From contig NZ_CP048222.1 in NCBI RefSeq assembly GCF_010119975.1, positions 868,001 through 932,000 on the forward strand: a DNA stretch of 64,000 nucleotides, written 5' to 3'. The notes under the pieces were generated by a model, which worked only from the letters and a program-made list of their open reading frames with translations, did not search any database and was not told where the DNA came from. Below are positions 1 to 64,000 of the stretch, one piece after another. This stretch comes from Rhodocytophaga rosea (lineage in GTDB: Bacteria; Bacteroidota; Bacteroidia; Cytophagales; 172606-1). Positions within the stretch are counted from its first letter, which is position 1. Every line of letters starts with the position of its first letter. The translations under genes were made by a program, and so were the position numbers.

Positions 1-1
1 G

Positions 2-61
2 AAAGCCTATAATAAGCTCGAAGATTGCTGCAAAAAAGATAAGCCGGTACATGTAGATTAA
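2..61 (+). CDS. C-terminal end of an unidentified protein (partial)
   Basis: Nineteen codons are open from the window edge to a TAA stop and end in KDKPVHVD. A strong hairpin terminator follows about 30 bases later, which suggests this is the true 3' end of a plus-strand gene. The fragment is too short to assign a family; it holds a CC pair and is rich in charged residues. Confidence 0.45.
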   Translation, partial: KAYNKLEDCCKKDKPVHVD

Positions 62-91
62 GATATTTCTTGGCCGACCTTCATAGACTAC

Positions 92-134
92 AAAAAACAT
101 AGCGAGAAAGGTATAAATTCTCGCTATGTTTTTT
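92..134. terminator. Bidirectional rho-independent terminator
   Basis: A perfect 16-bp inverted repeat (92-107 pairing with 119-134, core CATAGCGAGA / TCTCGCTATG) is flanked by A and T runs. It lies between two convergent genes and can serve both the partial gene at 2-61 and the DUF5686 gene that ends at 137. Confidence 0.85.
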
Positions 135-136
135 TA

Positions 137-2752
137 CTATTCCTCCGAAAAATTCACACCTATACTGGTAGCAATACCGATTCTCAAGCCATAGCCTACA
201 TATTTTCCATCCCGGAAAGCAGCGGCAGCCTCCAGCCGGAATATGCGTAAGATACCATCAATGGAATACCCAACTTCCGTATAGTTTCTGGAAGTAGGCG
301 TTGCCAGGTAATTCACAAATACATTTTCCCGGATACCAGTCAGGCGGACGATGGGGATAGTAGTTACCAGGAATTTGCGGAACTGGTAATGTACATTGGC
401 TACAAAATATTTGTCAGCGGTGCTATACCGGTAATAATCCAGCACGCGGAAACTGCCTACCGGGTCAGAAGTAGAAAAGGGTGTTCGGTTGCCTAAAAAA
501 TGCTTGTAATCCATAAAGAATAGCTTATCCTTGTTCAGGAACATGCCTCCTTTTAAAGCCACGTCTACTTTCCCTCGTACACCTATATCAAAGCCATGTT
601 TCATCCCCAGTTCCAGCTGATCAAAACGGACATCGCTGCCTAAAATACCATCAAAACCCCGGCGATAATCCAACGAAAACGTGGGAGACGAACTGGAGAT
701 TTCCCGTTTCTCGCCATTTATAATGCGGTACTTCAACCAGGGACGGGCTGAAATACCTATGCTTCCGATAAATGCTTCATGTTCCGGGAAACCAGTATCT
801 AATAACTCTTCATTTTCAGGACGGTTCGGCGTATAGCCTTCTATTTTTCGCCTATCAATTATTTTAAAATTTGAGCTATTGGCCAGTTCCCGGCGTCGCA
901 TCCAGGTAAGATTGGAATTCAGGCTGATTTTGTTGCCAATTTTGGTACGGTAGAGCAGGTTTACAAAATCCCGCTCATAGAGTTTCATCAGGTTTTGTTC
1001 TAAAAACAAGGTAGTAAATGTATTCACCAACGGCCAGATGGATTCATCCTGGTTATACTGGCGAATGTAGCGACCACCCTGCAATTCGAGCCGGTAGTTT
1101 TTATTCTGAAGCCTCATCGTAAGCAGCCCCGAAAGTTTTTCTCTGGAAAAGGCATAGCGGAATGCCGGCGTAATTGAAAAACGGGTTTTATTGGTATCCG
1201 GCAAAATAGTCCCAAACGTGAGCTTATAGATCAGATTCAAGCCTTCTACGGTATTAAAACCACCCACTGGCGTATGAATGCGGAAATTAGAGCGCTTAGA
1301 AAGTTTGTAGTTATCTCCCATAATAATATCCCAGGGCTGAAAACCTTTGTGTTTGGAAGCTTTTACTGTATCACCTTCGGCTTTCTTCCGGTCTTCCACG
1401 GCCAGGCTATCAGAAATCTGATAACCTTTTACTTCCTCTTTCAACAAAGGCACAGGTCGGATAGAATCCCAGTAAGCGGTATTCTTTTTATAAGCCAGGC
1501 TGTCAATTTTGTAGGTAGTATTGGCTACAACTTCCGGTTCTTTCTGGGCTTTGATTTCCTGCTTTTCATACTCCTTGAGCATCTTTTTCAACTCTTTCCG
1601 CCCGATCTCTTTTCCGGATGCCATGCGTTCCTGTAATGGCTGATCTTTCTGGCCAAATTTTTTCTCTGCTTCTTTGGCCTCCTCTTTTTCCAGCTTATCA
1701 TCAATCACCTCCATCGCTTCCACGTACACTTCCGGATTCATTGTGATTTTGTAATTGCTGATGGTAGCCAGGTAATTGTATTCAAACTCAAAGCCTAAGT
1801 ATTTTCCATTTACCTTAAAACGGTGGGATACCGGCAGCCAGGCTTTATCTTCGATGGGTGCATACTGCATTTTAATGCCAATATCTATGCCCAGTTTGGT
1901 AGTTTGCACATCGAGGCTGTGAATACTCCACCAGTTTTCTACAATATAGATCATACCCGATACCACATTATCTCCTCTGGAACGGGGTGTCACTTTGATG
2001 CGGCTCACCTGGAAACTACGATCCTGGAAAGTGCCCTGGTATTCAAAGCGGTAATAGGCAAAGGCTTTGGGAGAAAGGGGTGAAACCGTTTCGGCTACTT
2101 CCGGATGATAAAAACTACCAAAAATAAAAGGATTCGGTGAGGTATTATTGTCTTTGCCATCGCTGCGGATAGAGATTACCTTTTCGCCAAACGTATTCGG
2201 ACGGGTATAGGTAATTTCGCTTACAGATTCTGAAATATACACCCGGTCTTTGGTGATACCTTCTTTTTCGAGGGTTTTCTTAGCCAGCCAGGGATAATCT
2301 TTGAGTTGGCCTGAACCTTTGATATACACCGTTGCCGCATATGAATCTATAGACTGGGTATGATATTTAGCCTTAGCAATGGCTTTACGCATAATGGTAT
2401 AAGCCGGGTCTTCTTTACCAGCCCTCACTTCAATATCCTTCAGTTGTACCACCTGGGTTTTCAACACGATATTTACTTCTACAAAGTCATTCCCAACGGT
2501 TACCTGCCGGCTTTCTGTTTCATAGCCCAGAAACTGGTATGAAACTTCATAGGTTCCGGCTGGAAGTGCTATTTCATAAAAACCATCAGCATTGGCAGCC
2601 GTACCGGTTCCCGCCTGTTTTACAAAAATAGTGGCAAATGCCAGAATGGTTCCGTCGTCTCCTTTGACAGTACCACGGATGCCTCCGGCGAAAGCCTGAC
2701 TATTCAATAAAAAGAGGAGAAGTGAGAAAAAAATGATGCGTTTCTGTTTCAT
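137..2752 (-). CDS. DUF5686 / carboxypeptidase-regulatory-like outer-membrane protein
   Basis: An 871-residue secreted protein. It starts with a signal peptide (MKQKRIIFFSLLLFLL, cleavage near AFA-GG). A CarboxypepD_reg-like Ig fold occupies roughly residues 24-105, with the usual 'GxVkGddGt.laFAtifVk' and 'aGtYEvsyqflGYe' pattern. The rest matches DUF5686, a Bacteroidota family predicted to form an outer-membrane barrel. The last third has many alternating, aromatic-rich strands typical of such barrels. A Lys/Glu-rich stretch near residues 350-410 probably lies outside the barrel. The family has no established function. The gene stands alone, with a terminator just downstream and a 339-base divergent gap upstream. 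Confidence 0.88.
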   Translation of the reverse strand: MKQKRIIFFSLLLFLLNSQAFAGGIRGTVKGDDGTILAFATIFVKQAGTGTAANADGFYEIALPAGTYEVSYQFLGYETESRQVTVGNDFVEVNIVLKTQVVQLKDIEVRAGKEDPAYTIMRKAIAKAKYHTQSIDSYAATVYIKGSGQLKDYPWLAKKTLEKEGITKDRVYISESVSEITYTRPNTFGEKVISIRSDGKDNNTSPNPFIFGSFYHPEVAETVSPLSPKAFAYYRFEYQGTFQDRSFQVSRIKVTPRSRGDNVVSGMIYIVENWWSIHSLDVQTTKLGIDIGIKMQYAPIEDKAWLPVSHRFKVNGKYLGFEFEYNYLATISNYKITMNPEVYVEAMEVIDDKLEKEEAKEAEKKFGQKDQPLQERMASGKEIGRKELKKMLKEYEKQEIKAQKEPEVVANTTYKIDSLAYKKNTAYWDSIRPVPLLKEEVKGYQISDSLAVEDRKKAEGDTVKASKHKGFQPWDIIMGDNYKLSKRSNFRIHTPVGGFNTVEGLNLIYKLTFGTILPDTNKTRFSITPAFRYAFSREKLSGLLTMRLQNKNYRLELQGGRYIRQYNQDESIWPLVNTFTTLFLEQNLMKLYERDFVNLLYRTKIGNKISLNSNLTWMRRRELANSSNFKIIDRRKIEGYTPNRPENEELLDTGFPEHEAFIGSIGISARPWLKYRIINGEKREISSSSPTFSLDYRRGFDGILGSDVRFDQLELGMKHGFDIGVRGKVDVALKGGMFLNKDKLFFMDYKHFLGNRTPFSTSDPVGSFRVLDYYRYSTADKYFVANVHYQFRKFLVTTIPIVRLTGIRENVFVNYLATPTSRNYTEVGYSIDGILRIFRLEAAAAFRDGKYVGYGLRIGIATSIGVNFSEE

Positions 2753-3091
2753 AAGGCGGCTGGCAAATTACCTGCATTACGCATGGATTCCAAGATATCA
2801 AACAAGATACACATTTTTGTTTGATGCCCTATATTCCGGAAGCAGTGTAACAGGCGTTTATTAGAACAGATGCCTGAATATAGTATATGGTTGCAAGAGA
2901 TAAGAATTTATCCCTCCCGCCTTCGAAATCAAAAATACCAGATGTTTTTAACTGTATATTCTACTTATCAGAGTTTCCTTTGCGGAAATAAAATAAATAA
3001 TAATTGAACACAATAAGGTACAATTCAATGCGCAACTTTTAGAGTTTAATTCAATATCTTTAATTTGCAATCCATTTTGTTATCGATTCGA
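2753..3091. other. Divergent intergenic region
   Basis: This gap separates the minus-strand DUF5686 gene from the plus-strand FAD/Fe-S oxidase, so both promoters should lie here. It is AT-rich, especially from 2985 to 3065. I see no convincing palindrome, RNA gene or open frame in it. Confidence 0.5.
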
Positions 3092-6022
3092 ATGCTTGAC
3101 AAGTTGCTTGACCATTTCTCGGGAGAATTATATTACCAGGATAATGCGCACCACCGTGCCCTCAAAAATGTATATGCTACAGATGCTTCTGTTTACCAGG
3201 AACAACCCCTGGCCGTTGCTATTCCCAAAACAGTTGATGATCTGCGCAACTTAATCAGCTTTGCCTATGAACAGGAAATTACCCTCATTCCTAGGGCTGC
3301 CGGTACTTCACTGGCTGGGCAAGTAGTCGGCAGTGGTATTGTAACAGATATTTCCAAACATTTTACTAAAGTACTGGAAGTAAACCAGCAGGAACAGTGG
3401 GTACGGGTACAACCAGGCGTTATCCGGGATGATTTAAATGCTCATCTGAAAGAATATGGCTTAATGTTCGGGCCTGAAACTTCTACCTCCAGCCGGGCGA
3501 TGATTGGAGGAATGATCGGCAATAACTCCTGTGGCCTGCATTCTATTATCTGGGGCGCTACCAGGGATAATCTGCTGGAAGTGAAAGGTTTTTTAGCTGA
3601 TGGCAGTGAAGCAATATTCGGAGCGCTGACAAAAGAGGAGTTTTATAACAAATGCCGCCTACCGACTGCTGAAGGTAAAATTTACCAGGCTATTGAGAAG
3701 TTGCTAAGTGAGCCTGAAAATCAGGAGGCCATCCAGAAAGGGTTTCCCAAGAAGAATATCACCCGCCGCAATACCGGATATGCCCTGGATTATGTGCTCG
3801 ACATGCTGGCATTTGAGGGAACCAAGCCCTTTAATATGTGCAAACTGATTGCGGGTTCAGAAGGTACCTTGTTTTTTGTAACTGAAGCCAAACTCAAATT
3901 GCTGCCTTTGCCACCCAAAGAACCTGGTATGGTAGCCATTCATACTAATAGCATTCACGAAGCATTGCTAGCCAATCTGATCGCCCTCCGCCATCAGTGT
4001 TCAAGTTCTGAGTTAGTCGACGATTTTATTCTGGAATTCACTAAAACCAATATCGAACAATCCAAAAACCGCTTTTTTATTGAAGGAGAACCCAAAGCCA
4101 TATTAATGGTGGAGTTTTTTGATGATACTGTTACTGGTTTACTGGAAAAAGCCAATACATTAATTGAAGACCTGAAAAAAGCGGGCTTAGGTTATGCCTA
4201 TCCGGTGTTGCTGGGCGACGATTCAAAAAAAGCCTGGGAACTGCGGAAAGCCGGACTTGGACTGCTGCGCAATTTACCTGGTGATACCCAATGTGTAAAC
4301 CTGATTGAAGATTGTGCCGTAGATACCGCCGACCTTCCCTCCTATATCGCTGAACTGGAAACCTTACTAAAAAACCATGGGGTCAGGTACTCTATGTATG
4401 CACATGCCGGTGCTGGTGAATTGCATGTGGAACCGATGATCAACCTGAAAACCAAGGCTGGCAAAGGTCTTTTCCGTACCATTCTCCAGGAAACCAGTGC
4501 CTTAGTAAAGAAATACAATGGTTCGTTAAGTGGTGAGCACGGTGACGGTCGTCTTCGGGGTGAATTTATTCCCTTTATGATGGGTGATAAAAATTATGCG
4601 CTCTTTAAGCAGATAAAAAACATATTCGACCCAAAAGGAATTTTTAACCGGGGAAAGATAGTCGACACCCCACCCATGAACGAATTTCTGCGTTACCAGC
4701 CCGACCAGGCGCAGCCTCATATAGCTACTACCCTCGATTTTTCGGCCCAGGAGGGCATCTTGCATCTGGCCGAAAAATGCAGCGGTTCCGGAGATTGCCG
4801 CAAAACCCACATCACCGGTGGAACGATGTGCCCCAGCTATATGGCCACCCGCAGCGAACGGGATACTACCAGAGCAAGGGCTAATATGCTCCGTCATTTT
4901 TATACCGGAACGCTTGCTTCAGAGGGAGAAAAAGTAAGTATGGAACAGGTAAAAGATGTACTTGATCTGTGTCTTTCCTGCAAAGGCTGTAAATCAGAAT
5001 GCCCTTCGAGTGTAGATGTGGGAAAGATGAAAGCTGAATTTACCCAGCAGTATTATGATACACATGGTATCCCGTTACGCTCACGGCTCATCAGTGATTT
5101 TACCAAACAAATGAAACTGGCTTCGCTGGCTCCCTGGGGATATAATCTGATTTTTGGAACAGCTTCTCTGAGGCAATTGGCAAATAATATGGTGGGATTC
5201 CATCCGAAGCGGACCATGCCAAAATTATATACTACTACTTTACGAGAATGGTGGAAAAAGCAAAAGGCCAATAAGAGTAACCAGACTTCCAACGGCATAG
5301 TTTATTTGTTCTGTGATGAATTCACTAATTATAATGATGTGGAAATCGGCCAGAAACTGATCTTATTACTGCAAAGACTCGGCTATCAGGTAGAAATTCC
5401 GCAGCATCTGGAAAGTGCCCGGACTTATCTGTCTAAAGGCCTGGTGAAAAAGGCAAAGGAAATTGCCATACAAAATGTAGAAGTGCTTTCAAAAATAGTA
5501 ACCAGCAATGCTCCTATTATCGGCATTGAGCCCTCTGCTATTCTCACTCTGCGGGATGAATACCTTGATCTGGTACCCAATGAGCTTAAAAAGGCTGCAG
5601 TTCATCTGGCAAGTTGTACCTGGTTATTTGACGAATGGTTTGCCAATGAGATTGATAAAGGAAATATCCGGAAAGAAGCCTTTACTACAGAAAAAAAGCT
5701 AATTAAACTGCATGGTCATTGCCACCAGAAAGCCCTTTCTTCACTTACATTCACTAAAAAAGCATTGTCGTTGCCAGCAAACTACGAATTACATCTGATT
5801 CCATCTGGGTGTTGTGGCATGGCTGGCTCATTTGGGTATGAAAAGGAACACTACGATGTTTCCATGCAGATTGGAGAACTGGTATTATTTCCAACCGTCC
5901 GTAAGCAGCCAGAAGATGTAATTATTGCTGCTCCTGGCACCAGTTGCCGCCACCAGATTAAGGATGGCACTGGCCGTATCGCCTTGCATCCGGCAGAAAT
6001 CCTATATAATGCCTTATTGTAG
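3092..6022 (+). CDS. FAD-binding and 4Fe-4S oxidoreductase (D-lactate/2-hydroxyacid dehydrogenase type)
   Basis: A large membrane-peripheral flavoprotein of the YdiJ/D-2-hydroxyacid dehydrogenase type, about 976 residues. The N-terminal FAD_binding_4 domain shows IPRAAGTSLAG and the GGMIGNNSCG loop. It is followed by a FAD-oxidase C-terminal domain (AHAGAGELHVEP, SGEHGDGRLRGEF). A ferredoxin-like 4Fe-4S module comes next (CSGSGDC, then CLSCKGCKSECP). A CCG-type domain closes the protein (HGHCHQKAL, SGCCGMAGSFGYE). These fused parts suggest oxidation of a 2-hydroxyacid with electrons passed through Fe-S clusters to quinone; the substrate cannot be read from sequence. The frame is open back to a TTG at 3065, but the ATG at 3092 (MLDKLLDHF) is the likelier start. 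The heparinase-like gene follows 27 bases downstream. Confidence 0.9.
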   Translation: MLDKLLDHFSGELYYQDNAHHRALKNVYATDASVYQEQPLAVAIPKTVDDLRNLISFAYEQEITLIPRAAGTSLAGQVVGSGIVTDISKHFTKVLEVNQQEQWVRVQPGVIRDDLNAHLKEYGLMFGPETSTSSRAMIGGMIGNNSCGLHSIIWGATRDNLLEVKGFLADGSEAIFGALTKEEFYNKCRLPTAEGKIYQAIEKLLSEPENQEAIQKGFPKKNITRRNTGYALDYVLDMLAFEGTKPFNMCKLIAGSEGTLFFVTEAKLKLLPLPPKEPGMVAIHTNSIHEALLANLIALRHQCSSSELVDDFILEFTKTNIEQSKNRFFIEGEPKAILMVEFFDDTVTGLLEKANTLIEDLKKAGLGYAYPVLLGDDSKKAWELRKAGLGLLRNLPGDTQCVNLIEDCAVDTADLPSYIAELETLLKNHGVRYSMYAHAGAGELHVEPMINLKTKAGKGLFRTILQETSALVKKYNGSLSGEHGDGRLRGEFIPFMMGDKNYALFKQIKNIFDPKGIFNRGKIVDTPPMNEFLRYQPDQAQPHIATTLDFSAQEGILHLAEKCSGSGDCRKTHITGGTMCPSYMATRSERDTTRARANMLRHFYTGTLASEGEKVSMEQVKDVLDLCLSCKGCKSECPSSVDVGKMKAEFTQQYYDTHGIPLRSRLISDFTKQMKLASLAPWGYNLIFGTASLRQLANNMVGFHPKRTMPKLYTTTLREWWKKQKANKSNQTSNGIVYLFCDEFTNYNDVEIGQKLILLLQRLGYQVEIPQHLESARTYLSKGLVKKAKEIAIQNVEVLSKIVTSNAPIIGIEPSAILTLRDEYLDLVPNELKKAAVHLASCTWLFDEWFANEIDKGNIRKEAFTTEKKLIKLHGHCHQKALSSLTFTKKALSLPANYELHLIPSGCCGMAGSFGYEKEHYDVSMQIGELVLFPTVRKQPEDVIIAAPGTSCRHQIKDGTGRIALHPAEILYNALL

Positions 6023-6049
6023 CAAAACCGCTTCTAGCCCTTCCTGAAC

Positions 6050-7948
6050 ATGAAAACCATTTGCCAGTTCTTGCTCTTACTACTCTTCCTGCTATCCTGT
6101 ACGCTTTCACTTAACGCACAAACCCTGCCGCAGTCAACATTTACCAGTTTACCCTCTCATCCCAGGATTTTACTTCTGGCAGGTGAAGAAAAGAGCATTC
6201 AGGCAAGTATAGAAGCAGACCAGAGCTGGAAAAAAGTGCATCAGGCTATTCTGGATGAATGCGAAAAGATCATAGCAACAGAACCGGTACAGAGAATCCA
6301 GATCGGCAGGCGCTTGCTGGATAAGTCCAGGGAATGTTTGAGAAGGGTATTTTATTTGTCATATGCCTACAGGTTGAATAAACAAGCGAAATACCTGAAG
6401 CGGGCAGAAAAAGAATTACTGGCGGTATCGGCATTCAGCGACTGGAATCCCTCCCACTTTCTGGATGTAGCCGAAATGACCATGGCCGTAGCAATTGGTT
6501 ACGACTGGATGTATGATGCCTTGCCGGAAGAATCGAGAAACAAAATCAAAGAAGCCATCCTCAAAAAGGGCATTGAACCTTCCCTGGATACCCAATACAA
6601 TAGCTGGCTAAAGGCTACCCATAACTGGAATCAGGTGTGTAATGCCGGTATCACCTACGGCGCTTTAGCTATTTTTGAAGACCAACCGCAGCTGGCGCAG
6701 CAAATCATTACCCGGAGTATTGAGAGCATAGTATTGCCCTTAAAAGACTATGAACCCGATGGTGCTTATCCGGAGGGATATAGTTACTGGGGCTATGGCA
6801 CGAGTTTCCAGGTGCTATTTAACAGCGCTATCGAAAAACTTTTCGGGAATATTGCTAGTGTGGGCAACCAGCCGGGCTTTATGAAAACGGCTGCTTACCT
6901 GCTGCACATGACAGGCCCGACCGGAAGCAGTTTTAATTACTCAGATGCTGGTACTGAAACTGGCCTGCAGCCGGCTATGTTCTGGTTTGCCCAGAAATTA
7001 AAACAACCTTCCTTGTTGTGGGCAGAAAAAGAGCAATTAGTAAATAGCCGGGAGAATATCCGCACCAATAACCGACTGCTTCCAGCCATGATACTATGGG
7101 GTCATGATGTCCGCTTAAATAAAATTTCAGCACCAACAAATAAACTGTGGGTAGGACAAGGCAAAAACCCGGTTGCCCTTATGCGTACCTCCTGGACTGA
7201 TCCCAATGCCATTTATGTAGGGTTCAAAGCTGGTTCTCCTTCCGTAAATCACGGGCATATGGATGTAGGTTCGTTTGTAATGGATGCCGTTGGCGAAAGA
7301 TGGGCCATGGATTTTGGGTTACAAAATTATGAATCACTAGAATCGAAAGGTATTAGCATCTGGGGCAGAGAGCAGGGAGCACAACGATGGGAAGTATTCC
7401 GGTATAATAATTTTTCACATAATACATTAACAGTAAACTATTCTCTGCAACTGGTGGATGGTTACGCCACCATTACAACTTCCTCCGATAAATCATCTGC
7501 ACTCTATGCCATAACAGACCTGACGAGCCTGTATAATAACCAGCTTAACAGCGCCAAAAGAGGTATTTCCATTATTGATCAGCAATATATAGTGGTGCGG
7601 GATGAAATTGAAACAGCTGATTCCTCCTGCTTCGTCCGATGGACTATGCTCACTTCGGCAAATGCCAGAATAAGCGGAAAAGATGCAATAGAACTCAGTA
7701 AAAATGGGAAAAAGCTGCTTTTGAAAGTGCAAAGTCCGGCCAAGGTTATCTTAAAAACCTGGCCTACCGATCCGCCAAAACCCTATGATGCCCCTAATCC
7801 TGGTACTATGCTGGTGGGTTTTGAAGTAGAAATTCCAAAAAACTCCAGAGAAGCGTTTACAGTATTGCTTATTCCGCAAAATAATACCAAAAAAATATCG
7901 AGAGAAACTTTGCCTTTAGAAAACTGGCGTAAAGCAGTAGTTAAATAA
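6050..7948 (+). CDS. Secreted heparinase II/III family polysaccharide lyase
   Basis: A 632-residue exported protein with a signal peptide ending near LNAQ. The first part (about 30-370) is an alpha-helical toroid with conserved stretches THNWNQVCNAG and PEGYSYWGYG. The second (about 380-600) is the beta-sandwich Hepar_II_III domain with VNHGHMDVGSF. These Asn, Tyr and His positions fit the catalytic set of heparinase II-like and PL15/PL17-like lyases, which cleave uronate-containing polysaccharides by beta-elimination. The actual glycan is unknown. It follows the FAD/Fe-S oxidase by 27 bases and may share its transcript. No SusC/SusD pair is adjacent, so this is not an obvious polysaccharide-utilisation locus. 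Confidence 0.85.
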   Translation: MKTICQFLLLLLFLLSCTLSLNAQTLPQSTFTSLPSHPRILLLAGEEKSIQASIEADQSWKKVHQAILDECEKIIATEPVQRIQIGRRLLDKSRECLRRVFYLSYAYRLNKQAKYLKRAEKELLAVSAFSDWNPSHFLDVAEMTMAVAIGYDWMYDALPEESRNKIKEAILKKGIEPSLDTQYNSWLKATHNWNQVCNAGITYGALAIFEDQPQLAQQIITRSIESIVLPLKDYEPDGAYPEGYSYWGYGTSFQVLFNSAIEKLFGNIASVGNQPGFMKTAAYLLHMTGPTGSSFNYSDAGTETGLQPAMFWFAQKLKQPSLLWAEKEQLVNSRENIRTNNRLLPAMILWGHDVRLNKISAPTNKLWVGQGKNPVALMRTSWTDPNAIYVGFKAGSPSVNHGHMDVGSFVMDAVGERWAMDFGLQNYESLESKGISIWGREQGAQRWEVFRYNNFSHNTLTVNYSLQLVDGYATITTSSDKSSALYAITDLTSLYNNQLNSAKRGISIIDQQYIVVRDEIETADSSCFVRWTMLTSANARISGKDAIELSKNGKKLLLKVQSPAKVILKTWPTDPPKPYDAPNPGTMLVGFEVEIPKNSREAFTVLLIPQNNTKKISRETLPLENWRKAVVK

Positions 7949-8015
7949 TAAGTAGCAAACTGACCAATACTACTAGAAGAGCCATACTTTTCGCAAGGCT
8001 ACAAATTTGCAGAAA

Positions 8016-8219
8016 TCACATAAAATAATTTATTCTATTTTCCTGAATAATTGATAAAACCTGTCTTTTCGCTCCAATATTATCAACAGCTGTTTCCGCA
8101 GGAATTTTATACGCTTGGTTAAGATAGAGTTGAACGTTGCTTAAAAGCTTATTTCCTTTATAAAAAGTCGTGGGTATATTGAATCCATGATACCGAATTT
8201 GCTCAGAAAACTGACCAGA
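8016..8219 (-). pseudogene. Start-less open frame, possible gene remnant
   Basis: Sixty-seven codons are open between stops on the minus strand with no usable start codon. The translation looks protein-like (contains YHGFNIPTTFYKGNKLL and AETAVDNIGAKRQVL) and uses codons common in the neighbours. I do not recognise the family. It partly overlaps, on the opposite strand, the ABC-ATPase remnant at 8183-8257. It could be a decayed C-terminus or chance. Confidence 0.25.
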
Positions 8220-8257
8220 TTATTGAAATGAATGATGGAGAAATTATCCGGAAATAA
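8183..8257 (+). pseudogene. Remnant of an ABC transporter ATPase C-terminus (LolD/MacB type)
   Basis: Immediately after an in-frame TGA at 8180-8182, 24 codons read IHDTEFAQKTDQII then EMNDGEIIRK and stop at 8255-8257. This matches the H-loop plus C-terminal tail of LolD/MacB/FtsE-type ATPases ('tHD.e.A..adrii.l.dG.iv'). Nothing else of the gene remains upstream, so it is a deletion scar. It ends 15 bases before the LytS-type kinase gene. Confidence 0.6.
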
Positions 8258-8272
8258 AGCAAAACTGCTATT

Positions 8273-9298
8273 ATGAGAACCGTTTATCCATTGCTGCATT
8301 TTGCCATTAAGAACAAAAAACAGATAGCAATTTTATCCTTAGCTACGGTAGCACTTATCATCCGGTTGATCTTGTTTCCTGAATTCGGATGGCAGTTTCA
8401 ACTGCTGATTTTTATTACTTCTGTTATTTCAATTACCATCATCTGGCATGCTCTTGAATATATTGATACTGTATTAAATCACCGCATACCCTATGAACAA
8501 GGGGTTTTCCGCAGGATCATCATCCAGGTAGCTATCGGCCTGGTGTTTTTGTACCTCTATATGTCTATGATCTTTTTGTTGTCAACCTATGTACTTCAAC
8601 TAAGAATAGATAAAATTCCCAGGCTACTTGGGTATGTGATTGCAACACTGATTATTTTAACTATAAATGGCGGCTCAATTGGCGCTTATTTTTTTAAAGA
8701 ATGGAAAAAAGCCATCTTGAAATCAGAGAGGCTGCAACGGGAAAGAACAATGGTACAATTTGAAAACCTAAAAAATCAGCTTAATCCCCATTTTCTGTTC
8801 AACAGCCTTACCTCCCTGAATAGCCTTATCTTCGAAAACCAGCAACTGGCATCGCAATTTTTACAACAGCTTTCTAAAGTATACCGCTATGTATTGCTGC
8901 ATAAAGAAAAAGAACTGGTAAACCTGGAGACTGAAATCAGGTTCATTGAAAACTATGTCTTCCTGCTCGAAACCCGTTTCTACGGCAGTCTGCACGTACA
9001 AATTGATATTCCAGCCGAAAGCAGGCCTAAACAAATCGTACCAGTTACTTTACAGATACTGATCGAAAATGCCATTAAACACAATATCGTAAATGAGGCG
9101 TATCCGCTTACGATTCGCATCTATACCCATGCCGGTTACCTGTGTGTGGAGAATAATCTGCAAAAGAAAAGTATTATTGAAAACTCGAATAAAATGGGCC
9201 TGGAAAATATGAAAGCCCTGTATAGTTTTTTATCTGATCAGCCCATGCAAATCAGCGAAGATAGCAATACATTCACCGTGAAAATTCCTTTACTTTAG
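8273..9298 (+). CDS. LytS/YehU-type sensor histidine kinase
   Basis: A 341-residue membrane kinase. About four hydrophobic helices span residues 15-140. A short coiled linker leads to the His_kinase domain (PF06580 type) with LNPHFLFNSLTSLNSL; the phospho-acceptor would be His173. The ATPase part carries QILIENAIKHN and a short glycine region (MGLENMKALYSFL), as usual in this family, which lacks a full G2 box. The LytTR regulator lies 82 bases downstream, so the two form a two-component pair. The signal is unknown; there is no extracytoplasmic domain of any size, so the membrane helices probably sense it. A second pair of the same design is at 33.8-35.7 kb. Confidence 0.9.
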   Translation: MRTVYPLLHFAIKNKKQIAILSLATVALIIRLILFPEFGWQFQLLIFITSVISITIIWHALEYIDTVLNHRIPYEQGVFRRIIIQVAIGLVFLYLYMSMIFLLSTYVLQLRIDKIPRLLGYVIATLIILTINGGSIGAYFFKEWKKAILKSERLQRERTMVQFENLKNQLNPHFLFNSLTSLNSLIFENQQLASQFLQQLSKVYRYVLLHKEKELVNLETEIRFIENYVFLLETRFYGSLHVQIDIPAESRPKQIVPVTLQILIENAIKHNIVNEAYPLTIRIYTHAGYLCVENNLQKKSIIENSNKMGLENMKALYSFLSDQPMQISEDSNTFTVKIPLL

Positions 9299-9380
9299 AT
9301 GTTGGCAGGTTTGGGTATATGAATGCTTGTAGGATGAATAAATAGTCAAATGTTAAATCTTGTAATTTTATATTCCTTCT

Positions 9381-10151
9381 ATGAAAACAGTTATTATAGA
9401 AGATGAACCCTTAGCCGCCAGAGACCTGAAGAAGCTAATTCAGCAGGCAGATCCACAACTGGAAATAGAAGCTGTTTTGCCAGGTTTACAGGCCGCCAGA
9501 AACTGGTTTGCCACTCATACTGAACCGGATTTGCTTTTTATGGATATTCAGCTTTCGGATGGAGTCAGTTTTGAATTATTCAACATGGTACGGCTGGAAT
9601 GTCCGGTGATATTTACAACAGCCTATAATGAATATGCCATCCGGGCTTTTAAGGTAAACAGCATAGATTACCTGCTCAAACCTATTGACGAGAACGAATT
9701 AGTAACAGCTTTAGAAAAATTTAAAAAGCTCAGGCAGCAGAATAATTTACCAGAACTTAAACAGCAACTCCAGTCTTTACTGCAAGACCTGCCACTCGCC
9801 TCTCCGGCAAAAAAATACAAAGAGCGCCTGATGGCACATTACCGGAATACGCTGGTACCTGTACAAACAGACCAGATTTCCTGTCTGATGAAAGAAGAAC
9901 TTATTTACCTTCTTACTTTTGATAACCAGCGGATGATCTCTGAGTTCGAAACCTTAGAGGAAGCTGAGCATGTATTGAACCCATCATCCTTTTTCCGGGC
10001 AAACCGGCAGTATATTATTCATATGAATTCAATTGAAAACATCCGGCATGGATTTAATGGAAAAATCATTGTAAAGCTCAAAAATCCGATTTCAATGGAG
10101 ATCGATATAAGCCGCGAGAAAGCAGCTTCATTTAAAGACTGGATAAATTGA
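9381..10151 (+). CDS. LytTR-family response regulator
   Basis: 256 residues. The receiver domain covers about 1-120, with acidic pocket IEDE, phospho-acceptor Asp55 in LLFMDIQLSDG, the TTAYNEYAIRAF switch region and conserved Lys in YLLKPI. A Gln/Leu-rich linker leads to the LytTR DNA-binding domain (about 150-250), with FFRANRQYIIHMNSIENI. It should bind imperfect direct repeats when phosphorylated by the kinase just upstream. The target genes cannot be told from this window; the next gene, a ferredoxin reductase 100 bases away, is one candidate. Confidence 0.92.
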   Translation: MKTVIIEDEPLAARDLKKLIQQADPQLEIEAVLPGLQAARNWFATHTEPDLLFMDIQLSDGVSFELFNMVRLECPVIFTTAYNEYAIRAFKVNSIDYLLKPIDENELVTALEKFKKLRQQNNLPELKQQLQSLLQDLPLASPAKKYKERLMAHYRNTLVPVQTDQISCLMKEELIYLLTFDNQRMISEFETLEEAEHVLNPSSFFRANRQYIIHMNSIENIRHGFNGKIIVKLKNPISMEIDISREKAASFKDWIN

Positions 10152-10253
10152 ACTTTTCAGGGACAAAAAGCTGTAATTTTTGTTATTGTAAATAGTAAGT
10201 GTCAAATTGCTACTTTTATTTTATAAACTCCTTAATTACAACTTATTAATATA

Positions 10254-11258
10254 ATGATTCAAACAGATATTTGCATTATTGGCGCAGGCCCGGTTGGTTT
10301 ATTTGCAGTTTTTGAAGCCGGATTGCTTAAAATGCGTTGCCATGTAATAGATGCACTGCCAAAAGTGGGCGGTCAGCTCACAGAAATTTATCCCAAAAAA
10401 CCCATCTACGACATTCCTGGATATCCAATGGTGCTGGCAGAAGACCTGATTAAAAACCTGATGGATCAGATCGAGCCTTTTAAACCTACTTTTACCTTAG
10501 GCGAAAGGGTAGAAAAATTTTATAAAGAAGATGACGGTGTTTTCCATCTCCGTACTTCAGCAGGCACTGATATTATTTGTAGAGTTGTCGTAATTGCCGG
10601 CGGATTAGGTTGTTTTGAGCCCCGTAAGCCTGAAATTCCGCAACTGGAAGAGTATGAAGGAAAAGGTGTGAACTACATGATCCTGAATCCGGAAACATAT
10701 AGAAATAAAAAAGTAGTTCTGGCTGGCGGCGGCGACTCCGCCCTCGACTGGACAATCTTCTTAGCAGATATTGCCTCTGAGCTTACCCTGGTTCACCGCA
10801 ATGAATCTTTTAGAGGTGCACCAGATTCTGTGGAGAAAGTAATGGAACTCGCCAAAGAAAATAAAATCCGCTTATTGCTCAAGTCGAATATTAATGCGAT
10901 TAGTGGTAATGGCAAACTTACCGGTGTATCCATAAGCGATCATAATAAATCCATCCAAACTATTGAAACAGATTATCTTATACCCCTATTTGGCCTAAGT
11001 CCGAAGCTAGGACCCTTAGAAAACTGGGGATTGAATTTAGATAAAAGTGCGATTGCGGTAGATACGTTCGATTATTCGACTACTATTCCTGGCGTATATG
11101 CGATTGGCGATATTAATACCTACCCAGGCAAGCTTAAACTGATCCTATGCGGCTTCCATGAAGCAGCTTTAATGGCGCAGAGTGCCTATAAAATTGTATT
11201 CCCTAATCAGAAGTTTTCTTTAAAATATACCACTGTCAATGGAATTCAAAGCTTCTAA
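10254..11258 (+). CDS. Thioredoxin-reductase-like ferredoxin--NADP(+) reductase
   Basis: A 334-residue flavoenzyme of the YumC/TrxR-like FNR class. The FAD motif is IIGAGPVGLFAVFEAG at the N-terminus. The NADPH motif is VLAGGGDSALDW near residue 160, and GVYAIGDINTYPGKLKLI is the second FAD-binding motif. The CxxC redox centre of true thioredoxin reductases is missing from the central domain, which is what separates these FNRs from TrxB. The C-terminal extension (KFSLKYTTVNGIQSF) is typical of the family and covers the flavin. It transfers electrons between NADPH and ferredoxin; the 2Fe-2S ferredoxin encoded next, after a terminator, is the obvious partner. Confidence 0.9.
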   Translation: MIQTDICIIGAGPVGLFAVFEAGLLKMRCHVIDALPKVGGQLTEIYPKKPIYDIPGYPMVLAEDLIKNLMDQIEPFKPTFTLGERVEKFYKEDDGVFHLRTSAGTDIICRVVVIAGGLGCFEPRKPEIPQLEEYEGKGVNYMILNPETYRNKKVVLAGGGDSALDWTIFLADIASELTLVHRNESFRGAPDSVEKVMELAKENKIRLLLKSNINAISGNGKLTGVSISDHNKSIQTIETDYLIPLFGLSPKLGPLENWGLNLDKSAIAVDTFDYSTTIPGVYAIGDINTYPGKLKLILCGFHEAALMAQSAYKIVFPNQKFSLKYTTVNGIQSF

Positions 11259-11305
11259 CCTGTAACGTCAGGCAGGAAAACGTAAATTTTTCAAATAAAA
11301 AACAG

Positions 11306-11343
11306 ATGGCAGTTGATAATATACCTATCAGCTGCCATTTTTG
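11306..11343 (+). terminator. Rho-independent terminator after the ferredoxin reductase
   Basis: A 13-bp stem (11306-11318 with 11326-11338, one G-T wobble, core ATGGCAG / CTGCCAT) with a 7-base loop is followed by a run of T. Confidence 0.8.
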
Positions 11344-11399
11344 CATTCATATTTGTATGAGCATAATTAATTTCAGTTTTTAAAGCATATTCATTTTAT

Positions 11400-11717
11400 A
11401 TGGACATTATAAACATTTTTGTAGAAGATAAATCCGGTAACAGACAACATATTGAAATTCCCACTGATATTAATCTGAATTTGATGGAGGTATTAAAGGC
11501 GAGTGAATATCCCGTATTAGGTACTTGTGGTGGAATGGCTTTGTGTGCAACATGCCATGTAGAAGTGCTTGAAGGTGATAATCTGAATCCTCCACAAGAC
11601 CAGGAACTGGATATGCTGGATACTTTACCTGCTATTACATCCGGAAGCCGCCTGGCATGTCAGATTCCTGTACGTGAAAATATAAATGGGATCGTAGTTA
11701 AAGTACTGACAGAATAG
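11400..11717 (+). CDS. 2Fe-2S ferredoxin, adrenodoxin type
   Basis: A 105-residue cytoplasmic electron carrier. The cluster ligands are Cys43, Cys49, Cys52 and Cys87, in the pattern C-x5-C-x2-C-x34-C (CGGMALCATCH and SRLACQIP) typical of ISC/adrenodoxin-like ferredoxins. The fold begins with the beta strands IINIFVEDKSG and the helix before the first Cys. The gene lies 140 bases after the ferredoxin--NADP reductase but beyond its terminator, so it probably has its own promoter. The two products likely work as a redox pair; the terminal acceptor (Fe-S assembly, a P450, a desaturase) is not encoded here. Confidence 0.92.
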   Translation: MDIINIFVEDKSGNRQHIEIPTDINLNLMEVLKASEYPVLGTCGGMALCATCHVEVLEGDNLNPPQDQELDMLDTLPAITSGSRLACQIPVRENINGIVVKVLTE

Positions 11718-12331
11718 ATATACTTTTCTCTACATTCTTTTTAATAGTAAGTAGTTTTTATGTCAATCAAGGAAATTTTACATTTTATAAAATTTCATTT
11801 TTCAAAGATTTTTTTATTTTTTTCGACCTATCAAAGCTTTCTTTCGATGATATAATTATTATCAAAGATTAATAAAGATTTATTCTACTCCCTCTTCTTA
11901 ATTATTAAGAACCCTACAATAATATTAAAATTCAAATCAAATATTACATTACTATTTAGCTTATTATGCAGCGTAATTTGTTAAATATTGATTAACGCTG
12001 ACGCTTGTATGAAGCAGGCGATTTTTTTATCTTTCTATAACTGGCTGAATTTTTCTGAGCAAAATTAAACCTTTGATGATTTAAATTTTTCAATGCAAAT
12101 CGCTTATATTTAAACCGCTTTGAAAGATTTTTTTAAGCATATTTTACAACCAGCCCCATGTTTTTACCGGTTTTTTATTTTATGTTTTAATTATACGAGT
12201 ATATACGTATTAAAAACTTTTACCCTGAGTTACAATCGGAAGGTAAAAATGTATTAATACAATAATAAACGTACATATACCAATCAGCAACTGTTCATTA
12301 AATTTAAAGCAAAAAATTACTTCAGTTTTAT
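11718..12331. other. Long AT-rich spacer with one weak hairpin
   Basis: This 614-base region is very rich in A and T and has no plausible coding frame. At 12002-12028 a small GC-rich hairpin (CGCTTG-loop-CAGGCG) is followed by seven T, like a weak plus-strand terminator. Since the ferredoxin gene ends almost 300 bases earlier, the hairpin could end a small unannotated RNA. The rest presumably carries the promoter of the gene at 12332. Confidence 0.45.
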
Positions 12332-13165
12332 ATGAGAAAAGAGTACGAGCAGGAGGGTCAGGAAAATACGCAGCAAGAAAAAAGATGTTTGGTTATTATG
12401 CCTGTTGCCGATAGTACTCCTTATGAAAGCGGACATTTTAAGCGGGTATATGAATATATTATTAAGCCTGCTTGTGCAAAGGCTGGTTTAATGGCTTATA
12501 AGCTTGAAGATGTGCAACGTACTAATCATATTGTAATTAACAAGTTGCGGGAAGTTACATCAGCTGAGATCGCTATTTGTGACTTAAGCTCTAAAAATTC
12601 CGAAGTACTATATAAGCTGGGCATCAGGCAGGGACTTGATCTACCAACATTATTAATAAAAGACACACTGACCGCAAAAATATTTGATATCCGTGGTTTG
12701 CTCGATGTAGAATATGACGAAACCTTGAGAGTAGACCGGGTAAACAAAACTATAGAAGAAATTGCTGAAACCCTTTTGTCGATGTATGAGTCTAAAGGTA
12801 TACGGACTAATTCTATTATATCTTTATTAGGGATACAAAAGGCTGAAATTAAAAATAAAGTGGATTTATCTTCTGAAGCTAATATTCTTCTGGAAGCAAT
12901 TAGTGGAGTAAAAGACCAGATATTAAAAGGAAATCATCCTCCACAAACATCAGATGCAGAACCAGCAGCAGAACCCAAACAAAAGGAACTGAACTGGGTA
13001 GATAGTGAGGGTAATAAATTCCAGGTGGGTGATGTAGTTACCCATCCTAAATTTGGGTTAGGAATACTGGTTGATATTATTCCGGATGGTTTGCTTCGGG
13101 TTAAGTTTAATACCATCGGATTAAAAGTATTACGTGGTGAGGTTGAAAAATTAGTGTTGTTGTAA
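12332..13165 (+). CDS. TIR/deoxyribosyltransferase-like domain fused to a UvrD-type Tudor-like tail
   Basis: A 277-residue cytoplasmic protein, unusual in build. Residues 18-150 show the Rossmann-like pattern of TIR-like/nucleoside 2-deoxyribosyltransferase-like proteins: CLVIMPV, FKRVYEYIIKPACAKAG, then AEIAICDLSSKNSEVLYKLGIRQGL. The usual 'NpNVfYELG' glutamate is replaced by lysine (YKLG), though Glu91 lies close by. A polar linker (about 150-225) leads to residues 227-277, VGDVVTHPKFGLGILVDI and LLRVKF, resembling the Tudor-like C-terminus of UvrD/PcrA helicases. That module binds RNA polymerase in PcrA. I infer a regulatory or defence-type NAD/nucleotide-acting protein, but neither activity is proven. 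The long AT-rich leader and small gene behind it are the only context. Confidence 0.6.
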   Translation: MRKEYEQEGQENTQQEKRCLVIMPVADSTPYESGHFKRVYEYIIKPACAKAGLMAYKLEDVQRTNHIVINKLREVTSAEIAICDLSSKNSEVLYKLGIRQGLDLPTLLIKDTLTAKIFDIRGLLDVEYDETLRVDRVNKTIEEIAETLLSMYESKGIRTNSIISLLGIQKAEIKNKVDLSSEANILLEAISGVKDQILKGNHPPQTSDAEPAAEPKQKELNWVDSEGNKFQVGDVVTHPKFGLGILVDIIPDGLLRVKFNTIGLKVLRGEVEKLVLL

Positions 13166-13323
13166 AACAGGGTTCTTAATCCAGATATTTTATGATGATT
13201 CTGAGTACTTACTCATATAAAGCAGTTATTTAACAATAACAGGCTGTTTTAACAAGGCTTTTTTTAAACAGGTTATACATTAAATAAAATGAACATGATT
13301 TAAATCTACTAAACTTATGCGCC

Positions 13324-13620
13324 ATGAAAGACCTGAATGAATTCAAAAGCTTTAATACTGCATTAGTTAACTACTTTATGGCAGAGCAAAAAATGCTCTA
13401 CCATAGCCAGGTTAGCCAGTTAGCCAATGCTAAAATGATCAAATCAGCTAAACAATTGCATACAACCATATCCCAGATCAAGGAAATTCCAGATCATTTG
13501 AAGGAAGCTTTGCAAACAGCGATTGACAAACGGGATATAAAGAATATTATGGCCGTATCTGTACAAGTGCAGGAAATTGTTAACCTATTAAGTTCTAAAT
13601 ATTTTCCCCGGTCCAAGTAA
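13324..13620 (+). CDS. Small helical protein of unknown function
   Basis: 98 residues, almost wholly predicted alpha-helix, with no signal peptide or membrane segment. It begins MKDLNEFKSFNTALVNYF and has a heptad-like Leu/Ile pattern through ISQIKEIPDHLKEALQTAI. I do not recognise the family. It lies 158 bases after the TIR-like/Tudor gene on the same strand and is closed by a strong terminator, so the two could be co-transcribed. A protein-protein partner role would be a guess. Confidence 0.6.
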   Translation: MKDLNEFKSFNTALVNYFMAEQKMLYHSQVSQLANAKMIKSAKQLHTTISQIKEIPDHLKEALQTAIDKRDIKNIMAVSVQVQEIVNLLSSKYFPRSK

Positions 13621-13663
13621 ACATAGTTTTCACAATTGCCCAACTAATACGTGTTATAGGCAC

Positions 13664-13703
13664 TAAACCTGCAGACTTTCAAAAGCCTGCAGGTTTATTT
13701 TTT
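13664..13703 (+). terminator. Rho-independent terminator
   Basis: A perfect 11-bp stem TAAACCTGCAG / CTGCAGGTTTA (13664-13674 with 13687-13697) is followed by a T run. It lies 43 bases after the stop of the small helical protein. The remaining 270 bases to the next gene are AT-rich and show nothing else. Confidence 0.88.
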
Positions 13704-13974
13704 GTAGCCCCCTCTGATATATAACCTTTTTTAAGCCAACAAAACAGTATTTGGAAACAGATTACTTAAAGCATGATGGTCTTCTATTTTCCTGAATTAC
13801 TGTCTTTTATTACATACTGTAAAAACCTATATCGGTTACTTTTTTTATCCGCTTTTATTGGTGCTACTTTACTATGAAAAGTACAGCAATCGGATGCGTA
13901 TTTTTTATAATTACATGATTGCTAGTCTCTAAAACACAAATTATTCTTTTGCCTTCCAGCTTAGTTATTGATGT

Positions 13975-15345
13975 ATGTTTAAAAATATTTCACGCACCCG
14001 CCAGATAATTGTAGGCCTCTCTTTATCGGTAGCCGTATTTATTTTGCTGATCTTATTTTCATTTAAGGTTTATCGCACCCTGAATAATAGTTTCGACAAA
14101 GTAGAACATACTTACACGGTTATAAATGAAATAGAATCATTGTCGTATCATCTCATGCAGGCTTCACTCAATGAAGTAGAATACAGTGTGTCGAATAACG
14201 GGGGATTTCTGCATAATTTTATTATTTCTTATCAGATGGTGCAAAAAAAGTTACACCGTTTAGATTCCCTTACAAAAGCTGATAAGCCTCAGCAAGCCCG
14301 TTTAAAATTACTCAATGAAATTGTTACGGAGCGTGAAAAGATCCTTCTCGACCATATAAATAAAGTTTCTTTGCCACAAGAACTGCCTGTGGATATTATT
14401 ATCCAGAGTGCCAGGGTATTTCAGCAAAAGGCGACTGAAGTTATTGAAGAAATAAAAATCCAGGAGCACAAAGCTTTGCTGCTTCGCAAACAGGAAGCCG
14501 CCTTCCAGCATCAGACAGCTTTCTATCTAGACATATTTGCAGGATTAGGAGCCCTCATTCTGGTAGCTATTACGCTTATTCTTATTATAAAAGACAATCG
14601 TGCACGAGAACGTGCTGAAGAAGAACTTCGCAAACTCAATGATAACAAAGATAAATTCTTTTCTATTGTAAGCCATGATCTGAGAGGACCTGCAGCTAAC
14701 ATCGTAAAATTATCAGAATTTTTACTCGGTCCAGACGAAATGCTTGACAACCAGATGCGTAGGGAAATGGCACAACACCTCAACTTTTCTTCTCAAAAAT
14801 TATATAAACTCTTAGAAAACCTGCTAAGCTGGGCTAAACTGCAAATGAACCGGGTTGACATTAAACCTTTCCAGGTAGACTTGCATAAACTGGCTTCAGA
14901 AAATATTACCCAGATATCTACACTGGCTGCTGACAAGAAGATTCAGGTAGTAAACGAAATTCCTGCACATATATCTGCCTTCGCTGATGAAAAGATGTGT
15001 GAAACGGTGATGCGAAACTTGGTTGTTAATGCCATTAAATTTACGAATACTGGTGGGCATATTAAAATCAGTGCTTCTGAGAAAGAGAGTGCTGTTGAAA
15101 TTTCTGTTGTTGATTCCGGAGTAGGCATGAAAAAAGAAAGTGTAGAGAGGTTATTCAATCTGGGTACTCATTTCTCTTCTAAAGGCACTGCCAATGAACC
15201 TGGTTCGGGCCTGGGATTGATTTTATGCCGGGAATTTGTAGAGAAAAACAAAGGCAAAATATGGGCTGAGAGCGAAGTGAACAAGGGTTCTACCTTTACT
15301 TTTTCATTGCCTAAAAACATATTAGCCTTTGAATCAATCAAATAA
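13975..15345 (+). CDS. Membrane sensor histidine kinase with CHASE3-like sensor
   Basis: 456 residues. Transmembrane helix 1 is at about 11-30, followed by a long helical periplasmic region (about 35-180) resembling CHASE3/4-helix-bundle sensors. Transmembrane helix 2 is at 184-205. A coiled linker (RARERAEEELRKLNDNK) precedes the HisKA domain with the phospho-acceptor in FFSIVSHDLRGPA (His234). The HATPase_c domain has VMRNLVVNAIKFT (N box), VVDSGVGM (G1) and GSGLGLIL (G2). Enzyme features are complete. No response regulator is adjacent, so this is an orphan kinase; its partner must be elsewhere. It is convergent with dnaA. Confidence 0.9.
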   Translation: MFKNISRTRQIIVGLSLSVAVFILLILFSFKVYRTLNNSFDKVEHTYTVINEIESLSYHLMQASLNEVEYSVSNNGGFLHNFIISYQMVQKKLHRLDSLTKADKPQQARLKLLNEIVTEREKILLDHINKVSLPQELPVDIIIQSARVFQQKATEVIEEIKIQEHKALLLRKQEAAFQHQTAFYLDIFAGLGALILVAITLILIIKDNRARERAEEELRKLNDNKDKFFSIVSHDLRGPAANIVKLSEFLLGPDEMLDNQMRREMAQHLNFSSQKLYKLLENLLSWAKLQMNRVDIKPFQVDLHKLASENITQISTLAADKKIQVVNEIPAHISAFADEKMCETVMRNLVVNAIKFTNTGGHIKISASEKESAVEISVVDSGVGMKKESVERLFNLGTHFSSKGTANEPGSGLGLILCREFVEKNKGKIWAESEVNKGSTFTFSLPKNILAFESIK

Positions 15346-15392
15346 TTGCTTTACAAGTAAGGAAGGCTTTTGCACTCAATTAGTCTACAGGC

Positions 15393-16838
15393 TTATTTTA
15401 CCATTTTCAGTTTAAGCTGTTTTTGCACACTTTGTATGGCGGCTTTCACTTCCTGGTCTGTTTTAAGCATATCATTCACCGACTGTATGGCATGAATAAC
15501 TGTACTGTGGTCGCGGCCTCCAAAATGATAGCCAATAGATTTAAGAGAATGTTCGGTATGTTCTTTAGCTAAATAAATAGCAATCTGCCGGGGGATTACA
15601 TATTCTTTCCGGCGGCTTTTTCCACGTAACTCTTCCAGAGTAAGGCCAAAATGCTCGACTACTTTTTTCTGGATAATTTCTATACTTACCTCTTTATCAA
15701 CGTGTTGTACAATATTCTGTAAAGTTTGCCGGGCAAGATCCAGGTCAATTTCCTTACGGTTGAGAGAAGCTTGCGCCATTAATGAAACGATCACGCCTTC
15801 CAGTTCACGGATATTGGTATCTACGCTGTGTGCCAGGTATTCAATCACATTTGGTGGAATAAATATTCCTTCGGCCTGTAACTTCTTCTGAATAATAGCG
15901 ATACGGGTTTCTAAATCCGGTTGCTGTAAATCAGCGGTAAGTCCCCACTTGAATCGGGAAAGCAACCGGTCCTGTAAGCCCTTCAACTCCCTGGGTGGGC
16001 AATCGCTGGTCATAATGATCTGCTTGCCAGCCTGGTGCAAGTGATTGAAAATATGGAAGAAAATTTCCTGCGTACGTTCTTTTCCTGCCAGAAATTGCAC
16101 ATCGTCGATTACCAGTACATCTACCTGCAGGTAGAAGTTGGTAAAGTTCTGCATATTGTTGTTCTTCAGGGCATCAATAAACTGATTGGTAAACTTCTCT
16201 GAAGAAACGTATAATACAAATTTATTGCTGGCTGTATTCTTAATATGATTGCCTATGGCTTGCACCAGATGGGTTTTTCCCAAACCAACTCCCCCATATA
16301 GCATCAAGGGATTGAAAGAGGTAACACCAGGTTTATTGGCTACCGCATACCCAGCTGAGCGGGCCAGCCGGTTACAGTCGCCTTCAATAAAATTCTCAAA
16401 CGTGTATTGGGGATTCAGGTACGAAGCCAGGTGTGCATTTTCGAGGCTATCGTATTCAAACGGACTTTTATATTTCTCCGCATGCACACTCACCTTGGTA
16501 TCTTTCCCGTTTCCATGACTGCCATTAGCCGATTTACTGCTGGTAGGTATGTTAATGACATACGGCTTATTTTTATCGTTGCCTTTATCCACAATAATGG
16601 AATATTCCAGGCGGCCATCTGTACCTAGCTCAGCATCAATGGCTTTACGCAGTACATGTACATAATGTTCTTCCAGCCACTCATAAAAAAACTGGCTGGG
16701 CACCTGAATAGTCAACACATTATTAATAAGCCGCACCGGAACAATAGGCTCAAACCAAGTTTTGAAACTTTGTTCGGCTATGTTCTCACGGATTATCCTG
16801 AGACAATTATTCCATACTGTTTTACAGTCTTTCAGCAT
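15393..16838 (-). CDS. dnaA: Chromosomal replication initiator protein DnaA
   Basis: 481 residues, full length. Domain I (about 1-85) includes NCLRIIRENIAEQSFKTWFEP. A short low-complexity linker (about 85-125) follows. The AAA+ domain has Walker A GGVGLGKTH at 182-190 and Walker B VLVIDDVQFLAGKERTQEIFF. Domain IV ends with the DnaA-box recognition motif GGRDHSTVIHAI. DnaA-ATP binds the origin and opens the duplex. The neighbours here are a kinase, DUF1599 and folP, not dnaN/recF, which is normal for Bacteroidota. I see no cluster of DnaA boxes nearby, so the sequence does not show that oriC is here. Confidence 0.98.
   Translation of the reverse strand: MLKDCKTVWNNCLRIIRENIAEQSFKTWFEPIVPVRLINNVLTIQVPSQFFYEWLEEHYVHVLRKAIDAELGTDGRLEYSIIVDKGNDKNKPYVINIPTSSKSANGSHGNGKDTKVSVHAEKYKSPFEYDSLENAHLASYLNPQYTFENFIEGDCNRLARSAGYAVANKPGVTSFNPLMLYGGVGLGKTHLVQAIGNHIKNTASNKFVLYVSSEKFTNQFIDALKNNNMQNFTNFYLQVDVLVIDDVQFLAGKERTQEIFFHIFNHLHQAGKQIIMTSDCPPRELKGLQDRLLSRFKWGLTADLQQPDLETRIAIIQKKLQAEGIFIPPNVIEYLAHSVDTNIRELEGVIVSLMAQASLNRKEIDLDLARQTLQNIVQHVDKEVSIEIIQKKVVEHFGLTLEELRGKSRRKEYVIPRQIAIYLAKEHTEHSLKSIGYHFGGRDHSTVIHAIQSVNDMLKTDQEVKAAIQSVQKQLKLKMVK
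16585..16593 (+). promoter_or_regulatory. Consensus DnaA box inside dnaA
   Basis: TTATCCACA, an exact match to the E. coli consensus DnaA box, lies within the dnaA coding region. It is a single copy with no cluster, so it may be chance or a minor autoregulatory site. Confidence 0.3.
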
Positions 16839-17286
16839 CCAACAAAACTATCGTTTAATAAAAGCTAAGCAGTCACCTTGATTTTTGGGGAGAGCAAAAA
16901 TGAATAAAAAAGAGCAAACAAAAAAATTAAATTTAGCTTTGAAAAATGAATTTTGTGAGGGGTAAAACCTGCAGATAGATGTAACCTTTAACTGAATAAA
17001 ATTAAAGATAAAAGTAATCTACATTCTCTTGACAAAATATCTGACTTGGAAAATTATAAAACACCTAAGTTGTAGCGAGAAAAAAACTGAAAATAGCAAG
17101 ATTTTTCATGTACAATAATATACTCACAAACAGACAGTTAACAAAACAAACCTTACATAAGCCTTTTACGTTTAAAGTGCCCTGCCTCACTTTTAATTTT
17201 ACTAAGTATTTTTAGTCTTTTCAGCTCCCTTCTAACTATCGGGCTGGAATCTAAAGTAAATGGCCTTGTTTTAACTTTACAACTAT
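16839..17286. other. AT-rich region upstream of dnaA
   Basis: The 448 bases between dnaA and the DUF1599 gene (both minus strand) should hold the dnaA promoter. The region is AT-rich with several A runs. I found no TTATNCACA-type repeats, no hairpin terminator and no credible open frame. Confidence 0.5.
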
Positions 17287-17844
17287 CTAACTATCGGTCT
17301 TCTGGCCAAAACTCATTTTTATCAGGCAGAACACGGCATAGTTAATCATATCCTGGTAATTGGCATCCACGCCTTCAGATACCAGCGTTTTCCCCTGATT
17401 GTCTTCAATCTGTTTGGTACGAAGCAATTTCATCAGAATAATATCGGTCATCGAGCTGATTCGCATTTCACGCCAGGCTTCTCCATAATCGTGATTTTTA
17501 TTGAGCAGGAGCTGCAATGTTTTTTCTGCCTGTTTTTCATACATCTCCACCAGTTCTTCATACGGCAAATCTAAAGGAGCATTGGCTGGCAATTCCATCT
17601 GAATCAGAGCCATGATACAATAGTTGATTATGCCTACAAACTCAGAAGCGATATTATCTCCCACCTTCTGCGTGCCTTTTTCCTGGATCGAACGGATGCG
17701 CTGTGCCTTAATGAATATCTGGTCGGTAATGGAAGGCAAACGCAGGATTCTCCAGGAAGTACCATAATCTCTGGTTTTCTTTACAAATAATTCCTTACAT
17801 ATACCAATGACGTGCCTATACTCGTTTTCTGTCTGGGTAATCAA
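17287..17844 (-). CDS. DUF1599 domain protein (nucleotide-modification-associated domain 1)
   Basis: 185 residues made of two internal repeats. Repeat 1 has KKTRDYGTSWRILRLPSITDQIFIKAQRI and repeat 2 has NKNHDYGEAWREMRISSMTDIILMKLLR; each continues into a G-EGV/AS-...-DxINYxxxxLIxM segment. This duplicated pattern is the hallmark of DUF1599 proteins, which are widespread in Bacteroidota. The family is described as associated with nucleotide modification, but its reaction is not established. The gene is divergent from folP, with only 84 bases between them; that neighbourhood is common in the phylum. Confidence 0.88.
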   Translation of the reverse strand: MITQTENEYRHVIGICKELFVKKTRDYGTSWRILRLPSITDQIFIKAQRIRSIQEKGTQKVGDNIASEFVGIINYCIMALIQMELPANAPLDLPYEELVEMYEKQAEKTLQLLLNKNHDYGEAWREMRISSMTDIILMKLLRTKQIEDNQGKTLVSEGVDANYQDMINYAVFCLIKMSFGQKTDS

Positions 17845-17928
17845 AACTTCGTAAATTATATGGTGTGTCTGACTCCAAATTTACATAAATTTGGATGCCA
17901 ACCGAAAATTATATAACCTATTCCCGAT

Positions 17929-18789
17929 TTGCCTCAACTTGATTCACTTTTTGAAACCAGGAAAACCCTACTTCTGAAAGGTAAAATTCAGGATTTGTCT
18001 GTTCCGGCAGTAATGGGAATTATCAATGTTACCCCAGATTCATTTTATGCTGGAAGCAGGCAACAGCAATTGCAAGATATTGTGCAGCTTGCCCGTAAAA
18101 TGACAGAACAGGGTGCAACCTTTATTGATATAGGAGGGTCATCTACCAGACCGGGTGCAGCAGACATTAGTGAAGAAGAGGAATTAAAACGGGTTATTCC
18201 GGCCATTGATGCTATTTTAAAAGAACTTCCTGAAGCAAATATTTCGATTGATACCTACCGGGCCAGAGTAGCCAGAATAGCGGTAGAAACCGGCGCCTGT
18301 GTAGTAAATGATATTTCGGGAGGAGAGTTAGATAAGCAAATGTTTGAGACAGTGAGCCAGTTGCAAGTACCATACATTCTGATGCATATGCGTGGAACAC
18401 CACAATCTATGGCTTCGCTCCATACGTATGAAAATATTATTGGGGAAATGATGCAATATTTTCAACAAAAGGTTTACTTATTGCGGCAATTGGAATTAAA
18501 AGATATTATTTTGGATATAGGTTTTGGTTTTGCCAAAAATATAGAACAAAATTACTATCTTTTACGATACCTGGACAAATTCCGGATTTTCGGTCTTCCG
18601 CTACTGGCAGGTCTTTCGAGGAAATCGTTGATTTATAAGAAATTAAATATCCCAGTGGAAGAAGCCTTAAATGGTACTACTGTGTTAAATACGCTGGCAC
18701 TCACCAAGGGAGTGTCATTGTTGCGGGTACATGATGTAAAAGAATCCGTAGAAACGGTAAAACTTTTTACATTGTATAGCCGGGAATAA
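17929..18789 (+). CDS. folP: Dihydropteroate synthase
   Basis: 286 residues, complete. FolP condenses 6-hydroxymethyl-7,8-dihydropterin diphosphate with 4-aminobenzoate in folate synthesis. Signatures: VMGIINVTPDSF, FIDIGGSSTRPGA, ISIDTYRA, CVVNDISGG, ILMHMRG, DIILDIGFGFAKN and GLSRKSLI. An in-frame stop at 17914-17916 leaves only TTG at 17929 (or ATT) as start, since the first ATG lies inside the catalytic core; so this gene starts with TTG. cdaA follows after 130 bases on the same strand. Confidence 0.96.
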   Translation: MPQLDSLFETRKTLLLKGKIQDLSVPAVMGIINVTPDSFYAGSRQQQLQDIVQLARKMTEQGATFIDIGGSSTRPGAADISEEEELKRVIPAIDAILKELPEANISIDTYRARVARIAVETGACVVNDISGGELDKQMFETVSQLQVPYILMHMRGTPQSMASLHTYENIIGEMMQYFQQKVYLLRQLELKDIILDIGFGFAKNIEQNYYLLRYLDKFRIFGLPLLAGLSRKSLIYKKLNIPVEEALNGTTVLNTLALTKGVSLLRVHDVKESVETVKLFTLYSRE

Positions 18790-18919
18790 CAATAATTACG
18801 TTTAAATTTATACAGAACTATTGCCTTCCACCTCTATAATTTACCAGTTATATCAATACTGCTGGAACTTTAGCGAAAGATAATAGTTTTGATTAGTAAA
18901 TACATGACCTGATGCATAC

Positions 18920-19780
18920 ATGAGATTACTCTTCTCCATAGGCTTTCTGAACATCTCCTGGGTAGATATGATTGACGTCTCTCTTGTCACGTATCTGCTG
19001 TACCAGTTGTATAAATTGATGCGGGGAAGTGTAGCGATTAAAGTGTTCCTGGGCTTCCTTTCTCTATATCTCTCTTTCTTGCTGGTAAAAGCCGCAGAAA
19101 TGGAATTGCTTACGGCCATTCTGGGACAGTTTATGGGTGTAGGTGTAATCGCCTTATTAATTTTATTCCAGCAGGAAATCCGGAAATTTTTATTGCTGAT
19201 CGGGAAAACCACTGTTTTCAACAACGACCAGTTTTTCCGTTCCTTTCCCTGGCGGAGGGCTTTGGTAGAAAAACAGGTAAGCATTAATCCTATTGTGGAA
19301 GCGGCCAAAACTATGTCGGCTTCACACACTGGTGCATTAATTGTATTTGCCAGAGATTCTGAACTTAAATTCTATACCGATTCCGGCGACGAACTGGATG
19401 CCATCATCTCCAAACGTTTGCTTATTTCTATTTTTAATAAATACAGCCCCATGCACGATGGAGCTGTAATCATTGTCCGGAACCGCATTAAAGCCGCCCG
19501 TTGTATTCTGCCGGTTTCCGAAAACGACGAATTGCCGGCTTCTTTTGGCTTACGGCACAGAGCAGCGATTGGCTTAACAGAAATCACGGATGCAGTAGTA
19601 CTGGTAGTATCTGAAGAAACCGGACAGATGTCGCTGGTAGCCAATGGCAAAGTGATGCATAACTTATCCGCTCAGGAATTAAGGAGTAAGCTCAACCAAT
19701 ACATGTTGGATAATAAAGAAGAACTGGAAGAAGTAAAACTTTCCAAAGAAGAACTCCGCAACGCCCGCGAAACTGCCTGA
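18920..19780 (+). CDS. cdaA: Diadenylate cyclase CdaA
   Basis: 286 residues. Three N-terminal transmembrane helices (about 15-32, 38-57, 63-84) anchor it in the inner membrane. The DAC/DisA_N catalytic domain has both signature motifs: DGA at 180-182 (SPMHDGAVIIV) and RHR at 212-214 (GLRHRAAIGL). It makes cyclic di-AMP from two ATP; c-di-AMP controls potassium and osmolyte balance and cell-wall state in the bacteria where it has been studied. A coiled acidic C-terminus (NKEELEEVKLSKEEL) may drive oligomerisation. It follows folP, a usual arrangement in Bacteroidota. No CdaR or GlmM gene is adjacent. Confidence 0.96.
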   Translation: MRLLFSIGFLNISWVDMIDVSLVTYLLYQLYKLMRGSVAIKVFLGFLSLYLSFLLVKAAEMELLTAILGQFMGVGVIALLILFQQEIRKFLLLIGKTTVFNNDQFFRSFPWRRALVEKQVSINPIVEAAKTMSASHTGALIVFARDSELKFYTDSGDELDAIISKRLLISIFNKYSPMHDGAVIIVRNRIKAARCILPVSENDELPASFGLRHRAAIGLTEITDAVVLVVSEETGQMSLVANGKVMHNLSAQELRSKLNQYMLDNKEELEEVKLSKEELRNARETA

Positions 19781-19826
19781 TGTCTTATGGCAGGTGTGTT
19801 TATCTGCTTGTTGGGCGCAATTAACA

Positions 19827-20282
19827 ATGGATATGAGTAAATTTGAAACGAAATTTGTTTTCATAACTAGTATTTTAATTGTACATGCAACCCTTTTAAG
19901 CTATGGACAAAATAATTGCCAAAAAAATAAAATTTATGGTGCATGGAAGTCCATTGGTAGCGTGGGCGGTTATCTAAATGTAATAGGCAATGTCGATAGT
20001 TTAAAAAAGATAATTCATATTCACAGCGACCCTGGTATCTATGAATTTCTAATGAACGGAACTTATACCTACAGTAATCCAACAATAAATTCGAAGAGAC
20101 CGTATTTTAAAAAGGACGTTTACATATTTGATGAGAAAATTTGTCAAATAATACTAGGGACCAAAAAGAAGGCGTATAAAAGTTCGAATCTTGAGATACT
20201 CTATGTCGATGGCGATTATATGATTATTACCAATGATAATAATCCACATGGAGATTACACGACCTTATATTCAAAACAGTAG
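19827..20282 (+). CDS. Small secreted protein, unknown, lipocalin-like at best
   Basis: About 151 residues from the ATG at 19827 (an ATG two codons later is equally possible). It begins with a signal peptide (KFVFITSILIVHATLLSYGQ). The mature part opens KIYGAWKSIGSVGG, a pattern often seen at the start of lipocalin-like beta-barrels, and is rich in Tyr, Asp and short strands. I cannot assign a family. It starts 47 bases after cdaA on the same strand and looks richer in A+T than cdaA, which may mean later acquisition. Confidence 0.6.
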   Translation: MDMSKFETKFVFITSILIVHATLLSYGQNNCQKNKIYGAWKSIGSVGGYLNVIGNVDSLKKIIHIHSDPGIYEFLMNGTYTYSNPTINSKRPYFKKDVYIFDEKICQIILGTKKKAYKSSNLEILYVDGDYMIITNDNNPHGDYTTLYSKQ

Positions 20283-20443
20283 AGTCAGATACTAAAATTA
20301 TTGTTAGGAAAGTTTTGATAATTAAAATATAACTACGCCTAGCAATGCATATTAAACACGCTGGCAGAATTTGATTTTTTAATTATTAAATTGGACTGCT
20401 AGCACGCTTGAAATCTTTAAGTAGAAACATACTATTCTCTAAC

Positions 20444-23338
20444 TTACTGTCTTCCCTGCTGACGCATAAATGGTGGCATATTACTTCTCCTATTCGGATT
20501 TTGCCCCATATTAAAATTACCGCCAAACTTACGCAAATGATAGGTAAAACTGAGCATAAAATACTGCTGTAATACCTGGCTTTGCACATCTTCCACATAG
20601 GTATCTCCAATATTCCGTACAATGCTGCGGTTCTGGTTGAGAATATCATATACCTGCAACTTGAGTTCACCTTGTTTATTTTTAAATAATTGCCTGGCAA
20701 GAGCCGCATTCCATAATACAAAACTCTGGTTATATCCGGCAGAACGTCCGGTATTCGCAGTATAGGTTACTTCCGAAGTGAAAATAAATTTATACGGTAA
20801 TTCATAATACAAATCGGCTGTCAGCACCTGACTGAAGAAAGAATTATTCTGCTGGCTTTGCAGGGAATAGGTTGCTTGCTGGTAATTCATATTGGCACTG
20901 ATTCCATATTCAAATTTCTCATTATAATTAGAATTCAAACTTACTCCCTGCCCGGCTAGCAGGCTTTTCGAACGGTTTTCCTGCCCATTGACCAGACTGA
21001 TACCCCGGTTATATCCCAGATTCGTAGTCAGGTTGATATTGGCTTTAATCGAACGGATGGGCCGCCCAATGGCTACAAATCCAGTGGCTGTATAATAGCC
21101 ATTCTCATTAACCGGCCTGGTTGTTTGTGTACCAGTATTGCTGAATTCCTGGGCATTTACAATTTTATTACCCGTCTGGTTTAGGTTTAAGGCGGCAAAT
21201 AAACTGCGGTAATTGCCAGAATTGAAGAAATTATAAGTAGCTGTCAGTTGGTTACTATATTCAGGTTTCAGGTCCGGATCACCCAGCCGGATGTTGAGCG
21301 GATTGCTGTTATCTGGTACTGGCTGCAACTGAGAAACCGAAGGCGAATTAATGCGGGATCTGTAATTAATACGCAGGTTTTTATTGCGGCCTATAGAATA
21401 GGTAAACATGGCATTTGGCAGCAGGTTAGTAAAATTGCGGCGCAGCATAGTATTGCGGCTTTCATTGTCGTTTTTCAAACCGGCTTGTTGTATATCCAAT
21501 CCAAACGAATAGGTATACTTGAGCCGCTTATTCTGTAAAGTAGCACCGGCCCGTTGTGTAGAAAAAGTATTGTTAAACTCATTACTCAGTTGTTCATTAA
21601 ACAGGTCATATACCCCTGACACTTCATTATAATTATTTACTTCTTTATCTGAACGGCTTCCATTCCGGCCAAATATATAATGAAACTCCAGTGTCTGGCG
21701 AAGGGATAAGGGTTCGGTATACGAAAAAGTAGCTGTATTATTTAGTCTGGCTGTCTGTTGCTCGTTTCGCTGGTCAAAATTTCTGGCTGGCGGCTGACCA
21801 TCGGGAGCATTAAAAAACTCATTGGCAGAACGGGTGGTACCAGTAGTATGCTGCTGGTTGAGTAAAGTGTTCAGGTTGAACGAGAAACTACGGCCTTTTT
21901 TATTGAACTTACGCATAAACAGCAGATTACTATTTCCACTGACTCCATTCCCAACAGAATTATTGAATGTACTGCTTTGGTTTAAAGGCTCATTTGAACC
22001 GGTATATGTATTGGCAAAAATGGCACTTGTATAGGTAGAATTCTGAAAAGTCAGGCTTGGGGTGAAGCGGATGCTGGTAAGAGAATCCGGACGGTAATCT
22101 AATCGGAGGTTTAAACGGTTGCTGGTATTCTGGTTCCTGGTTGTATTGGTTTGGTCATTGATGAAAGTAGTATCCGGGAGAATATTTTGCCGCAGACTTT
22201 TCTGATCGGTAATTATGTTGGAATGATTGGCAAAATAACTGCCTGTTACATCCAGTTTTTTACTCCAACTATCGCGGTAATTGATGCCGCCTGCCCATGA
22301 TTCTGTAATAGAGTTGTTGTTGCCATTATTACCTCCGCCTATTCCACCACCCTGGCCCGGATTCACCATCATTCCACCACCTCCGCCCCTACCACCTTCC
22401 CCACCTGATATATCCCCACCTCTTCCACCTCCACCAGACATACCAGATCCAGAACCAAAACTGGACATATCCTGCATGGTAAAACCCTGCTGGTTGATAT
22501 TATTCCCTAATCCAATGATAGATAACTGCTGCCCGTTATTGAACCGGTTAAAATTAAGCCTTGCTTGGTAGCGTTCGCTGGTACCTACGCCAATATTATT
22601 CTGGCCGAAAATGCCCTTGCGCTTGTCTTTTTTGGTGGTGAGGTTAATGGTTTTTTCGCGGGTGCCATCATCAAAACCTGAAAATTCCGCCTGATCTGAG
22701 CCCTGGTCATACAACTGCACTTTGTCTATAATTTCTGCAGGCAGGTTTCTGGTAGCCACTTTCGGATCGTCACCGAAAAAGGGTTTTCCATCCACCAGTA
22801 CACGTTTTACTTCCTGCCCCTGCGCTTTAATCGTACCATCGCGGCTAATTTCGATACCCGGCATTTTCTTTAATAATTCTTCTACCTGTGTATTCGGGCG
22901 TGTTTTAAACGAGGTTGCATTAAACTCGAGTGTATCATTTTTCAGGGTAATGGGTGCCCGCTCCTGTTCAATTACCACTTCATTGAGCAAAATGGTGGTT
23001 TGCGCCATTTCCATAGTTCCCAAGTCAATATGGGGAGAGGAAGCATCCAGGGTGATGTTTTTGGAAATATTGCGGTAACCCAGAAAAGTAATGAGTACGC
23101 GGTAATTGCCTTCCGGTATATTATTGAATGCAAAATTTCCTTCACCACCGGTAATGGTAAACGTAATAAGCGAGGAATCTTTGGCATGTAATAAGGTAAC
23201 CGGCGCCTCCCGTAATGCTTTTTTTGTAGTAGAGTCCACAACCACACCCCGGATACTGCCTTTCACACGGGATTGTGCCATGCCAGTAATCGCATGTAAA
23301 CTAAGTAATACACTGATGCTGAGTACAATCAAACGCAT
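20444..23338 (-). CDS. TonB-dependent receptor-like outer-membrane beta-barrel protein
   Basis: 964 residues. A signal peptide ends near GMAQ. A CarboxypepD_reg-like domain (about 28-115) is followed by a plug-like domain with NTQVEELLKKMPGIEI, VLVDGKPFFGDDPKVATRNLP and FSGFDDGTREKTINL. The rest is an Asn-rich beta-barrel of the OMP_b-brl type. A striking Gly-rich, low-complexity insert (about residues 295-345, with runs such as GGEGGRGGGGG) probably forms a surface loop. A polar tail follows the last strand instead of an aromatic C-terminus. Its partner is probably the GLPGLI-like gene directly upstream. The ligand is unknown. Confidence 0.88.
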   Translation of the reverse strand: MRLIVLSISVLLSLHAITGMAQSRVKGSIRGVVVDSTTKKALREAPVTLLHAKDSSLITFTITGGEGNFAFNNIPEGNYRVLITFLGYRNISKNITLDASSPHIDLGTMEMAQTTILLNEVVIEQERAPITLKNDTLEFNATSFKTRPNTQVEELLKKMPGIEISRDGTIKAQGQEVKRVLVDGKPFFGDDPKVATRNLPAEIIDKVQLYDQGSDQAEFSGFDDGTREKTINLTTKKDKRKGIFGQNNIGVGTSERYQARLNFNRFNNGQQLSIIGLGNNINQQGFTMQDMSSFGSGSGMSGGGGRGGDISGGEGGRGGGGGMMVNPGQGGGIGGGNNGNNNSITESWAGGINYRDSWSKKLDVTGSYFANHSNIITDQKSLRQNILPDTTFINDQTNTTRNQNTSNRLNLRLDYRPDSLTSIRFTPSLTFQNSTYTSAIFANTYTGSNEPLNQSSTFNNSVGNGVSGNSNLLFMRKFNKKGRSFSFNLNTLLNQQHTTGTTRSANEFFNAPDGQPPARNFDQRNEQQTARLNNTATFSYTEPLSLRQTLEFHYIFGRNGSRSDKEVNNYNEVSGVYDLFNEQLSNEFNNTFSTQRAGATLQNKRLKYTYSFGLDIQQAGLKNDNESRNTMLRRNFTNLLPNAMFTYSIGRNKNLRINYRSRINSPSVSQLQPVPDNSNPLNIRLGDPDLKPEYSNQLTATYNFFNSGNYRSLFAALNLNQTGNKIVNAQEFSNTGTQTTRPVNENGYYTATGFVAIGRPIRSIKANINLTTNLGYNRGISLVNGQENRSKSLLAGQGVSLNSNYNEKFEYGISANMNYQQATYSLQSQQNNSFFSQVLTADLYYELPYKFIFTSEVTYTANTGRSAGYNQSFVLWNAALARQLFKNKQGELKLQVYDILNQNRSIVRNIGDTYVEDVQSQVLQQYFMLSFTYHLRKFGGNFNMGQNPNRRSNMPPFMRQQGRQ

Positions 23339-23527
23339 AATAAAAAATCAAGGGTTATTTGCCACGCCAAACTTCATTTTCCACTAATTCGACAAATGAG
23401 CAATCGTATCACTAAGACAATACTATCAACAATAGGTTTAAAACCTGTTACTGCATTCTTCCAGAGAATAGTTAATATCTATTTTTAAATAGCTGAATTC
23501 CTCTCAATTACACATTTACTTAATCGC

Positions 23528-24313
23528 TTATCTTGGGCCTCCTGGCATCATCACCTGACGGAAATCGGCCATGGCTTTATCCCGTTTGTCATTTAATTCT
23601 TCTGCACTTACCATTTCTGCTCCGGCTGCAGGCTGAACTTCCGTCAACGCAACAGGTTTAGCATCTATCTTAATGGCTTTAAACGATTCTTCGCTTCCTT
23701 CCACCAGTAATACTACTCCTTTGGAAGGCGTAAGTTCGCGGATGGGAGAATAGGTAAAATCAAGGTCAGTGGTATACCAGATGGTATAGGTTTCTCCTTT
23801 CCAGGGACAAGTAGCCTTGCGGCAGGCATATCCGGCTATTTTACGGGTTTTATCAGAATCCTGCCATCCGCTGGCTCTTGTGAAGATTTCTTCAGCCTGG
23901 TAAATTTTCTTTTCTTTTTTCACCTCCATAACACGAATGATTTTCTGAGTCTGCAAGTCTAAATACAGTTTCTCAGCCAATGGAGGCTCCATTTTCATCG
24001 TCTGTTCCCGCTCAGGGCCTCCAGGTCCACCATCGAGCGTGCGAATTACCGGTCTGGGCATTTCCCTTTCTTCTTTGGCATATTTACCCGAAAAGATGAG
24101 GGTTTGTGAAAAGCTAGCTATGGTTGGTACATCAGGTGCATCGGCGCTGCCAGGCTTTACTTCTTCCCCATTGATAACAATTTTCATTTGTGAGGGGTCT
24201 ATTTTACGGGCACCTTCATAAAAAATAGTTCCGGAAGCCGCAGATTGGGCATAAGACGAAGACATTGTTGCCAGCAGGCAGAAAAGCAGGGTAAAGACGT
24301 ATGCTATTTTCAT
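23528..24313 (-). CDS. GLPGLI-family-like secreted protein
   Basis: 261 residues with a signal peptide (MKIAYVFTLLFCLLATMSSSYAQ in two parts: leader then AAS). It has the GLPGLI-family layout: an early ASGTIFYEG strand, KIIRVMEVK, a disulfide-like pair in YACRKATCPWKGETYTIWYTT, and DLDFTYSPIREL. The name-giving GLPGLI segment is replaced by LTPSKGVVLLVEG, so this is a divergent member. A Gly/Pro patch (LDGGPGGPERE) echoes the Gly-rich loop of the adjacent receptor. GLPGLI genes usually sit beside TonB-type barrels; their function is not established. The gene is divergent from a histidine kinase gene. Confidence 0.75.
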   Translation of the reverse strand: MKIAYVFTLLFCLLATMSSSYAQSAASGTIFYEGARKIDPSQMKIVINGEEVKPGSADAPDVPTIASFSQTLIFSGKYAKEEREMPRPVIRTLDGGPGGPEREQTMKMEPPLAEKLYLDLQTQKIIRVMEVKKEKKIYQAEEIFTRASGWQDSDKTRKIAGYACRKATCPWKGETYTIWYTTDLDFTYSPIRELTPSKGVVLLVEGSEESFKAIKIDAKPVALTEVQPAAGAEMVSAEELNDKRDKAMADFRQVMMPGGPR

Positions 24314-24382
24314 AACAGGATTAATTTAGTTCGGATCAAAATTGAGTAATTTTTCAATTGATAGGGGTTAAGTATTGTTATA

Positions 24383-24402
24383 TAGTGTTAATTAGTGTTA
24401 AC
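24383..24402. promoter_or_regulatory. Tandem 10-bp direct repeat, candidate OmpR-type site
   Basis: TAGTGTTAAT is followed at once by TAGTGTTAAC; a weaker third copy (AAGTATTGTT) lies just before. OmpR/PhoB-type regulators bind such direct repeats at about 10-11 bp spacing. The site lies in the 217-base gap between the GLPGLI-like/receptor genes and the kinase/OmpR-type regulator genes, so it may be that regulator's operator. Confidence 0.5.
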
Positions 24403-24530
24403 ACCCGCTAAAAGCTGCTTACTGCTGTGTATCTTTACTTTATAGTGAATCAAGCAATATTTAGAAACGAATTCAGGCGTGCAACCAAGCATCGACCAAT
24501 GCCACATGAATACAGACCAATGACCATTTT

Positions 24531-26015
24531 ATGAAGCGCCGTATCCGTTATATATTTATTCTCATGACCCTTTGCATTCTGGGTATAAATATCTTTCAGG
24601 GATACTGGCTCTATACTACCTATACGCTCCATTATCAGCAATTTACCCGTTCGGCTACAGAAGCCCTTTTTCAGGCACTCCAGCGTCAGCAGGAAGCAGA
24701 TGCCAGACAGCTTTTTCATACTAAGATCTCTGAGGATGGAGATCCGAATGTAAGGTACCGGCAAATGGAAAGGGATATTATTACGTCGGATAAGGTGGTA
24801 TTATTCAGGGAAGATAGTTCTATTTTAGGTGCCACCAGAGATTCGGTACGGGACCATCTCAGAAAAAGACGACAACTGGATGTCATTCAGTATTACCGGC
24901 TTCCAGATATGCCTCCTTCGGCGCTCACCATTCCTGCCGATACCTTGGCCCGCCGTATTTCCAGCCGGCTGATTGTAAACTGGTATAAGAATATACCTTT
25001 TGACCTGAATAAAATGGATTCAGTTTTCCGGAAGGAACTGGCAATGCGTGAGCTGGAAGCCTCTTTCGAATTAGATACGCTCCACCCTGTTTCTCCGGAA
25101 GGTAGTATTACTGTATTCAATACAAAAATTTCGAATGATTATCCGGTACAACTCCGCCCAGTTCCGGTAAATCCGGTACACAACCTGTTTGTACGGGCTT
25201 CTTTCAAAAATCCGGTTACCTATGTATTACAAAAAATGAGCTGGTTGCTGGTTTGTTCGGTACTATTGCTGGTACTTACCACCGGCTGTTTTATGTATAT
25301 GCTTTCTACTATTCTCAGGCAGAAGAAATTATCGGAAATAAAGAATGATTTTATTAACAATATGACGCATGAACTGAAAACACCTATTGCCACTGTGTCG
25401 GCTGCTGTGGAAGCGATGTTATCATTTGGCGCACTGGAAAATGCAAAAAAAACGCAACTCTACCTTACAGTTTCTAAAAATGAATTACAGCGCTTATCGG
25501 ATCTTGTAGAAAAAGTGCTCAACATGGCCGTAGAAGAAAAAAAGGAACTCGAACTCCACCCTGAACCAGTTAACCCATCTGAACTGATACGGGATATTGT
25601 TACGCATCAGCAGTTGAAGGCTGCCAAACCAGTACAATTTGAAGTAGACGTACCTGCTGGTTACCAAACGGTGTATGTAGACCGGCTGCATATCGCCAAT
25701 ACCATTAATAACCTGATTGATAACGCAATTAAATATTCTTATGAAAAGGTAACCATTCGTATCAAAAGTTATGTTGAACCTCACACCTGGCTATTATCCG
25801 TGCAGGATACAGGAATAGGAATCCCTAAACCCTATCAGCAGGCTATTTTCGACCGCTTCTTTCGGGTGCCTACCGGCGATTTGCATCAGGTGAAAGGCTT
25901 TGGCCTGGGACTTTCGTATGTAAAACAGGTGGTAGAAAAACATGGTGGCCAAATTGAAGTCCACAGTGAACCAGCAGAAGGCAGTGAATTTACCCTTCGT
26001 TTTCCGCTGAAGTGA
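24531..26015 (+). CDS. Membrane sensor histidine kinase
   Basis: 494 residues. Transmembrane helix 1 is at about 8-28 and helix 2 at about 237-260, enclosing a roughly 205-residue periplasmic sensor region of unknown fold rich in Arg, Asp and Gln. HisKA follows directly with no clear HAMP domain; the phospho-acceptor is His280 in FINNMTHELKTPIA. The ATPase domain has NTINNLIDNAIKYS, VQDTGIGIP and KGFGLGLSYV. The cognate OmpR-type regulator is 105 bases downstream. The pair is divergent from the receptor/GLPGLI genes and probably controls them, a frequent arrangement in Bacteroidota. Confidence 0.9.
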   Translation: MKRRIRYIFILMTLCILGINIFQGYWLYTTYTLHYQQFTRSATEALFQALQRQQEADARQLFHTKISEDGDPNVRYRQMERDIITSDKVVLFREDSSILGATRDSVRDHLRKRRQLDVIQYYRLPDMPPSALTIPADTLARRISSRLIVNWYKNIPFDLNKMDSVFRKELAMRELEASFELDTLHPVSPEGSITVFNTKISNDYPVQLRPVPVNPVHNLFVRASFKNPVTYVLQKMSWLLVCSVLLLVLTTGCFMYMLSTILRQKKLSEIKNDFINNMTHELKTPIATVSAAVEAMLSFGALENAKKTQLYLTVSKNELQRLSDLVEKVLNMAVEEKKELELHPEPVNPSELIRDIVTHQQLKAAKPVQFEVDVPAGYQTVYVDRLHIANTINNLIDNAIKYSYEKVTIRIKSYVEPHTWLLSVQDTGIGIPKPYQQAIFDRFFRVPTGDLHQVKGFGLGLSYVKQVVEKHGGQIEVHSEPAEGSEFTLRFPLK

Positions 26016-26092
26016 TGGAGTGAATGAGTGGTTGAGTGATTTGAATTACTGTTTTACAGAATTTCTGACTCATAGAATAGGCTTTTAAAGAA

Positions 26093-26114
26093 ACGTAATT
26101 CGTAATTCGTAATT
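26093..26114. repeat. Three tandem copies of CGTAATT
   Basis: The heptamer CGTAATT is repeated three times just before the start of the OmpR-type regulator. It could be a slippage-prone tract or part of dispersed intergenic heptamer repeats. Confidence 0.6.
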
Positions 26115-26120
26115 AATTTT

Positions 26121-26801
26121 ATGCCGACAGTATTATTAGTAGAAGACGAAGTCTGGCTGGGGCAGATAGTAAAAGATAGCCTGGAAGTTCGGGGATTTCA
26201 GGTATGGCATGCGATGGATGGTGCCCAGGGGCTAACTATGTACCAAACTCATTCGCCGGATGTAGTAGTGCTGGATGTGATGATGCCGCAACTCGATGGG
26301 TTTACCCTTACCGAACGTATCCGTTCTCAGAATGCAACGGTACCGATTATATTTCTTACTGCCCGTTCGCAAACTGTAGATGTTGTAAAAGGTTTTGAAC
26401 TGGGAGGAAATGACTATCTGAAAAAACCATTCAGTATGGATGAACTGATTGTGCGGATTAAAGCCCTGCTGAACCGGAAAATAACTACGCTAGCTCAACC
26501 AGAAAATGAGCAATACCAGATCGGGCAATACCTGTTCGATTATCCCAAACAAAAACTTATTTTTAAAGGAAAGGATTCGGTGCTCTCTTACCGGGAATCG
26601 GAATTATTAAAACGGTTGTTTCTCCAGCGTAACCAAGTACTCGAACGCAGTAAGGTTTTACAAGACCTTTGGGGCGACGATAATTTTTTCAACGGCCGTA
26701 GTTTAGATGTATTTATTACCCACCTGCGCAACTATCTCAAAGCTGACCCACATGTTCAAATCGTAAATATCCGGGGGATTGGTTATAAACTAATTGTGTA
26801 A
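26121..26801 (+). CDS. OmpR-family response regulator
   Basis: 226 residues. The receiver domain (about 1-120) has the acidic pocket VEDE, phospho-acceptor Asp52 in VVVLDVMMPQLDG, and the conserved Lys in DYLKKPF. The winged-helix Trans_reg_C domain (about 130-226) has YRESELLKRLF, LWGDDNFFNGRSLDVFITHLR and VNIRGIGYKL. It should be phosphorylated by the kinase upstream. The tandem 10-bp repeat at 24383-24402 is a plausible target. Confidence 0.93.
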   Translation: MPTVLLVEDEVWLGQIVKDSLEVRGFQVWHAMDGAQGLTMYQTHSPDVVVLDVMMPQLDGFTLTERIRSQNATVPIIFLTARSQTVDVVKGFELGGNDYLKKPFSMDELIVRIKALLNRKITTLAQPENEQYQIGQYLFDYPKQKLIFKGKDSVLSYRESELLKRLFLQRNQVLERSKVLQDLWGDDNFFNGRSLDVFITHLRNYLKADPHVQIVNIRGIGYKLIV

Positions 26802-26837
26802 AAACTTTCATTTTCCTCTTCTCAGACAGCTAACCGG

Positions 26838-27032
26838 TTACAAATTAAAACTTTGTTGGATAATGCTGAGATAGTCTGACCCAAAAGCAGTGATACACCA
26901 ATTGTATAACTCTGATATTTCTACTTCAGGCAGGATTTCTATGGCTTTATGTAATTCTTTTTCAAACAAATATTTATCAAAGCTCACTTTTTCAAGGATC
27001 TGCTTACTGTATGCCAGATAGGTTGTATTCAT
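26838..27032 (-). CDS. Small protein of unknown function
   Basis: 64 residues, soluble, mostly predicted helix. It begins MNTTYLAYSKQILEKVSFD and ends with IIQQSFNL. The pattern KYLFEKELHKAIEILPEVE-x3-LYNWC looks like a genuine small-protein family, but I cannot name it. It is convergent with the OmpR-type regulator, with 36 bases between the stops, and has its own AT-rich upstream region. Confidence 0.6.
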   Translation of the reverse strand: MNTTYLAYSKQILEKVSFDKYLFEKELHKAIEILPEVEISELYNWCITAFGSDYLSIIQQSFNL

Positions 27033-27331
27033 AACTTTACTTTGTTTTACAAGCCGGATTTTTTGTAAAAGCTATCTAACATAAAGATACATACACTTGC
27101 ATAATACTACATTAAAAGTGGATTAAATCGTGAGTGTAAACGCCTGTTTTCCTGATTTAAAAAGCTTCATTCCCATTACATGACAGCATCATTTTTAACC
27201 ACTTTTTAATCTCAATTTCATCTCATTTTAATTAAGAAGAATCATTTTTACTTTATACTAAGCCTTTGTTGTGGGTTGACTTAAAAACTCATTACCATAA
27301 TTATTCTACCGACTCTACTTTATTTATTTTT

Positions 27332-27586
27332 ATGATTTCCTATTTCCAGTTCTTACTATTGCCGCATCGTGAAAAGGAACAATACCTTCAAGAAAAAGCC
27401 CAGTTTCTGCTAAGCCATACCAAGAACAATAAAGAAGTTAAACTGTATCTGGTAAATAGTTTCTTTGTAGAAGCAAGTTATAATGAACATTTCAATATGA
27501 ATGAAATTGTAGTTTTTAAAGGGTTAGATAAGTTACAAGAGCATACCGAGCATATAGATTTGATTCAGCTTACTGATCATTTTTAA
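27332..27586 (+). CDS. Small protein of unknown function
   Basis: 84 residues from the ATG at 27332 (the frame is open to a TTG at 27266, but the extra residues look non-coding). Sequence landmarks are MISYFQFLLLPHREKEQYL, then QEKAQFLLSHTKNNKEVKLY and ASYNEHFNMNEIVVFKGL. It has a mixed alpha/beta look and no signal peptide. A strong terminator lies 20 bases after the stop. Function not recognised. Confidence 0.6.
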   Translation: MISYFQFLLLPHREKEQYLQEKAQFLLSHTKNNKEVKLYLVNSFFVEASYNEHFNMNEIVVFKGLDKLQEHTEHIDLIQLTDHF

Positions 27587-27606
27587 TACCTATTTTCCAT
27601 TTGATA

Positions 27607-27649
27607 AAAAATAACAGCATGTGTTTAATACACATGCTGTTATTTTTTT
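27607..27649. terminator. Strong rho-independent terminator
   Basis: A perfect 18-bp inverted repeat (27607-27624 with 27630-27647, core AACAGCATGTGT / ACACATGCTGTT) with a 5-base loop is flanked by A and T runs. Confidence 0.9.
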
Positions 27650-27772
27650 GCTCCATTCTGTCATTTATCAAAACGGACAATTTTACCAACGGCATGTATT
27701 TCCATGCCTATGCTTTTATTATATTAGCAACCGGGATAATTTTCTTTCATATATTGATGTAAAACTCATCCT

Positions 27773-28183
27773 ATGGCTACCAAATTAAAACTCTTATTTG
27801 GCAACGAGATCTTTCAAAGGAGTTGTTATGCTATCGCTTTAGTAACATGGAGTATAATCAACCTTTCGGGAAATAATCTACAATCTTTACAATACACGAG
27901 CTCAATTGGCCTTTCCTATTTCTGGCTGTATCTGATTCCGGCTCTTCTACTGGCAGCACAAGTGCTAAGAAACAACCTGATTTTCTGGATAATCATAGCA
28001 GGTAGTGTTCTGGCTTATACCCTCTATGCCCTACTGGTTACATGGTATGATATATCTGACCGGATTGGCGATCCAATAAAACCTCTTGTTTTTGATTCAA
28101 CTATATTCTTACTTTTATTTTTTAGTATGTTGCTGCTTCTAAATGGAGTATTATGGCTTTTGAAGCCAAAAAGAGTAATTTAA
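27773..28183 (+). CDS. Small four-helix membrane protein, unknown
   Basis: 136 residues with about four hydrophobic segments (near 17-33, 48-65, 70-90 and 110-129) and a basic C-terminus (LKPKRVI). There is no enzymatic motif. It resembles small DoxX-like or other uncharacterised integral membrane proteins only in general layout, so I leave it unnamed. It lies 80 bases upstream of the SnoaL-like gene on the same strand. Confidence 0.6.
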   Translation: MATKLKLLFGNEIFQRSCYAIALVTWSIINLSGNNLQSLQYTSSIGLSYFWLYLIPALLLAAQVLRNNLIFWIIIAGSVLAYTLYALLVTWYDISDRIGDPIKPLVFDSTIFLLLFFSMLLLLNGVLWLLKPKRVI

Positions 28184-28263
28184 ACTTTCAGCAAAAGCAG
28201 AGAAAAAATCAAAAAACAAATAAGTCAAATTGTTAATTTTAAAATATTACTGGTAATTTACTG

Positions 28264-28647
28264 ATGCTTCCAGCTACACTTCAAACTATAATTGAGCAAT
28301 ATATTCAGGCCTACAACCAGTTTGATGTGCCGGGAATGCTTACTCACCTGCATCCGGATATTGAATTCAGAAATATTTCCAATGGAGAAGTTACGCATTC
28401 TTTAAAAGGAAAAGCTGCTTTTAGAGAACAAGCTGAACAGGCTGTCAGGTATTTTAGCCAGCGGAAGCAAAGCATTCAACACATTAATTTTCAGCCCGAT
28501 CAGGCAGAAGTACTGCTTGACTATGTAGCAGTATTAGCGATAGATTTACCCAATGGGATGAAAAAAGGCGACACTTTACAATTAAAGGGAAAATCTGTTT
28601 TCCGTTTTCAATACCAGCAGATTATTTTGATTGAAGATATAAGTTAA
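28264..28647 (+). CDS. SnoaL-like / NTF2-fold protein
   Basis: 127 residues matching the NTF2-like (SnoaL-like) cone-shaped fold. An N-terminal helix IIEQYIQAYNQFDVPGML is followed by THLHPDIEFRNISNG, a typical SnoaL-like opening, then strands alternating through KAAFREQAEQAV and KGKSVFRFQYQQIILIEDIS. Such small-ligand-binding or isomerase-like folds have varied roles, and nothing here fixes one. Start is the ATG at 28264. Confidence 0.78.
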   Translation: MLPATLQTIIEQYIQAYNQFDVPGMLTHLHPDIEFRNISNGEVTHSLKGKAAFREQAEQAVRYFSQRKQSIQHINFQPDQAEVLLDYVAVLAIDLPNGMKKGDTLQLKGKSVFRFQYQQIILIEDIS

Positions 28648-28719
28648 GGGCAACGGTCTAAATTTCATGCAGGCTACCTGAAAATACTTACCTTTACCCC
28701 AAATCAAAAGGCAGCTTAT

Positions 28720-29742
28720 ATGTCAGTTCACTGGAAAGACGGATTTGAACTACTCTCCAAACTCACCCCCAGAAAAGCCTGGAACAGTGCGCTGGTGATG
28801 GGCAGCTATCATCTTTCCCGCCTTACCCGAAAAGCCATTCATGCAGGTTTACCCATCAGTATCTCTTTTGAACCTACCACTTCCTGTAATCTGCGCTGTC
28901 CGGAATGCCCCAGTGGCTTACGCTCTTTCACCCGGCCTACCGGCATGTTAGCAGACAGTTTATTCCAGAAAACAATTGATGAACTGAAAGATACCTTACT
29001 CTATCTCACTTTTTATTTTCAGGGCGAACCTTATTTACATCCGCAGTTTCTGGAAATGGTACAATATGCTTCCTCCAGAAATATCTATACAGCCACTTCT
29101 ACTAACGCCCACTATCTTACCGATGCCAATGCCCGCAAAACAGTAGAATCTGGCCTCAGCCGCCTCACTATTTCTATCGATGGCACTACCCAGGAAACCT
29201 ACCAATCTTACCGGATAGGAGGCAAACTGCACAAAGTACTGGAAGGCACCAGAAACATCATCCGGTGGAAAAAAGAACTGAACTCTCCTACCCCACATAT
29301 TATTTTTCAGTTTCTGGTAGTAAAACCTAATGAGCATCAGATTACAGAGGTACATCAACTGGCTACCGAATTAGGTGTGGATGAAGTTGCGCTGAAAACA
29401 GCACAGATCTACGACTATGAGCAAGGATCACCTCTCATTCCCGCCAATGAAAAATATACCAGGTATACCAAAAACCCTGATGGCACCTACCGCATTAAAA
29501 ATAAATTGCTGAACCATTGCTGGAAAATGTGGCATTCCTGTGTGATCACATGGGATGGAATGGTAGTTCCCTGCTGTTTTGATAAGGATGCCCATCACCG
29601 CCTGGGCGATTTAAAAACCAGTAATTTTAAGCGGCTCTGGAAAAATGAAACGTATGCTCATTTCCGGCAATTGCTCCTTGGTGCCAGAAGCAACATAGAT
29701 ATATGCCGCAACTGCACGGAAGGCACCAAAGTTTGGGGATAA
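28720..29742 (+). CDS. Radical SAM protein with SPASM domain
   Basis: 340 residues. The radical SAM cluster motif is C56-x3-C60-x2-C63 (CNLRCPEC), in the usual EPTTSCNLRCPECPSG context. The GEP-like SAM-binding strand FYFQGEPYLHP follows. A C-terminal SPASM segment (about 265-335) carries CWKMWHSC, GMVVPCCFDKDA and ICRNC, which should bind auxiliary 4Fe-4S. SPASM enzymes modify peptides, proteins or small molecules by radical chemistry. No precursor peptide or partner is evident nearby. The gene stops four bases before the convergent anti-sigma/VWA gene. Confidence 0.9.
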   Translation: MSVHWKDGFELLSKLTPRKAWNSALVMGSYHLSRLTRKAIHAGLPISISFEPTTSCNLRCPECPSGLRSFTRPTGMLADSLFQKTIDELKDTLLYLTFYFQGEPYLHPQFLEMVQYASSRNIYTATSTNAHYLTDANARKTVESGLSRLTISIDGTTQETYQSYRIGGKLHKVLEGTRNIIRWKKELNSPTPHIIFQFLVVKPNEHQITEVHQLATELGVDEVALKTAQIYDYEQGSPLIPANEKYTRYTKNPDGTYRIKNKLLNHCWKMWHSCVITWDGMVVPCCFDKDAHHRLGDLKTSNFKRLWKNETYAHFRQLLLGARSNIDICRNCTEGTKVWG

Positions 29743-29746
29743 TCTC

Positions 29747-30958
29747 CTACAACCAGAACAAACCCATAATATGCTTGGGACGGTACCGGAATCTTGTTAG
29801 TTTATACTGCTTCTTTTTCACATCATACCTATAAAATCGCTCCCCCACCTGTAACCAGGGTTGTTTTTTTTCCTCACCTGGATTCAAATCATCCTCCATG
29901 GTATGTAAAGAACCTTTGGTTTGCAAAGCTATATCTTTGTATTCTGGCTGAAAAGCCTGTGTAGAATCAGCTGCACTGCCACATAAAATCACATGAACCG
30001 GTTTCTTTATATTTTCCAGAAAAGCCATATCCTTTACTGCACTGGAATTATCAGCTATTAAGATCAGGTGTTTGGCTTCCGGAAATTGCTGCTGTGCATA
30101 TAACAAGGCTTCAATGTCATTCTCTTCACTGTTTCCATTGCGAACCGTATTTCTGGCCGCCTGCACCATCACTGGTAACACATTTTCCGCTTGTAAACTG
30201 GTACTTACAAACATTTGCCCAGATGTTTCCATCAGCCGGGTTTCCTGACCAGTACTATCGCAATCAGTAAAAAATAAGACTGCCTTTATATTAGGTTTCT
30301 GGCTGTTCTTCTGCAACCATGAAAAAATCTGGACGCTGTATGGATACATACTGGTGGTCAGATCGCAAACAACTACCGCATCTGGCCACTTGCTTACATT
30401 CCGGCTGAATACCTGGTAAGAAGTTGAATCTGCGCCAAAGTCACCGGTTTGCATCTGGTAGCGGATATGATTTTCTTCCAGGCTGAATAAGGGAATGGAA
30501 ACCTGAGGCAAGGAACTTTCTGCTTTTTTTTGCAGGAGAAACGATACATTTTGTTTTAATACATGAATTGTCTGAGTAATAGCCGTAACAGTGATATGCT
30601 TTCTGCTCTCCAACCTACTGTTTGCTTTACCTTCCATAGCTATAGTTGAAGAATCTGCTCGTGTTGCTGGAATTACCTGATTCTGGCTACTGAATGAATG
30701 TTCCAGTTGGGGTCTGCTTTCCGTTGAAGCTGCTTTCTCCTGAACTGGTTTATATGGGGCAGCATCTCTATAGAACCACCAGAGACCCATTATTCCGATC
30801 AGCACGCAACCCAAACATAGGAAGCCCATTCGCCACCAATATCGTTGCCGGAGCTTTTTCTGCATACGAATCCAGTCCTGCGGCTGTGGTGCTGGCTGAT
30901 AAGTGGGCAGGGTTTTGCGTACCCAGTCGTGTAGGTGTTTATCGTTTGGTTCTTGCAT
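29747..30958 (-). CDS. Membrane protein: anti-sigma-like N-terminus with periplasmic VWA-like domain
   Basis: 403 residues. The N-terminal 40 residues (HLHDWVRKTL, PAPQPQDWIRMQKKL) resemble the cytoplasmic part of Bacteroidota anti-sigma factors. One transmembrane helix follows at about 43-62. After a polar linker, residues 190-380 look like a von Willebrand A domain: DAVVVCDLTTSMYPY holds a DxTxS MIDAS-type motif at 199-203, and there are later strands KAVLFFTDCDSTGQE, HLILIADNSSAV and VHVILCG. The start overlaps the end of the ECF sigma gene by 20 bases, which couples the two. I infer a membrane anti-sigma factor that senses a periplasmic ligand through its VWA domain. Confidence 0.7.
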   Translation of the reverse strand: MQEPNDKHLHDWVRKTLPTYQPAPQPQDWIRMQKKLRQRYWWRMGFLCLGCVLIGIMGLWWFYRDAAPYKPVQEKAASTESRPQLEHSFSSQNQVIPATRADSSTIAMEGKANSRLESRKHITVTAITQTIHVLKQNVSFLLQKKAESSLPQVSIPLFSLEENHIRYQMQTGDFGADSTSYQVFSRNVSKWPDAVVVCDLTTSMYPYSVQIFSWLQKNSQKPNIKAVLFFTDCDSTGQETRLMETSGQMFVSTSLQAENVLPVMVQAARNTVRNGNSEENDIEALLYAQQQFPEAKHLILIADNSSAVKDMAFLENIKKPVHVILCGSAADSTQAFQPEYKDIALQTKGSLHTMEDDLNPGEEKKQPWLQVGERFYRYDVKKKQYKLTRFRYRPKHIMGLFWL

Positions 30959-31514
30959 AATTATCTTGGGTTTGCTTACTGAGAGACTGCCGGAGCAAGC
31001 GGTTAGCTTCAGTCAGGTGAGAACGGGAAGTACTTTCAGCAATATTGAGCTGCTGGGCAATTTCCCGGTGTGAAAAACCTTCCATCACATACAGGCTGAA
31101 TACCATCCGGTAAGGTGCAGACATTTGTTGAAGGATTTGCAGAATATCTTCAGCTGAAAACTGAGCAAATAGTGCTTCATCATTTAAATAAGGTTCTTCC
31201 AGTTGCCAGGCTACCGTTTCTACCTGAATTTGTCTGGCACGTCTGGCATTCTTCCGGTAATAATCAATGGCCGTATTCACCATAATTTTTCGTATCCAGG
31301 GCACAATCACCTCCTGATTTTTCAGTTCTTTAATATTTTTGAACACTTTCAAAAACCCATCATTCAGCATTTCTCCGGCATCTTCCCGATCATTGGCATA
31401 CGCCATACACACCGACATAGCATACCCGTAAAAACGTTCATACAACGCTTTCCGGTCAGTTTCTCTGCCTTTGCAGCATCCTTGGATGATATCTGATAAA
31501 TTCCGTTCTGCCAA
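30939..31514 (-). CDS. ECF-type RNA polymerase sigma factor
   Basis: 191 residues. Region 2 (about 20-95) includes LYERFYGYAMSVCMAYANDREDAGEMLNDGFLKVFKNI and PWIRKIMVNTAIDYYRKN. Region 4 (about 120-175) has PYRMVFSLYVMEGFSHREIAQQLNIAESTSRSHL, the -35-recognition helix-turn-helix. An in-frame stop lies shortly upstream and no ATG precedes region 2, so translation should start at the TTG at 31514 (MAERNLSDIIQG). The 3' end overlaps the predicted anti-sigma/VWA gene by 20 bases; sigma/anti-sigma pairs are usually arranged this way and autoregulated. Confidence 0.92.
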   Translation of the reverse strand: MAERNLSDIIQGCCKGRETDRKALYERFYGYAMSVCMAYANDREDAGEMLNDGFLKVFKNIKELKNQEVIVPWIRKIMVNTAIDYYRKNARRARQIQVETVAWQLEEPYLNDEALFAQFSAEDILQILQQMSAPYRMVFSLYVMEGFSHREIAQQLNIAESTSRSHLTEANRLLRQSLSKQTQDNYARTKR

Positions 31515-31634
31515 TTCAATAAAATGCTTAGTTCATTTTTCTGTCTGATAATAATTCAGGCTGTTATTTTAACCATTGAGAATCAATAGCATAAGTTATA
31601 AATACTCATTATAAATCAGCACAAACATCAGTTA

Positions 31635-32714
31635 TTATTTACAGCCAGTGTAGGTATAATTTTCTGTGCGGCTGCCAGTTTGGGAAGGTATACCAGGAGT
31701 TAAATCTTTGTGTTCGGTTACGGCCTGGCTTACAAAATCTTCACCATTCAGTTGTATAGTATTAGAGATAGAGGTAAGTTGTGCTATACCACTTCCTGGA
31801 TAATCGGCGTAATAATTAAACGTTTTCCAGACACCCACTTTTCCCATGATGGGCTGTAATTCAGGGAATCCTTTAAAAGCTGGCAAAGAAGTAAAGAAAG
31901 GCTTTCCTTCGTTCCAGGTTTGTGTATAATAAGAATTGAGCTTGTTTCCATTAAAAAACTGATACTTGGTTAATCGTTGCTGATTATCGTATTCAAAGAG
32001 AGTATAACTTTCCGGATAAGTAGCTTTGGTGACGAGGCCATTCTGAATGGTATACGGATGTGTTTCCGCAGCTCCTCTTTTTTCTATATAATCTGTAAGT
32101 TGCTTATCGGTATATATCCAAGTACGTTGCCAGCCGCTGGGATACCCAGGTACTTCTTTCACCACATTTGGGTCGTAGGTATAGGTATTCACAGCCGTTT
32201 GTTTCACCACATTTCCGGCTGCATCATATTCAAAGGTGCCAGTAACATTAGTTGCTAGTCCGTAAAAAGAAACACTATTTGCCAAATACCCTGTAAGTTT
32301 ACCCTGGGTATAGGTAAAAGTAGTATTTAAGGACCTATGATCGGTTTTGGTGTTTCCAGTTCCGATCATTGTTTGCCTGACCGTCTGGGAGTTAGCGGCT
32401 GTTAAAAAACCTTCTGCATTATAGGTATAGGTAGCCACAGTAGAGCTATTTCCATTATCCAAGCCACTGCTTCCGCCACTAATAGTCCATGAGGAATCTG
32501 CTTTAATAAGTTTACCCTCGTTGTCATAAGTAAAAATAGCTTGTTCATTTTGCACGTGTTGTGAACCAGGCTGCTGAATAACAGCGGTGTACTTTTGAAT
32601 CCGGCAGCCGGTGGCAGGTGTAGGTTTACCAGAATCGGTTTCACAACTGGAGAGTAGTAAGCTACAGATGAGGGATATCCATAGTAGCTGAAGGGAAACT
32701 TGTGTCGTTTTCAT
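31635..32714 (-). CDS. Lipoprotein with YD/RHS-like repeats
   Basis: 359 residues. The lipoprotein signal ends in the lipobox LLLSSC (Cys near 24), so the protein is anchored in a membrane. The body carries several degenerate 'Y-x-Y-x-x-x-G-x-L' units (FTYDNEGKLIKADSS, YTYNAEGFLTAANS, FEYDAAGNVVKQ, FEYDNQQRLTKYQ), as in RHS/YD-repeat and DUF4595-like Bacteroidota lipoproteins. It may form a beta-spiral on the cell surface. It lies upstream of the ECF sigma gene on the same strand with 120 bases between. Function unknown. Confidence 0.75.
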   Translation of the reverse strand: MKTTQVSLQLLWISLICSLLLSSCETDSGKPTPATGCRIQKYTAVIQQPGSQHVQNEQAIFTYDNEGKLIKADSSWTISGGSSGLDNGNSSTVATYTYNAEGFLTAANSQTVRQTMIGTGNTKTDHRSLNTTFTYTQGKLTGYLANSVSFYGLATNVTGTFEYDAAGNVVKQTAVNTYTYDPNVVKEVPGYPSGWQRTWIYTDKQLTDYIEKRGAAETHPYTIQNGLVTKATYPESYTLFEYDNQQRLTKYQFFNGNKLNSYYTQTWNEGKPFFTSLPAFKGFPELQPIMGKVGVWKTFNYYADYPGSGIAQLTSISNTIQLNGEDFVSQAVTEHKDLTPGIPSQTGSRTENYTYTGCK

Positions 32715-32862
32715 AATTTATTGTGATTGAGAATGGTTGGTTGAATGTTGACTTCTCTATCCCTGACGAAGCAACTGGTGGAAACGCTGGTGGGTTCTGA
32801 AAATATTTTATTATATATGAAACAGAATATGACTTTTTATTCAGACCATTCAAAAGACATAT

Positions 32863-33717
32863 ATGCAACTAACCCAATCGCTCAGCATTGATGACTTCTT
32901 TATAGTTGAGGGAACGCTACCGTTTATAATTCAATCTACCGGGCTGGGAATTTATGATTTTGATTTTCGTAATTTTTTTAATGTACAATCTGCGTTTTAC
33001 TCACCTAATCAACCTACTATAGCCAGAATAGGCGCGATAGAAAAGTACCATCAAATTTATCATGAATTACTTGCTGAAGAAATCACTTTAATACATTCAC
33101 CTGATGAGCATGAACGCTGTTCGTTACTTCCAGTCTGGTATCCCCTGATCGCTGATTTAACGCCCTATAGTATGGTATATACAAATCTTCCAAGTGCTAA
33201 AACAGTAGAGGAAGACTTTGAATGGCCCATTTTTGTAAAAGGCGAAAGGCAGACCCATAAACATAAAAAGAGCTTAAGTATAATAGAAAACGCAGAGCAG
33301 TTTGAGCATTTACTTATTCACTGGCAGTATGATCCCATGCTTCATTGGCAAAAAATGGTTTGCCGTCAATATATATCCTTACAAGTTGTAGAAAATTCAG
33401 TTGCTGATCGTATCCCTAGCAGCTTTGAATTCAGATTGTTTTACTGGAAACAGCAACTAGTCAGTATTGGCCGCTATTGGTATACTTCTTATTATGATTT
33501 ATCTGATAAAGATAGAGAACAAGCATTAAAATTAGCGGATGAAGTATCTAAACGTATTTTGGTTTGTTTCTTAGTAATAGATGTGGCTAAAACTGTTGAA
33601 GGCAATTGGATAGTGATTGAAGTAAATGATGGGCAAGAGAGCGGATTTGCAGGAAATAACGCTTTTTTATTATGGCAGAATATTATTAAGGTTGAGCATA
33701 GGTTGCAATCAATTTGA
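32863..33717 (+). CDS. ATP-grasp protein, R2K clade type
   Basis: 284 residues. The central and C-terminal parts show the ATP-grasp pattern of the R2K (two-lysine) clade: DFEWPIFVKGERQTHKHKKSL (first Lys region), MVCRQYISLQV, EFRLFYWKQQLVSIGRYW, and the metal-binding end WIVIEVNDGQESG. ATP-grasp enzymes of this clade are predicted to ligate amino acids or modify peptides and proteins, but most are uncharacterised. The gene stands alone between a lipoprotein and a LytS/LytTR pair. Start is the ATG at 32863. Confidence 0.78.
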   Translation: MQLTQSLSIDDFFIVEGTLPFIIQSTGLGIYDFDFRNFFNVQSAFYSPNQPTIARIGAIEKYHQIYHELLAEEITLIHSPDEHERCSLLPVWYPLIADLTPYSMVYTNLPSAKTVEEDFEWPIFVKGERQTHKHKKSLSIIENAEQFEHLLIHWQYDPMLHWQKMVCRQYISLQVVENSVADRIPSSFEFRLFYWKQQLVSIGRYWYTSYYDLSDKDREQALKLADEVSKRILVCFLVIDVAKTVEGNWIVIEVNDGQESGFAGNNAFLLWQNIIKVEHRLQSI

Positions 33718-33821
33718 GTCCTCATTTCCAGCAACCGGGTGGGATTTTCTGTCAGTTGGGTATATAGTTGGTTGAAGGCCGATGAATTTGCTGTATATTT
33801 ACTTACTATGCTGGATGGAAA

Positions 33822-34886
33822 ATGGAGAAACTGAATGACAAATGGCTGCGTTTGGTAGGCGTACCTCTGGTAGCAATTTTAGGTAATTTTATTTTTTATC
33901 TTCCCGAAAATAATGGAAATAATATCAGTGTCTGGAAGGGATTATTTTTCAGCCTGATCGAGTGTGTGTCCTTCTGGGAAGTAAGCCGCCTGGGAATTAT
34001 ACTGGCCCGAAAAAGGTATCCGCAGCTCACTCAAACAAAATACCGGATTCTGTACATTTTTTCCTGGTATGTATTGAGCACAATAATTATGCGCATAGGA
34101 ATAACCTATCTGTATGATGTAACTTTATTCTGGGGCTATCCTATATCGGCACGCTCCTACTGGATCAATCTGCTGGTGCCTTTTTTATTTACCGTACCTA
34201 TTGCTGCCATTTATGAAGGCAAATATTTGTATAAACAATGGTGGGCTACCTATTATGAAGCGGAACAGCTCAAAAAAGAAAACCTGCAAAGCCAGCTGGA
34301 TTCACTTAAATCGCAGATCAATCCTCATTTTTTGTTCAATAGCTTAAGTACGCTTTCTTCTCTGGTGAGTGAAGACCCCAAACGGGCAGAACGATTCATA
34401 GAAGAATTATCTTCTGTCTACCGCTATGTACTCCATACCAATGAGAGTTCGCTGACAACACTTGAAAACGAACTCCATTTTATTGAAGCCTATGTACATT
34501 TGCTGCAAACCAGGTTTGGAAAAGGAATTGATGTACACATAGAGGTAGATGAAGCCTATTATTCCTTCCAGTTGCCTCCGCTTACCTTACAACTGCTGGT
34601 TGAAAATACCGTGAAACATAACGCAGTTACGCCATCGAAACCCCTGCTGATCCGGATTTTTACCGATGAAGTGAATAACCTGCATGTACTCAATACCCTG
34701 CGCAAAAAAACCAATCTGGTGCCTTCCAGCCAGACCGGACTTAAGAATATAGCCCGGAAATTCCAGTTACTCAAACAGCCGGATATTCTGGTAAAACAGA
34801 CCGGTGATTGTTTTCAGGTAACTATTCCGCTTATTCCCTCCAGTGTTCAGCCAAGCCCTGCATCCTATGAAAATACTGCTTATTGA
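33822..34886 (+). CDS. LytS/YehU-type sensor histidine kinase (second copy)
   Basis: 354 residues. About four hydrophobic helices precede residue 135. The linker EAEQLKKENLQSQLDSLKSQ leads to the phospho-acceptor His169 in INPHFLFNSLSTLSSL. Further on are YRYVLHTNESSLTTLENEL, LQLLVENTVKHNAVTP and QTGLKNIARKFQLL. It has the same build as the kinase at 8273-9298 and is clearly its paralogue. The stop overlaps the start of the LytTR regulator by 20 bases, indicating translational coupling. Confidence 0.9.
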   Translation: MEKLNDKWLRLVGVPLVAILGNFIFYLPENNGNNISVWKGLFFSLIECVSFWEVSRLGIILARKRYPQLTQTKYRILYIFSWYVLSTIIMRIGITYLYDVTLFWGYPISARSYWINLLVPFLFTVPIAAIYEGKYLYKQWWATYYEAEQLKKENLQSQLDSLKSQINPHFLFNSLSTLSSLVSEDPKRAERFIEELSSVYRYVLHTNESSLTTLENELHFIEAYVHLLQTRFGKGIDVHIEVDEAYYSFQLPPLTLQLLVENTVKHNAVTPSKPLLIRIFTDEVNNLHVLNTLRKKTNLVPSSQTGLKNIARKFQLLKQPDILVKQTGDCFQVTIPLIPSSVQPSPASYENTAY

Positions 34887-35658
34887 AGACGAAGAACTCA
34901 CTGCCCGGAAAATGCAGCGGATGATTGCCGATGTTCAACCTGATGCCCAGCTGCTGGCAACTATCGGCAGCGTAGAAGAATCTGTAGAATGGATGCAAAC
35001 CCACTCCAGCCCGGATCTGGTCCTGATGGATATAGAGCTTTCTGATGGACAAAGTTTTGAGATATTCAACCAGGTAACAGTAAATTGCCCGGTGATTTTT
35101 ACGACGGCGTATGATGAATATGCTATCAAAGCCTTCCGGGTGAATAGTATCGACTATCTGCTGAAACCAATTAAAGAAGAAGATCTCCGCAGAGCGCTCA
35201 ACAAATTACAGCAACTGAAACAAATCCTTTCTACGCAGCCCGACTTTTTGCAAAGTTCCTTAGCGAACCTTATTACCCAATTATCGGCACCCTTGCCGCA
35301 AACTACTCAGATTACCACCTACAGAGACCGGTTTATGATCAAACAAGGGCAGCGCTTGTTTGCCATCGAAACAGACGAAATTGCTTATTTCTTCACCAGG
35401 AATAAAATTTCCTTTATCAAAAGCCATGACAACCGCGAATACATGGTGGATTATCCCCTCGACGAACTTGATAAAATGGTGAATCCCAAGCGTTTTTTCC
35501 GGCTCAACCGCCAGATCATTGCTGAACTACGGTCCATAGAAAAAGTGCATCTGTATTTCAATAATAAACTCAAAATTCAGCTACGTCCGGCATTCGAAGA
35601 AGAAGTACTGGTGAGCCGCATTAAAGCCGGAGATTTCAAAGTATGGCTGGGAGAATAG
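34867..35658 (+). CDS. LytTR-family response regulator (second copy)
   Basis: 263 residues from the ATG at 34867 (MKILLIEDEE), chosen over an earlier in-frame ATG because receiver domains begin with this strand. Phospho-acceptor is Asp55 in LVLMDIELSDGQSFEIF; the switch region TTAYDEYAIKAFRVNSIDYLLKPI is almost identical to the paralogue at 9381. The LytTR domain covers about 155-260 (FFRLNRQIIAELRSIEKV). It is translated in overlap with its kinase. Targets are not evident here. Confidence 0.92.
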   Translation: MKILLIEDEELTARKMQRMIADVQPDAQLLATIGSVEESVEWMQTHSSPDLVLMDIELSDGQSFEIFNQVTVNCPVIFTTAYDEYAIKAFRVNSIDYLLKPIKEEDLRRALNKLQQLKQILSTQPDFLQSSLANLITQLSAPLPQTTQITTYRDRFMIKQGQRLFAIETDEIAYFFTRNKISFIKSHDNREYMVDYPLDELDKMVNPKRFFRLNRQIIAELRSIEKVHLYFNNKLKIQLRPAFEEEVLVSRIKAGDFKVWLGE

Positions 35659-35834
35659 GTTGCATGGCTGGATAGTTTGATTGTTGAATGGTTGAAATAA
35701 AAGTATATATTCCTTGCTCAATTGCTGCCTTTATGAGGCTCTCTCCCTTTGGGTCTGCAAATTCAAAAAATCTGTTTGCAGGTAATTCTAAAAACAATAC
35801 CTTTAAAGTCCAGATTAACCTTACTTATCTTAAT

Positions 35835-36986
35835 ATGACGAAAAAGATTAAAGTGGGCGTTGCTGGGCTTGGATTTATTGGTCCGGCCCACATTGAAGCC
35901 CTCCGCCGCCTTCCTGATGTAGAAGTAGTCGCCATTAATGATTTTAGCGACGATTATGCCAGAGCCAAAGCCCAGAGCCTGGGAATTGGAAAATCTTACG
36001 GAGATTTTAATGCCATGTTAACCGATCCGGAGATTGAATGTGTACACATTTGTACACCTAATTTTTTACACTACCCCATGGCAAAAAGTGCTTTACAAGC
36101 CGGAAAACATGTGGTTTGCGAAAAACCTTTGTCCAACACAGCTGCTGAAGCAAAAGAACTGGTGGAACTTGCCGAAAAATCCGGTTTGGTGAATGCCTTG
36201 CATTTCAACATCCGCTATTATCCTTTGGTACGTCAAATGAAGGTAATGCGCGAAAAAGGCGAATTAGGCCGTGTACATTCCATTATTGGAACCTACCTGC
36301 AAGACTGGCTTTTCTACGAAACAGATTATAACTGGCGGTTAGAACCAGACAAATCCGGAGAATCCCGTGCCATTGCCGATATTGGCTCTCACCTGATGGA
36401 TTTGATCGAATATATTTCCGGTTTGCATATCACGGCGGTAATGGCTGATTTTGCTACCATTCACCCTAACCGTAAAAAACCGACCAAACCTATAGAAACC
36501 TATTCCGGTAAACTATTGCAGCCTGAGGATTATCAGGAAGTTCCCATCAATACGGAAGATTATGCTACCGTGATGCTTAAATTCGATGATGGCAGCAGAG
36601 GGGTAGTAACCGTAAGCCAGGTATCTGCCGGACGTAAAAACCGGATCAATCTGGAAATTTCAGGCTCTAAAGAAACCCTCAGCTGGTGCTCCGAATCACC
36701 GAATAACCTGTGGATCGGGAAACGGGATACTGCCAACGAACTGCTGATGCGTGATCCGGCGCTGGTTCACCGCGAAAGCGCCGGTTTAATCTCTTTCCCT
36801 GGCGGACACAACGAAGGTTTCCCGGATACTTCCAAACAATTATTTAAGGAAGTGTATCAGGCCGTACGGGCAGGAAAACAACCGGCCAATCCTACATATC
36901 CTACATTTGCCGATGGTTTGAGAGAACTAGTGCTGTGTGAAAAAATCATAGAAAGCCATCGCAAACAAGCCTGGGTTCAGGTATAA
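35835..36986 (+). CDS. Gfo/Idh/MocA-family oxidoreductase
   Basis: 383 residues from the ATG at 35835 (MTKKIKVGVAGLGFIGP), which directly precedes the Rossmann fold; the upstream 49 open codons look untranslated. The NAD(P)-binding motif GLGFIG is at the N-terminus. CEKPLSNTAAEAKELVELA is the family's EKP motif with the conserved Lys, and the catalytic-type DIGSHLMDLIEYISG follows. These enzymes oxidise or reduce sugars, inositols and related polyols with NAD(P). The substrate is not deducible. A hairpin follows the stop. Confidence 0.9.
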   Translation: MTKKIKVGVAGLGFIGPAHIEALRRLPDVEVVAINDFSDDYARAKAQSLGIGKSYGDFNAMLTDPEIECVHICTPNFLHYPMAKSALQAGKHVVCEKPLSNTAAEAKELVELAEKSGLVNALHFNIRYYPLVRQMKVMREKGELGRVHSIIGTYLQDWLFYETDYNWRLEPDKSGESRAIADIGSHLMDLIEYISGLHITAVMADFATIHPNRKKPTKPIETYSGKLLQPEDYQEVPINTEDYATVMLKFDDGSRGVVTVSQVSAGRKNRINLEISGSKETLSWCSESPNNLWIGKRDTANELLMRDPALVHRESAGLISFPGGHNEGFPDTSKQLFKEVYQAVRAGKQPANPTYPTFADGLRELVLCEKIIESHRKQAWVQV

Positions 36987-37043
36987 GTCAGTGATCAGTG
37001 GTCAATTGATCTATGTAATGCTATAACTGATATAAGTTATAAA

Positions 37044-37077
37044 ATGCAAAATGCCACACTCCTGTGGCATTTTGCAT
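37044..37077. terminator. Hairpin between convergent genes
   Basis: A perfect 15-bp stem ATGCAAAATGCCACA / TGTGGCATTTTGCAT with loop CTCC lies between the oxidoreductase and the convergent S41 peptidase gene. There is no long T tract, so termination strength is uncertain. Confidence 0.7.
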
Positions 37078-37106
37078 TAAGTATATGATTGATTAACTAC
37101 TAACTA

Positions 37107-38546
37107 TTATTTACTTGCAGGCAAAACAGCAGCTTTACTGCCAATCAATTGTAAGGTATATTCCATCACTTTGTCACGCTTTTTTATAATATCCTCTATC
37201 GCAGGCGTAACTATATAATCCGGAACAATGCCTTGTCCATGCTGTATTTCTGCCGGAACATTGGCCATTTGAAAACCAAACATAGGAATACCCAGATCAA
37301 TTTTTGAATTTGGGAGTTGAACAATGGTAAACAGTCCACTACTATTAGTCCGGTAGCCTCCGGCAGTTTCCTGTCCGATAAAAGTTGCCCGTTTATCTGC
37401 ATGCACTCTGGCTGAGAACTCAGTAGTTACCGAAAAACTGTTTCCATTCACCAGTATAAGCAGATCGCCCTTATACGCATTCCGCTTGGATGTAGTAGTT
37501 TTCAGCGCTTTGGGATAATTAAACACATAGCCATTTGCTGTTTTTTTCACGAGCAGTTTTCGCAAGAGTTTATCATAAATACCAGGCCGCCAGGCAGCAA
37601 AAGATATTTTCTCTTTACGGGCTACTTTAATATGATCGTAATAATGGAAAGACTGCTTGGCCAGATATTCATACAATTCTATTCCATACTTTTCTTCCCC
37701 TCCTTCATTATTGCGTATATCGAGCACAAGATGCTGAATTTGTTTTTCTTCTATTTGCCGGAAAGTCTCCTTCAGAAATTTCGAATAGTCTGGCTCATTT
37801 TTACCAGACCAGAATCGCTCAATCGTCAGAATGGCTGTGTTAGAGGAGGGATAGGTAAGGCGGAAGGGCGGTTGAGAGGCTGGTTTGTTTTTTTCTGTAT
37901 ATGTTTTTACCATTTCTTCTGTTACGGCCGGAAGGGTAATTGTCTTTTGCACTATTCCATCCTGAAAAATTACTTCATACGTTGGTGAAGCAGTTATATA
38001 AGTTGCATAATAGCCGGAGAAAAAATGGTTCAATTCTTCGTATTTTCCCTGCATGGTAAAGCCATCCGCAAAAGTGATATTGGGCAATAGTTGCTCGATA
38101 ATATCAGACACTGGCTTTCCATCAATAGATAAAACCTCTGCACCTAAAGGAACTTCTGTACTGCCATAATTTCCGCTAATCCAGGCTTTCTTTCCTGTAA
38201 AATAGAGTTGCAGTGGAAATAACTGATCGGTAAAAAAAGGGTAATGCTGGTCTTTCCCGGAAACGATCCATTTCATATGCCCATCATGCAAAGCAGCAAT
38301 CAGGGGTGTCATACTAGTATAAAAACCCTGTTGCGACATAGGCTGGTTAAGCCTGGCTCTGGTGGCTGTAAATAAGGAATCAAACGTTGATTTAGAAGTG
38401 TACAAATAAGGTTGCGGATGCACTTCATGCAGGGCTTTGCGGAATAGATCAAAGTCGGCTTGTAATTGTTCGGGGGTGAGTGTCTGGCTCTTTGTTTGTA
38501 GCATCAATCCAACAAGGAGGACAATGCTAAGAAATACTTTTTTCAT
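37107..38546 (-). CDS. Secreted S41-family peptidase
   Basis: 479 residues with a signal peptide (cleavage near TKSQ). An N-terminal helical region (about 22-95) is followed by a PDZ-like segment (VPLGAEVLSIDGKPVSDI). The S41 catalytic domain has HLVLDIRNNEGG and the nucleophile region LLILVNGNSFSVTTEF (Ser370/Ser372), then GQETAGGYRTNSSG. It resembles tail-specific proteases/TSPc acting in the periplasm. The substrate is unknown. It is a single-gene unit between two hairpins. Confidence 0.88.
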   Translation of the reverse strand: MKKVFLSIVLLVGLMLQTKSQTLTPEQLQADFDLFRKALHEVHPQPYLYTSKSTFDSLFTATRARLNQPMSQQGFYTSMTPLIAALHDGHMKWIVSGKDQHYPFFTDQLFPLQLYFTGKKAWISGNYGSTEVPLGAEVLSIDGKPVSDIIEQLLPNITFADGFTMQGKYEELNHFFSGYYATYITASPTYEVIFQDGIVQKTITLPAVTEEMVKTYTEKNKPASQPPFRLTYPSSNTAILTIERFWSGKNEPDYSKFLKETFRQIEEKQIQHLVLDIRNNEGGEEKYGIELYEYLAKQSFHYYDHIKVARKEKISFAAWRPGIYDKLLRKLLVKKTANGYVFNYPKALKTTTSKRNAYKGDLLILVNGNSFSVTTEFSARVHADKRATFIGQETAGGYRTNSSGLFTIVQLPNSKIDLGIPMFGFQMANVPAEIQHGQGIVPDYIVTPAIEDIIKKRDKVMEYTLQLIGSKAAVLPASK

Positions 38547-38687
38547 GTGGGATTGTTGTTCTTATATACCCGAAGTTGCATCCTGGAAATTATTCTTCAA
38601 ATTATCACTTTACCGGAATGCATCAAAACTACACTCAACTGTCGAATATACGTCCCGGATTAATTCATGCATTTTGTAAAAAATAAG

Positions 38688-38717
38688 AAGAGGCTGCCTG
38701 TACCCAAGCAACCTCTT
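38688..38717 (-). terminator. Terminator of the RDD gene
   Basis: On the minus strand, AAGAGGTTGCTTGG pairs with CAGGCAGCCTCTT through G-U wobbles and is followed by a T-rich run. It lies 28 bases after the stop of the interrupted RDD gene. Confidence 0.65.
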
Positions 38718-39213
38718 TTATATTTGATACGCTAAACAGTAAACTTAGAAGCTTTCTTCAGTTTTTTCTTTAGCCTTCTCTATATTATATAAGGCAATAT
38801 CATCTACTACTAATGTGTCAGCTATACTATCATGCAGCCCTACAGGTAAATGAGAGCCGATTAAAGACAAAGGTTCGAAAGGAATCAAACGGGCAAAAGA
38901 TCTACCCAGGATATTTTTCAAGGTAGGCTTTCCTCCATCCTTCCTGACTACTTTGGTATTCGTTATCATTTTCCCAATCGTTTTACCGAACTTGTATTCA
39001 AAAAAAGTATAATAAGCTACAAGCATAATAGAGGGTAGTAAATAATTTAATAATAATGAATCAGAAAGCGTAGTAGTATCGGATGCATCTGTAGAAATAA
39101 GAGCAGAAATTTCCCAAACTATACCAATCCCTATAAATATTACATAAAAAAATACTAAATCTAGGTCGTGTTGACATATAGGTGAGAAGTGAAGAACTTA
39201 GCTATAAAAAACG

Positions 39214-39543
39214 ATGCGAAGATATGAGTTGCGAGAAGATCAATGGCTGAAGATTGCCCCTTTGCTACCCGGCAAAGCAACTGATCCGGGACGAAGTGGA
39301 GAAGACAACCGCCAATTTGTGCAGGCTGTGCTGTGGATAGCCCGTAGCGGAGCTCCTTGGCGAGACTTGCCGGAACGATATGGCAAGTGGAATACAGTAT
39401 TTCAACGCTTTAACCGGTGGAGTAAAAAAGGAATCTGGCAACAAGTATTTGGGGCCTTACAAGAGCCTGACTTGGATTGGATACTACTTGATAGCACCAT
39501 TATACGTGCTCATCAGCATGCAGCCGGTCAAAAAAAAGTATAG
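39214..39543 (+). CDS. IS5-family transposase, first frame (DUF4096 and first Asp)
   Basis: 109 residues with the DUF4096-type N-terminus MRRYELREDQWLKIAPLLPG, then IARSGAPWRDLPERYGKW. The first catalytic Asp is in LLDSTIIRAHQHAAG. The frame ends at an A8 run (39530-39537) with stop TAG at 39541-39543. The rest of the transposase continues in the +1 frame. With seven A instead of eight, the two would join into one protein of about 250 residues, so production needs slippage at the A run, or the copy has suffered a frameshift. Confidence 0.88.
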   Translation: MRRYELREDQWLKIAPLLPGKATDPGRSGEDNRQFVQAVLWIARSGAPWRDLPERYGKWNTVFQRFNRWSKKGIWQQVFGALQEPDLDWILLDSTIIRAHQHAAGQKKV

Positions 39544-39967
39544 ACAAACTGATGAAGCCTTAGGCCGAAGCCGAGGTGGCTACAGCAGTAAAATACATGT
39601 CACAGTAGATGCCTTGGGAAATCCCAGGCGCGTAATGCTCTCAGCCGGACAAGTCCATGATTTGCAAATGGCTGCCTGTTTACTCGAAGGTGAGTGCACA
39701 GGAGCTGTAGTAGCCGATAAAGCCTATGATAGTGATGTGTTGATTGCTTTTATTGAACAGGCAGGAGCTCAGGTAGTGATTCCACCAAAAGCTAACCGGC
39801 TAGAGAAACGAGCATATGATGAGAATTTGTATGCCGATAGAAATAAAGTAGAGCGGTTTTTTAATCGCCTGAAACATTATCGCAGGCTAGCTACCCGCTA
39901 TGAGAAAACAGCCCGCAACTTTCTTTCCTTCTGGCAACTTGCTTGCGCTGTGATGCTAACACTATAA
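39380..39967 (+). CDS. IS5-family transposase, second frame (DDE remainder)
   Basis: The useful part begins near the A8 run (about 39530): KKKYRQTDEALGRSRGGYSSKIH. The second catalytic Asp is in VVADKAYDSDVLIAF and the Glu in NKVERFFNRLKHYRRLATRYEK, which completes a DDE_Tnp_1 catalytic triad with the first frame. The upstream overlap with the first frame (39380-39530) is probably not translated from its own start. Confidence 0.85.
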   Translation: MASGIQYFNALTGGVKKESGNKYLGPYKSLTWIGYYLIAPLYVLISMQPVKKKYRQTDEALGRSRGGYSSKIHVTVDALGNPRRVMLSAGQVHDLQMAACLLEGECTGAVVADKAYDSDVLIAFIEQAGAQVVIPPKANRLEKRAYDENLYADRNKVERFFNRLKHYRRLATRYEKTARNFLSFWQLACAVMLTL

Positions 39968-40275
39968 TGATTGTCAACACAACCTAGTATATAATTGAAG
40001 AACCGCTTACGTCTTCGGGTTGGCTTAATGATCTCACTGATAAGTTCACTTTTGTTAATTAATCCTTCAGATAAAGTTGTTTGCATAATTTTATAATTTT
40101 TGAGACTGAATGAGAATTTTAAGATGTATGTAACCCAACGCTATCTTTTTGTGTCAAGTAATAAGGTAAGAAATTGATTAATACCACACAATATTGATTT
40201 TTATACTATATCTGTCTGAATTTATACATTCTAATAGTATATCGTTACTTCCAGGTAAAGTAAAATAATAATTAT

Positions 40276-40316
40276 AGAACATTTGTTCTAATTACAAATA
40301 TTAGTACATTTGTTCT
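40276..40316. promoter_or_regulatory. Twin palindromic operator upstream of the FAD monooxygenase
   Basis: AGAACA-TT-TGTTCT (40276-40289) is a perfect palindrome. AGTACA-TT-TGTTCT (40303-40316) repeats it 27 bases on with one mismatch. Both sit in a 16-base direct repeat (ACATTTGTTCTAATTA). The second ends 15 bases before the ATG at 40331, where a bound repressor would block expression. TetR- or MarR-type repressors use such sites; no regulator gene is adjacent. Confidence 0.65.
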
Positions 40317-40330
40317 AATTATTAATCACT

Positions 40331-41479
40331 ATGAAAAATATAGCCATAATCGGGGGTGGCATAGGAGGATTGTGCACCGCCATTGCATTACAGAAACAAG
40401 GACATGATGTGAAAGTATTTGAAAGCGCACCTCACCTAAAGCCATTAGGTGCTGGACTAGGATTAGCAGCTAATGCTATCAAAGCCCTCTTGGACATCGG
40501 TATTGGGCAAGATATTCTAAAAGCGGGAAATGTACTTTCTTCGTTTGAAATCCTTAATCAGCAGGGAAAACTTATCACCAAAACGGACAGCCTTAAAGTA
40601 AGCAAACAATTCGGAACAGATAATTTTACTATTCACCGGGCCGACTTACATACTATTTTACTGCAACATCTGGCACCTCACACACTAGAACTTGGGAAAA
40701 GCTGTACAACTGTTGTCCAAAACTCCAAGGAAGTTGAGATCAGGTTTAAAGATGGCTCTACTTCCTATGCAGATTGCCTGATTGCCATGGATGGGATTCA
40801 TTCACAAATCCGCCAGCAACTATTACCTCAAAGCAAACCACGTTATGCCGGCTATACCTGCTGGCGGGCGGTTATTGATACACAGCCAGAACATTTTAAT
40901 CCGGCAAAAGCCACCGAAACCTGGGGAACCAAAGGAAGATTTGGAATTGTGCCTTTATCCGGAAAACGTATCTACTGGTTTGCCTGCCTGAATGCTGCCC
41001 AGGCAGATAAACACCTGGCTGCTTTTTCGGTGAATGATCTCATACAAAATTTCAAGGATTATCATGCGCCAGTCCCACAGATATTAGCACTCACCCACGA
41101 CAGCCAGCTCATTCATAATGATATTATTGATATTAAACCTATTAAACAATTTGCCTTTGGTAAGATAGTATTAGCCGGCGATGCAGCGCATGCTACCACT
41201 CCCAATATGGGACAAGGTGCCTGCCAGGCCATAGAAGATGCAATTGTACTCGCTAATTGTATCAAAAACAGTAGCACTGTAGAAGAGGCTTTCCAGGTAT
41301 TTGAACACAAACGGGTGAACCGCACCACCAAAATTGTAAATACTTCCTGGCAGGTTGGAAAAATGGCTCAGGTAGAAAATCCATTACTGGCCGCTATCCG
41401 GGATATGCTGCTTCGTATAGTACCTCCCAGTGTGAATGATAAACAACTCCAGTTTCTCTACAATGTAGATTTTACTTAG
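40331..41479 (+). CDS. FAD-dependent monooxygenase
   Basis: 382 residues, group A flavoprotein monooxygenase of the HpxO/salicylate-hydroxylase-like type. The N-terminal FAD motif is IIGGGIGGLCTAIAL, the DG motif is CLIAMDGIHSQIR, and the GD motif is VLAGDAAHATTPNMGQGACQAIEDA. It uses NAD(P)H and O2 to hydroxylate a small aromatic or similar compound; the substrate is unknown. The tight double operator just upstream points to induction by a small molecule, perhaps a drug or aromatic compound. The nearest relatives in Bacteroidota include tetracycline-modifying TetX-like enzymes, but I cannot claim that function. Confidence 0.88.
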   Translation: MKNIAIIGGGIGGLCTAIALQKQGHDVKVFESAPHLKPLGAGLGLAANAIKALLDIGIGQDILKAGNVLSSFEILNQQGKLITKTDSLKVSKQFGTDNFTIHRADLHTILLQHLAPHTLELGKSCTTVVQNSKEVEIRFKDGSTSYADCLIAMDGIHSQIRQQLLPQSKPRYAGYTCWRAVIDTQPEHFNPAKATETWGTKGRFGIVPLSGKRIYWFACLNAAQADKHLAAFSVNDLIQNFKDYHAPVPQILALTHDSQLIHNDIIDIKPIKQFAFGKIVLAGDAAHATTPNMGQGACQAIEDAIVLANCIKNSSTVEEAFQVFEHKRVNRTTKIVNTSWQVGKMAQVENPLLAAIRDMLLRIVPPSVNDKQLQFLYNVDFT

Positions 41480-41521
41480 AAATAAATTCAAACAGAGGGT
41501 TGATATAACAAACAATACAAC

Positions 41522-42433
41522 TTATTCTTTCAGTAAATCTTCTAACGCAGGTCTGAGTTCAGGAAACTCAAATCTATATCCGGTGGTGAGTAGTTTCTGG
41601 TTGGCTACTTTATTTCCTCCCAGAACAGCAGATGCCATCTCGCCCAGTGCCAGTTTGAGTGCAAAAGCTGGCACATGAGGAAGCACCAAAGGCTTATCCA
41701 ACACTTCTGCTATTTGATGTGTAAGTTCTTCATTGGTTACTGGTTGCGGAGCCACTGCATTGTAAATACCTTGCATTTGTCCGTTTTCCAGGGCATGAAT
41801 AAAAATCCTACAAATATCGTCAATGTGAATCCAGGAGAAATATTGTTTGCCAGTTCCCAAAGGAGCACCTGCACCTACTTTTATGGTCTGCGTGATTTTA
41901 GCGAGTGCTCCTCCTTTTTCACTCAGCACGATTCCTATCCGTAAATTCACTACCCTGATGCCCAGACTCGCTATCTGCTGTACAGAACTTTCCCAGGCTT
42001 GCACCACCTCGGCCAGAAAATCATCCCCAGGCTGGGTATTTTCATCTACCCATTGACTGCCGGTATCAAAACCATAATACCCTATGGCAGAAGCAGAAAT
42101 AACTGATTTAACCTGGTGTTTGGTTGTTTTCAAGGCATTGAATAGTAAAGCAGCTGAGTTAGTACGGCTTTCCATAATTTCCTGTTTACGGCTTTTCGTC
42201 CATCGTTTATCGGCCACTCCTGCTCCGGCCAGGTGAATAATATAATCTGTCTGCTCAATGGCTTTGGTATCAATAGTTCCTTCTTCTACATTCCATTGAT
42301 ATGTTTTTATATGCGGAATAGGTTCGATATTCCGGCTCAGGTAAGAAACCTGATACCCTTTCTGCAATAGCAATGTGGTGAGATGAGATCCTAGCAGGCC
42401 GGTTCCTCCGGTAATGAGCACGTTTTTGGACAT
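41522..42433 (-). CDS. TIGR01777-family NAD-dependent epimerase/dehydratase-like protein
   Basis: 303 residues, extended short-chain dehydrogenase fold. The nucleotide motif is VLITGGTGLLGSHL. Characteristic TIGR01777 (SDR39U1/YfcH) stretches are IIHLAGAGVADKRWTKSRKQE, SASAIGYYG, NLRIGIVLSEKGGAL, YFSWIHIDDICRIF and a C-terminal domain with FALKLALGEMA. The family's substrate is not settled. It is convergent with the FAD monooxygenase (42 bases between stops), and a bidirectional terminator lies upstream. Confidence 0.9.
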   Translation of the reverse strand: MSKNVLITGGTGLLGSHLTTLLLQKGYQVSYLSRNIEPIPHIKTYQWNVEEGTIDTKAIEQTDYIIHLAGAGVADKRWTKSRKQEIMESRTNSAALLFNALKTTKHQVKSVISASAIGYYGFDTGSQWVDENTQPGDDFLAEVVQAWESSVQQIASLGIRVVNLRIGIVLSEKGGALAKITQTIKVGAGAPLGTGKQYFSWIHIDDICRIFIHALENGQMQGIYNAVAPQPVTNEELTHQIAEVLDKPLVLPHVPAFALKLALGEMASAVLGGNKVANQKLLTTGYRFEFPELRPALEDLLKE

Positions 42434-42513
42434 AAGAAAGCTGTTATCTATATAAGTACTACTTGCCAGTCAAAATTGTTTTGAATGGGAAACATTTACC
42501 TAGTTAAATAAAT

Positions 42514-42543
42514 AAAAAAGCCGGAAATAACTCCGGCTTTTTT
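42514..42543. terminator. Rho-independent terminator
   Basis: Stem AAAAAAGCCGGA / TCCGGCTTTTTT (12 bp, 6-base loop) ends with a T run. It lies 31 bases past the stop of the lipoprotein gene at 42575 and terminates that minus-strand operon. Confidence 0.88.
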
Positions 42544-42574
42544 TAGGTTTTAAGGTGTTTGTTATAAAAATATG

Positions 42575-43906
42575 TTAATACTCTGCGTTTTGTGGATCGA
42601 AGTTAGTCCAGCCTTCTGTCCAGTCACTGGTATTGAAGGCGCCTTTAAAAGCAGCGGTTTCAAATCCGGCTGGTAATGTAACACCTGCTGATAACAGCGG
42701 AGAACCAGACTGAGGCAGGAACTTTGGAGCCGTCAGGTTGTTATAATCGGCATCCAGTTTTAAATCACCAGCAGCCAGTTCAGTATTATTGGCTCTTGTA
42801 ACATCCTTCAAACGGGCAAGTACCGGATCAGCATTAGGAAGTACTGGTGTAGTAAACCCAGATAAAATCATACCTGCATAATCGGAAGTTCCGACTGTAA
42901 AGTTATCTTGCGTAGCAGAACCTTCTAACTCCAGGCCTGCTTTAGGATGACCACCAGTAAACACACTATTGTAAATAGAGATGGCAGAATTTCTACGGAT
43001 ACGGGCAGCTGAACGGTATTTAGAATTCAAGGTGCCAGGCCCTACAAACAAGCTGATGTTAGCAAACTTAGCCGTTGTTTGGGGAGCAGCAGTTGTACCC
43101 AGGCCATCATTGTCAGATTCAAAACCATTGGAATCAGAGCAAGTACACTGGTCAGCTACAGCCGGATCTCTCAAGATAACACCATATTGTACATTTCCAC
43201 TGTAACCTAAATCTGTATCAAAATCATCGTCGAGTGTACGGAAAGAGACCAAGTGTTTGGCATTTACTGCTCCACCAAACCATTCGAAGGCATCATCGCC
43301 ACTGTAAGAAGATTGTACAAAATCGATGGTAGTACCAGAACCTACACCACCCAGGGTTAATGCATTAATTTCTTTGTCTGTTTCGTAGGCAATACCTGCA
43401 AATTCGATTCGTACATATTTCAATACACCGGAATTGTCGGCATTATTTGTACCACCAAATGTAGAAGTACCTTCACCTTCTAATACGGACGGTGATTTAT
43501 TTACAATAGCATTTCCCAAGATGATCAACCCACCCCAGTCGCCAGCTGCCCGGCTTCCTTTAGGCTGATTGGAAGTGAAAACAATAGGCTTTTGCTGGGT
43601 GCCTTCTGCTACGATACGGGAGCCTGGTTTAATAATTAACGAACCTTTAGAATCTTTATCCCCTTTGATAATCGTACCAGGCTGGATAGTTAAGGTTGCA
43701 CCTTTATCAACATAAACAAAACCCTTTAACAGATATTTTTTACCTTCTTCCCAGGTAGTGGCTTCTATAATACTGCCTGACACTTCAACTACTTCCCTGT
43801 TGGCCGGGTCAGTAATATCTGGTTCTCCTCCATCGTCGTCTTTGTTACAAGACCATAGAATTAAGCCCAAAAATAGCATTGATAATAATTTACTTACGTT
43901 TTTCAT
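42575..43906 (-). CDS. Secreted lipoprotein paired with a TonB-dependent receptor
   Basis: 443 residues from the ATG at 43906 (MKNVSKLLSMLFLGLILWSCNKDDDGG), which gives a proper lipobox LILWSC followed by an acidic tether. An earlier in-frame ATG exists at 43945. The body is a beta-rich, possibly beta-helical domain with GATLTIQPGTIIKGD, VFTSNQPKGSRAAGDWGGLIILGNA, LKYVRIEFAGIA and DDAFEWFGGAVNAKHLV. It has a CTCSDSNGFESDNDG segment. I recognise this as a recurring Bacteroidota lipoprotein encoded beside TonB receptors, but know no function. It starts 48 bases after the receptor and should be in its operon. Confidence 0.8.
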   Translation of the reverse strand: MKNVSKLLSMLFLGLILWSCNKDDDGGEPDITDPANREVVEVSGSIIEATTWEEGKKYLLKGFVYVDKGATLTIQPGTIIKGDKDSKGSLIIKPGSRIVAEGTQQKPIVFTSNQPKGSRAAGDWGGLIILGNAIVNKSPSVLEGEGTSTFGGTNNADNSGVLKYVRIEFAGIAYETDKEINALTLGGVGSGTTIDFVQSSYSGDDAFEWFGGAVNAKHLVSFRTLDDDFDTDLGYSGNVQYGVILRDPAVADQCTCSDSNGFESDNDGLGTTAAPQTTAKFANISLFVGPGTLNSKYRSAARIRRNSAISIYNSVFTGGHPKAGLELEGSATQDNFTVGTSDYAGMILSGFTTPVLPNADPVLARLKDVTRANNTELAAGDLKLDADYNNLTAPKFLPQSGSPLLSAGVTLPAGFETAAFKGAFNTSDWTEGWTNFDPQNAEY

Positions 43907-43954
43907 GTTACTCAGTTTGGTTTTTGAATTTTGGATTAGGTTCATAATTAAAAA

Positions 43955-46771
43955 TTAAAATCTATAATTGATACCCAGCGTACTGTATGAACCTCTTCTA
44001 TACTTCTGATAAGATTCATCCACACCTGTAATATCGCTGTCGAGGTTAGAATCCTGGATCAGCCGGAAGGGCTGATTCAAAAGATCCTGTATTCCAGCCC
44101 GTATTTCCAGGCGGTCACCAATGCTCTTGGTTATATTCAGATCAATTACATTGCGGGGCATTTCATAAATAGTAGGAGTCAGGTTATCGCCTACCTGGAA
44201 AATACGGCGGCCTATTACATTATACAGCAGGTTTACCTGGAAGCCATTGTCCTGGTCATTGTAATATAATCCGGCGTTCACTAAATATGGCGACTGGCCC
44301 TGTAACTGGCGTTTGTTATCCTGGCCAACAAACTGAGAACCTAATTCCACTTCGCTCTTAATTAAGGAGGCATTCATCAATAAGGTTATATTTTGGATAA
44401 AGGGTATGCCGGACAAATTGCGGAATGATTTTCTAACTTCAAGTTCGGCACCTATACTGGTAGCCTGATCAGCATTACCATAGGTGAAAGAAGTACCACT
44501 TCCTGCATAACGGACTACCGTTTCGATGGGATTATTGAACCGTTTATAAAAGGCACCTATGGAGACAATCTCTCCGTCTGTTGGGTACCACTCAAAACGG
44601 GCATCAAAATTATGAATAGAAGGTGTTTTTAGATTAGGATTTCCCGTACGGCTTACATCATAAACAAAGTCATAATAGGAAAATGGAGCTAATTCCCGGA
44701 ATTCCGGACGATTTAAGGTTAAACCATAAGCCAGGCGAACCAGCGCAAAATTCGAAAAATTATAGGCCAGGTTGACTGAAGGTAATGGCCTTACAATTGG
44801 ATTATCTACATCTACAGCAGCTCCTGAACCCCTTAATCGGCTTTGTAATTGCTGGTGGTTATATTCTACCCGAAAGCCTGCTGATAAATTAAGTTTCCTG
44901 CTAAAAGGCAGATAAGCCCCCACATAGCCGGCAGTCAGTAAGTTTTGTGCATCATAGCTATCGTCAAAGTTGGTTCCTTCTGCCAGGTATAAACCATCAG
45001 AATTAGCTGAAATATTGTCTTTTGCGAAGAATTCTTCTGGAGACAAATTAGGTTTTTCTGTATTTTTTGGATTTACATACCCAAACCAGCGGGCTGAAAA
45101 ATCTCGGGTTTTGCGTTCAACATATACACCGGCTCTGAATTTAGATTGAAGCTCTTCTTCATCGCCATGTCCGAATAAACTCAACTTTTTTTCTATACTT
45201 CCACTGCCAGTCATTACATACTCATTGAGCTCAGAATAAAAACGGGCTGCCTGTACCAGTGATGGATTTGCTGTCTGTGGAACATCTATCCGGAATCCCA
45301 TTTCTTCCTGCCCTCTGGGACGGCTGGAAGAAAAACGTCTGAAATCAGGTTCATCCCGGCGGGTATACGCAAAACCGCCAGTCCATTTAATAGTAGTATT
45401 ATCTGTAGGATTATGTGTGCCGTTGATCTGGCCGGAATACAAACTTTTACTTTCATACCGGAAAGCATAATTATTTATATCCAGGCTATTTTCTGAATTG
45501 GCACCTGTTCTCAAAATTGTTTCTTTCGTACTTATCTGGTTGAAGAGATTCCGGAATTCGATTTTATTGGTAGGGCTAATCAAAAAGCCAAAATTACTCA
45601 TTACACCCAGTCGTACATTTTCGGAATACGATTTATCATTATATATCTGGGAAGTATCGCTTCTTTGCTGATTTGCATCAAAAGCCAGATATCTGTATTG
45701 GTTGATATCAGCAAACTGGCGTGTATTGGAATAATTGACGGAGGAAATATTGGTAACTTCCATATTGCCCAGGCTAAATCTGCGGGTTAAGCCCATATTT
45801 GCCCGCAGATCAGGCATGGCACTGGAATTTTTGATATTGAAATACTGCGGAAAGGCACGAAACAGGGCGATGTTTGATTCAGTAGGACCCTGATTTACCG
45901 CACTTCTTCTGGGGAAATTATCGGGTAATGCCCTAGTGCCATCATCAAAACCCAGCCAGTCGAGTTTTCCACCTTTGTAAGAGGTTACATCTTTAAATGT
46001 AGTGCCATCGCGGTAAGAAGTAGATAAACCAAACGTAAAACTATTGCCATCCGGAATGGTTTTAGTATAGATTTTAATCACACCACCAGCAAATTCTCCA
46101 GGAAGATCAGCAGCGGCAGACTTAAAAATGAGTAAGCGGTCTATGGCAGAGCTTGGAATAATATCGAAAGAGAAAGATTTTACATCTACTTCTGTACTGG
46201 GTGTAAGCACATCGTTGAGCATTACTGCATTGTAGCGTTCACTCAAGCCACGCACCAATACAAAACGGTCATCAGTAATAGATATTCCTGGCACCCGCCT
46301 GATCACCTGAGAAGCATCTCTGTCGAGGGAGCGGGAAATCTGCTGGGCTGAAATACCTACGGCAACCTGTTCCGCTCTTTTTATTTCTGTAATTACGGCT
46401 ACTTCTGTGTTTGTTTGTCTGGCTCCTACTACCACCACCTCCTGCAACTGATCTACATCCTCTTCAATGGCTGTGTTGATCAAAGTTGTTTTATCAGGTT
46501 CTATCCTTACGTTCTCTATCTTCTTGGTTTTGTAAGAAATATAACTTACAAGTACCGTGTGCGTTCCTGCCGCTACTTTCTGAATGATAAAATTACCTTC
46601 TACATCTGTAGAAGCACCTGTTGTCGTACCCTCAATCACCACGTTAGCACCAATAATGGCCTCCTGTGTAGCGGCATCTTTAATAGTACCTTTAATAGTA
46701 CCGGTTTGAGCAAAAAGTGAGAGGGAGAAAAGTGAAAGGATTGAAAAAATTAATGTAGATCGCTGTAACAT
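43955..46771 (-). CDS. TonB-dependent receptor
   Basis: 938 residues. Signal peptide to about residue 22 (LSLFAQ), then a CarboxypepD_reg-like domain (about 24-110; GTIKGTIKDAATQEAIIGANV). The plug domain has QVIRRVPGISITDDRFVLVRGLSERYNAVMLND and FDIIPSSAIDRLLIFKSAAADLPGEFAGG. The 22-stranded barrel ends in LGINYRF, with the aromatic terminal residue recognised by BAM. It imports a ligand bound by itself or by the lipoprotein encoded downstream. The ligand is unknown. No sigma/anti-sigma genes are next to it. Confidence 0.93.
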   Translation of the reverse strand: MLQRSTLIFSILSLFSLSLFAQTGTIKGTIKDAATQEAIIGANVVIEGTTTGASTDVEGNFIIQKVAAGTHTVLVSYISYKTKKIENVRIEPDKTTLINTAIEEDVDQLQEVVVVGARQTNTEVAVITEIKRAEQVAVGISAQQISRSLDRDASQVIRRVPGISITDDRFVLVRGLSERYNAVMLNDVLTPSTEVDVKSFSFDIIPSSAIDRLLIFKSAAADLPGEFAGGVIKIYTKTIPDGNSFTFGLSTSYRDGTTFKDVTSYKGGKLDWLGFDDGTRALPDNFPRRSAVNQGPTESNIALFRAFPQYFNIKNSSAMPDLRANMGLTRRFSLGNMEVTNISSVNYSNTRQFADINQYRYLAFDANQQRSDTSQIYNDKSYSENVRLGVMSNFGFLISPTNKIEFRNLFNQISTKETILRTGANSENSLDINNYAFRYESKSLYSGQINGTHNPTDNTTIKWTGGFAYTRRDEPDFRRFSSSRPRGQEEMGFRIDVPQTANPSLVQAARFYSELNEYVMTGSGSIEKKLSLFGHGDEEELQSKFRAGVYVERKTRDFSARWFGYVNPKNTEKPNLSPEEFFAKDNISANSDGLYLAEGTNFDDSYDAQNLLTAGYVGAYLPFSRKLNLSAGFRVEYNHQQLQSRLRGSGAAVDVDNPIVRPLPSVNLAYNFSNFALVRLAYGLTLNRPEFRELAPFSYYDFVYDVSRTGNPNLKTPSIHNFDARFEWYPTDGEIVSIGAFYKRFNNPIETVVRYAGSGTSFTYGNADQATSIGAELEVRKSFRNLSGIPFIQNITLLMNASLIKSEVELGSQFVGQDNKRQLQGQSPYLVNAGLYYNDQDNGFQVNLLYNVIGRRIFQVGDNLTPTIYEMPRNVIDLNITKSIGDRLEIRAGIQDLLNQPFRLIQDSNLDSDITGVDESYQKYRRGSYSTLGINYRF

Positions 46772-47002
46772 GTGTCAGTTTTGGTGCAAAATTAGATTTG
46801 CACTATTAGCTGATCATTAAACCTATGTTAAATAAAGGTTACTAACTACATGATGCTATTAACATTGAGATAAAATTAAACAGGGTTTAATGCGCTCAAT
46901 ATCTTTTTTCAGCAAAAAAATGAATGTTATGGATTTGTTAAGCGTAGATAAATACAAAATAAAATATGGGTATCATATCTTTTGTTGGATATAGATTTCC
47001 GT

Positions 47003-47992
47003 TTAGCGACCTATTGCCACCTTTTTCAGAATTACATCCACGATCTGGGAGGAGGTGATACCATCAGCTTCGGCTTCATAATTAAGAATGAGGCGGTGGT
47101 TGAGTACATCATGTGCTACCTCTTTAATATCTTCCGGCAATACATAATCCCGTTCATTAAAATAAGCGGTAGCTTTGGCAGCCAGGTTCAGATTGATACT
47201 GGCTCTGGGCGAAACGCCAAATTGTATATAAGCCGCTTCTTCCCGTAAGCCGTAATCCAGGGGCATACGAGTGGCAAAAACGAGTTCAATAATATACTTT
47301 TCAAGTGTTTCGGAAATGCTTACCCGGTTGATTTCGTCGCGAATAGCAAAAATATCCGCCTTATCCAGCACTATATTTACTTCGCTGTTAAAGCTCATAT
47401 TCGACATCCGGCGCATTACTTCCAGTTCAGAAGTTTTGTCTAAATAGCTTACAAACACTTTCATCATAAAACGATCGACCTGGGCTTCCGGCAAAGGGTA
47501 TGTTCCTTCCTGTTCCACCGGATTCTGGGTAGCGAGCACCAGAAATGGTTTATCCAGGTAATAGGTAGTATCACCTATGGTAACCTGCTTCTCCTGCATG
47601 GCTTCCAGTAAAGCGGATTGTACTTTGGCAGGTGAACGGTTTACCTCATCCGCTAATACCAGGTTTGTAAAAATCGGACCTTTTTTGACTTCAAAGTTTC
47701 CCAGTTTCTGGTTATAGATCATTGTTCCCACCAGGTCTGCAGGCAATAAATCGGGTGTGAATTGTATGCGCTGAAAGTCCAGGTGTAATACCTTAGCTAA
47801 GGTATTTACAGTAAGTGTTTTGGCAAGACCAGGTACGCCCTCCAGTAATATATGCCCGTTGGTAAATAAGCCGATCAGCAAACGGTTCAGCATATACTCC
47901 TGCCCTACTACTATTTTACCTACTTCAGCAAATACCTGTCTTATTTTTTGCTGGTGAATTTTAATCCGTTCAATTTCAGTTGGTTCGGGCAT
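47003..47992 (-). CDS. MoxR-family AAA+ ATPase
   Basis: 329 residues from the ATG at 47992 (the frame extends two codons to a TTG). AAA_3 domain: Walker A region LLEGVPGLAKTLTVNTLA, Walker B LVLADEVNRSPAKVQSALLEAMQE, sensor 1 FLVLATQNPVEQEGTYPLPEAQVDRF, and the C-terminal lid with GVSPRASINLNLAAKA. MoxR ATPases act as chaperones that load cofactors or assemble complexes, usually with DUF58 and VWA proteins. Here no DUF58/VWA gene adjoins; gluconokinase is upstream and a TonB receptor downstream. Confidence 0.93.
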   Translation of the reverse strand: MPEPTEIERIKIHQQKIRQVFAEVGKIVVGQEYMLNRLLIGLFTNGHILLEGVPGLAKTLTVNTLAKVLHLDFQRIQFTPDLLPADLVGTMIYNQKLGNFEVKKGPIFTNLVLADEVNRSPAKVQSALLEAMQEKQVTIGDTTYYLDKPFLVLATQNPVEQEGTYPLPEAQVDRFMMKVFVSYLDKTSELEVMRRMSNMSFNSEVNIVLDKADIFAIRDEINRVSISETLEKYIIELVFATRMPLDYGLREEAAYIQFGVSPRASINLNLAAKATAYFNERDYVLPEDIKEVAHDVLNHRLILNYEAEADGITSSQIVDVILKKVAIGR

Positions 47993-48093
47993 GTGCAAAT
48001 ACTACAGGCTTTTAGAGACTATCAATTAATTAGCTTGTCTTTTTATTAAAAGTATATTCTGATACGGAATTTGTAAAGGAATGATAAACAAAC

Positions 48094-48585
48094 CTATTTA
48101 TTAACAGGTAATTGCTTTACAATAGTTTGTACGATTTCTTCAGGTGTGGGCGCTACATCTACTACTAGCACATCTTCCTTAGGTTCCTCGAGGGTTTTAA
48201 ACTGGCTCATCAGCAAACCTGGGTTCATAAAATGGCCTTTGCGGATTTTTAACCGTTGCTCAATCAGGCTATAGTCGCCTTTTAGGTAAATGAATCGCAC
48301 ATCACCCCCAGTTTGCAGAAATTTACGGTAAGAATCTCTAAGTGCAGAGCAGGCAAGAACTGCATTTTCCTGTGTGGCTTTACATCTTTTTATTAACTCT
48401 CGTAAGGAATCCAGCCAGGGAATCCGGTCGGCATCCGTAAGCGGAATACCCTGCCTCATTTTCTCCACATTGGCAGCCGGATGAAAATTATCCGCATCAT
48501 AAAAATTCCAGCCCATTGTTTCTGCCAGCAACGAGCCTATAGTGGTCTTACCTGAACCTGACACTCCAAACACAACGAATACCAT
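48094..48585 (-). CDS. gntK: Gluconokinase
   Basis: 163 residues, the usual length for the GntK/IdnK family. P-loop FGVSGSGKTTIGSLLA at the N-terminus, then the gluconate-site pattern YDADNFHPAANVEKMRQGIPLTDADRIPWL, CSALRDSYRKFL and the lid region RKGHFMNPGLLMSQFKTLEEP. It phosphorylates D-gluconate to 6-phosphogluconate with ATP, feeding the pentose phosphate pathway. No gluconate permease or regulator is adjacent. It lies 102 bases upstream of moxR on the same strand and could be co-transcribed. Confidence 0.95.
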   Translation of the reverse strand: MVFVVFGVSGSGKTTIGSLLAETMGWNFYDADNFHPAANVEKMRQGIPLTDADRIPWLDSLRELIKRCKATQENAVLACSALRDSYRKFLQTGGDVRFIYLKGDYSLIEQRLKIRKGHFMNPGLLMSQFKTLEEPKEDVLVVDVAPTPEEIVQTIVKQLPVNK

Positions 48586-48728
48586 ACTTTTAGTGATTTG
48601 ATCGAAACACTTACATTTTAAGTCAAGCCTTTAAGTTTAGCAAAACTTTGTGTTTAAACAAATAGAGGATGAAAAATTAACAAGATTCTAAATATTAAGC
48701 CATATCTTGAGAGGGTGCCTGTAAAAAT

Positions 48729-48760
48729 ACAAAGCGCAACTAATTATAGTTGCGCTTTGT
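48729..48760. terminator. Hairpin terminator
   Basis: Perfect 13-bp stem ACAAAGCGCAACT / AGTTGCGCTTTGT with a 6-base loop, just past the stop of the minus-strand LruC gene at 48788. Confidence 0.75.
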
Positions 48761-48787
48761 AATAATCTTTTGAAAACTATATCTATT

Positions 48788-50779
48788 TTATTGATTATAA
48801 ATCTTTGTTGCATCCCTATACCCGGGCAGATCCAGATACCAGTCGGCAAAAGTAGTACCATTACTGATAGCCCATGGGGTAAATTTGAGGTGCGTTTGCG
48901 TAATGGCAGCCATTTCAACGGGGTACTTAAATTTGCCTACAGGCAGGTGCAAGGCGAAAGGCATTCCTTCAGCCGTTTTATAATAGATACCTTCTGCTAC
49001 TAGGCTGGCATCGTCTTTTGTTCCAAAAAGAGAAAGATCTGCTTTAGATGTAGGTAAATAACCTGGCAAATGTACCTCATATCCTCTCTTCTGATCGCCA
49101 ATTAAGAAAGGGTTAAATGGCGCAGAGCCTAACTCCTGCATAGTAAGAGCAGTATTAAATTTAATACTTATAGTTACAATACCACAAGTTACCTTAGGTA
49201 AATGAGCATATGTATTTATCATTGCATCCTGGCCAGAAGGCACAAAATCAAAAGCATTTTCAAATACGAGGATAGTAGCTTTATCCTGGCCATTTTCCAG
49301 AAGCGTTTTGTCATGGCTACTGGTAATACTTGCAATCTGGGAAGAGGTAAGTTTAGGAATCTGAAAGCCAAATCCATTTTTATACCTGGCTCCCATTGCA
49401 ATCAGGTCAAACGTAGATTTTAATTCAACTACTTTGTTCTGGCTATTGGTAATAATATTGTGCTTGTAATTGACAACCAGGTCATTCATATCAAAATCAC
49501 CTTTGCTTGGCCACAAATCTTCAAAAGCCAGAGTACCTTCACTCACGTTGTCATAGGCTTGCTTTTCATCGCACGGATAAGCATCATTTTCATCCGGCAC
49601 CCCATCCTTATCACAATCTTCTTCTTCTTCCGTAGGTGGTATTTCCTCATCATCTACTGCATCCGGCACCAATGAAGTAATATAGAACATCACATCATTA
49701 AAATCATCATCTGATCCTGGAAGACTGCGTTTTTTGTCTTCAAAAGCCAGAATATATTTGTCCTTATAGTTGAGAAGTACGCTTTGCTGCTTTTGGGCAG
49801 GTGTACCAGCATTTAAAGCAGGATTGGAAAATAAAATATCAGCCGTTTCAGAGATACTTGTTCCATTCCATCCATTCACTACAATAAAAAAGCCTACACC
49901 AGTTCCGGCAGGGATCTTTCCCGGCAGTTTCACTTTATTACCGGAAGCTAATCCTCCACCACTTCCAGTGAAAGACGCATTCGGGAATACAATCGTTTTA
50001 GTATCAATATCAGCCGCTGATTGGGGAGGAGTAGCCAGTGGATATGTATAATACCCGAATGCATTTTTATACGAGCCTCCTTCATTAACAAAGGTAATAA
50101 TCAATTCAGTCTCCTTTACCAAAGACACATCTGTAGATAATCCTGATGCAAGGTAAGCCGGATTTACTTTTTGCCTTTCCGGTAAACTGGTATTGATGGC
50201 AGTAAGAAAATCGGCATCTATAACATCATTAGGCATCGAAAGATAAGCAGGTACGCCTTGTTTATTATAAGCACCCATAAATGTATAGGGGCCGACAGTG
50301 GTACGGGCATTTGCTGTTGCCAAACGTTCGCCACTATTAAGTAGGACTGGTGTGAAAATATAGCTTATTCTCTGGTTACTTACCGGAACAATAATTTTAT
50401 CCGGAACACCCAGGTAGTTGCCTAGAATCGTTACTTCTGTTATATAGGAAGGAATCGCTTTAAAAGCAGATAGCTTACCGGTATTATCGGTTCCACCTTT
50501 CATCAGCAGTATCCCTCCCTCTTCCGGGTCTTTGTCAAAAATCTGTATGTTGGTCATACGGATGGGCTTTCCCTGGGCATCCTTTGCTGAAATGGCAACG
50601 TCTACTTCATTGGTAGTAGAAAAATTAAAATGTTTGTCTATTAATGGAGTTTCCGTTTGAATAGGGCCAACTTTAGTGGAAACTTTTTCACAGGCAAACA
50701 AAAAAACAAATAAGACCGGACTCAGAATAAGCCAGCCGAATTTGTTTAGTATGTTCGAAGCTCTGTTTGGGAGATACAT
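48788..50779 (-). CDS. LruC-domain lipoprotein with DUF4114 domain
   Basis: 663 residues. The lipoprotein signal ends in FLFAC (Cys about 30). The first half is beta-rich. A DUF4114-type domain ends with ILAFEDKKRSLPGSDDDFNDVMFYI near residues 345-370. A calcium-binding-like segment DCDKDGVPDENDAYPCDE follows. The LruC domain begins with LAFEDLWPSKGDFDMNDLVVNY and continues to the C-terminus. LruC-domain proteins are named after a Leptospira surface lipoprotein; their function is not established. The two 'FED...DFND/DMND' modules in one protein look like an internal duplication of one fold. It is probably surface-exposed. Confidence 0.85.
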   Translation of the reverse strand: MYLPNRASNILNKFGWLILSPVLFVFLFACEKVSTKVGPIQTETPLIDKHFNFSTTNEVDVAISAKDAQGKPIRMTNIQIFDKDPEEGGILLMKGGTDNTGKLSAFKAIPSYITEVTILGNYLGVPDKIIVPVSNQRISYIFTPVLLNSGERLATANARTTVGPYTFMGAYNKQGVPAYLSMPNDVIDADFLTAINTSLPERQKVNPAYLASGLSTDVSLVKETELIITFVNEGGSYKNAFGYYTYPLATPPQSAADIDTKTIVFPNASFTGSGGGLASGNKVKLPGKIPAGTGVGFFIVVNGWNGTSISETADILFSNPALNAGTPAQKQQSVLLNYKDKYILAFEDKKRSLPGSDDDFNDVMFYITSLVPDAVDDEEIPPTEEEEDCDKDGVPDENDAYPCDEKQAYDNVSEGTLAFEDLWPSKGDFDMNDLVVNYKHNIITNSQNKVVELKSTFDLIAMGARYKNGFGFQIPKLTSSQIASITSSHDKTLLENGQDKATILVFENAFDFVPSGQDAMINTYAHLPKVTCGIVTISIKFNTALTMQELGSAPFNPFLIGDQKRGYEVHLPGYLPTSKADLSLFGTKDDASLVAEGIYYKTAEGMPFALHLPVGKFKYPVEMAAITQTHLKFTPWAISNGTTFADWYLDLPGYRDATKIYNQ

Positions 50780-51184
50780 GTATATGTATATTTAGTTTTT
50801 ATGTAATTCAATGGCACTCATGTACATTTATACCTTTATTGGTACAGAGGTAACTTATTTAAAATAAATGCTTGATCACAGATTCAATTTTCAAATAACA
50901 CGATACATGAATGAATGAACTATATACTTCTCCTTTAGCCGATATCTAACTATTGTATACATTACTGTCTTAGTTTCGATATGTTTCAATGCTATAACTG
51001 ATATCTTTCACCTATAAGTTCATGAGAGATCGTGCATGCTACTAAGCTGACTGTGTGTAAGATTTGTGTGTTAAATATACTTTTTAATGCATTCATTTCC
51101 ATCATTTTCCGGATGAATATCTTTATACATTTTTCATCTTACAATTCACACTTTTTCAATTATCAGTTTTTGCACTATTAGCAA
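50780..51184. other. Intergenic region between the LruC gene and the IS3 element
   Basis: 405 bases, AT-rich, upstream of the minus-strand LruC gene and so expected to hold its promoter. No convincing open frame. A 17-mer, AATGCTATAACTGATAT (50988-51004), also occurs at 37016-37032. The IS3 target duplication CAA is at 51182-51184. Confidence 0.45.
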
Positions 51185-51233
51185 TATAATACCTCGATTA
51201 GTTTAGACCACTTTTCTTGTTTTCTTAGTTGAA

Positions 51234-52055
51234 TTAAGCTGCCATTTTATAAAGATTAATGGGCTTGTTTCGGTCAATTCCCTGGTGTGGCCTTTGATTG
51301 TATTTCTCCATCCAGCCACTGATGCCCTGGTAGAGGGAGATGCCATCAGTGGCCGGGTTCAGGTAAATATGCTGGTATTTAATGGTCCGCCAAAACCTTT
51401 CTATAAATATATTATCCAGTGCCCTGCCTTTGCCATCCATACTGATACGGATAGATTCACTTTTTAAATATTCTACATACTCTTTACAGGTAAACTGGCT
51501 ACCCTGGTCGCTGTTGACAATCCCGGGCTTACCATGCTCAGCTACCGCTGCTTTCAACACCTGCAAGCTAGCCTCAGCATCCAATGTATTAGACAAGCCC
51601 CAGCCCACAATATAGCGGCTATACACATCTATCACAGCCGTCAAATACATAAACCCTTTAGCCATCGCAACATAGGTAATATCTATAGCCCATACCTGGT
51701 TTGCCCGCTCTACTTTTAAGTTCCTGAGCAAATAAGGATAGATATACTTTTTGTCCCCTAACTGCGTCAGTTGCTTTCGGGGGTAGATAGGCCGGATGTT
51801 AGCCAGCCGCATCAATCTTCTTATCCGCTCGTAACCTGCTTTATAACCCTTTTCCTCCAGCATCGACTGCATTGTCAGCACTCCGGCCGTTGGTTCTTCT
51901 AATATATGGGCATCCATGAGCTGCATCATTCCTAAATTATCTGCATTCTCTTGTTTAGGCTCATAATAGAAAGAGGCCCGGCTGATAGAAAGTAAACGGC
52001 ATTGCTGGCGAAGGCTAAGCTTTGCTTGAGGACTAACCAGTGATTTACGCTCCAT
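51234..52055 (-). CDS. IS3-family transposase OrfB
   Basis: 273 residues. N-terminal HTH_21-like region (LSLRQQCRLLSISRASFYY, RRLMRLANIRPIYPRK) followed by the rve integrase core. The DDE residues are in WAIDITYVAMAKGFMYL (Asp), GIVNSDQGSQFTCKEY (Asp) and DNIFIERFWRTIKYQ (Glu). The ATG overlaps the orfA stop as TAATG. In IS3 elements the active enzyme is an OrfAB fusion made by -1 frameshifting; the A8-G run near the orfA end (52078-52085 on this strand) is the likely slip site. The open frame is intact. Confidence 0.94.
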   Translation of the reverse strand: MERKSLVSPQAKLSLRQQCRLLSISRASFYYEPKQENADNLGMMQLMDAHILEEPTAGVLTMQSMLEEKGYKAGYERIRRLMRLANIRPIYPRKQLTQLGDKKYIYPYLLRNLKVERANQVWAIDITYVAMAKGFMYLTAVIDVYSRYIVGWGLSNTLDAEASLQVLKAAVAEHGKPGIVNSDQGSQFTCKEYVEYLKSESIRISMDGKGRALDNIFIERFWRTIKYQHIYLNPATDGISLYQGISGWMEKYNQRPHQGIDRNKPINLYKMAA

Positions 52056-52345
52056 TACAGTCCGGTCTTCTTCAAGCTTTTTTTTAAAAAGTCGCGTTCC
52101 ATCTCCAGTTGCCCAATCTTAGCATAAAGCGCATCTAAGTTTACCTGCTCTTCTTTTTCTTTCCCTTCTGTGGAAGAGAATACCAGCTCCGAATTAGTTA
52201 AAAATTCCTGCTTCCACAGCGATATCTGGTTGGCGTGTACCTCAAAGCGGGCCGACAAAGCCGCTAATGTTTCCCGCTCTTTAAGCGCTTCCAATGCCAC
52301 TTTCGCCTTGAAAGCAGCTGTAAATTTTCTCCTCGTTTTTTTCAT
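52055..52345 (-). CDS. IS3-family transposase OrfA
   Basis: 96 residues from the ATG at 52345 (a GTG three codons earlier is also in frame). HTH_Tnp_1 domain: KFTAAFKAKVALEALKERETLAALSARFEVHANQISLWKQEFL. The C-terminus is a leucine-zipper-like coil (LYAKIGQLEMERDFLKKSLKK) that mediates multimerisation in this family. It binds the IS ends and regulates transposition. Confidence 0.92.
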   Translation of the reverse strand: MKKTRRKFTAAFKAKVALEALKERETLAALSARFEVHANQISLWKQEFLTNSELVFSSTEGKEKEEQVNLDALYAKIGQLEMERDFLKKSLKKTGL

Positions 52346-52499
52346 CTTTTCCACGTTTAATTTGTATTGCTTTTCACTTTAACGCGTGGTCTGATTTTAC
52401 CGAGGTATTATACAATGACTACTAAACCACTCAGGGATAAAAACTAAAATTGCCACCCTATACCGGATGGCAATTTGAATGAGTATACGAGTTGTAATA

Positions 52500-53936
52500 T
52501 TATGAAATGATAAGTTTCTGGCCTGGCTTCACTTCTTGTCCGATCAACCGGTTATGTTTAATAATTTTTTCCACAGCAACCCCTCCATGTAATTTAGAAA
52601 TCTTTGCCAGCGTATCACCAGGCCGTACAAAATAGACTTTAATCCTAGAAACTAACGCAGGCTTCATGGCTGCCAGTTGCTCATTTGCAGTTTTCCACTG
52701 ATTGATAGCCAGAACGCTTTTTGAAGCCCAGATTACCAGAACAGTGCCTGATTTAACAGTATTGCCTCTTAGCCGGTTCCATCTCCGGATATTTTCTATG
52801 CTTACTTCATACTTACCTGCAATGGTATTCAACTCATCACTGGATTTAACTTTATAATGTATCTTTGTTCGCCCAACTATTGATTTTAATGTCATCACTT
52901 TCAGAATATCTATCCGGTAAAGATTAAATGTATCCTTTTTCTGAGCCGGTATTTGTAGCACATAGTTCTTCATGTACCCAGGTACTATATTCTTTTTAAC
53001 CTGCGGATTTAACTGTCGAAGATCATCCAGAGAAACATTGATCATTCTGGCAAGTAATTCCATATTCAGATATTGATTCACAACGATAGTGTCTGAAGGA
53101 ATAATTCTGGCGATAGCAGAAGTATTAATATTATAAACTGCCGCATGTTTCATTACATAATTAACAGCAATAAACTTTGGTACATATGCCCTTGTTTCGG
53201 CTGGCAGGTGGCGATAAATCTGCCAGAAACCAGTTTTGTTGCCAGACCTGCGAATCGCTCTGCGTACATTTCCCGGTCCACAATTATAAGCGGCTAGGGC
53301 CAGGTGCCAGTCTCCAAACATCCGGTGTAAGTCTTTCAGATAAATACAGGCCGCTTCAGTTGCTTTGCTAGGATTCATCCGTTCGTCAATATAGGCATCC
53401 TGATGCAGTTTGAAATACCTGCCGGTAGAAGGCATAAATTGCCACAAACCAGCCGCCTTTGCCCGTGAAATGGCTCTTGGGTTCAAGGCAGATTCAATAA
53501 TAGATAAGTATTTTAATTCATCTGGCAGGCCATGTTTCTGGAGCAACGATTCATACAAAGGAAAATATAATTGTTTACGCTCTGCCATCTGAGAAATAAA
53601 CTGACGTTCTTTCGTCAGAAAACGCTGAACGAATTTTTTGCTCATTTCATTGTATGTCATGGGAATAGCCTCTTCCATACAATCAAACTGGTCAGCCACC
53701 AATGTTTCTGGCAGGTTAGTCACAATTTGCGATGGTGCAAACAAAGGCACTTTTGCAACAATTACATTTGTTTGCGCAGCCTGTATATGTTTACCTGAAT
53801 CAGCAGAGGCAAAAATCTGTTGGGGTTGTATGGCATACACTGTATCGCGCTGAGCAAATAAAGAGAAGCCGTTTAACAATAGCATACTCAAGCTAACACC
53901 TACAGCATACTTACTACACTTTAATTGTACCGTCAT
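52500..53936 (-). CDS. Membrane-bound lytic transglycosylase with two LysM domains (MltD-like)
   Basis: 478 residues with a signal peptide (to about FSLFAQ). The SLT domain (about 125-240) has the catalytic Glu in YLSIIESALNPRAISRAKAAGLWQFMPSTG and the downstream LALAAYNCGPGNVRRAI. Two C-terminal LysM modules bind peptidoglycan: IHYKVKSSDELNTIAGKY and VYFVRPGDTLAKISKLHGG. It cleaves peptidoglycan glycan strands in the periplasm, with release of anhydro-muropeptides. The gene stands alone, with the IS3 element 88 bases beyond its stop. Confidence 0.93.
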   Translation of the reverse strand: MTVQLKCSKYAVGVSLSMLLLNGFSLFAQRDTVYAIQPQQIFASADSGKHIQAAQTNVIVAKVPLFAPSQIVTNLPETLVADQFDCMEEAIPMTYNEMSKKFVQRFLTKERQFISQMAERKQLYFPLYESLLQKHGLPDELKYLSIIESALNPRAISRAKAAGLWQFMPSTGRYFKLHQDAYIDERMNPSKATEAACIYLKDLHRMFGDWHLALAAYNCGPGNVRRAIRRSGNKTGFWQIYRHLPAETRAYVPKFIAVNYVMKHAAVYNINTSAIARIIPSDTIVVNQYLNMELLARMINVSLDDLRQLNPQVKKNIVPGYMKNYVLQIPAQKKDTFNLYRIDILKVMTLKSIVGRTKIHYKVKSSDELNTIAGKYEVSIENIRRWNRLRGNTVKSGTVLVIWASKSVLAINQWKTANEQLAAMKPALVSRIKVYFVRPGDTLAKISKLHGGVAVEKIIKHNRLIGQEVKPGQKLIIS

Positions 53937-54482
53937 AGTCTGGAAAGATTTTAGTGATACTCATTCCTTTCTTACATCATATTTTTAACCTTTTAGTATA
54001 AGTCCTATGTAAGAAGTATGTACGATATGTATATTTTCTGTTATGAAGTCGTAACCGGTCACAACTATTTGTAGATGGAAATGTGGCTCGAAGAAAATTC
54101 TAAGAATGAGATAAAAAGTAGAAATAGCTTAAGCAATAAAGCATTGACTTTCAATTAATTAATATAATTACTTAAAACGGTAGTATGAGGTGTTCAGAAA
54201 GGCTGAAAAAAAATATCTGAGACGGAATGTTGGTAATCATTGATTTTTATTGAAAACAGACTCAGTCTACTTTTATACAACTTTGTAAATGACATATTAC
54301 ATATTGGAATAGTACAACCAATGATTATAATATGTATTCAAGTGTCCTGTACTAAACATAGAATATCAAGAATGAATTGGCAAAGATTAGTTTATAAACT
54401 CTTAACTATACTTCTTCTCACACACAAAAGCGGTAAACTTGATAGCCCACCGCTTCTTATAAAAGTTAATGATAGGAACAGA
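53937..54482. other. AT-rich intergenic region
   Basis: 546 bases upstream of the lytic transglycosylase and downstream of the SCO gene. A plus-strand frame from 54240 into the SCO gene has no protein-like features and I reject it. The only structure found is the hairpin at 54428-54455. Confidence 0.5.
54428..54455 (-). terminator. Weak hairpin terminator after the SCO gene
   Basis: AAGCGGT / ACCGCTT (7-bp stem, 14-base loop) followed on the minus strand by a T/G-rich stretch, 28 bases past the SCO stop. Confidence 0.45.
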
Positions 54483-55171
54483 TTAAAATTTATCGGCAAG
54501 ATGATTGGTCCTGATTCTGGTGAAATAATTCTTTGAAGTGACTATCTTGTTCATATCTTGCATCATACGATCTATTTCCTTTTCACTAGTGCTGTCATAT
54601 AAGCCTTTTACTGCACCCTTTTGATCTATGAGAATAAATGCGCCACTATGAATTACACTTCTATCGGCAAGCGAACTTTGAGAGGCTGTGATCAGATAAT
54701 GATTTTGAGCCAGATCATAAATTTTTTCCCGATCTCCGGTAACTAAATGCCATTTGCTATTTGAAATATTCAGCCGCTGCGCATACTCTCTTAATACTGG
54801 TACCGAATCGTGTACAGGATCAAGGGTATGAGAGAGAAACAATACTTCTGGATTGTCTTTGAATGCATTGTATACTCGTAGCAATTGAGTTTTCATACGT
54901 GGACAAATAGTGGGGCAGGATGTAAAAAAGAATTCTGCTACATATACTTTATTAGAGAATGTTTCATTACTCACCCATAAACTATCCTGGTTTAAAAACT
55001 TAAATGGAGGAATAGCGCCATATCCTGTCTGGATAACCGGCGACCTCGATAATTGTCCTGCTGCGAGTTGATCTTCACTTACAAGTGGCAGGGGTTATTC
55101 TCCTGGCAACCACTTAGTTTTATGGCAAGTATCAGGAGGAGTAGCATGGTATTGAGCGCAAATAGTTTCAT
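54483..55171 (-). pseudogene. SCO1/SenC-family copper chaperone with a one-base frameshift
   Basis: The gene starts at the ATG at 55171 with a lipoprotein signal (MLLLLILAIKLSGCQENN). The frame then stops at 55079-55081. From the C4 run at 55091-55094, the next frame continues LPLVSEDQLAAGQLS and goes on to the complete SCO domain. One extra C would restore a 229-residue protein. The domain is intact: copper-site TSCPTICPRMK (CxxxC) and the His in RSVIHSGAFILIDQ. SCO proteins deliver copper to cytochrome oxidase CuA or act in redox repair. Either the gene is recently broken or this is a homopolymer sequencing error. A GTG inside the frame (54974) could start a shortened product without export signal. 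Confidence 0.85.
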
Positions 55172-55202
55172 AAACGTAAAATTGTCAGTGTTTTAAATGC
55201 TT

Positions 55203-55388
55203 TTAAAACTGGTTATAAAAAGATAGGATCGATGCGTACACTTTTATAGTGGATAACCATCCCAAAAAGTTACTGTACTCTGGTTGAGGTTGGGAAGTAA
55301 AACTGAAGTTAAGCATAAACAGGAGTACAAAACAGATACTTCCCGTTATATCAGCTTCTACATATACGCTGCTTTTGATTGGTATCAT
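55203..55388 (-). CDS. Possible small membrane or secreted protein
   Basis: 61 residues with one hydrophobic segment (ITGSICFVLLFMLNFSF). It lies between the TPR lipoprotein and SCO genes on the same strand, 31 bases before the SCO start. I do not recognise it; it may be a real small membrane protein, a decayed gene or chance. Confidence 0.3.
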   Translation of the reverse strand: MIPIKSSVYVEADITGSICFVLLFMLNFSFTSQPQPEYSNFLGWLSTIKVYASILSFYNQF

Positions 55389-55445
55389 ATTGATTTATTA
55401 GGTATTAATAGATAATTTTTATACTACATTTAATTTGAAATAAAA

Positions 55446-57212
55446 TCACTTCCTGCCAGGGCTGCATACAGAAATAGTAGATAATCCGGCCAGATAGGAA
55501 CCTGTGAATTTTTCGTTATTGATGTTCCGATACGCAATCGGCCGTACCTCTGAACTAGCTAGTTCAATATCTGCATACTGCCAGGCTTGTCCAAACTGCT
55601 TTTTCACCTCCCTGGCCTCATTCAGTTTCTTCTGCCCGATCAAGCTCTGATACAACCCATTCAATGCCCATCCGTTTTTTGGGATAAAAAACAAATCATC
55701 TTTAAACACCTTCTCAGCTTCTTTGTATTGCCTATTTTCCAGTAATACAGCTCCCAGTGAATGCCGAACGGAGAAAAACCAGTCTGGAGGTTCGTTGTAA
55801 TTGAGCTTATCTTCTATGTCAGTGGCCTCTTGTAACAAACTGATAGCTGTATTATTATTTCCTTCTTTACGCAGGATCTCGGCTTGTAATACCCGGCTGG
55901 CAATTTCGATCAACTTGTCTGCCCCATTCAACTCCCAGATGGTAATTGTTTTTAAGGTGCTATCCTGCATAAGTGTTTTCAAAGTCTTCAGTTCCTGTTT
56001 TGCCTCTGGCAATTTATTTTTTCCGGCGAAAGCCATTCCCCTGGCATAGCGCCACACTGACTGAGGGTACACCAGATCACTGGCAGGTTGAGGTAAAGTC
56101 AGAATATGATCCCATTGCATAAATTTTACGAGTACATAATGTGGAATCATGCGGTAATGCTGCAAAGTTTGCATTCCTGCCTCCCGCATTACAGTAGTAT
56201 CTACATGGCTGGCTACCCTAAAAGCGGCATTAATAGATGTTTCGCCCCTGCCTTCAAACGCAGCAGTAGCCGCCAGAAAATGAATATTATGTGGAAAATA
56301 CACCAGCGGATACGCTCCCTGGCTGTTACAATTAGTAATGTACAAACTATCTACTTCAGCGGCTTTTTCGTTCACCATAGAACCTTTGTGGTAGTCGCCG
56401 GTGCGGATATAAATATGCGAAGGCATGTGCACAATATGTCCGGCGCCTGGCATCAAATCATATAAACGGTCTGCGCTGGCTAAACCTCTTTCCGGAGTGG
56501 CAGAGGCTTCCACTACATGGATATATAAATGATTGGCACCAGGATGATGGGGATTCCGCTTTAATACGCTTTCAATCGTATGTACAATTTCATGTGTCCA
56601 AGGTTTAGGTTCACCCCGTCTGGTATACAAATCCCATGGATGCAGATTCATTAAGGATTCTGCATACAAACTAACAATATCATCATGGCTTGTAAACTGC
56701 TCATACACTTTACTCATTGCTTCTGCATACGCCTTGTCTAATATCGATTGGTCTTTTGTTTTTTCATAGGAATACCGTGAAACAGAAGCTTGGATCAAGG
56801 CTCTTTCCCAGTCTGTAGCATTATGGCTGTATTCTACTGCTTTCTGTGTCAGGCGCTGCGCTTCTGCTTGTTTGGCTTCTTCCATGGCTGCATTATAATT
56901 AGTCCCCAACACATAGGCGGCTCCCCAGTAACACATCGCACAAGTAGAATCCAGCCGTATCGCTTCCCGGTACGAACGCTCTGCTTCTCCGTGATTAAAT
57001 CCGTAGGTGAGATTCAGTCCCTGGTTAAAAAAGCGATGCGCCATGGCCGATTGTGAAGTGACCTTAAGTTCATGCTTTCCCAGATTATCAAAGAGAGGCG
57101 CATGATATGTTTCAACACTTTTAGGTGGCTTGCATGACAGCAATAGGCCACATGTCAACAGCAGAGCATAGTTGCTTATGAATTTGTTTGCATAAGTAAA
57201 TAAACCTTTCAT
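55446..57212 (-). CDS. Lipoprotein with tetratricopeptide repeats
   Basis: 588 residues. The lipobox is LLLSC (Cys about 27). TPR-like helix pairs occur near residues 60-125 (RFFNQGLNLTYGFNHGEAERSYREAIRLDSTCAMCYWGAAY) and again near the C-terminus (RQYKEAEKVFKDDLFFIPKNGWALNGLYQSLIGQ). The middle has conserved His-rich stretches: GANHLYIHVVEAS, PGAGHIVHMPSHIYIRTGDY and YFPHNIHFLAATAA. These are typical of a family of large TPR proteins, often labelled simply 'tetratricopeptide repeat protein'; their role is unknown. The histidines could bind metal. It is followed by the small open frame and the SCO gene, perhaps as one transcript. Confidence 0.82.
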   Translation of the reverse strand: MKGLFTYANKFISNYALLLTCGLLLSCKPPKSVETYHAPLFDNLGKHELKVTSQSAMAHRFFNQGLNLTYGFNHGEAERSYREAIRLDSTCAMCYWGAAYVLGTNYNAAMEEAKQAEAQRLTQKAVEYSHNATDWERALIQASVSRYSYEKTKDQSILDKAYAEAMSKVYEQFTSHDDIVSLYAESLMNLHPWDLYTRRGEPKPWTHEIVHTIESVLKRNPHHPGANHLYIHVVEASATPERGLASADRLYDLMPGAGHIVHMPSHIYIRTGDYHKGSMVNEKAAEVDSLYITNCNSQGAYPLVYFPHNIHFLAATAAFEGRGETSINAAFRVASHVDTTVMREAGMQTLQHYRMIPHYVLVKFMQWDHILTLPQPASDLVYPQSVWRYARGMAFAGKNKLPEAKQELKTLKTLMQDSTLKTITIWELNGADKLIEIASRVLQAEILRKEGNNNTAISLLQEATDIEDKLNYNEPPDWFFSVRHSLGAVLLENRQYKEAEKVFKDDLFFIPKNGWALNGLYQSLIGQKKLNEAREVKKQFGQAWQYADIELASSEVRPIAYRNINNEKFTGSYLAGLSTISVCSPGRK

Positions 57213-57533
57213 TGCCTTGAAATTTTATGGCCAGATATATGTTTTGTATGAATAGTTTGCCGTATTTCCGTGAAGCAAAAGTAATGGCGACTGGTTCGGC
57301 AAAAAAATTAAGCAAGTAGACAAGAAGTAGACAGCACAAGTATTTGTATCAATCCTATGTTGATATCAGGTATGTAAGCCGGAAATTTATATTTTTTCTT
57401 CCCGAAAGCGTTTATTTCCCACACAGCAACGGCTGAGACTTTATAATCATCAACCTATGATTTGCATCGCTGGCAGCAAAAAAATAATTGGATAAGGTAT
57501 CACTTTATTGGTAATTTTTATAAATTTCTCGCT

Positions 57534-58241
57534 ATGAAACCTATCGTTCAAATTTCACTCGACCTTACCAATATTGACGAAGCCCTGGAAACCGCTGCCT
57601 TAGCTATGCGAGCAGGTATAGACTGGCTGGAGGCTGGGACCCCACTCATTCTGGCTGAGGGTCTCCATGGAGTACGCAAATTACGGGCTGCCTTTCCTGG
57701 TGTTCCCATTGTGGCTGACCTCAAAACCATGGATGGTGGATATCTGGAAGTAGAAATGATGGCAAAAGCTGGGGCTACGCATGTGGTGGTAATGGCCAGG
57801 GCACATGAAGAAACCATTAAATGTGTAGTAAAGGCAGGAAAGGATTTTGGCGTGAAAGTGATGGGCGATAACATGGTTTGTCCGGATATGGTAGCTGGAG
57901 CCAGATGGCTCGAAGACCTAGGCTGCGATTATGTTATCCATCATATCGGCTACGACGAACGCCGGGGAATTGCGGCCCGGGGTAAACGTATGCCCAGTCC
58001 GCTGGACCAACTCCGGGAAGTCGTGCAAGCCGTGCGGATTCCGGTTCAAGCTGTAGGTGGACTTAGTCTGGAACAAGCCATTCGCTGTCCGGAGTATGGA
58101 GCGCCACTGGTTGTTTTGGGAGCTCCTTTAACCATTGATGCAGATTCTTTTAAAACGGCAAATGGTGATCTAGAAAGTTCGCTCCGGCTGATCTGTGAGA
58201 AAATTCATGCGTACGGCGAAGTACCTGTCGCTGGCGCTTAA
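57534..58241 (+). CDS. HPS/KGPDC-family TIM-barrel enzyme (OMP decarboxylase superfamily)
   Basis: 235 residues from the ATG at 57534 (MKPIVQISLDLTNIDEAL), the normal start for the family; an in-frame GTG/ATG-like extension to 57462 looks untranslated. Key residues: AGIDWLEAGTP, the metal/catalytic DxKxxD in PIVADLKTMDGGYLEVE, HVVVMARAHEE, and phosphate-binding VQAVGGLSLEQA. The family contains 3-hexulose-6-phosphate synthase and 3-keto-L-gulonate-6-phosphate decarboxylase (UlaD). Which reaction applies is unclear. It heads a plus-strand cluster of sugar-oxidising enzymes. Confidence 0.85.
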   Translation: MKPIVQISLDLTNIDEALETAALAMRAGIDWLEAGTPLILAEGLHGVRKLRAAFPGVPIVADLKTMDGGYLEVEMMAKAGATHVVVMARAHEETIKCVVKAGKDFGVKVMGDNMVCPDMVAGARWLEDLGCDYVIHHIGYDERRGIAARGKRMPSPLDQLREVVQAVRIPVQAVGGLSLEQAIRCPEYGAPLVVLGAPLTIDADSFKTANGDLESSLRLICEKIHAYGEVPVAGA

Positions 58242-58274
58242 CTTATTTTTTACCTTCAACTTAATTTTAACCTG

Positions 58275-59300
58275 ATGAATCATGCTGCAGTAGTGAATTT
58301 TGCTCCCGAAAAGGGCTCTGTTGAACTTCGTGAAATTCCCAAACCAGAGATTGGGGAAGAAGATGTATTGCTGGAAGTAGCCAATGTAGGAGTATGTGGC
58401 AGCGATCTTCACCAATGGACAGCTGACCATAGCTGGCAGGTAAATTATCCGGTGGTACTGGGACATGAATTTGGCGGTTATATCGCCCAGAAAGGCAGCC
58501 GGGTTTCGGGCTGGAAAGAAGGCGACCGGGTAGTAAGCGAAACAGCCGCTGTTATTGATCCTTCCAATCCGATGAGCCGCCGTGGATTATATAATCTTGA
58601 TCCCACACGTAAAGGATTCGGCTACGGCGTAAATGGAGCCATGACTCGCTATGTACGTGTACCGGCCCGTTGCTTACATCAGGTACCAGCAAACCTTTCG
58701 TTCGAAGAAGCCTGCCTGACAGAGCCTTGTAGTGTAGCCTTTAATGCTGTTGTAGAAAATACCCGTCTTAAACCCGGAGACCGGGTTATTGTACTTGGGC
58801 CAGGAACTATTGGAATTCTGTGTGCGGCCATGGCCAGATTATGTGGCGCAGAAGTGGCAATAGTGGGCCTGGAAGCAGATAAGCACCGTCTTAATATAGC
58901 CAAACAATATGGCTGTGAGGTCATTATCGGAGATGCCACCGATTGGTCACAAAAACGGGATGGCCTGGGGGCAGACGGCGTAATTGATGCGGCTGGCGTA
59001 AGTATTACCCTGAAAATAGCTTTGCAACTGGTTCGCCCCAACGGGCATATTACTAAAGTAGGCTGGGGGCCGCAACCACTCGGATTTTCCCTCGATCCGC
59101 TGGTACAAAAAAACGTCACCCTGCAAGGTAGTTTCAGCCACAACTGGCCAGTATGGGAACGGGTGATTGCCTTACTTGCCAGTGGGCAGTTGAATGTAAA
59201 ACCTATTATTGGAGGCGTATGGCCTATTACGGAGTGGCACGAGGCGTTTGAAAAGATGCACAAAGGCGAAGTAGTAAAAAGTGTGCTTAAACCAGTATAA
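58275..59300 (+). CDS. Zinc-binding MDR-family dehydrogenase (polyol/threonine dehydrogenase type)
   Basis: 341 residues. Catalytic-zinc ligands are present: Cys in GVCGSDLHQW, His-Glu in VVLGHEFGGYI, and Glu in CLTEPCSVAFNA. The Rossmann motif is VIVLGPGTIGILCAAM. In place of the usual four-cysteine structural-zinc lobe it has DPSNPMSRRGLYNLDP with no Cys, so it should bind only the catalytic zinc. It oxidises a polyol or sugar alcohol with NAD(P). It lies 33 bases after the TIM-barrel gene and four bases before the SDR gene, so all three should be one operon. Confidence 0.88.
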   Translation: MNHAAVVNFAPEKGSVELREIPKPEIGEEDVLLEVANVGVCGSDLHQWTADHSWQVNYPVVLGHEFGGYIAQKGSRVSGWKEGDRVVSETAAVIDPSNPMSRRGLYNLDPTRKGFGYGVNGAMTRYVRVPARCLHQVPANLSFEEACLTEPCSVAFNAVVENTRLKPGDRVIVLGPGTIGILCAAMARLCGAEVAIVGLEADKHRLNIAKQYGCEVIIGDATDWSQKRDGLGADGVIDAAGVSITLKIALQLVRPNGHITKVGWGPQPLGFSLDPLVQKNVTLQGSFSHNWPVWERVIALLASGQLNVKPIIGGVWPITEWHEAFEKMHKGEVVKSVLKPV

Positions 59301-59303
59301 AGC

Positions 59304-60101
59304 ATGCGACTTCAAGGGAAAGTAGTGGTTGTTAGCGGCAGTTGTATGGGGATCGGAAAAGCCATTGCCCAGCGATGTGTTGCCGAAGGTGCCCGGGTTG
59401 TAATTCATGGCCTGGAAGCAGAATTGGGTGAAGAGGTGGTAAATCAACTGAAAAAAAATAAAGCTGCCTTGCACATTGAAGACATCGCTGCCCCGGGTGC
59501 ACCGGAAAAACTGGTATCAGTAGCCTTGCAGAATTTTGGCAGACTGGATGCCATTGTAAATAATGCAGCAATAGTGGTGCCTTCTAATATCCATACGACT
59601 GATCTTGATTTTTTCAGAAGAATATTGGAAGTAAATACACTAGCTCCTTTTGCCCTCATCCAGGCTGCTTTGCCTTACTTGATTCAAGCCAAAGGTTGTG
59701 TATTAAATATAGGTTCGGTGAATGCCTGGTGTGGCGAACCAGATCTGCTTGCCTACAGTGTTTCCAAAGGTGCTCTCATGACATTAACCCGGAATTTAGG
59801 CGATACTTTACAGCGGGATAATGGTGTCCGGGTCAACCAGATAAATCCTGGATGGGTACTTACCGAAAAAGAGATTAGCCGTAAACAGGAACAGGGATTT
59901 GCCGCTGACTGGTACAAAGACATTTCAGATATGTTTGCGCCAGCCGGCCGAATTTTGCAGCCTTCAGAGATTGCAGCGGCTGCCGTTTACTGGTTATCCG
60001 ATGAAAGCGGCCCCATCAGTGGCCAGGTTGTAGATCTGGAACAATATCCTCTCATCGGCCGGAATCCTCCCAAGTCCTTATTCCCCACCAAACCAAAATA
60101 A
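59304..60101 (+). CDS. Short-chain dehydrogenase/reductase
   Basis: 265 residues, classical SDR. Cofactor motif VVSGSCMGIGKAIA (Ser/Cys variant of TGxxxGIG), NNAAIVV (NNAG-like), catalytic Ser in LNIGSVNAW and YxxxK in AYSVSKGALM; PGW follows. It starts only four bases after the preceding stop, so it is translationally coupled with the MDR dehydrogenase. Two oxidoreductases in tandem suggest oxidation-reduction epimerisation or stepwise oxidation of a sugar. The final residues (PPKSLFPTKPK) are unusual for the family but lie outside the core. Confidence 0.92.
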   Translation: MRLQGKVVVVSGSCMGIGKAIAQRCVAEGARVVIHGLEAELGEEVVNQLKKNKAALHIEDIAAPGAPEKLVSVALQNFGRLDAIVNNAAIVVPSNIHTTDLDFFRRILEVNTLAPFALIQAALPYLIQAKGCVLNIGSVNAWCGEPDLLAYSVSKGALMTLTRNLGDTLQRDNGVRVNQINPGWVLTEKEISRKQEQGFAADWYKDISDMFAPAGRILQPSEIAAAAVYWLSDESGPISGQVVDLEQYPLIGRNPPKSLFPTKPK

Positions 60102-60433
60102 ATAGTAAAATGGTTGAATATTTAGATGATTGATAAAAGTCAAGTGTTGAAATTAATAGCTAAATACTAAATTCAGATTGAATAAAATATCAGTGCGCGC
60201 TAGCCTGGAAAAACAGTCGGCAATGCTTAATCCTCAAGCGGGGAAACATTGACAACTGTCGTTGGTTCTCTTAATCTCTCGCTTCGAGAATCCTAGATGT
60301 TGAATTGTTTACTTTGTTTGTAGCAATGACAAAAGTTAGTTCAGCGAAGCTTAAGAAAGTAAGGACGGCGCAAAGGAATTAATAGCCTATTATATATCAT
60401 TATTCAACATGTAAGTTGTAAAAATTAAACTTT
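60102..60433. other. Intergenic region with a REP-like repeat
   Basis: 332 bases between the SDR and the isomerase/epimerase genes. The first 80 bases are AT-rich. The remainder (about 60190-60385) is less AT-rich than usual spacers here. It contains a small hairpin TCTCG-CTT-CGAGA near 60280 and the REP-like segment listed separately. No coding frame. Confidence 0.5.
60302..60334 (-). repeat. Candidate dispersed REP-like repeat
   Basis: On the minus strand the sequence reads GTCATTGCTACAAACAAAGT then AAACAATTC. It resembles a degenerate copy of the dispersed 'GTCATTGCGA-n-GAAG-n-GAAGCAATCTC' type repeat known from several bacterial phyla. Only one copy lies in this window, so the assignment rests on resemblance. 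Confidence 0.4.
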
Positions 60434-61327
60434 ATGCCCAAACTCGCTGCCTTCCCCAAAGCATTTATGCAAGCCCTTTGTAAAGACGGCACCATGCAGG
60501 TTTCCCAATGGATTGATCTCGCTACAAAACTCGATATTGACGGATTAGAATGGTATGCTGGTTTCCTGGAAATGGCAGATGAAAAAAACTGGCCCAGGTT
60601 CAGAAAGCAAGTGGAGGAAACAGGCAAAGTAATACCCATGATGTGCTGCTCGCCGGATTTTACCCATCCGGATAAATCCTTCCGGGAAAAGGAAATTGCC
60701 AGACAAAAACGCTGGATCGATATGACCTATGCCTTGGGCGGTTCGTATTGCCGGGTGCTTTCCGGGCAACGCAGGCCGGAACTTACTATAGAAGAAGGTA
60801 TAACCCTGGCGGCTGAATGTATAGAAGCTTGTCTGCCCTATGCCCAGAAATCAGGCATTACACTCATTATCGAAAACCATTACAAAGACGATTTCTGGGA
60901 ATATCCGGAATTTGCCCAGAAAATGGACGTGTTTAATAAACTGGTCAACCGTATCCAGCATCCTAATTTTGGTGTAAACTATGACCCTAGCAACACTTAC
61001 ATTGCCGGCGAAAATCCACTTGAACTGCTCTACCTGGTTTCTGAACGGGTAGTAACCATGCATGCCAGCGACCGCTACCTGATTGAAGGCACCATTGAAG
61101 ACCTGCGCCGGGAAGAAGGAGGCTCAACCGGATATGTAAAACGGCTCCGGCATGGAGAGATCGGCAAAGGACTCAATGATTACGATGCCATTTTCACTGA
61201 ACTCAAACGGGTAGGATTCAATGGCTGGATCAGTATTGAAGATGGTGTAGAAGGAATGGACCAACTGGAGCGGAGTGTCGCTTTTCTGCGCCGTAAAATG
61301 AAAGAATACTGGCCTGAACAACAATGA
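60434..61327 (+). CDS. Sugar phosphate isomerase/epimerase (AP-endonuclease-2-like TIM barrel)
   Basis: 297 residues, xylose-isomerase-like TIM barrel. Metal ligands expected from the family are Glu in TLIIENHYKDD, Asp/Asn in FGVNYDPSNTYI, His in VVTMHASDRYL, and Glu in WISIEDGVEGM. These enzymes isomerise or epimerise free or phosphorylated ketoses and cyclitols. It is on the same strand as the preceding dehydrogenases and 123 bases before the sugar permease, so it belongs to the same catabolic cluster by context. Confidence 0.88.
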   Translation: MPKLAAFPKAFMQALCKDGTMQVSQWIDLATKLDIDGLEWYAGFLEMADEKNWPRFRKQVEETGKVIPMMCCSPDFTHPDKSFREKEIARQKRWIDMTYALGGSYCRVLSGQRRPELTIEEGITLAAECIEACLPYAQKSGITLIIENHYKDDFWEYPEFAQKMDVFNKLVNRIQHPNFGVNYDPSNTYIAGENPLELLYLVSERVVTMHASDRYLIEGTIEDLRREEGGSTGYVKRLRHGEIGKGLNDYDAIFTELKRVGFNGWISIEDGVEGMDQLERSVAFLRRKMKEYWPEQQ

Positions 61328-61450
61328 ACCCTAGTGATTTGGTTGAGTTTTTAACGATCAAACGCTGCCACAACTATTTTGTAGACTTTATACCTGAATT
61401 TTTTATACCTTAATCCTCAGCCGTACAGATAAACTCCGGTTTCCTGAATT

Positions 61451-62713
61451 ATGCCACGCAATATATGGATTGTAATCCTGATCTTCTTTGTATTTTTCAT
61501 TATTTCCTTCCTCACCAATATTCTCGGCCCTATCATTCCCGATATTATTGATAGCTTCAAGCTGAGTATAGGATTTGCCGGCTTTTTACCTTTTGCCTTT
61601 TTTATAGCCTATGGAATCATGTCCATTCCGGCTGGTATTCTACTGGAGAAGTATTCAGCAAAACCTTTGATGCTGGCTGCTTTTTTTATGGCTTTCGGCG
61701 GTGCATTCATGTTCGCTTTATTTCCCACATTTACGGTAGCCATGTTCTCTTTATTTTCTATCGGTATAGGAATGGCTATTCTTCAGGTGGTTATCAATCC
61801 CTTATTGCGGCAGGCAGGCGGAGAAGAACATTTCGCTTTTAACTCAGTGCTTGCCCAGTTGTTCTTTGGAGCAGCTTCATTTATTAGTCCTCTATTATAT
61901 AGTTATCTGGTACAAAACCTGCACAGTTCCAACACTTCTGCTCCTATAGAATTATTCAATACGCTGGTGAGTCCGGATTTAAAATGGGTATCCTTATACT
62001 GGGTATTTGCCGCTACAGCCCTAGTCGCCGCCATTATTATTCAACTGGTAAAATTCCCGAAGGTAGAACTTAAAGAAGATGAAAAGATTGATACTGGTGC
62101 AGCATTCAAAGATTTACTGGGAAACCGCATTGTGCTGCTATTCTTTCTGGGCATATTTTCATATGTTGGCACCGAACAGGGCGTTGCCAACTGGACCTCC
62201 AAATTTCTGCAAACTTATCATAGCGTAGATCCTTCTACCACTGGTGCCACCGTCATTTCTTACTTCTGGGGACTGCTTACCATTGGGTGTTTGCTGGGAC
62301 TTGTATTACTAAAACTGCTCGACAGCCGTACTGTACTGGTTATTTTCAGTGGCGGTGCTATTCTCTCGCTGGCTGCTGCCCTATTTGGACCTACGCAGGT
62401 AGCCTTACTTGCTTTTCCACTTACTGGTTTTTTTGCATCCGTGATGTGGTCGATTATTGTCTCGCTCGCACTTAATTCTGTACGCCAGCATCATGGCACT
62501 TTTGCAGGAATTTTATGTACTGGCATTGCCGGTGGAGCGGTTGTGCCTCTAATTGTTGGGGGTATTGCCGAATTGACTGGCTTGAAAGTAGCCATGCTAT
62601 TTTTGTTTATACCACTTGGATATATATTCAGTATCGGTATATGGGCAAGGCCGCTTATTAAAAATGCCACCATCAAACATTTCAGCGAATTATTCAAACC
62701 CAGCCAGGTTTAA
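61451..62713 (+). CDS. MFS sugar permease, FucP/FHS-like
   Basis: 420 residues with about 12 transmembrane helices in two six-helix halves and a cytoplasmic loop (LKEDEKIDTGAAFKDLLGN). FHS-type features include PIIPDIIDSFKLSIGFAG, FFIAYGIMSIPAGILLEKYSAK, IGMAILQVVINPLLRQAGGEE and FSYVGTEQGVANW. It should take up the sugar used by the cluster at 57.5-61.3 kb by proton symport. The substrate is not readable. Confidence 0.88.
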   Translation: MPRNIWIVILIFFVFFIISFLTNILGPIIPDIIDSFKLSIGFAGFLPFAFFIAYGIMSIPAGILLEKYSAKPLMLAAFFMAFGGAFMFALFPTFTVAMFSLFSIGIGMAILQVVINPLLRQAGGEEHFAFNSVLAQLFFGAASFISPLLYSYLVQNLHSSNTSAPIELFNTLVSPDLKWVSLYWVFAATALVAAIIIQLVKFPKVELKEDEKIDTGAAFKDLLGNRIVLLFFLGIFSYVGTEQGVANWTSKFLQTYHSVDPSTTGATVISYFWGLLTIGCLLGLVLLKLLDSRTVLVIFSGGAILSLAAALFGPTQVALLAFPLTGFFASVMWSIIVSLALNSVRQHHGTFAGILCTGIAGGAVVPLIVGGIAELTGLKVAMLFLFIPLGYIFSIGIWARPLIKNATIKHFSELFKPSQV

Positions 62714-62731
62714 TTTAATTCTGCTACTCTT

Positions 62732-63280
62732 CTATTGACTTAACCGGTACATCACATCTGTCCTCAACACATATTTGATTCCCCGGCTTACTTCCCTGCC
62801 GGAATGATAGAGATCATGGAAGAAAATTAACGCCATACCTTGCTTTGGTTCTATCCAGAAATCCTGAAAAGTGGTTTCTCCTCCCTCAAAATCATCATTC
62901 AGGTAAATCATAAACGTAACAAAACTGACTTCTTCAGCATTGCGGATATAACTCTGGTCGAAGTGTCCCCTGAACTGCTGCCCTGGCTCATAGCGGTAAA
63001 AGCGGAATAATTCATTAAAGCCAATAGCTGTACTATTCCCAATTTTCTCTGGAATAAATGGTTTTGCTTTTTCCCATAATAGTTGAGCTAAAGCCTCATT
63101 ATTATACAAAACCCGGTTATTATTACGGACTTGGGTCAGTACTCTTTGTCCGCTTTCTGTATTCACTTTGGCTATCTCATACCCTACTTCCTCACTTAGG
63201 GAAATATAGTGCTCACATTCTTCTTTTGAAAGAAAGTTTTCCACAGTAAAAATCTTTTCGGTATGCTGACGGCTCTTCAT
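62732..63280 (-). CDS. Prolyl-4-hydroxylase-like 2-oxoglutarate/Fe(II) oxygenase
   Basis: 182 residues from the ATG at 63280 (a GTG two codons upstream is in frame). The double-stranded beta-helix core has the iron ligands HxD in RGHFDQSYIRN and the distal His in IFFHDLYHSGREV, with the 2-oxoglutarate-binding residue in RGIKYVLRTDVMYR. FLSKEECEHYISLSEEVGY is the usual P4Hc N-terminus. It hydroxylates a protein or small molecule. Short size and no signal peptide suggest a cytoplasmic enzyme. It is convergent with the permease. Confidence 0.9.
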   Translation of the reverse strand: MKSRQHTEKIFTVENFLSKEECEHYISLSEEVGYEIAKVNTESGQRVLTQVRNNNRVLYNNEALAQLLWEKAKPFIPEKIGNSTAIGFNELFRFYRYEPGQQFRGHFDQSYIRNAEEVSFVTFMIYLNDDFEGGETTFQDFWIEPKQGMALIFFHDLYHSGREVSRGIKYVLRTDVMYRLSQ

Positions 63281-63303
63281 TTTCACATCTAATTACTTAA
63301 TTC

Positions 63304-64000
63304 CTATATTACCACGTTGGAAGGTTCATCCTCCACTCCTTTCTTATTGATCTGGTGCTGAATCGTCTTTCTGCCGATTAATAAAACCAGTAAGCCGCAT
63401 ACGGCACAAATGCCCATCATACCCACCATTGGCAAAGCAGATGTATCGTGCCAGATACTTACGGCTGCAGAAACCAGGGCACCGATGCTCATCCGGAAAC
63501 TGCCCATTAGAGCGGATGCACTTCCGGCATGTTTGCTGAACGGAGCCAGTGCCAATGCCGATGCATTAGGGGAAGTAAGCCCTTGTCCGGTCAGAAAAAT
63601 GAACATCAATAAAATGAGGCTATACTGGCCATACCAGCCAAAATACGTTCCCGTAACTAGAATAACACCAATTATGTTCTGGTACAATAAGGCAATATAG
63701 ATTAGTTGCTGGCTGGAAAACCACTTGAGAAAAATATGATTCAACTGGCTTGAGCCAATCATGGCAAAGGCCAGAAACGCAAATATCCACCCGAACTCTT
63801 GTTCATTTACCTTATAAATATTCATAAACACATCCGGCGAACCAGAAATAAAAGCAAAGGGTGCAGAAGAGGCAATACCTCCCACCAGAGCGTATACCAG
63901 AAATTGCGCCTGTTTAAGTACCGTAAAGAAGTTTATCAGTACTGGTTTCGGCTTTAAAGACAGAGAGCTATCGCTGGTTTTCCCTTCAGGCAATACATAA
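63304..64000 (-). CDS. MFS multidrug transporter, Bcr/CflA-like (truncated by the window edge)
   Basis: Only the C-terminal half is in the window; the frame stays open to the last base, so the start lies beyond 64000. About six transmembrane helices are visible. Landmarks are GGIASSAPFAFISGSPDVFMNIYKV, a typical Bcr/CflA half, QGLTSPNASALALAPFSKHAGSASALMGSFR with the second-half proline-rich signature, and a polar C-terminus (KKGVEDEPSNVVI). The family exports drugs or small metabolites. It ends 24 bases before the oxygenase start. Confidence 0.85.
   Translation of the reverse strand, partial: YVLPEGKTSDSSLSLKPKPVLINFFTVLKQAQFLVYALVGGIASSAPFAFISGSPDVFMNIYKVNEQEFGWIFAFLAFAMIGSSQLNHIFLKWFSSQQLIYIALLYQNIIGVILVTGTYFGWYGQYSLILLMFIFLTGQGLTSPNASALALAPFSKHAGSASALMGSFRMSIGALVSAAVSIWHDTSALPMVGMMGICAVCGLLVLLIGRKTIQHQINKKGVEDEPSNVVI

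Follow-up and report, generated by a model that had tools for sequence, protein, structure and literature searches.

When analyzing a 64,000-nucleotide window of the Rhodocytophaga rosea genome (contig NZ_CP048222.1; "the window" always means this whole stretch), we noticed a gene encoding a protein of new domain combination, in which a putative nucleotide N-glycosidase/TIR-like domain is joined to a PcrA-type Tudor tail (Table 1). Each module is known by itself; what appears new is their combination, together with the fact that the N-terminal domain has lost its catalytic Glu more than once. In our best reading, a phage-derived N-glycosidase-like protein may have become a non-cleaving nucleotide-binding module, with RNA polymerase or another partner of PcrA as its docking site.

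Table 1. Features of the gene and its neighbor, with positions in the window
Feature	Position	Strand	Basis
Whole ORF, 277 aa: DNPH1/MilB/NDT/TIR-like domain plus PcrA-type Tudor tail (predicted)	12332..13165	+	Translation, AlphaFold2 model
N-terminal nucleotide N-glycosidase/TIR-like domain (predicted), residues 17-156	12380..12799	+	Structure matches
Codon of K95, site of the catalytic Glu in YELG	12614..12616	+	Alignments of relatives
Helices and low-confidence linker, residues 157-225	12800..13006	+	AlphaFold2 pLDDT; 54% identity to congener
PcrA/UvrD-type Tudor domain (predicted), residues 226-277	13007..13162	+	Structure match, hhalign
H238..F241, equivalent to PcrA H681..W684; putative RNA polymerase contact	13043..13054	+	Alignment to 5dma; mutants in PMC5397179
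K265-V-L267, equivalent to PcrA K712-R-L714; putative RNA polymerase contact	13124..13132	+	Alignment to PcrA Tudors; numbering from PMC5397179
98-aa neighbor ORF, next to the gene in both congeners; no functional tie shown	13324..13620	+	Synteny

Gene and domain architecture

The open reading frame is a real gene. Its Tudor-tailed product is not a chance find, since there are 19 Tudor-tailed chromosomal homologs, the window copy included, and purifying selection acts on each of the two domains. The 8.98-Mb genome holds one copy. The congener, the sole other genome of the genus compared, has a syntenic ortholog of 65% identity, and the two share the order sensor kinase, LytTR regulator, ferredoxin reductase, ferredoxin, the gene, and the 98-aa ORF. 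A scan of genome contigs gave short matches only, nearly all against the tail region. In g48, a second genus within the order, the gene is present in 15 of 63 genomes, and a full-length copy is absent from all six further genomes of the family examined; this patchy distribution marks the gene as dispensable, which weighs against the role favored below.

The window copy has as neighbors genes for a LytTR sensor/regulator, ferredoxin reductase, ferredoxin, a histidine kinase, and dnaA. A defense island around it was ruled out, the neighbors being housekeeping genes, and a plasmid origin of the region was rejected for want of any DNA match among plasmids. The 98-aa neighbor was considered as a conserved operon partner and dismissed, as it adjoins the gene in the two congeners only; it has no Pfam family above the cutoff. 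Further distant copies of this small protein are found elsewhere in the genomes of both congeners.

We modeled the window protein with AlphaFold2 from 12 homologs (mean pLDDT of 74.7). Values were mostly 78 to 97 in the blocks of the N-terminal domain, with one loop block at 56, and 73 to 88 in the Tudor part, and fell below 50 at residues 174 to 176 and 199 to 217 of the linker, which appear disordered. The N-terminal domain is predicted to have the α/β fold of the DNPH1/MilB/nucleoside deoxyribosyltransferase (NDT)/TIR superfamily. VIA matched the domain (residues 15 to 157) to human DNPH1 (8rps; Z of 12.6, 2.5 Å across 123 residues), the CMP N-glycosidase MilB (4ohr; Z of 12.6), a plant TIR (4c6t; Z of 11.7), and an NDT (8qc0; Z of 11.5), which bears out the likeness to TIR and deoxyribosyltransferase domains proposed in the preliminary description. 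KRAS and similar α/β proteins in the Foldseek rows were set aside as common-fold noise; the top list of VIA lacks them and starts with DNPH1 and MilB. The sequence of the domain scores below Pfam cutoffs, and no match to DUF4062 was reported for the window protein. When one phage relative was searched as a single sequence against the PDB, the six matches were all to DNPH1, all weak (E values of 1.4 to 2.4), and placed its YELG over the YELG of DNPH1. As the catalytic Glu is absent, the window protein was not placed in an enzyme family.

The tail is predicted to have the five-strand Tudor fold of the UvrD C-terminal domain (CTD). Residues 226 to 277 of the model superpose on the UvrD/PcrA CTD of 7egt with a TMt of 0.94 and a root mean square deviation of 0.9 Å (TMt of 0.82 for 7egs). 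In the PDB, the five closest sequences to the tail by itself are without exception C termini of PcrA/UvrD or related helicases, each with an E value between 0.1 and 1.3, and a profile-profile comparison by hhalign with PcrA Tudors, mostly from the same bacterial family, gave 97.7% and an E value of 2e-12. The identity of the tail is strong by virtue of the consistency of the five matches and the profile match, not of the single E values. As a single sequence, the tail reaches Pfam PF21196 below the cutoff (E value of 0.0075; 16.5 to 19.5 bits against a gathering threshold of 23.9). The structural and profile matches agree with the earlier comparison of the tail to the RNA-polymerase-binding Tudor of UvrD/PcrA.

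That comparison also extends to single residues. H681, W684, K712, and L714 of PcrA were mutated by Sanders et al. to test the RNA-polymerase-binding surface (PMC5397179). In our alignment their counterparts in the window protein are H238, F241, K265, and L267, so that all four are kept, the W-to-F change being conservative. Across the 19 Tudor-tailed homologs, the His is found in 19, the Lys in 18 (one row ends before it), and the Leu in 16, and position 241 varies between F, Y, and H, with His in several copies of the second genus. The published target is a helicase-interaction motif (HIM), [VIL]DxxTGE[VIL][VILT] (PMC8318588). The RpoB of R. rosea has a single TGE, which lies inside VDEDTGEVV at residue 254 and fits the HIM. 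These sequence features give good support to the predicted docking of the tail at the site where PcrA binds RNA polymerase, and they provide residue-level backing for the link to transcription suggested at the outset; there are Tudor domains whose partners are other proteins or DNA, which counts against RNA polymerase as a sure target.

A side observation concerns PcrA itself. At a run of G, the reading frame shifts by one between the helicase ORF of the R. rosea PcrA and its Tudor tail (G000:C1:6227852-6227980), and in seven other genomes of the family it is fused to the helicase; the split may be an assembly error or real.

Loss of the catalytic glutamate and the setting of relatives

The Glu of the YELG site is catalytic in TIR and NDT enzymes. 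It is replaced by K95 in the window protein, as the preliminary description had read it, and by Gln in the congener, with most other conserved residues kept; in the second genus the site is G, A, I, V, or S. We built a tree of the N-terminal domain from 53 rows with the Glu column left out. All Tudor-tailed rows form one clade (support 97/87), which also holds the phage protein L137 and is known from 20 sequences. The Glu is replaced in 17 of these 20 rows and in none of the 33 outside, and its loss maps to two changes on the tree, both inside the Tudor-tailed clade. Beyond the two Glu-less lineages it is kept in 36 of 36 rows, many of them from phages or prophages, namely, L015, L071, and L137 within the clade and all 33 outside.

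Among Glu-retaining relatives, 39 columns are conserved, of which Y31, G34, H35, D84, S86, R99, and Y128 are fixed in all Glu-less rows; Glu95 is absent from every one of these rows, and G97 and F102 have also changed in the second genus. Across the Tudor set, Y31, H35, D84, S86, R99, Y128, D129, R133, and D135 are invariant. The candidate for the catalytic Asp of DNPH1 (D80), in a DNPH1 alignment that is one residue off, is column 70, which is Asn here and varies among Glu-retaining relatives; Asn70 would thus be at most a candidate for a second catalytic loss. The conserved residues other than Glu may hold the fold together and not a ligand site.

In a close pair of Glu-less proteins, dN/dS was 0.06 for the N-terminal domain and 0.05 for the Tudor domain. 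Between the congener and the window copy, a pair whose synonymous sites are saturated, the Tudor domain is 92% identical and the N-terminal domain 63%. By these values, the Glu-less proteins are maintained and not decaying. The Glu is the nucleophile of DNPH1, and the DNPH1 E104Q mutant binds hmdUMP without cleaving it (PMC10603095). From the replacement of the Glu we infer binding without cutting.

Relatives of the N-terminal domain belong to phrog_3634 (E value of 2.7e-16), a family of no known function found in phages and prophages. Those from Dorea, Klebsiella, and E. coli phages and from IMG/VR contigs all keep the Glu, and most have other tails. One on a Pantoea plasmid (L158:4992-5867), also with the Glu, belongs to a P2-like element, in which it is flanked by the genes for CI repressor and integrase, a frequent place for cargo genes in such phages. 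The Glu-retaining L137, on a phage contig (L137:5971-6822), is encoded between capsid/head and terminase genes. Its tail contains GDKVLHVDFG and was modeled at lower confidence; no UvrD chain was among the best 50 Foldseek matches listed for this model, and we therefore term the tail Tudor-like by its residues and predicted strands only. The two Glu-retaining chromosomal Tudor homologs are both near candidate defense genes. L015 follows PDC-S71 (608 aa) and an unknown 245-aa protein with close, operon-like spacing (L094:5205-8711); downstream of L071 are genes for an unknown 427-aa protein and an FRG-domain protein (PDC-S15) as well as a VapBC-like pair (L095:7866-12134). PDC-S71 was rejected as a constant partner: of the 395 genomes in the phylum sample, one contains it.

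The Glu-less copies of the second genus have ordinary chromosomal surroundings, with neighbors shared only among close pairs. With PADLOC, the window protein reached an E value of 0.025 only, and relatives matched a TIR effector model weakly (E values of 2.6e-5 to 2.6e-9). The link to defense raised in the preliminary description is thus indicated for Glu-retaining relatives only, which the neighborhood survey placed in mobile or defense-type settings (phage and prophage, PDC-S71, PDC-S15); it did not carry over to the window copy, the congener, and the other Glu-less copies, which sit amid ordinary chromosomal genes and lack a constant partner.

Proposed role at RNA polymerase and alternatives

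In the reading that we favor, tentatively and at somewhat below an even chance, the window protein would be a pseudo-enzyme docked on the transcription machinery, with the Tudor domain on the HIM of the RNA polymerase β subunit and the Glu-less N-terminal domain holding a ligand and so tuning PcrA access. The Tudor tail would bind the HIM through the surface used by PcrA/UvrD helicases and perhaps also bind other HIM proteins such as UvrB. The N-terminal domain would have its origin in nucleotide N-glycosidase/TIR-like proteins that are mobile and often carried by phages and, with its nucleophilic Glu lost, would hold a nucleotide (or NAD-like) ligand uncut, much as the preliminary description had suggested for a nucleotide. 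A bound ligand may change the occupancy of the PcrA site by the protein, so that the recruitment of PcrA, the removal of R-loops, or transcription-coupled repair would respond to nucleotide state. That the protein binds RNA polymerase, takes up a ligand, and competes with PcrA, and which way the effect would go, are steps that we infer. Free PcrA CTD displaces PcrA from RNA polymerase and R-loops rise (PMC8318588), so competition with PcrA would be expected from a Tudor protein that is abundant enough, and its extent could be set by a ligand. The full form of the proposal, a nucleotide-sensing transcription factor whose phage-derived domain lost its Glu twice independently after Tudor fusion and which gates PcrA/UvrD access to RNA polymerase β, linking nucleotide state to both R-loop removal and transcription-coupled repair, we consider unlikely as a whole.

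The tail might also work alone, as a factor that competes with or regulates the recruitment of PcrA to RNA polymerase, with the N-terminal domain serving as a ligand-free dimerization or spacing module. By the identities given above, constraint is highest in the Tudor domain, and free PcrA CTD is sufficient for the displacement just described; against this, the nine invariant residues of the N-terminal domain and its dN/dS in the close pair show more constraint than a spacer needs, and we give this explanation the same limited weight as the full proposal.

Two further alternatives appear still less probable. The Tudor domain could aim at another HIM partner, UvrB, or at nucleic acid instead of RNA polymerase, with a role in nucleotide excision repair: PcrA Tudor binds UvrB via the same motif (PMC8318588) and the UvrD CTD weakly binds DNA (PMC7585439), but the HIM in the organism's own RpoB is perfect and no repair gene adjoins the window gene, so we hold this to be rather improbable. 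Marginally lower still we place an anti-phage protein that remains an active enzyme (nucleotide N-glycosidase or NADase), is brought to RNA polymerase by the Tudor domain, and uses another residue in place of the Glu. The prophage position of relatives between CI and integrase, the candidate defense genes PDC-S71 and PDC-S15 beside others, and the weak PADLOC matches would all suit such an enzyme. However, the residue lost is the DNPH1 nucleophile, the replacements (K, Q, G, A, I, V, and S) include no carboxylate, and the defense-type neighborhoods belong to Glu-retaining relatives only.

If the favored reading, a ligand-holding protein docked at the PcrA site, is true, a nucleotide-binding immune-type fold and a helicase dock on RNA polymerase would be linked in one small protein, and the PcrA docking site would seem to have users besides the helicase. 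The proteins also form a natural series, in which phage and mobile forms retain the Glu and resident forms have lost it twice, and which makes a step from mobile enzyme to host regulator testable.

Comparison with known systems

The preliminary description knew of no system with this pair of domains, and our search of the open literature likewise found none combining a DNPH1/TIR-type domain with a PcrA-type Tudor, an absence that is not proof. The tail shares the predicted fold of the PcrA/UvrD C-terminal Tudor (PF21196; 5DMA, 7EGS, 7EGT), with no long alignment gap and the four RNA-polymerase-binding residues kept (W as F). Unlike PcrA/UvrD, the window protein has no helicase, and its Tudor is joined to a nucleotide N-glycosidase/TIR-like domain. 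The N-terminal domain resembles DNPH1, MilB, nucleoside 2-deoxyribosyltransferase, and TIR in predicted fold (Z of 11 to 12.6), with its YELG site aligned to that of DNPH1, and the natural Gln of the congener resembles the DNPH1 E104Q mutant. It differs from these enzymes in the Lys at the position of the catalytic Glu and in the extra helices, linker, and Tudor tail. The phrog_3634 protein and related phage proteins share the N-terminal domain and are similar in length, but those sampled all keep the Glu and, except L137, have other tails. In the DUF4062 TIR-like NADases (Swarozyc; PMC13174449), a remote TIR/NDT-like domain is paired with various accessory domains; these retain the catalytic Glu, whereas the window protein does not. 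A precedent for the tail on a non-helicase is the Y-family DNA polymerase DinX (PMC6511836), which also has a PcrA-type Tudor tail with similar conserved RNA-polymerase-binding residues, while its enzyme part is a DNA polymerase.

Follow-up and report, generated by a model that had tools for sequence, protein, structure and literature searches.

Two near-identical palindromes stand just upstream of the gene for an FAD monooxygenase in Rhodocytophaga rosea, a member of the Cytophagales, and no repressor gene lies beside them. Which regulator acts on this gene, and from where? We addressed this question in a 64,000-nucleotide window (G000:C1:868001-932000) of the R. rosea genome (G000), which consists of a single contig of 8.98 Mb. 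An earlier note on the same DNA had described the palindromes as a strong repressor site served by a regulator encoded elsewhere. Our analysis makes it likely that the locus is a tetR/tetA-like switch that has been split in R. rosea, in which a TetR family protein would repress the monooxygenase gene in trans via a pair of operators overlapping its promoter.

The 14-mer cores of the two putative operators, AGAACATTTGTTCT at 40276-40289 and AGTACATTTGTTCT at 40303-40316, carry 0 and 1 mismatches respectively and lie 27 bases apart from start to start, exactly as first described; the direct repeat that holds them is also present, but extends over 20 bp (19/20 identical) instead of the 16 initially given. 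Fourteen bases separate position 40316 from the monooxygenase ATG at 40331. A single site of this type is not rare: 14-mers with up to two mismatches are found three times in the window for a shuffle mean of 2.93, hence no more commonly than in shuffles, and AGAACANNTGTTCT with at most one mismatch is found at 18 places genome-wide versus 11 for a reversed control pattern. The pair behaves differently, its score being reached by none of 200 dinucleotide shuffles of a 130-base stretch, while two TAGN10CTA elements 18-45 bases apart were obtained in none of 500 shuffles. The exact TAGNACAWWTGTNCTA occurs at three sites in the R. rosea genome, for a chance expectation of 0.21-0.32 when the window composition is applied to the genome; these are the operator pair and one site before the ATG of a TetR gene. 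A palindrome with one mismatch at C1:269831 was not counted as a target because it falls in the 3'-terminal part of a gene's coding region. The features of the locus, with the operators at their full length of 16 bp, are collected in Table 1, and the proposal that the palindromes form a repressor site pair is very probably right.

Table 1. Features of the monooxygenase locus, in window coordinates.
Feature	Position	Strand	Remarks
IS5-family element inside the RDD gene	39161..39993 (ends approximate)	.	Context, outside the switch
First codons of the RDD-family gene (follows TetR in R. aerolata), cut by the IS element	39985..40086	-	Comparison with R. aerolata
Stretch at the TetR position of R. 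aerolata	40087..40261	.	175 bases, not alignable to R. aerolata
Putative operator 1, TAGAACATTTGTTCTA	40275..40290	.	Distal to the monooxygenase; perfect palindrome except central TT; conserved in relatives
TTTG in operator 1, candidate -33 element	40282..40285	+	19-base spacer to the -7 element; predicted from sequence
Putative operator 2, TAGTACATTTGTTCTA	40302..40317	.	Proximal to the monooxygenase; conserved in relatives
TACATTTG in operator 2, candidate -7 element (TAnnTTTG)	40305..40312	+	Inferred from consensus
FAD monooxygenase gene, 382 aa	40331..41479	+	NCBIfam PRK06753, Pfam FAD_binding_3

The regulator missing beside the R. rosea gene is present in its relatives. In R. aerolata (G001), of the same genus, a yfcH-like gene and the monooxygenase gene are followed by a divergent TetR gene, an RDD gene and tatC, and the monooxygenase, TetR and RDD genes likewise lie together in another family member (G004). 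Adjacency and divergence of the tetR/tetA style are thus found in both relatives and not in R. rosea, where the yfcH-like, monooxygenase and RDD genes are retained and TetR is missing; the unlinked repressor would be the derived state, because the regulator adjoins its target in the relatives. R. aerolata has two exact TAGNACAWWTGTNCTA sites, both in the TetR/monooxygenase gap, and the same gap in G004 contains one exact site and one with a single mismatch. The homology between the window and R. aerolata covers both operators, breaks off 6 bases before it would reach the TetR start codon and is found again from the beginning of the RDD gene. In the interval from the RDD start to the operators, tblastn and alignment with R. 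aerolata revealed no convincing TetR remnant, a weak tblastn piece (E 0.004 in 341 bases) being rejected as non-collinear and containing a stop. The RDD-family gene (38748-40086) is interrupted by an IS5-family element whose transposase is frameshifted; another copy, at C1:7573143, is 100% identical to it over 830 bases. The location of the interrupting element inside the RDD gene and not at the TetR position does not support it as the remover of TetR. Elsewhere in the window, at 33822-35658, the translated open reading frames have the look of paired genes for a sensor histidine kinase and a response regulator of the LytTR type.

Where, then, is the regulator encoded? Searching the R. rosea genome with the R. 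aerolata TetR returned a single close homologue, at C1:5422148 (58% identity, E 4.9e-76), followed by two matches of 26% and 21% identity; reciprocally, this protein matched only the monooxygenase-linked TetR (58%) and one protein of 28% identity in R. aerolata. Its domains (PF00440, 39.2 bits for a cut-off of 24; PF13972, 72.8 bits for a cut-off of 25) include TetR_N. The gene lies 4.5 Mb from the monooxygenase, in agreement with the expectation of a regulator acting from a distance. A scan of the genome for the palindrome near a TetR or MarR gene had been recommended, and it leads to the same place: TAGGACAAATGTTCTA stands 19 bases before the ATG of this TetR gene, and the site on the TetR side in R. 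aerolata has the same sequence and the same spacing. A matching operator is therefore found at the regulator gene itself, as in autoregulation, and of the two families initially envisaged, TetR and MarR, the regulator probably belongs to TetR.

This TetR may be the relocated orthologue of the R. aerolata protein or an older paralogue kept only in this genome. Identity between the two species is 58% for TetR and 70% for the monooxygenase, and the trees do not separate the two origins: one of 31 rows groups the R. aerolata TetR with that of G004 (92/71) and not with that of R. rosea, one of 15 rows leaves the grouping open, and joining the R. rosea and R. aerolata proteins is not rejected (p-AU 0.425). 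Even as an older paralogue, it would still be the best candidate for a regulator in trans. The gene is located 39 bases behind menA on the same strand, whereas no TetR gene follows menA in R. aerolata. Proximity to menA is not a general trait, because L161 alone among 30 TetR loci has menA as a neighbor. The R. rosea genome also contains a second divergent TetR/FAD-monooxygenase pair (L033, C1:54000-66000; TetR 4949-5563, monooxygenase 5693-6829), with a different palindrome, TTAGCTC..GAGCTAA, in single copy.

Across genomes, the twin sites follow the divergent TetR gene. The monooxygenase was searched in 59 genomes at E up to 1e-60, and five of the 18 matches have twin sites, namely the window and four loci with a strong nearby TetR (335-358 bits); at L022, R. 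rosea's own paralogue, the TetR match is 100 bits and there is no pair by the twin criterion. A second set, drawn from a scan of genome contigs, comprised the best 80 orthologous loci out of at least 593 relatives. Here, twin sites were found in all three loci with a divergent TetR of this kind (L080, L086 and L101; L080 and L006/L160 are one and the same R. aerolata locus) and in none of the 77 without. Among the latter, L103, L126 and L149 have weak TetR matches (31-36 bits) on the same strand and no twin sites. Absence of the site upstream of orthologues had been named as the observation that would count against a repressor site: in these best 80 loci it is indeed absent from 77 loci, but its presence goes with that of the divergent TetR.

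Starting from the regulator gives a similar picture. The TetR has a match at 1e-40 in 32 of 390 genomes of the order; the 37 matches correspond to 30 loci, of which 29 were scanned (seven matches came without a locus, and L182, without upstream sequence, was left out). In 16 of the 29, the strand opposite to TetR carries a monooxygenase gene no more than 1.5 kb away, and at L176 a small gene stands between the two. Twin TAGN10CTA elements, 19-36 bases apart, were detected in 14 of these 16 divergent loci, the exceptions being L165 (no sites) and L169 (two sites 46 apart); among the 13 remaining TetR loci, two have twins (L175 and L186), seven a single TAGN10CTA and four none. Shuffles would yield about 0.01 twins over all 32 rows, a figure to be read with the fact that TAGN10CTA was chosen with the sequences already in view, replacing a stricter palindrome-pair score (applied to 19 TetR rows and the window) that missed several rows as well as sites of the AGGTCA type. 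At L165/L206 (G102), some 400 bases separate a monooxygenase from an opposing TetR that is near-identical to the G051 protein; no TAGN10CTA is present in the 130 bases scanned, whereas G051 has two perfect ones. The TAGAACAAATGTTCTG of G006, at C647:13496, is near neither the partial TetR (contig C157) nor the monooxygenase match (contig C100) of that genome.

The DNA-reading part of the protein would link the distant TetR to these sites. Its recognition-helix word, HGNLCYH, is common to the TetRs of R. aerolata and G004, and is encoded once in the R. rosea genome, in the TetR at C1:5422148. Nine of the 29 scanned TetRs carry this word; an exact TAGNACANNTGTNCTA is found upstream in seven of them, a looser version at L166 and none at L168. 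The site is not exclusive to HGNLCYH, as TetRs with GNLYYH, GNLTYH and GNLQYH have fitting sites too. Over L160-L189, the residue after GNL is associated with the half-site: N goes with ..TTGACCTA (5/5), Q with TAGTAC..TACTA (3/3) and R with the TAGCTC, TAGTCC or TAGCGC types. Such tracking would constitute a readable TetR-operator code, and the comparison supplies a panel of recognition helices from Cytophagales TetRs together with the sites that match them.

How would a protein bound at these sites affect the monooxygenase gene? The earlier note overlooked that operator 2 is probably part of the monooxygenase promoter, its imperfect base giving TAnnTTTG. According to the excerpts of PMC7366714, PMC6847099 and PMC9723704, the primary-sigma consensus of Bacteroidota is TTTG / TAnnTTTG, with the -7 element refined to TAHHTTTG in F. 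johnsoniae. The base that spoils the palindrome of operator 2 is the very one that creates TACATTTG, a candidate Bacteroidota -7 box that also fits the stricter TAHHTTTG, and the TTTG in operator 1, with its 19-base spacer, falls within the roughly 19-22 bases expected for the upstream element. Across the 14 comparable divergent loci with twins, the target strand reads TAnnTTTG in 12 of the gene-side copies and in 0 of 14 copies on the repressor side, the 12 representing five distinct site sequences from related genomes and hence not independent; the stricter form is found in 10 of the 14 gene-side copies. Upstream of the -7 box, at a distance of 19-22 bases, a TTG is present in the window, as it is in seven of the 12 box-bearing loci. 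With the -7 element placed at -12 to -5, as in the excerpt of PMC9723704, transcription is predicted to start at about 40317, and operators 2 and 1 would span -15 to +1 and -42 to -27, respectively. As judged by consensus, palindromic operators thus lie over the target promoter, and their overlap with the -7 box implies that an imperfect palindrome can be functional and not decayed. Compared with the primary-sigma promoters of those excerpts, the R. rosea sequence is alike in having TACATTTG with TTTG upstream, and differs in that both boxes are inside putative repressor sites; its start is a predicted one.

These elements suggest the following switch. Both palindromes would be operators of a TetR family repressor that overlap the monooxygenase promoter, operator 1 covering the -33 position and operator 2 holding the -7 box. 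Two repressor dimers on the pair would keep RNA polymerase off, and a small-molecule ligand would release them, inducing the gene. In the relatives, the divergent repressor gene would share the same operators with the monooxygenase. In R. rosea, the unlinked TetR would repress itself via its own operator, self-repression being expected because a copy of the operator stands just before its ATG, and would reach the monooxygenase in trans.

The most serious alternative is that the monooxygenase has been constitutive since TetR left and that the palindromes persist only as containers of the promoter. Because promoter elements overlap both operators, the need for a promoter alone would indeed keep parts of them. 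However, the outer half-sites, dispensable for the -33 and -7 elements, have also been kept: each operator is 15/16 identical to its R. aerolata counterpart, and operator 1 has become a better palindrome. R. rosea moreover encodes a TetR homologue whose recognition-helix word is that of the R. aerolata protein and whose gene has a site that matches, and we consider such a relic improbable. Even less credit goes to the takeover of the operators by a different regulator, either another TetR of R. rosea or a MarR. Other TetR homologues do exist in this genome, such as that at C1:58975 adjoining a paralogous monooxygenase, but among the matches with E below 1e-15 none of them exceeds 26% identity, HGNLCYH occurs only once, and the neighborhood of the paralogue has TTAGCTC..GAGCTAA as its palindrome. 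TetR could alternatively activate the monooxygenase, or both repress and activate it: the excerpt of PMC3511530 reports members with long intergenic gaps that do not repress, one of four activating. The same excerpt has repression in all five divergent pairs under 200 bp that were tested, and operator 2 on the -7 box and predicted start is in a repressing position, making activation very improbable. A chance repeat without function, to which the frequency of single 14-mers with one or two mismatches might point, is next to impossible given the pair statistics and the conservation with TetR.

Returning to the split switch, G301, from another family of the order, independently shows a comparable layout of one site at TetR and a pair at the target gene. 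One exact site lies 47 bases upstream of the G301 TetR, and a pair of sites is found 1.6 kb away (L202), before a small membrane-protein gene without a Pfam match; the monooxygenase was not found in this genome at 1e-60. One exact site is found at the corresponding gene of G343, a relative of G301, and in both genomes (L202 and L203) a sugar-dehydrogenase-like gene lies between TetR and the small membrane-protein gene. The place of the R. rosea TetR behind menA hints that the ligand may be quinone-related. That all three ideas hold together, namely a movable TetR-plus-site module whose pair stays with the target, a code between helix and half-site, and a quinone-related ligand, is a speculative reading that we would rather doubt than adopt. 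For the R. rosea pair itself, a role as TetR operators is well supported, and its split arrangement is unusual. An orphan operator pair thereby gains a concrete, named candidate regulator and therefore a handle on the monooxygenase, as a compound releasing the TetR would indicate the substrate class. The locus is also a natural experiment on how a repressor gene and its divergent target become separated with the operators retained. Among the matches listed in searches of open-licence PubMed Central papers, we found no description of this TetR-PRK06753 pair.

Among known enzymes, the monooxygenase resembles the class A flavoprotein monooxygenases of PRK06753, for which it scores 461 bits, above the curated NCBIfam cut-off of 365, and its best solved chain is 6-hydroxynicotinate 3-monooxygenase (E 1.7e-47), which together with HpxO represents its nearest solved or named relatives. 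It falls far below the cut-offs of urate hydroxylase HpxO (274 bits for 500), tetracycline destructase (91.9 for 550) and Tet(X) (57.7 for 750), and by these curated values it is neither of the last two. A role as detoxifier or degrader is a guess, and induction by an antibiotic or aromatic compound, as put forward in the earlier note, a conjecture.

Among known switches, the closest is the tetR/tetA divergon, for which the excerpt of PMC3511530 describes two 15-bp operators and, for TetR family members with divergent targets, repression across intergenic gaps under 200 bp. The likeness lies in a pair of palindromic operators that overlie the promoters of the TetR gene and of its divergent target. 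In R. rosea, the target is of the PRK06753 type, the operators are of the form TAGN10CTA, the promoter is a Bacteroidota -33/-7 promoter, and the repressor gene is unlinked, with a single site of its own. The R. rosea arrangement would thus work like a divergon, yet it is none here, since its regulator is unlinked.
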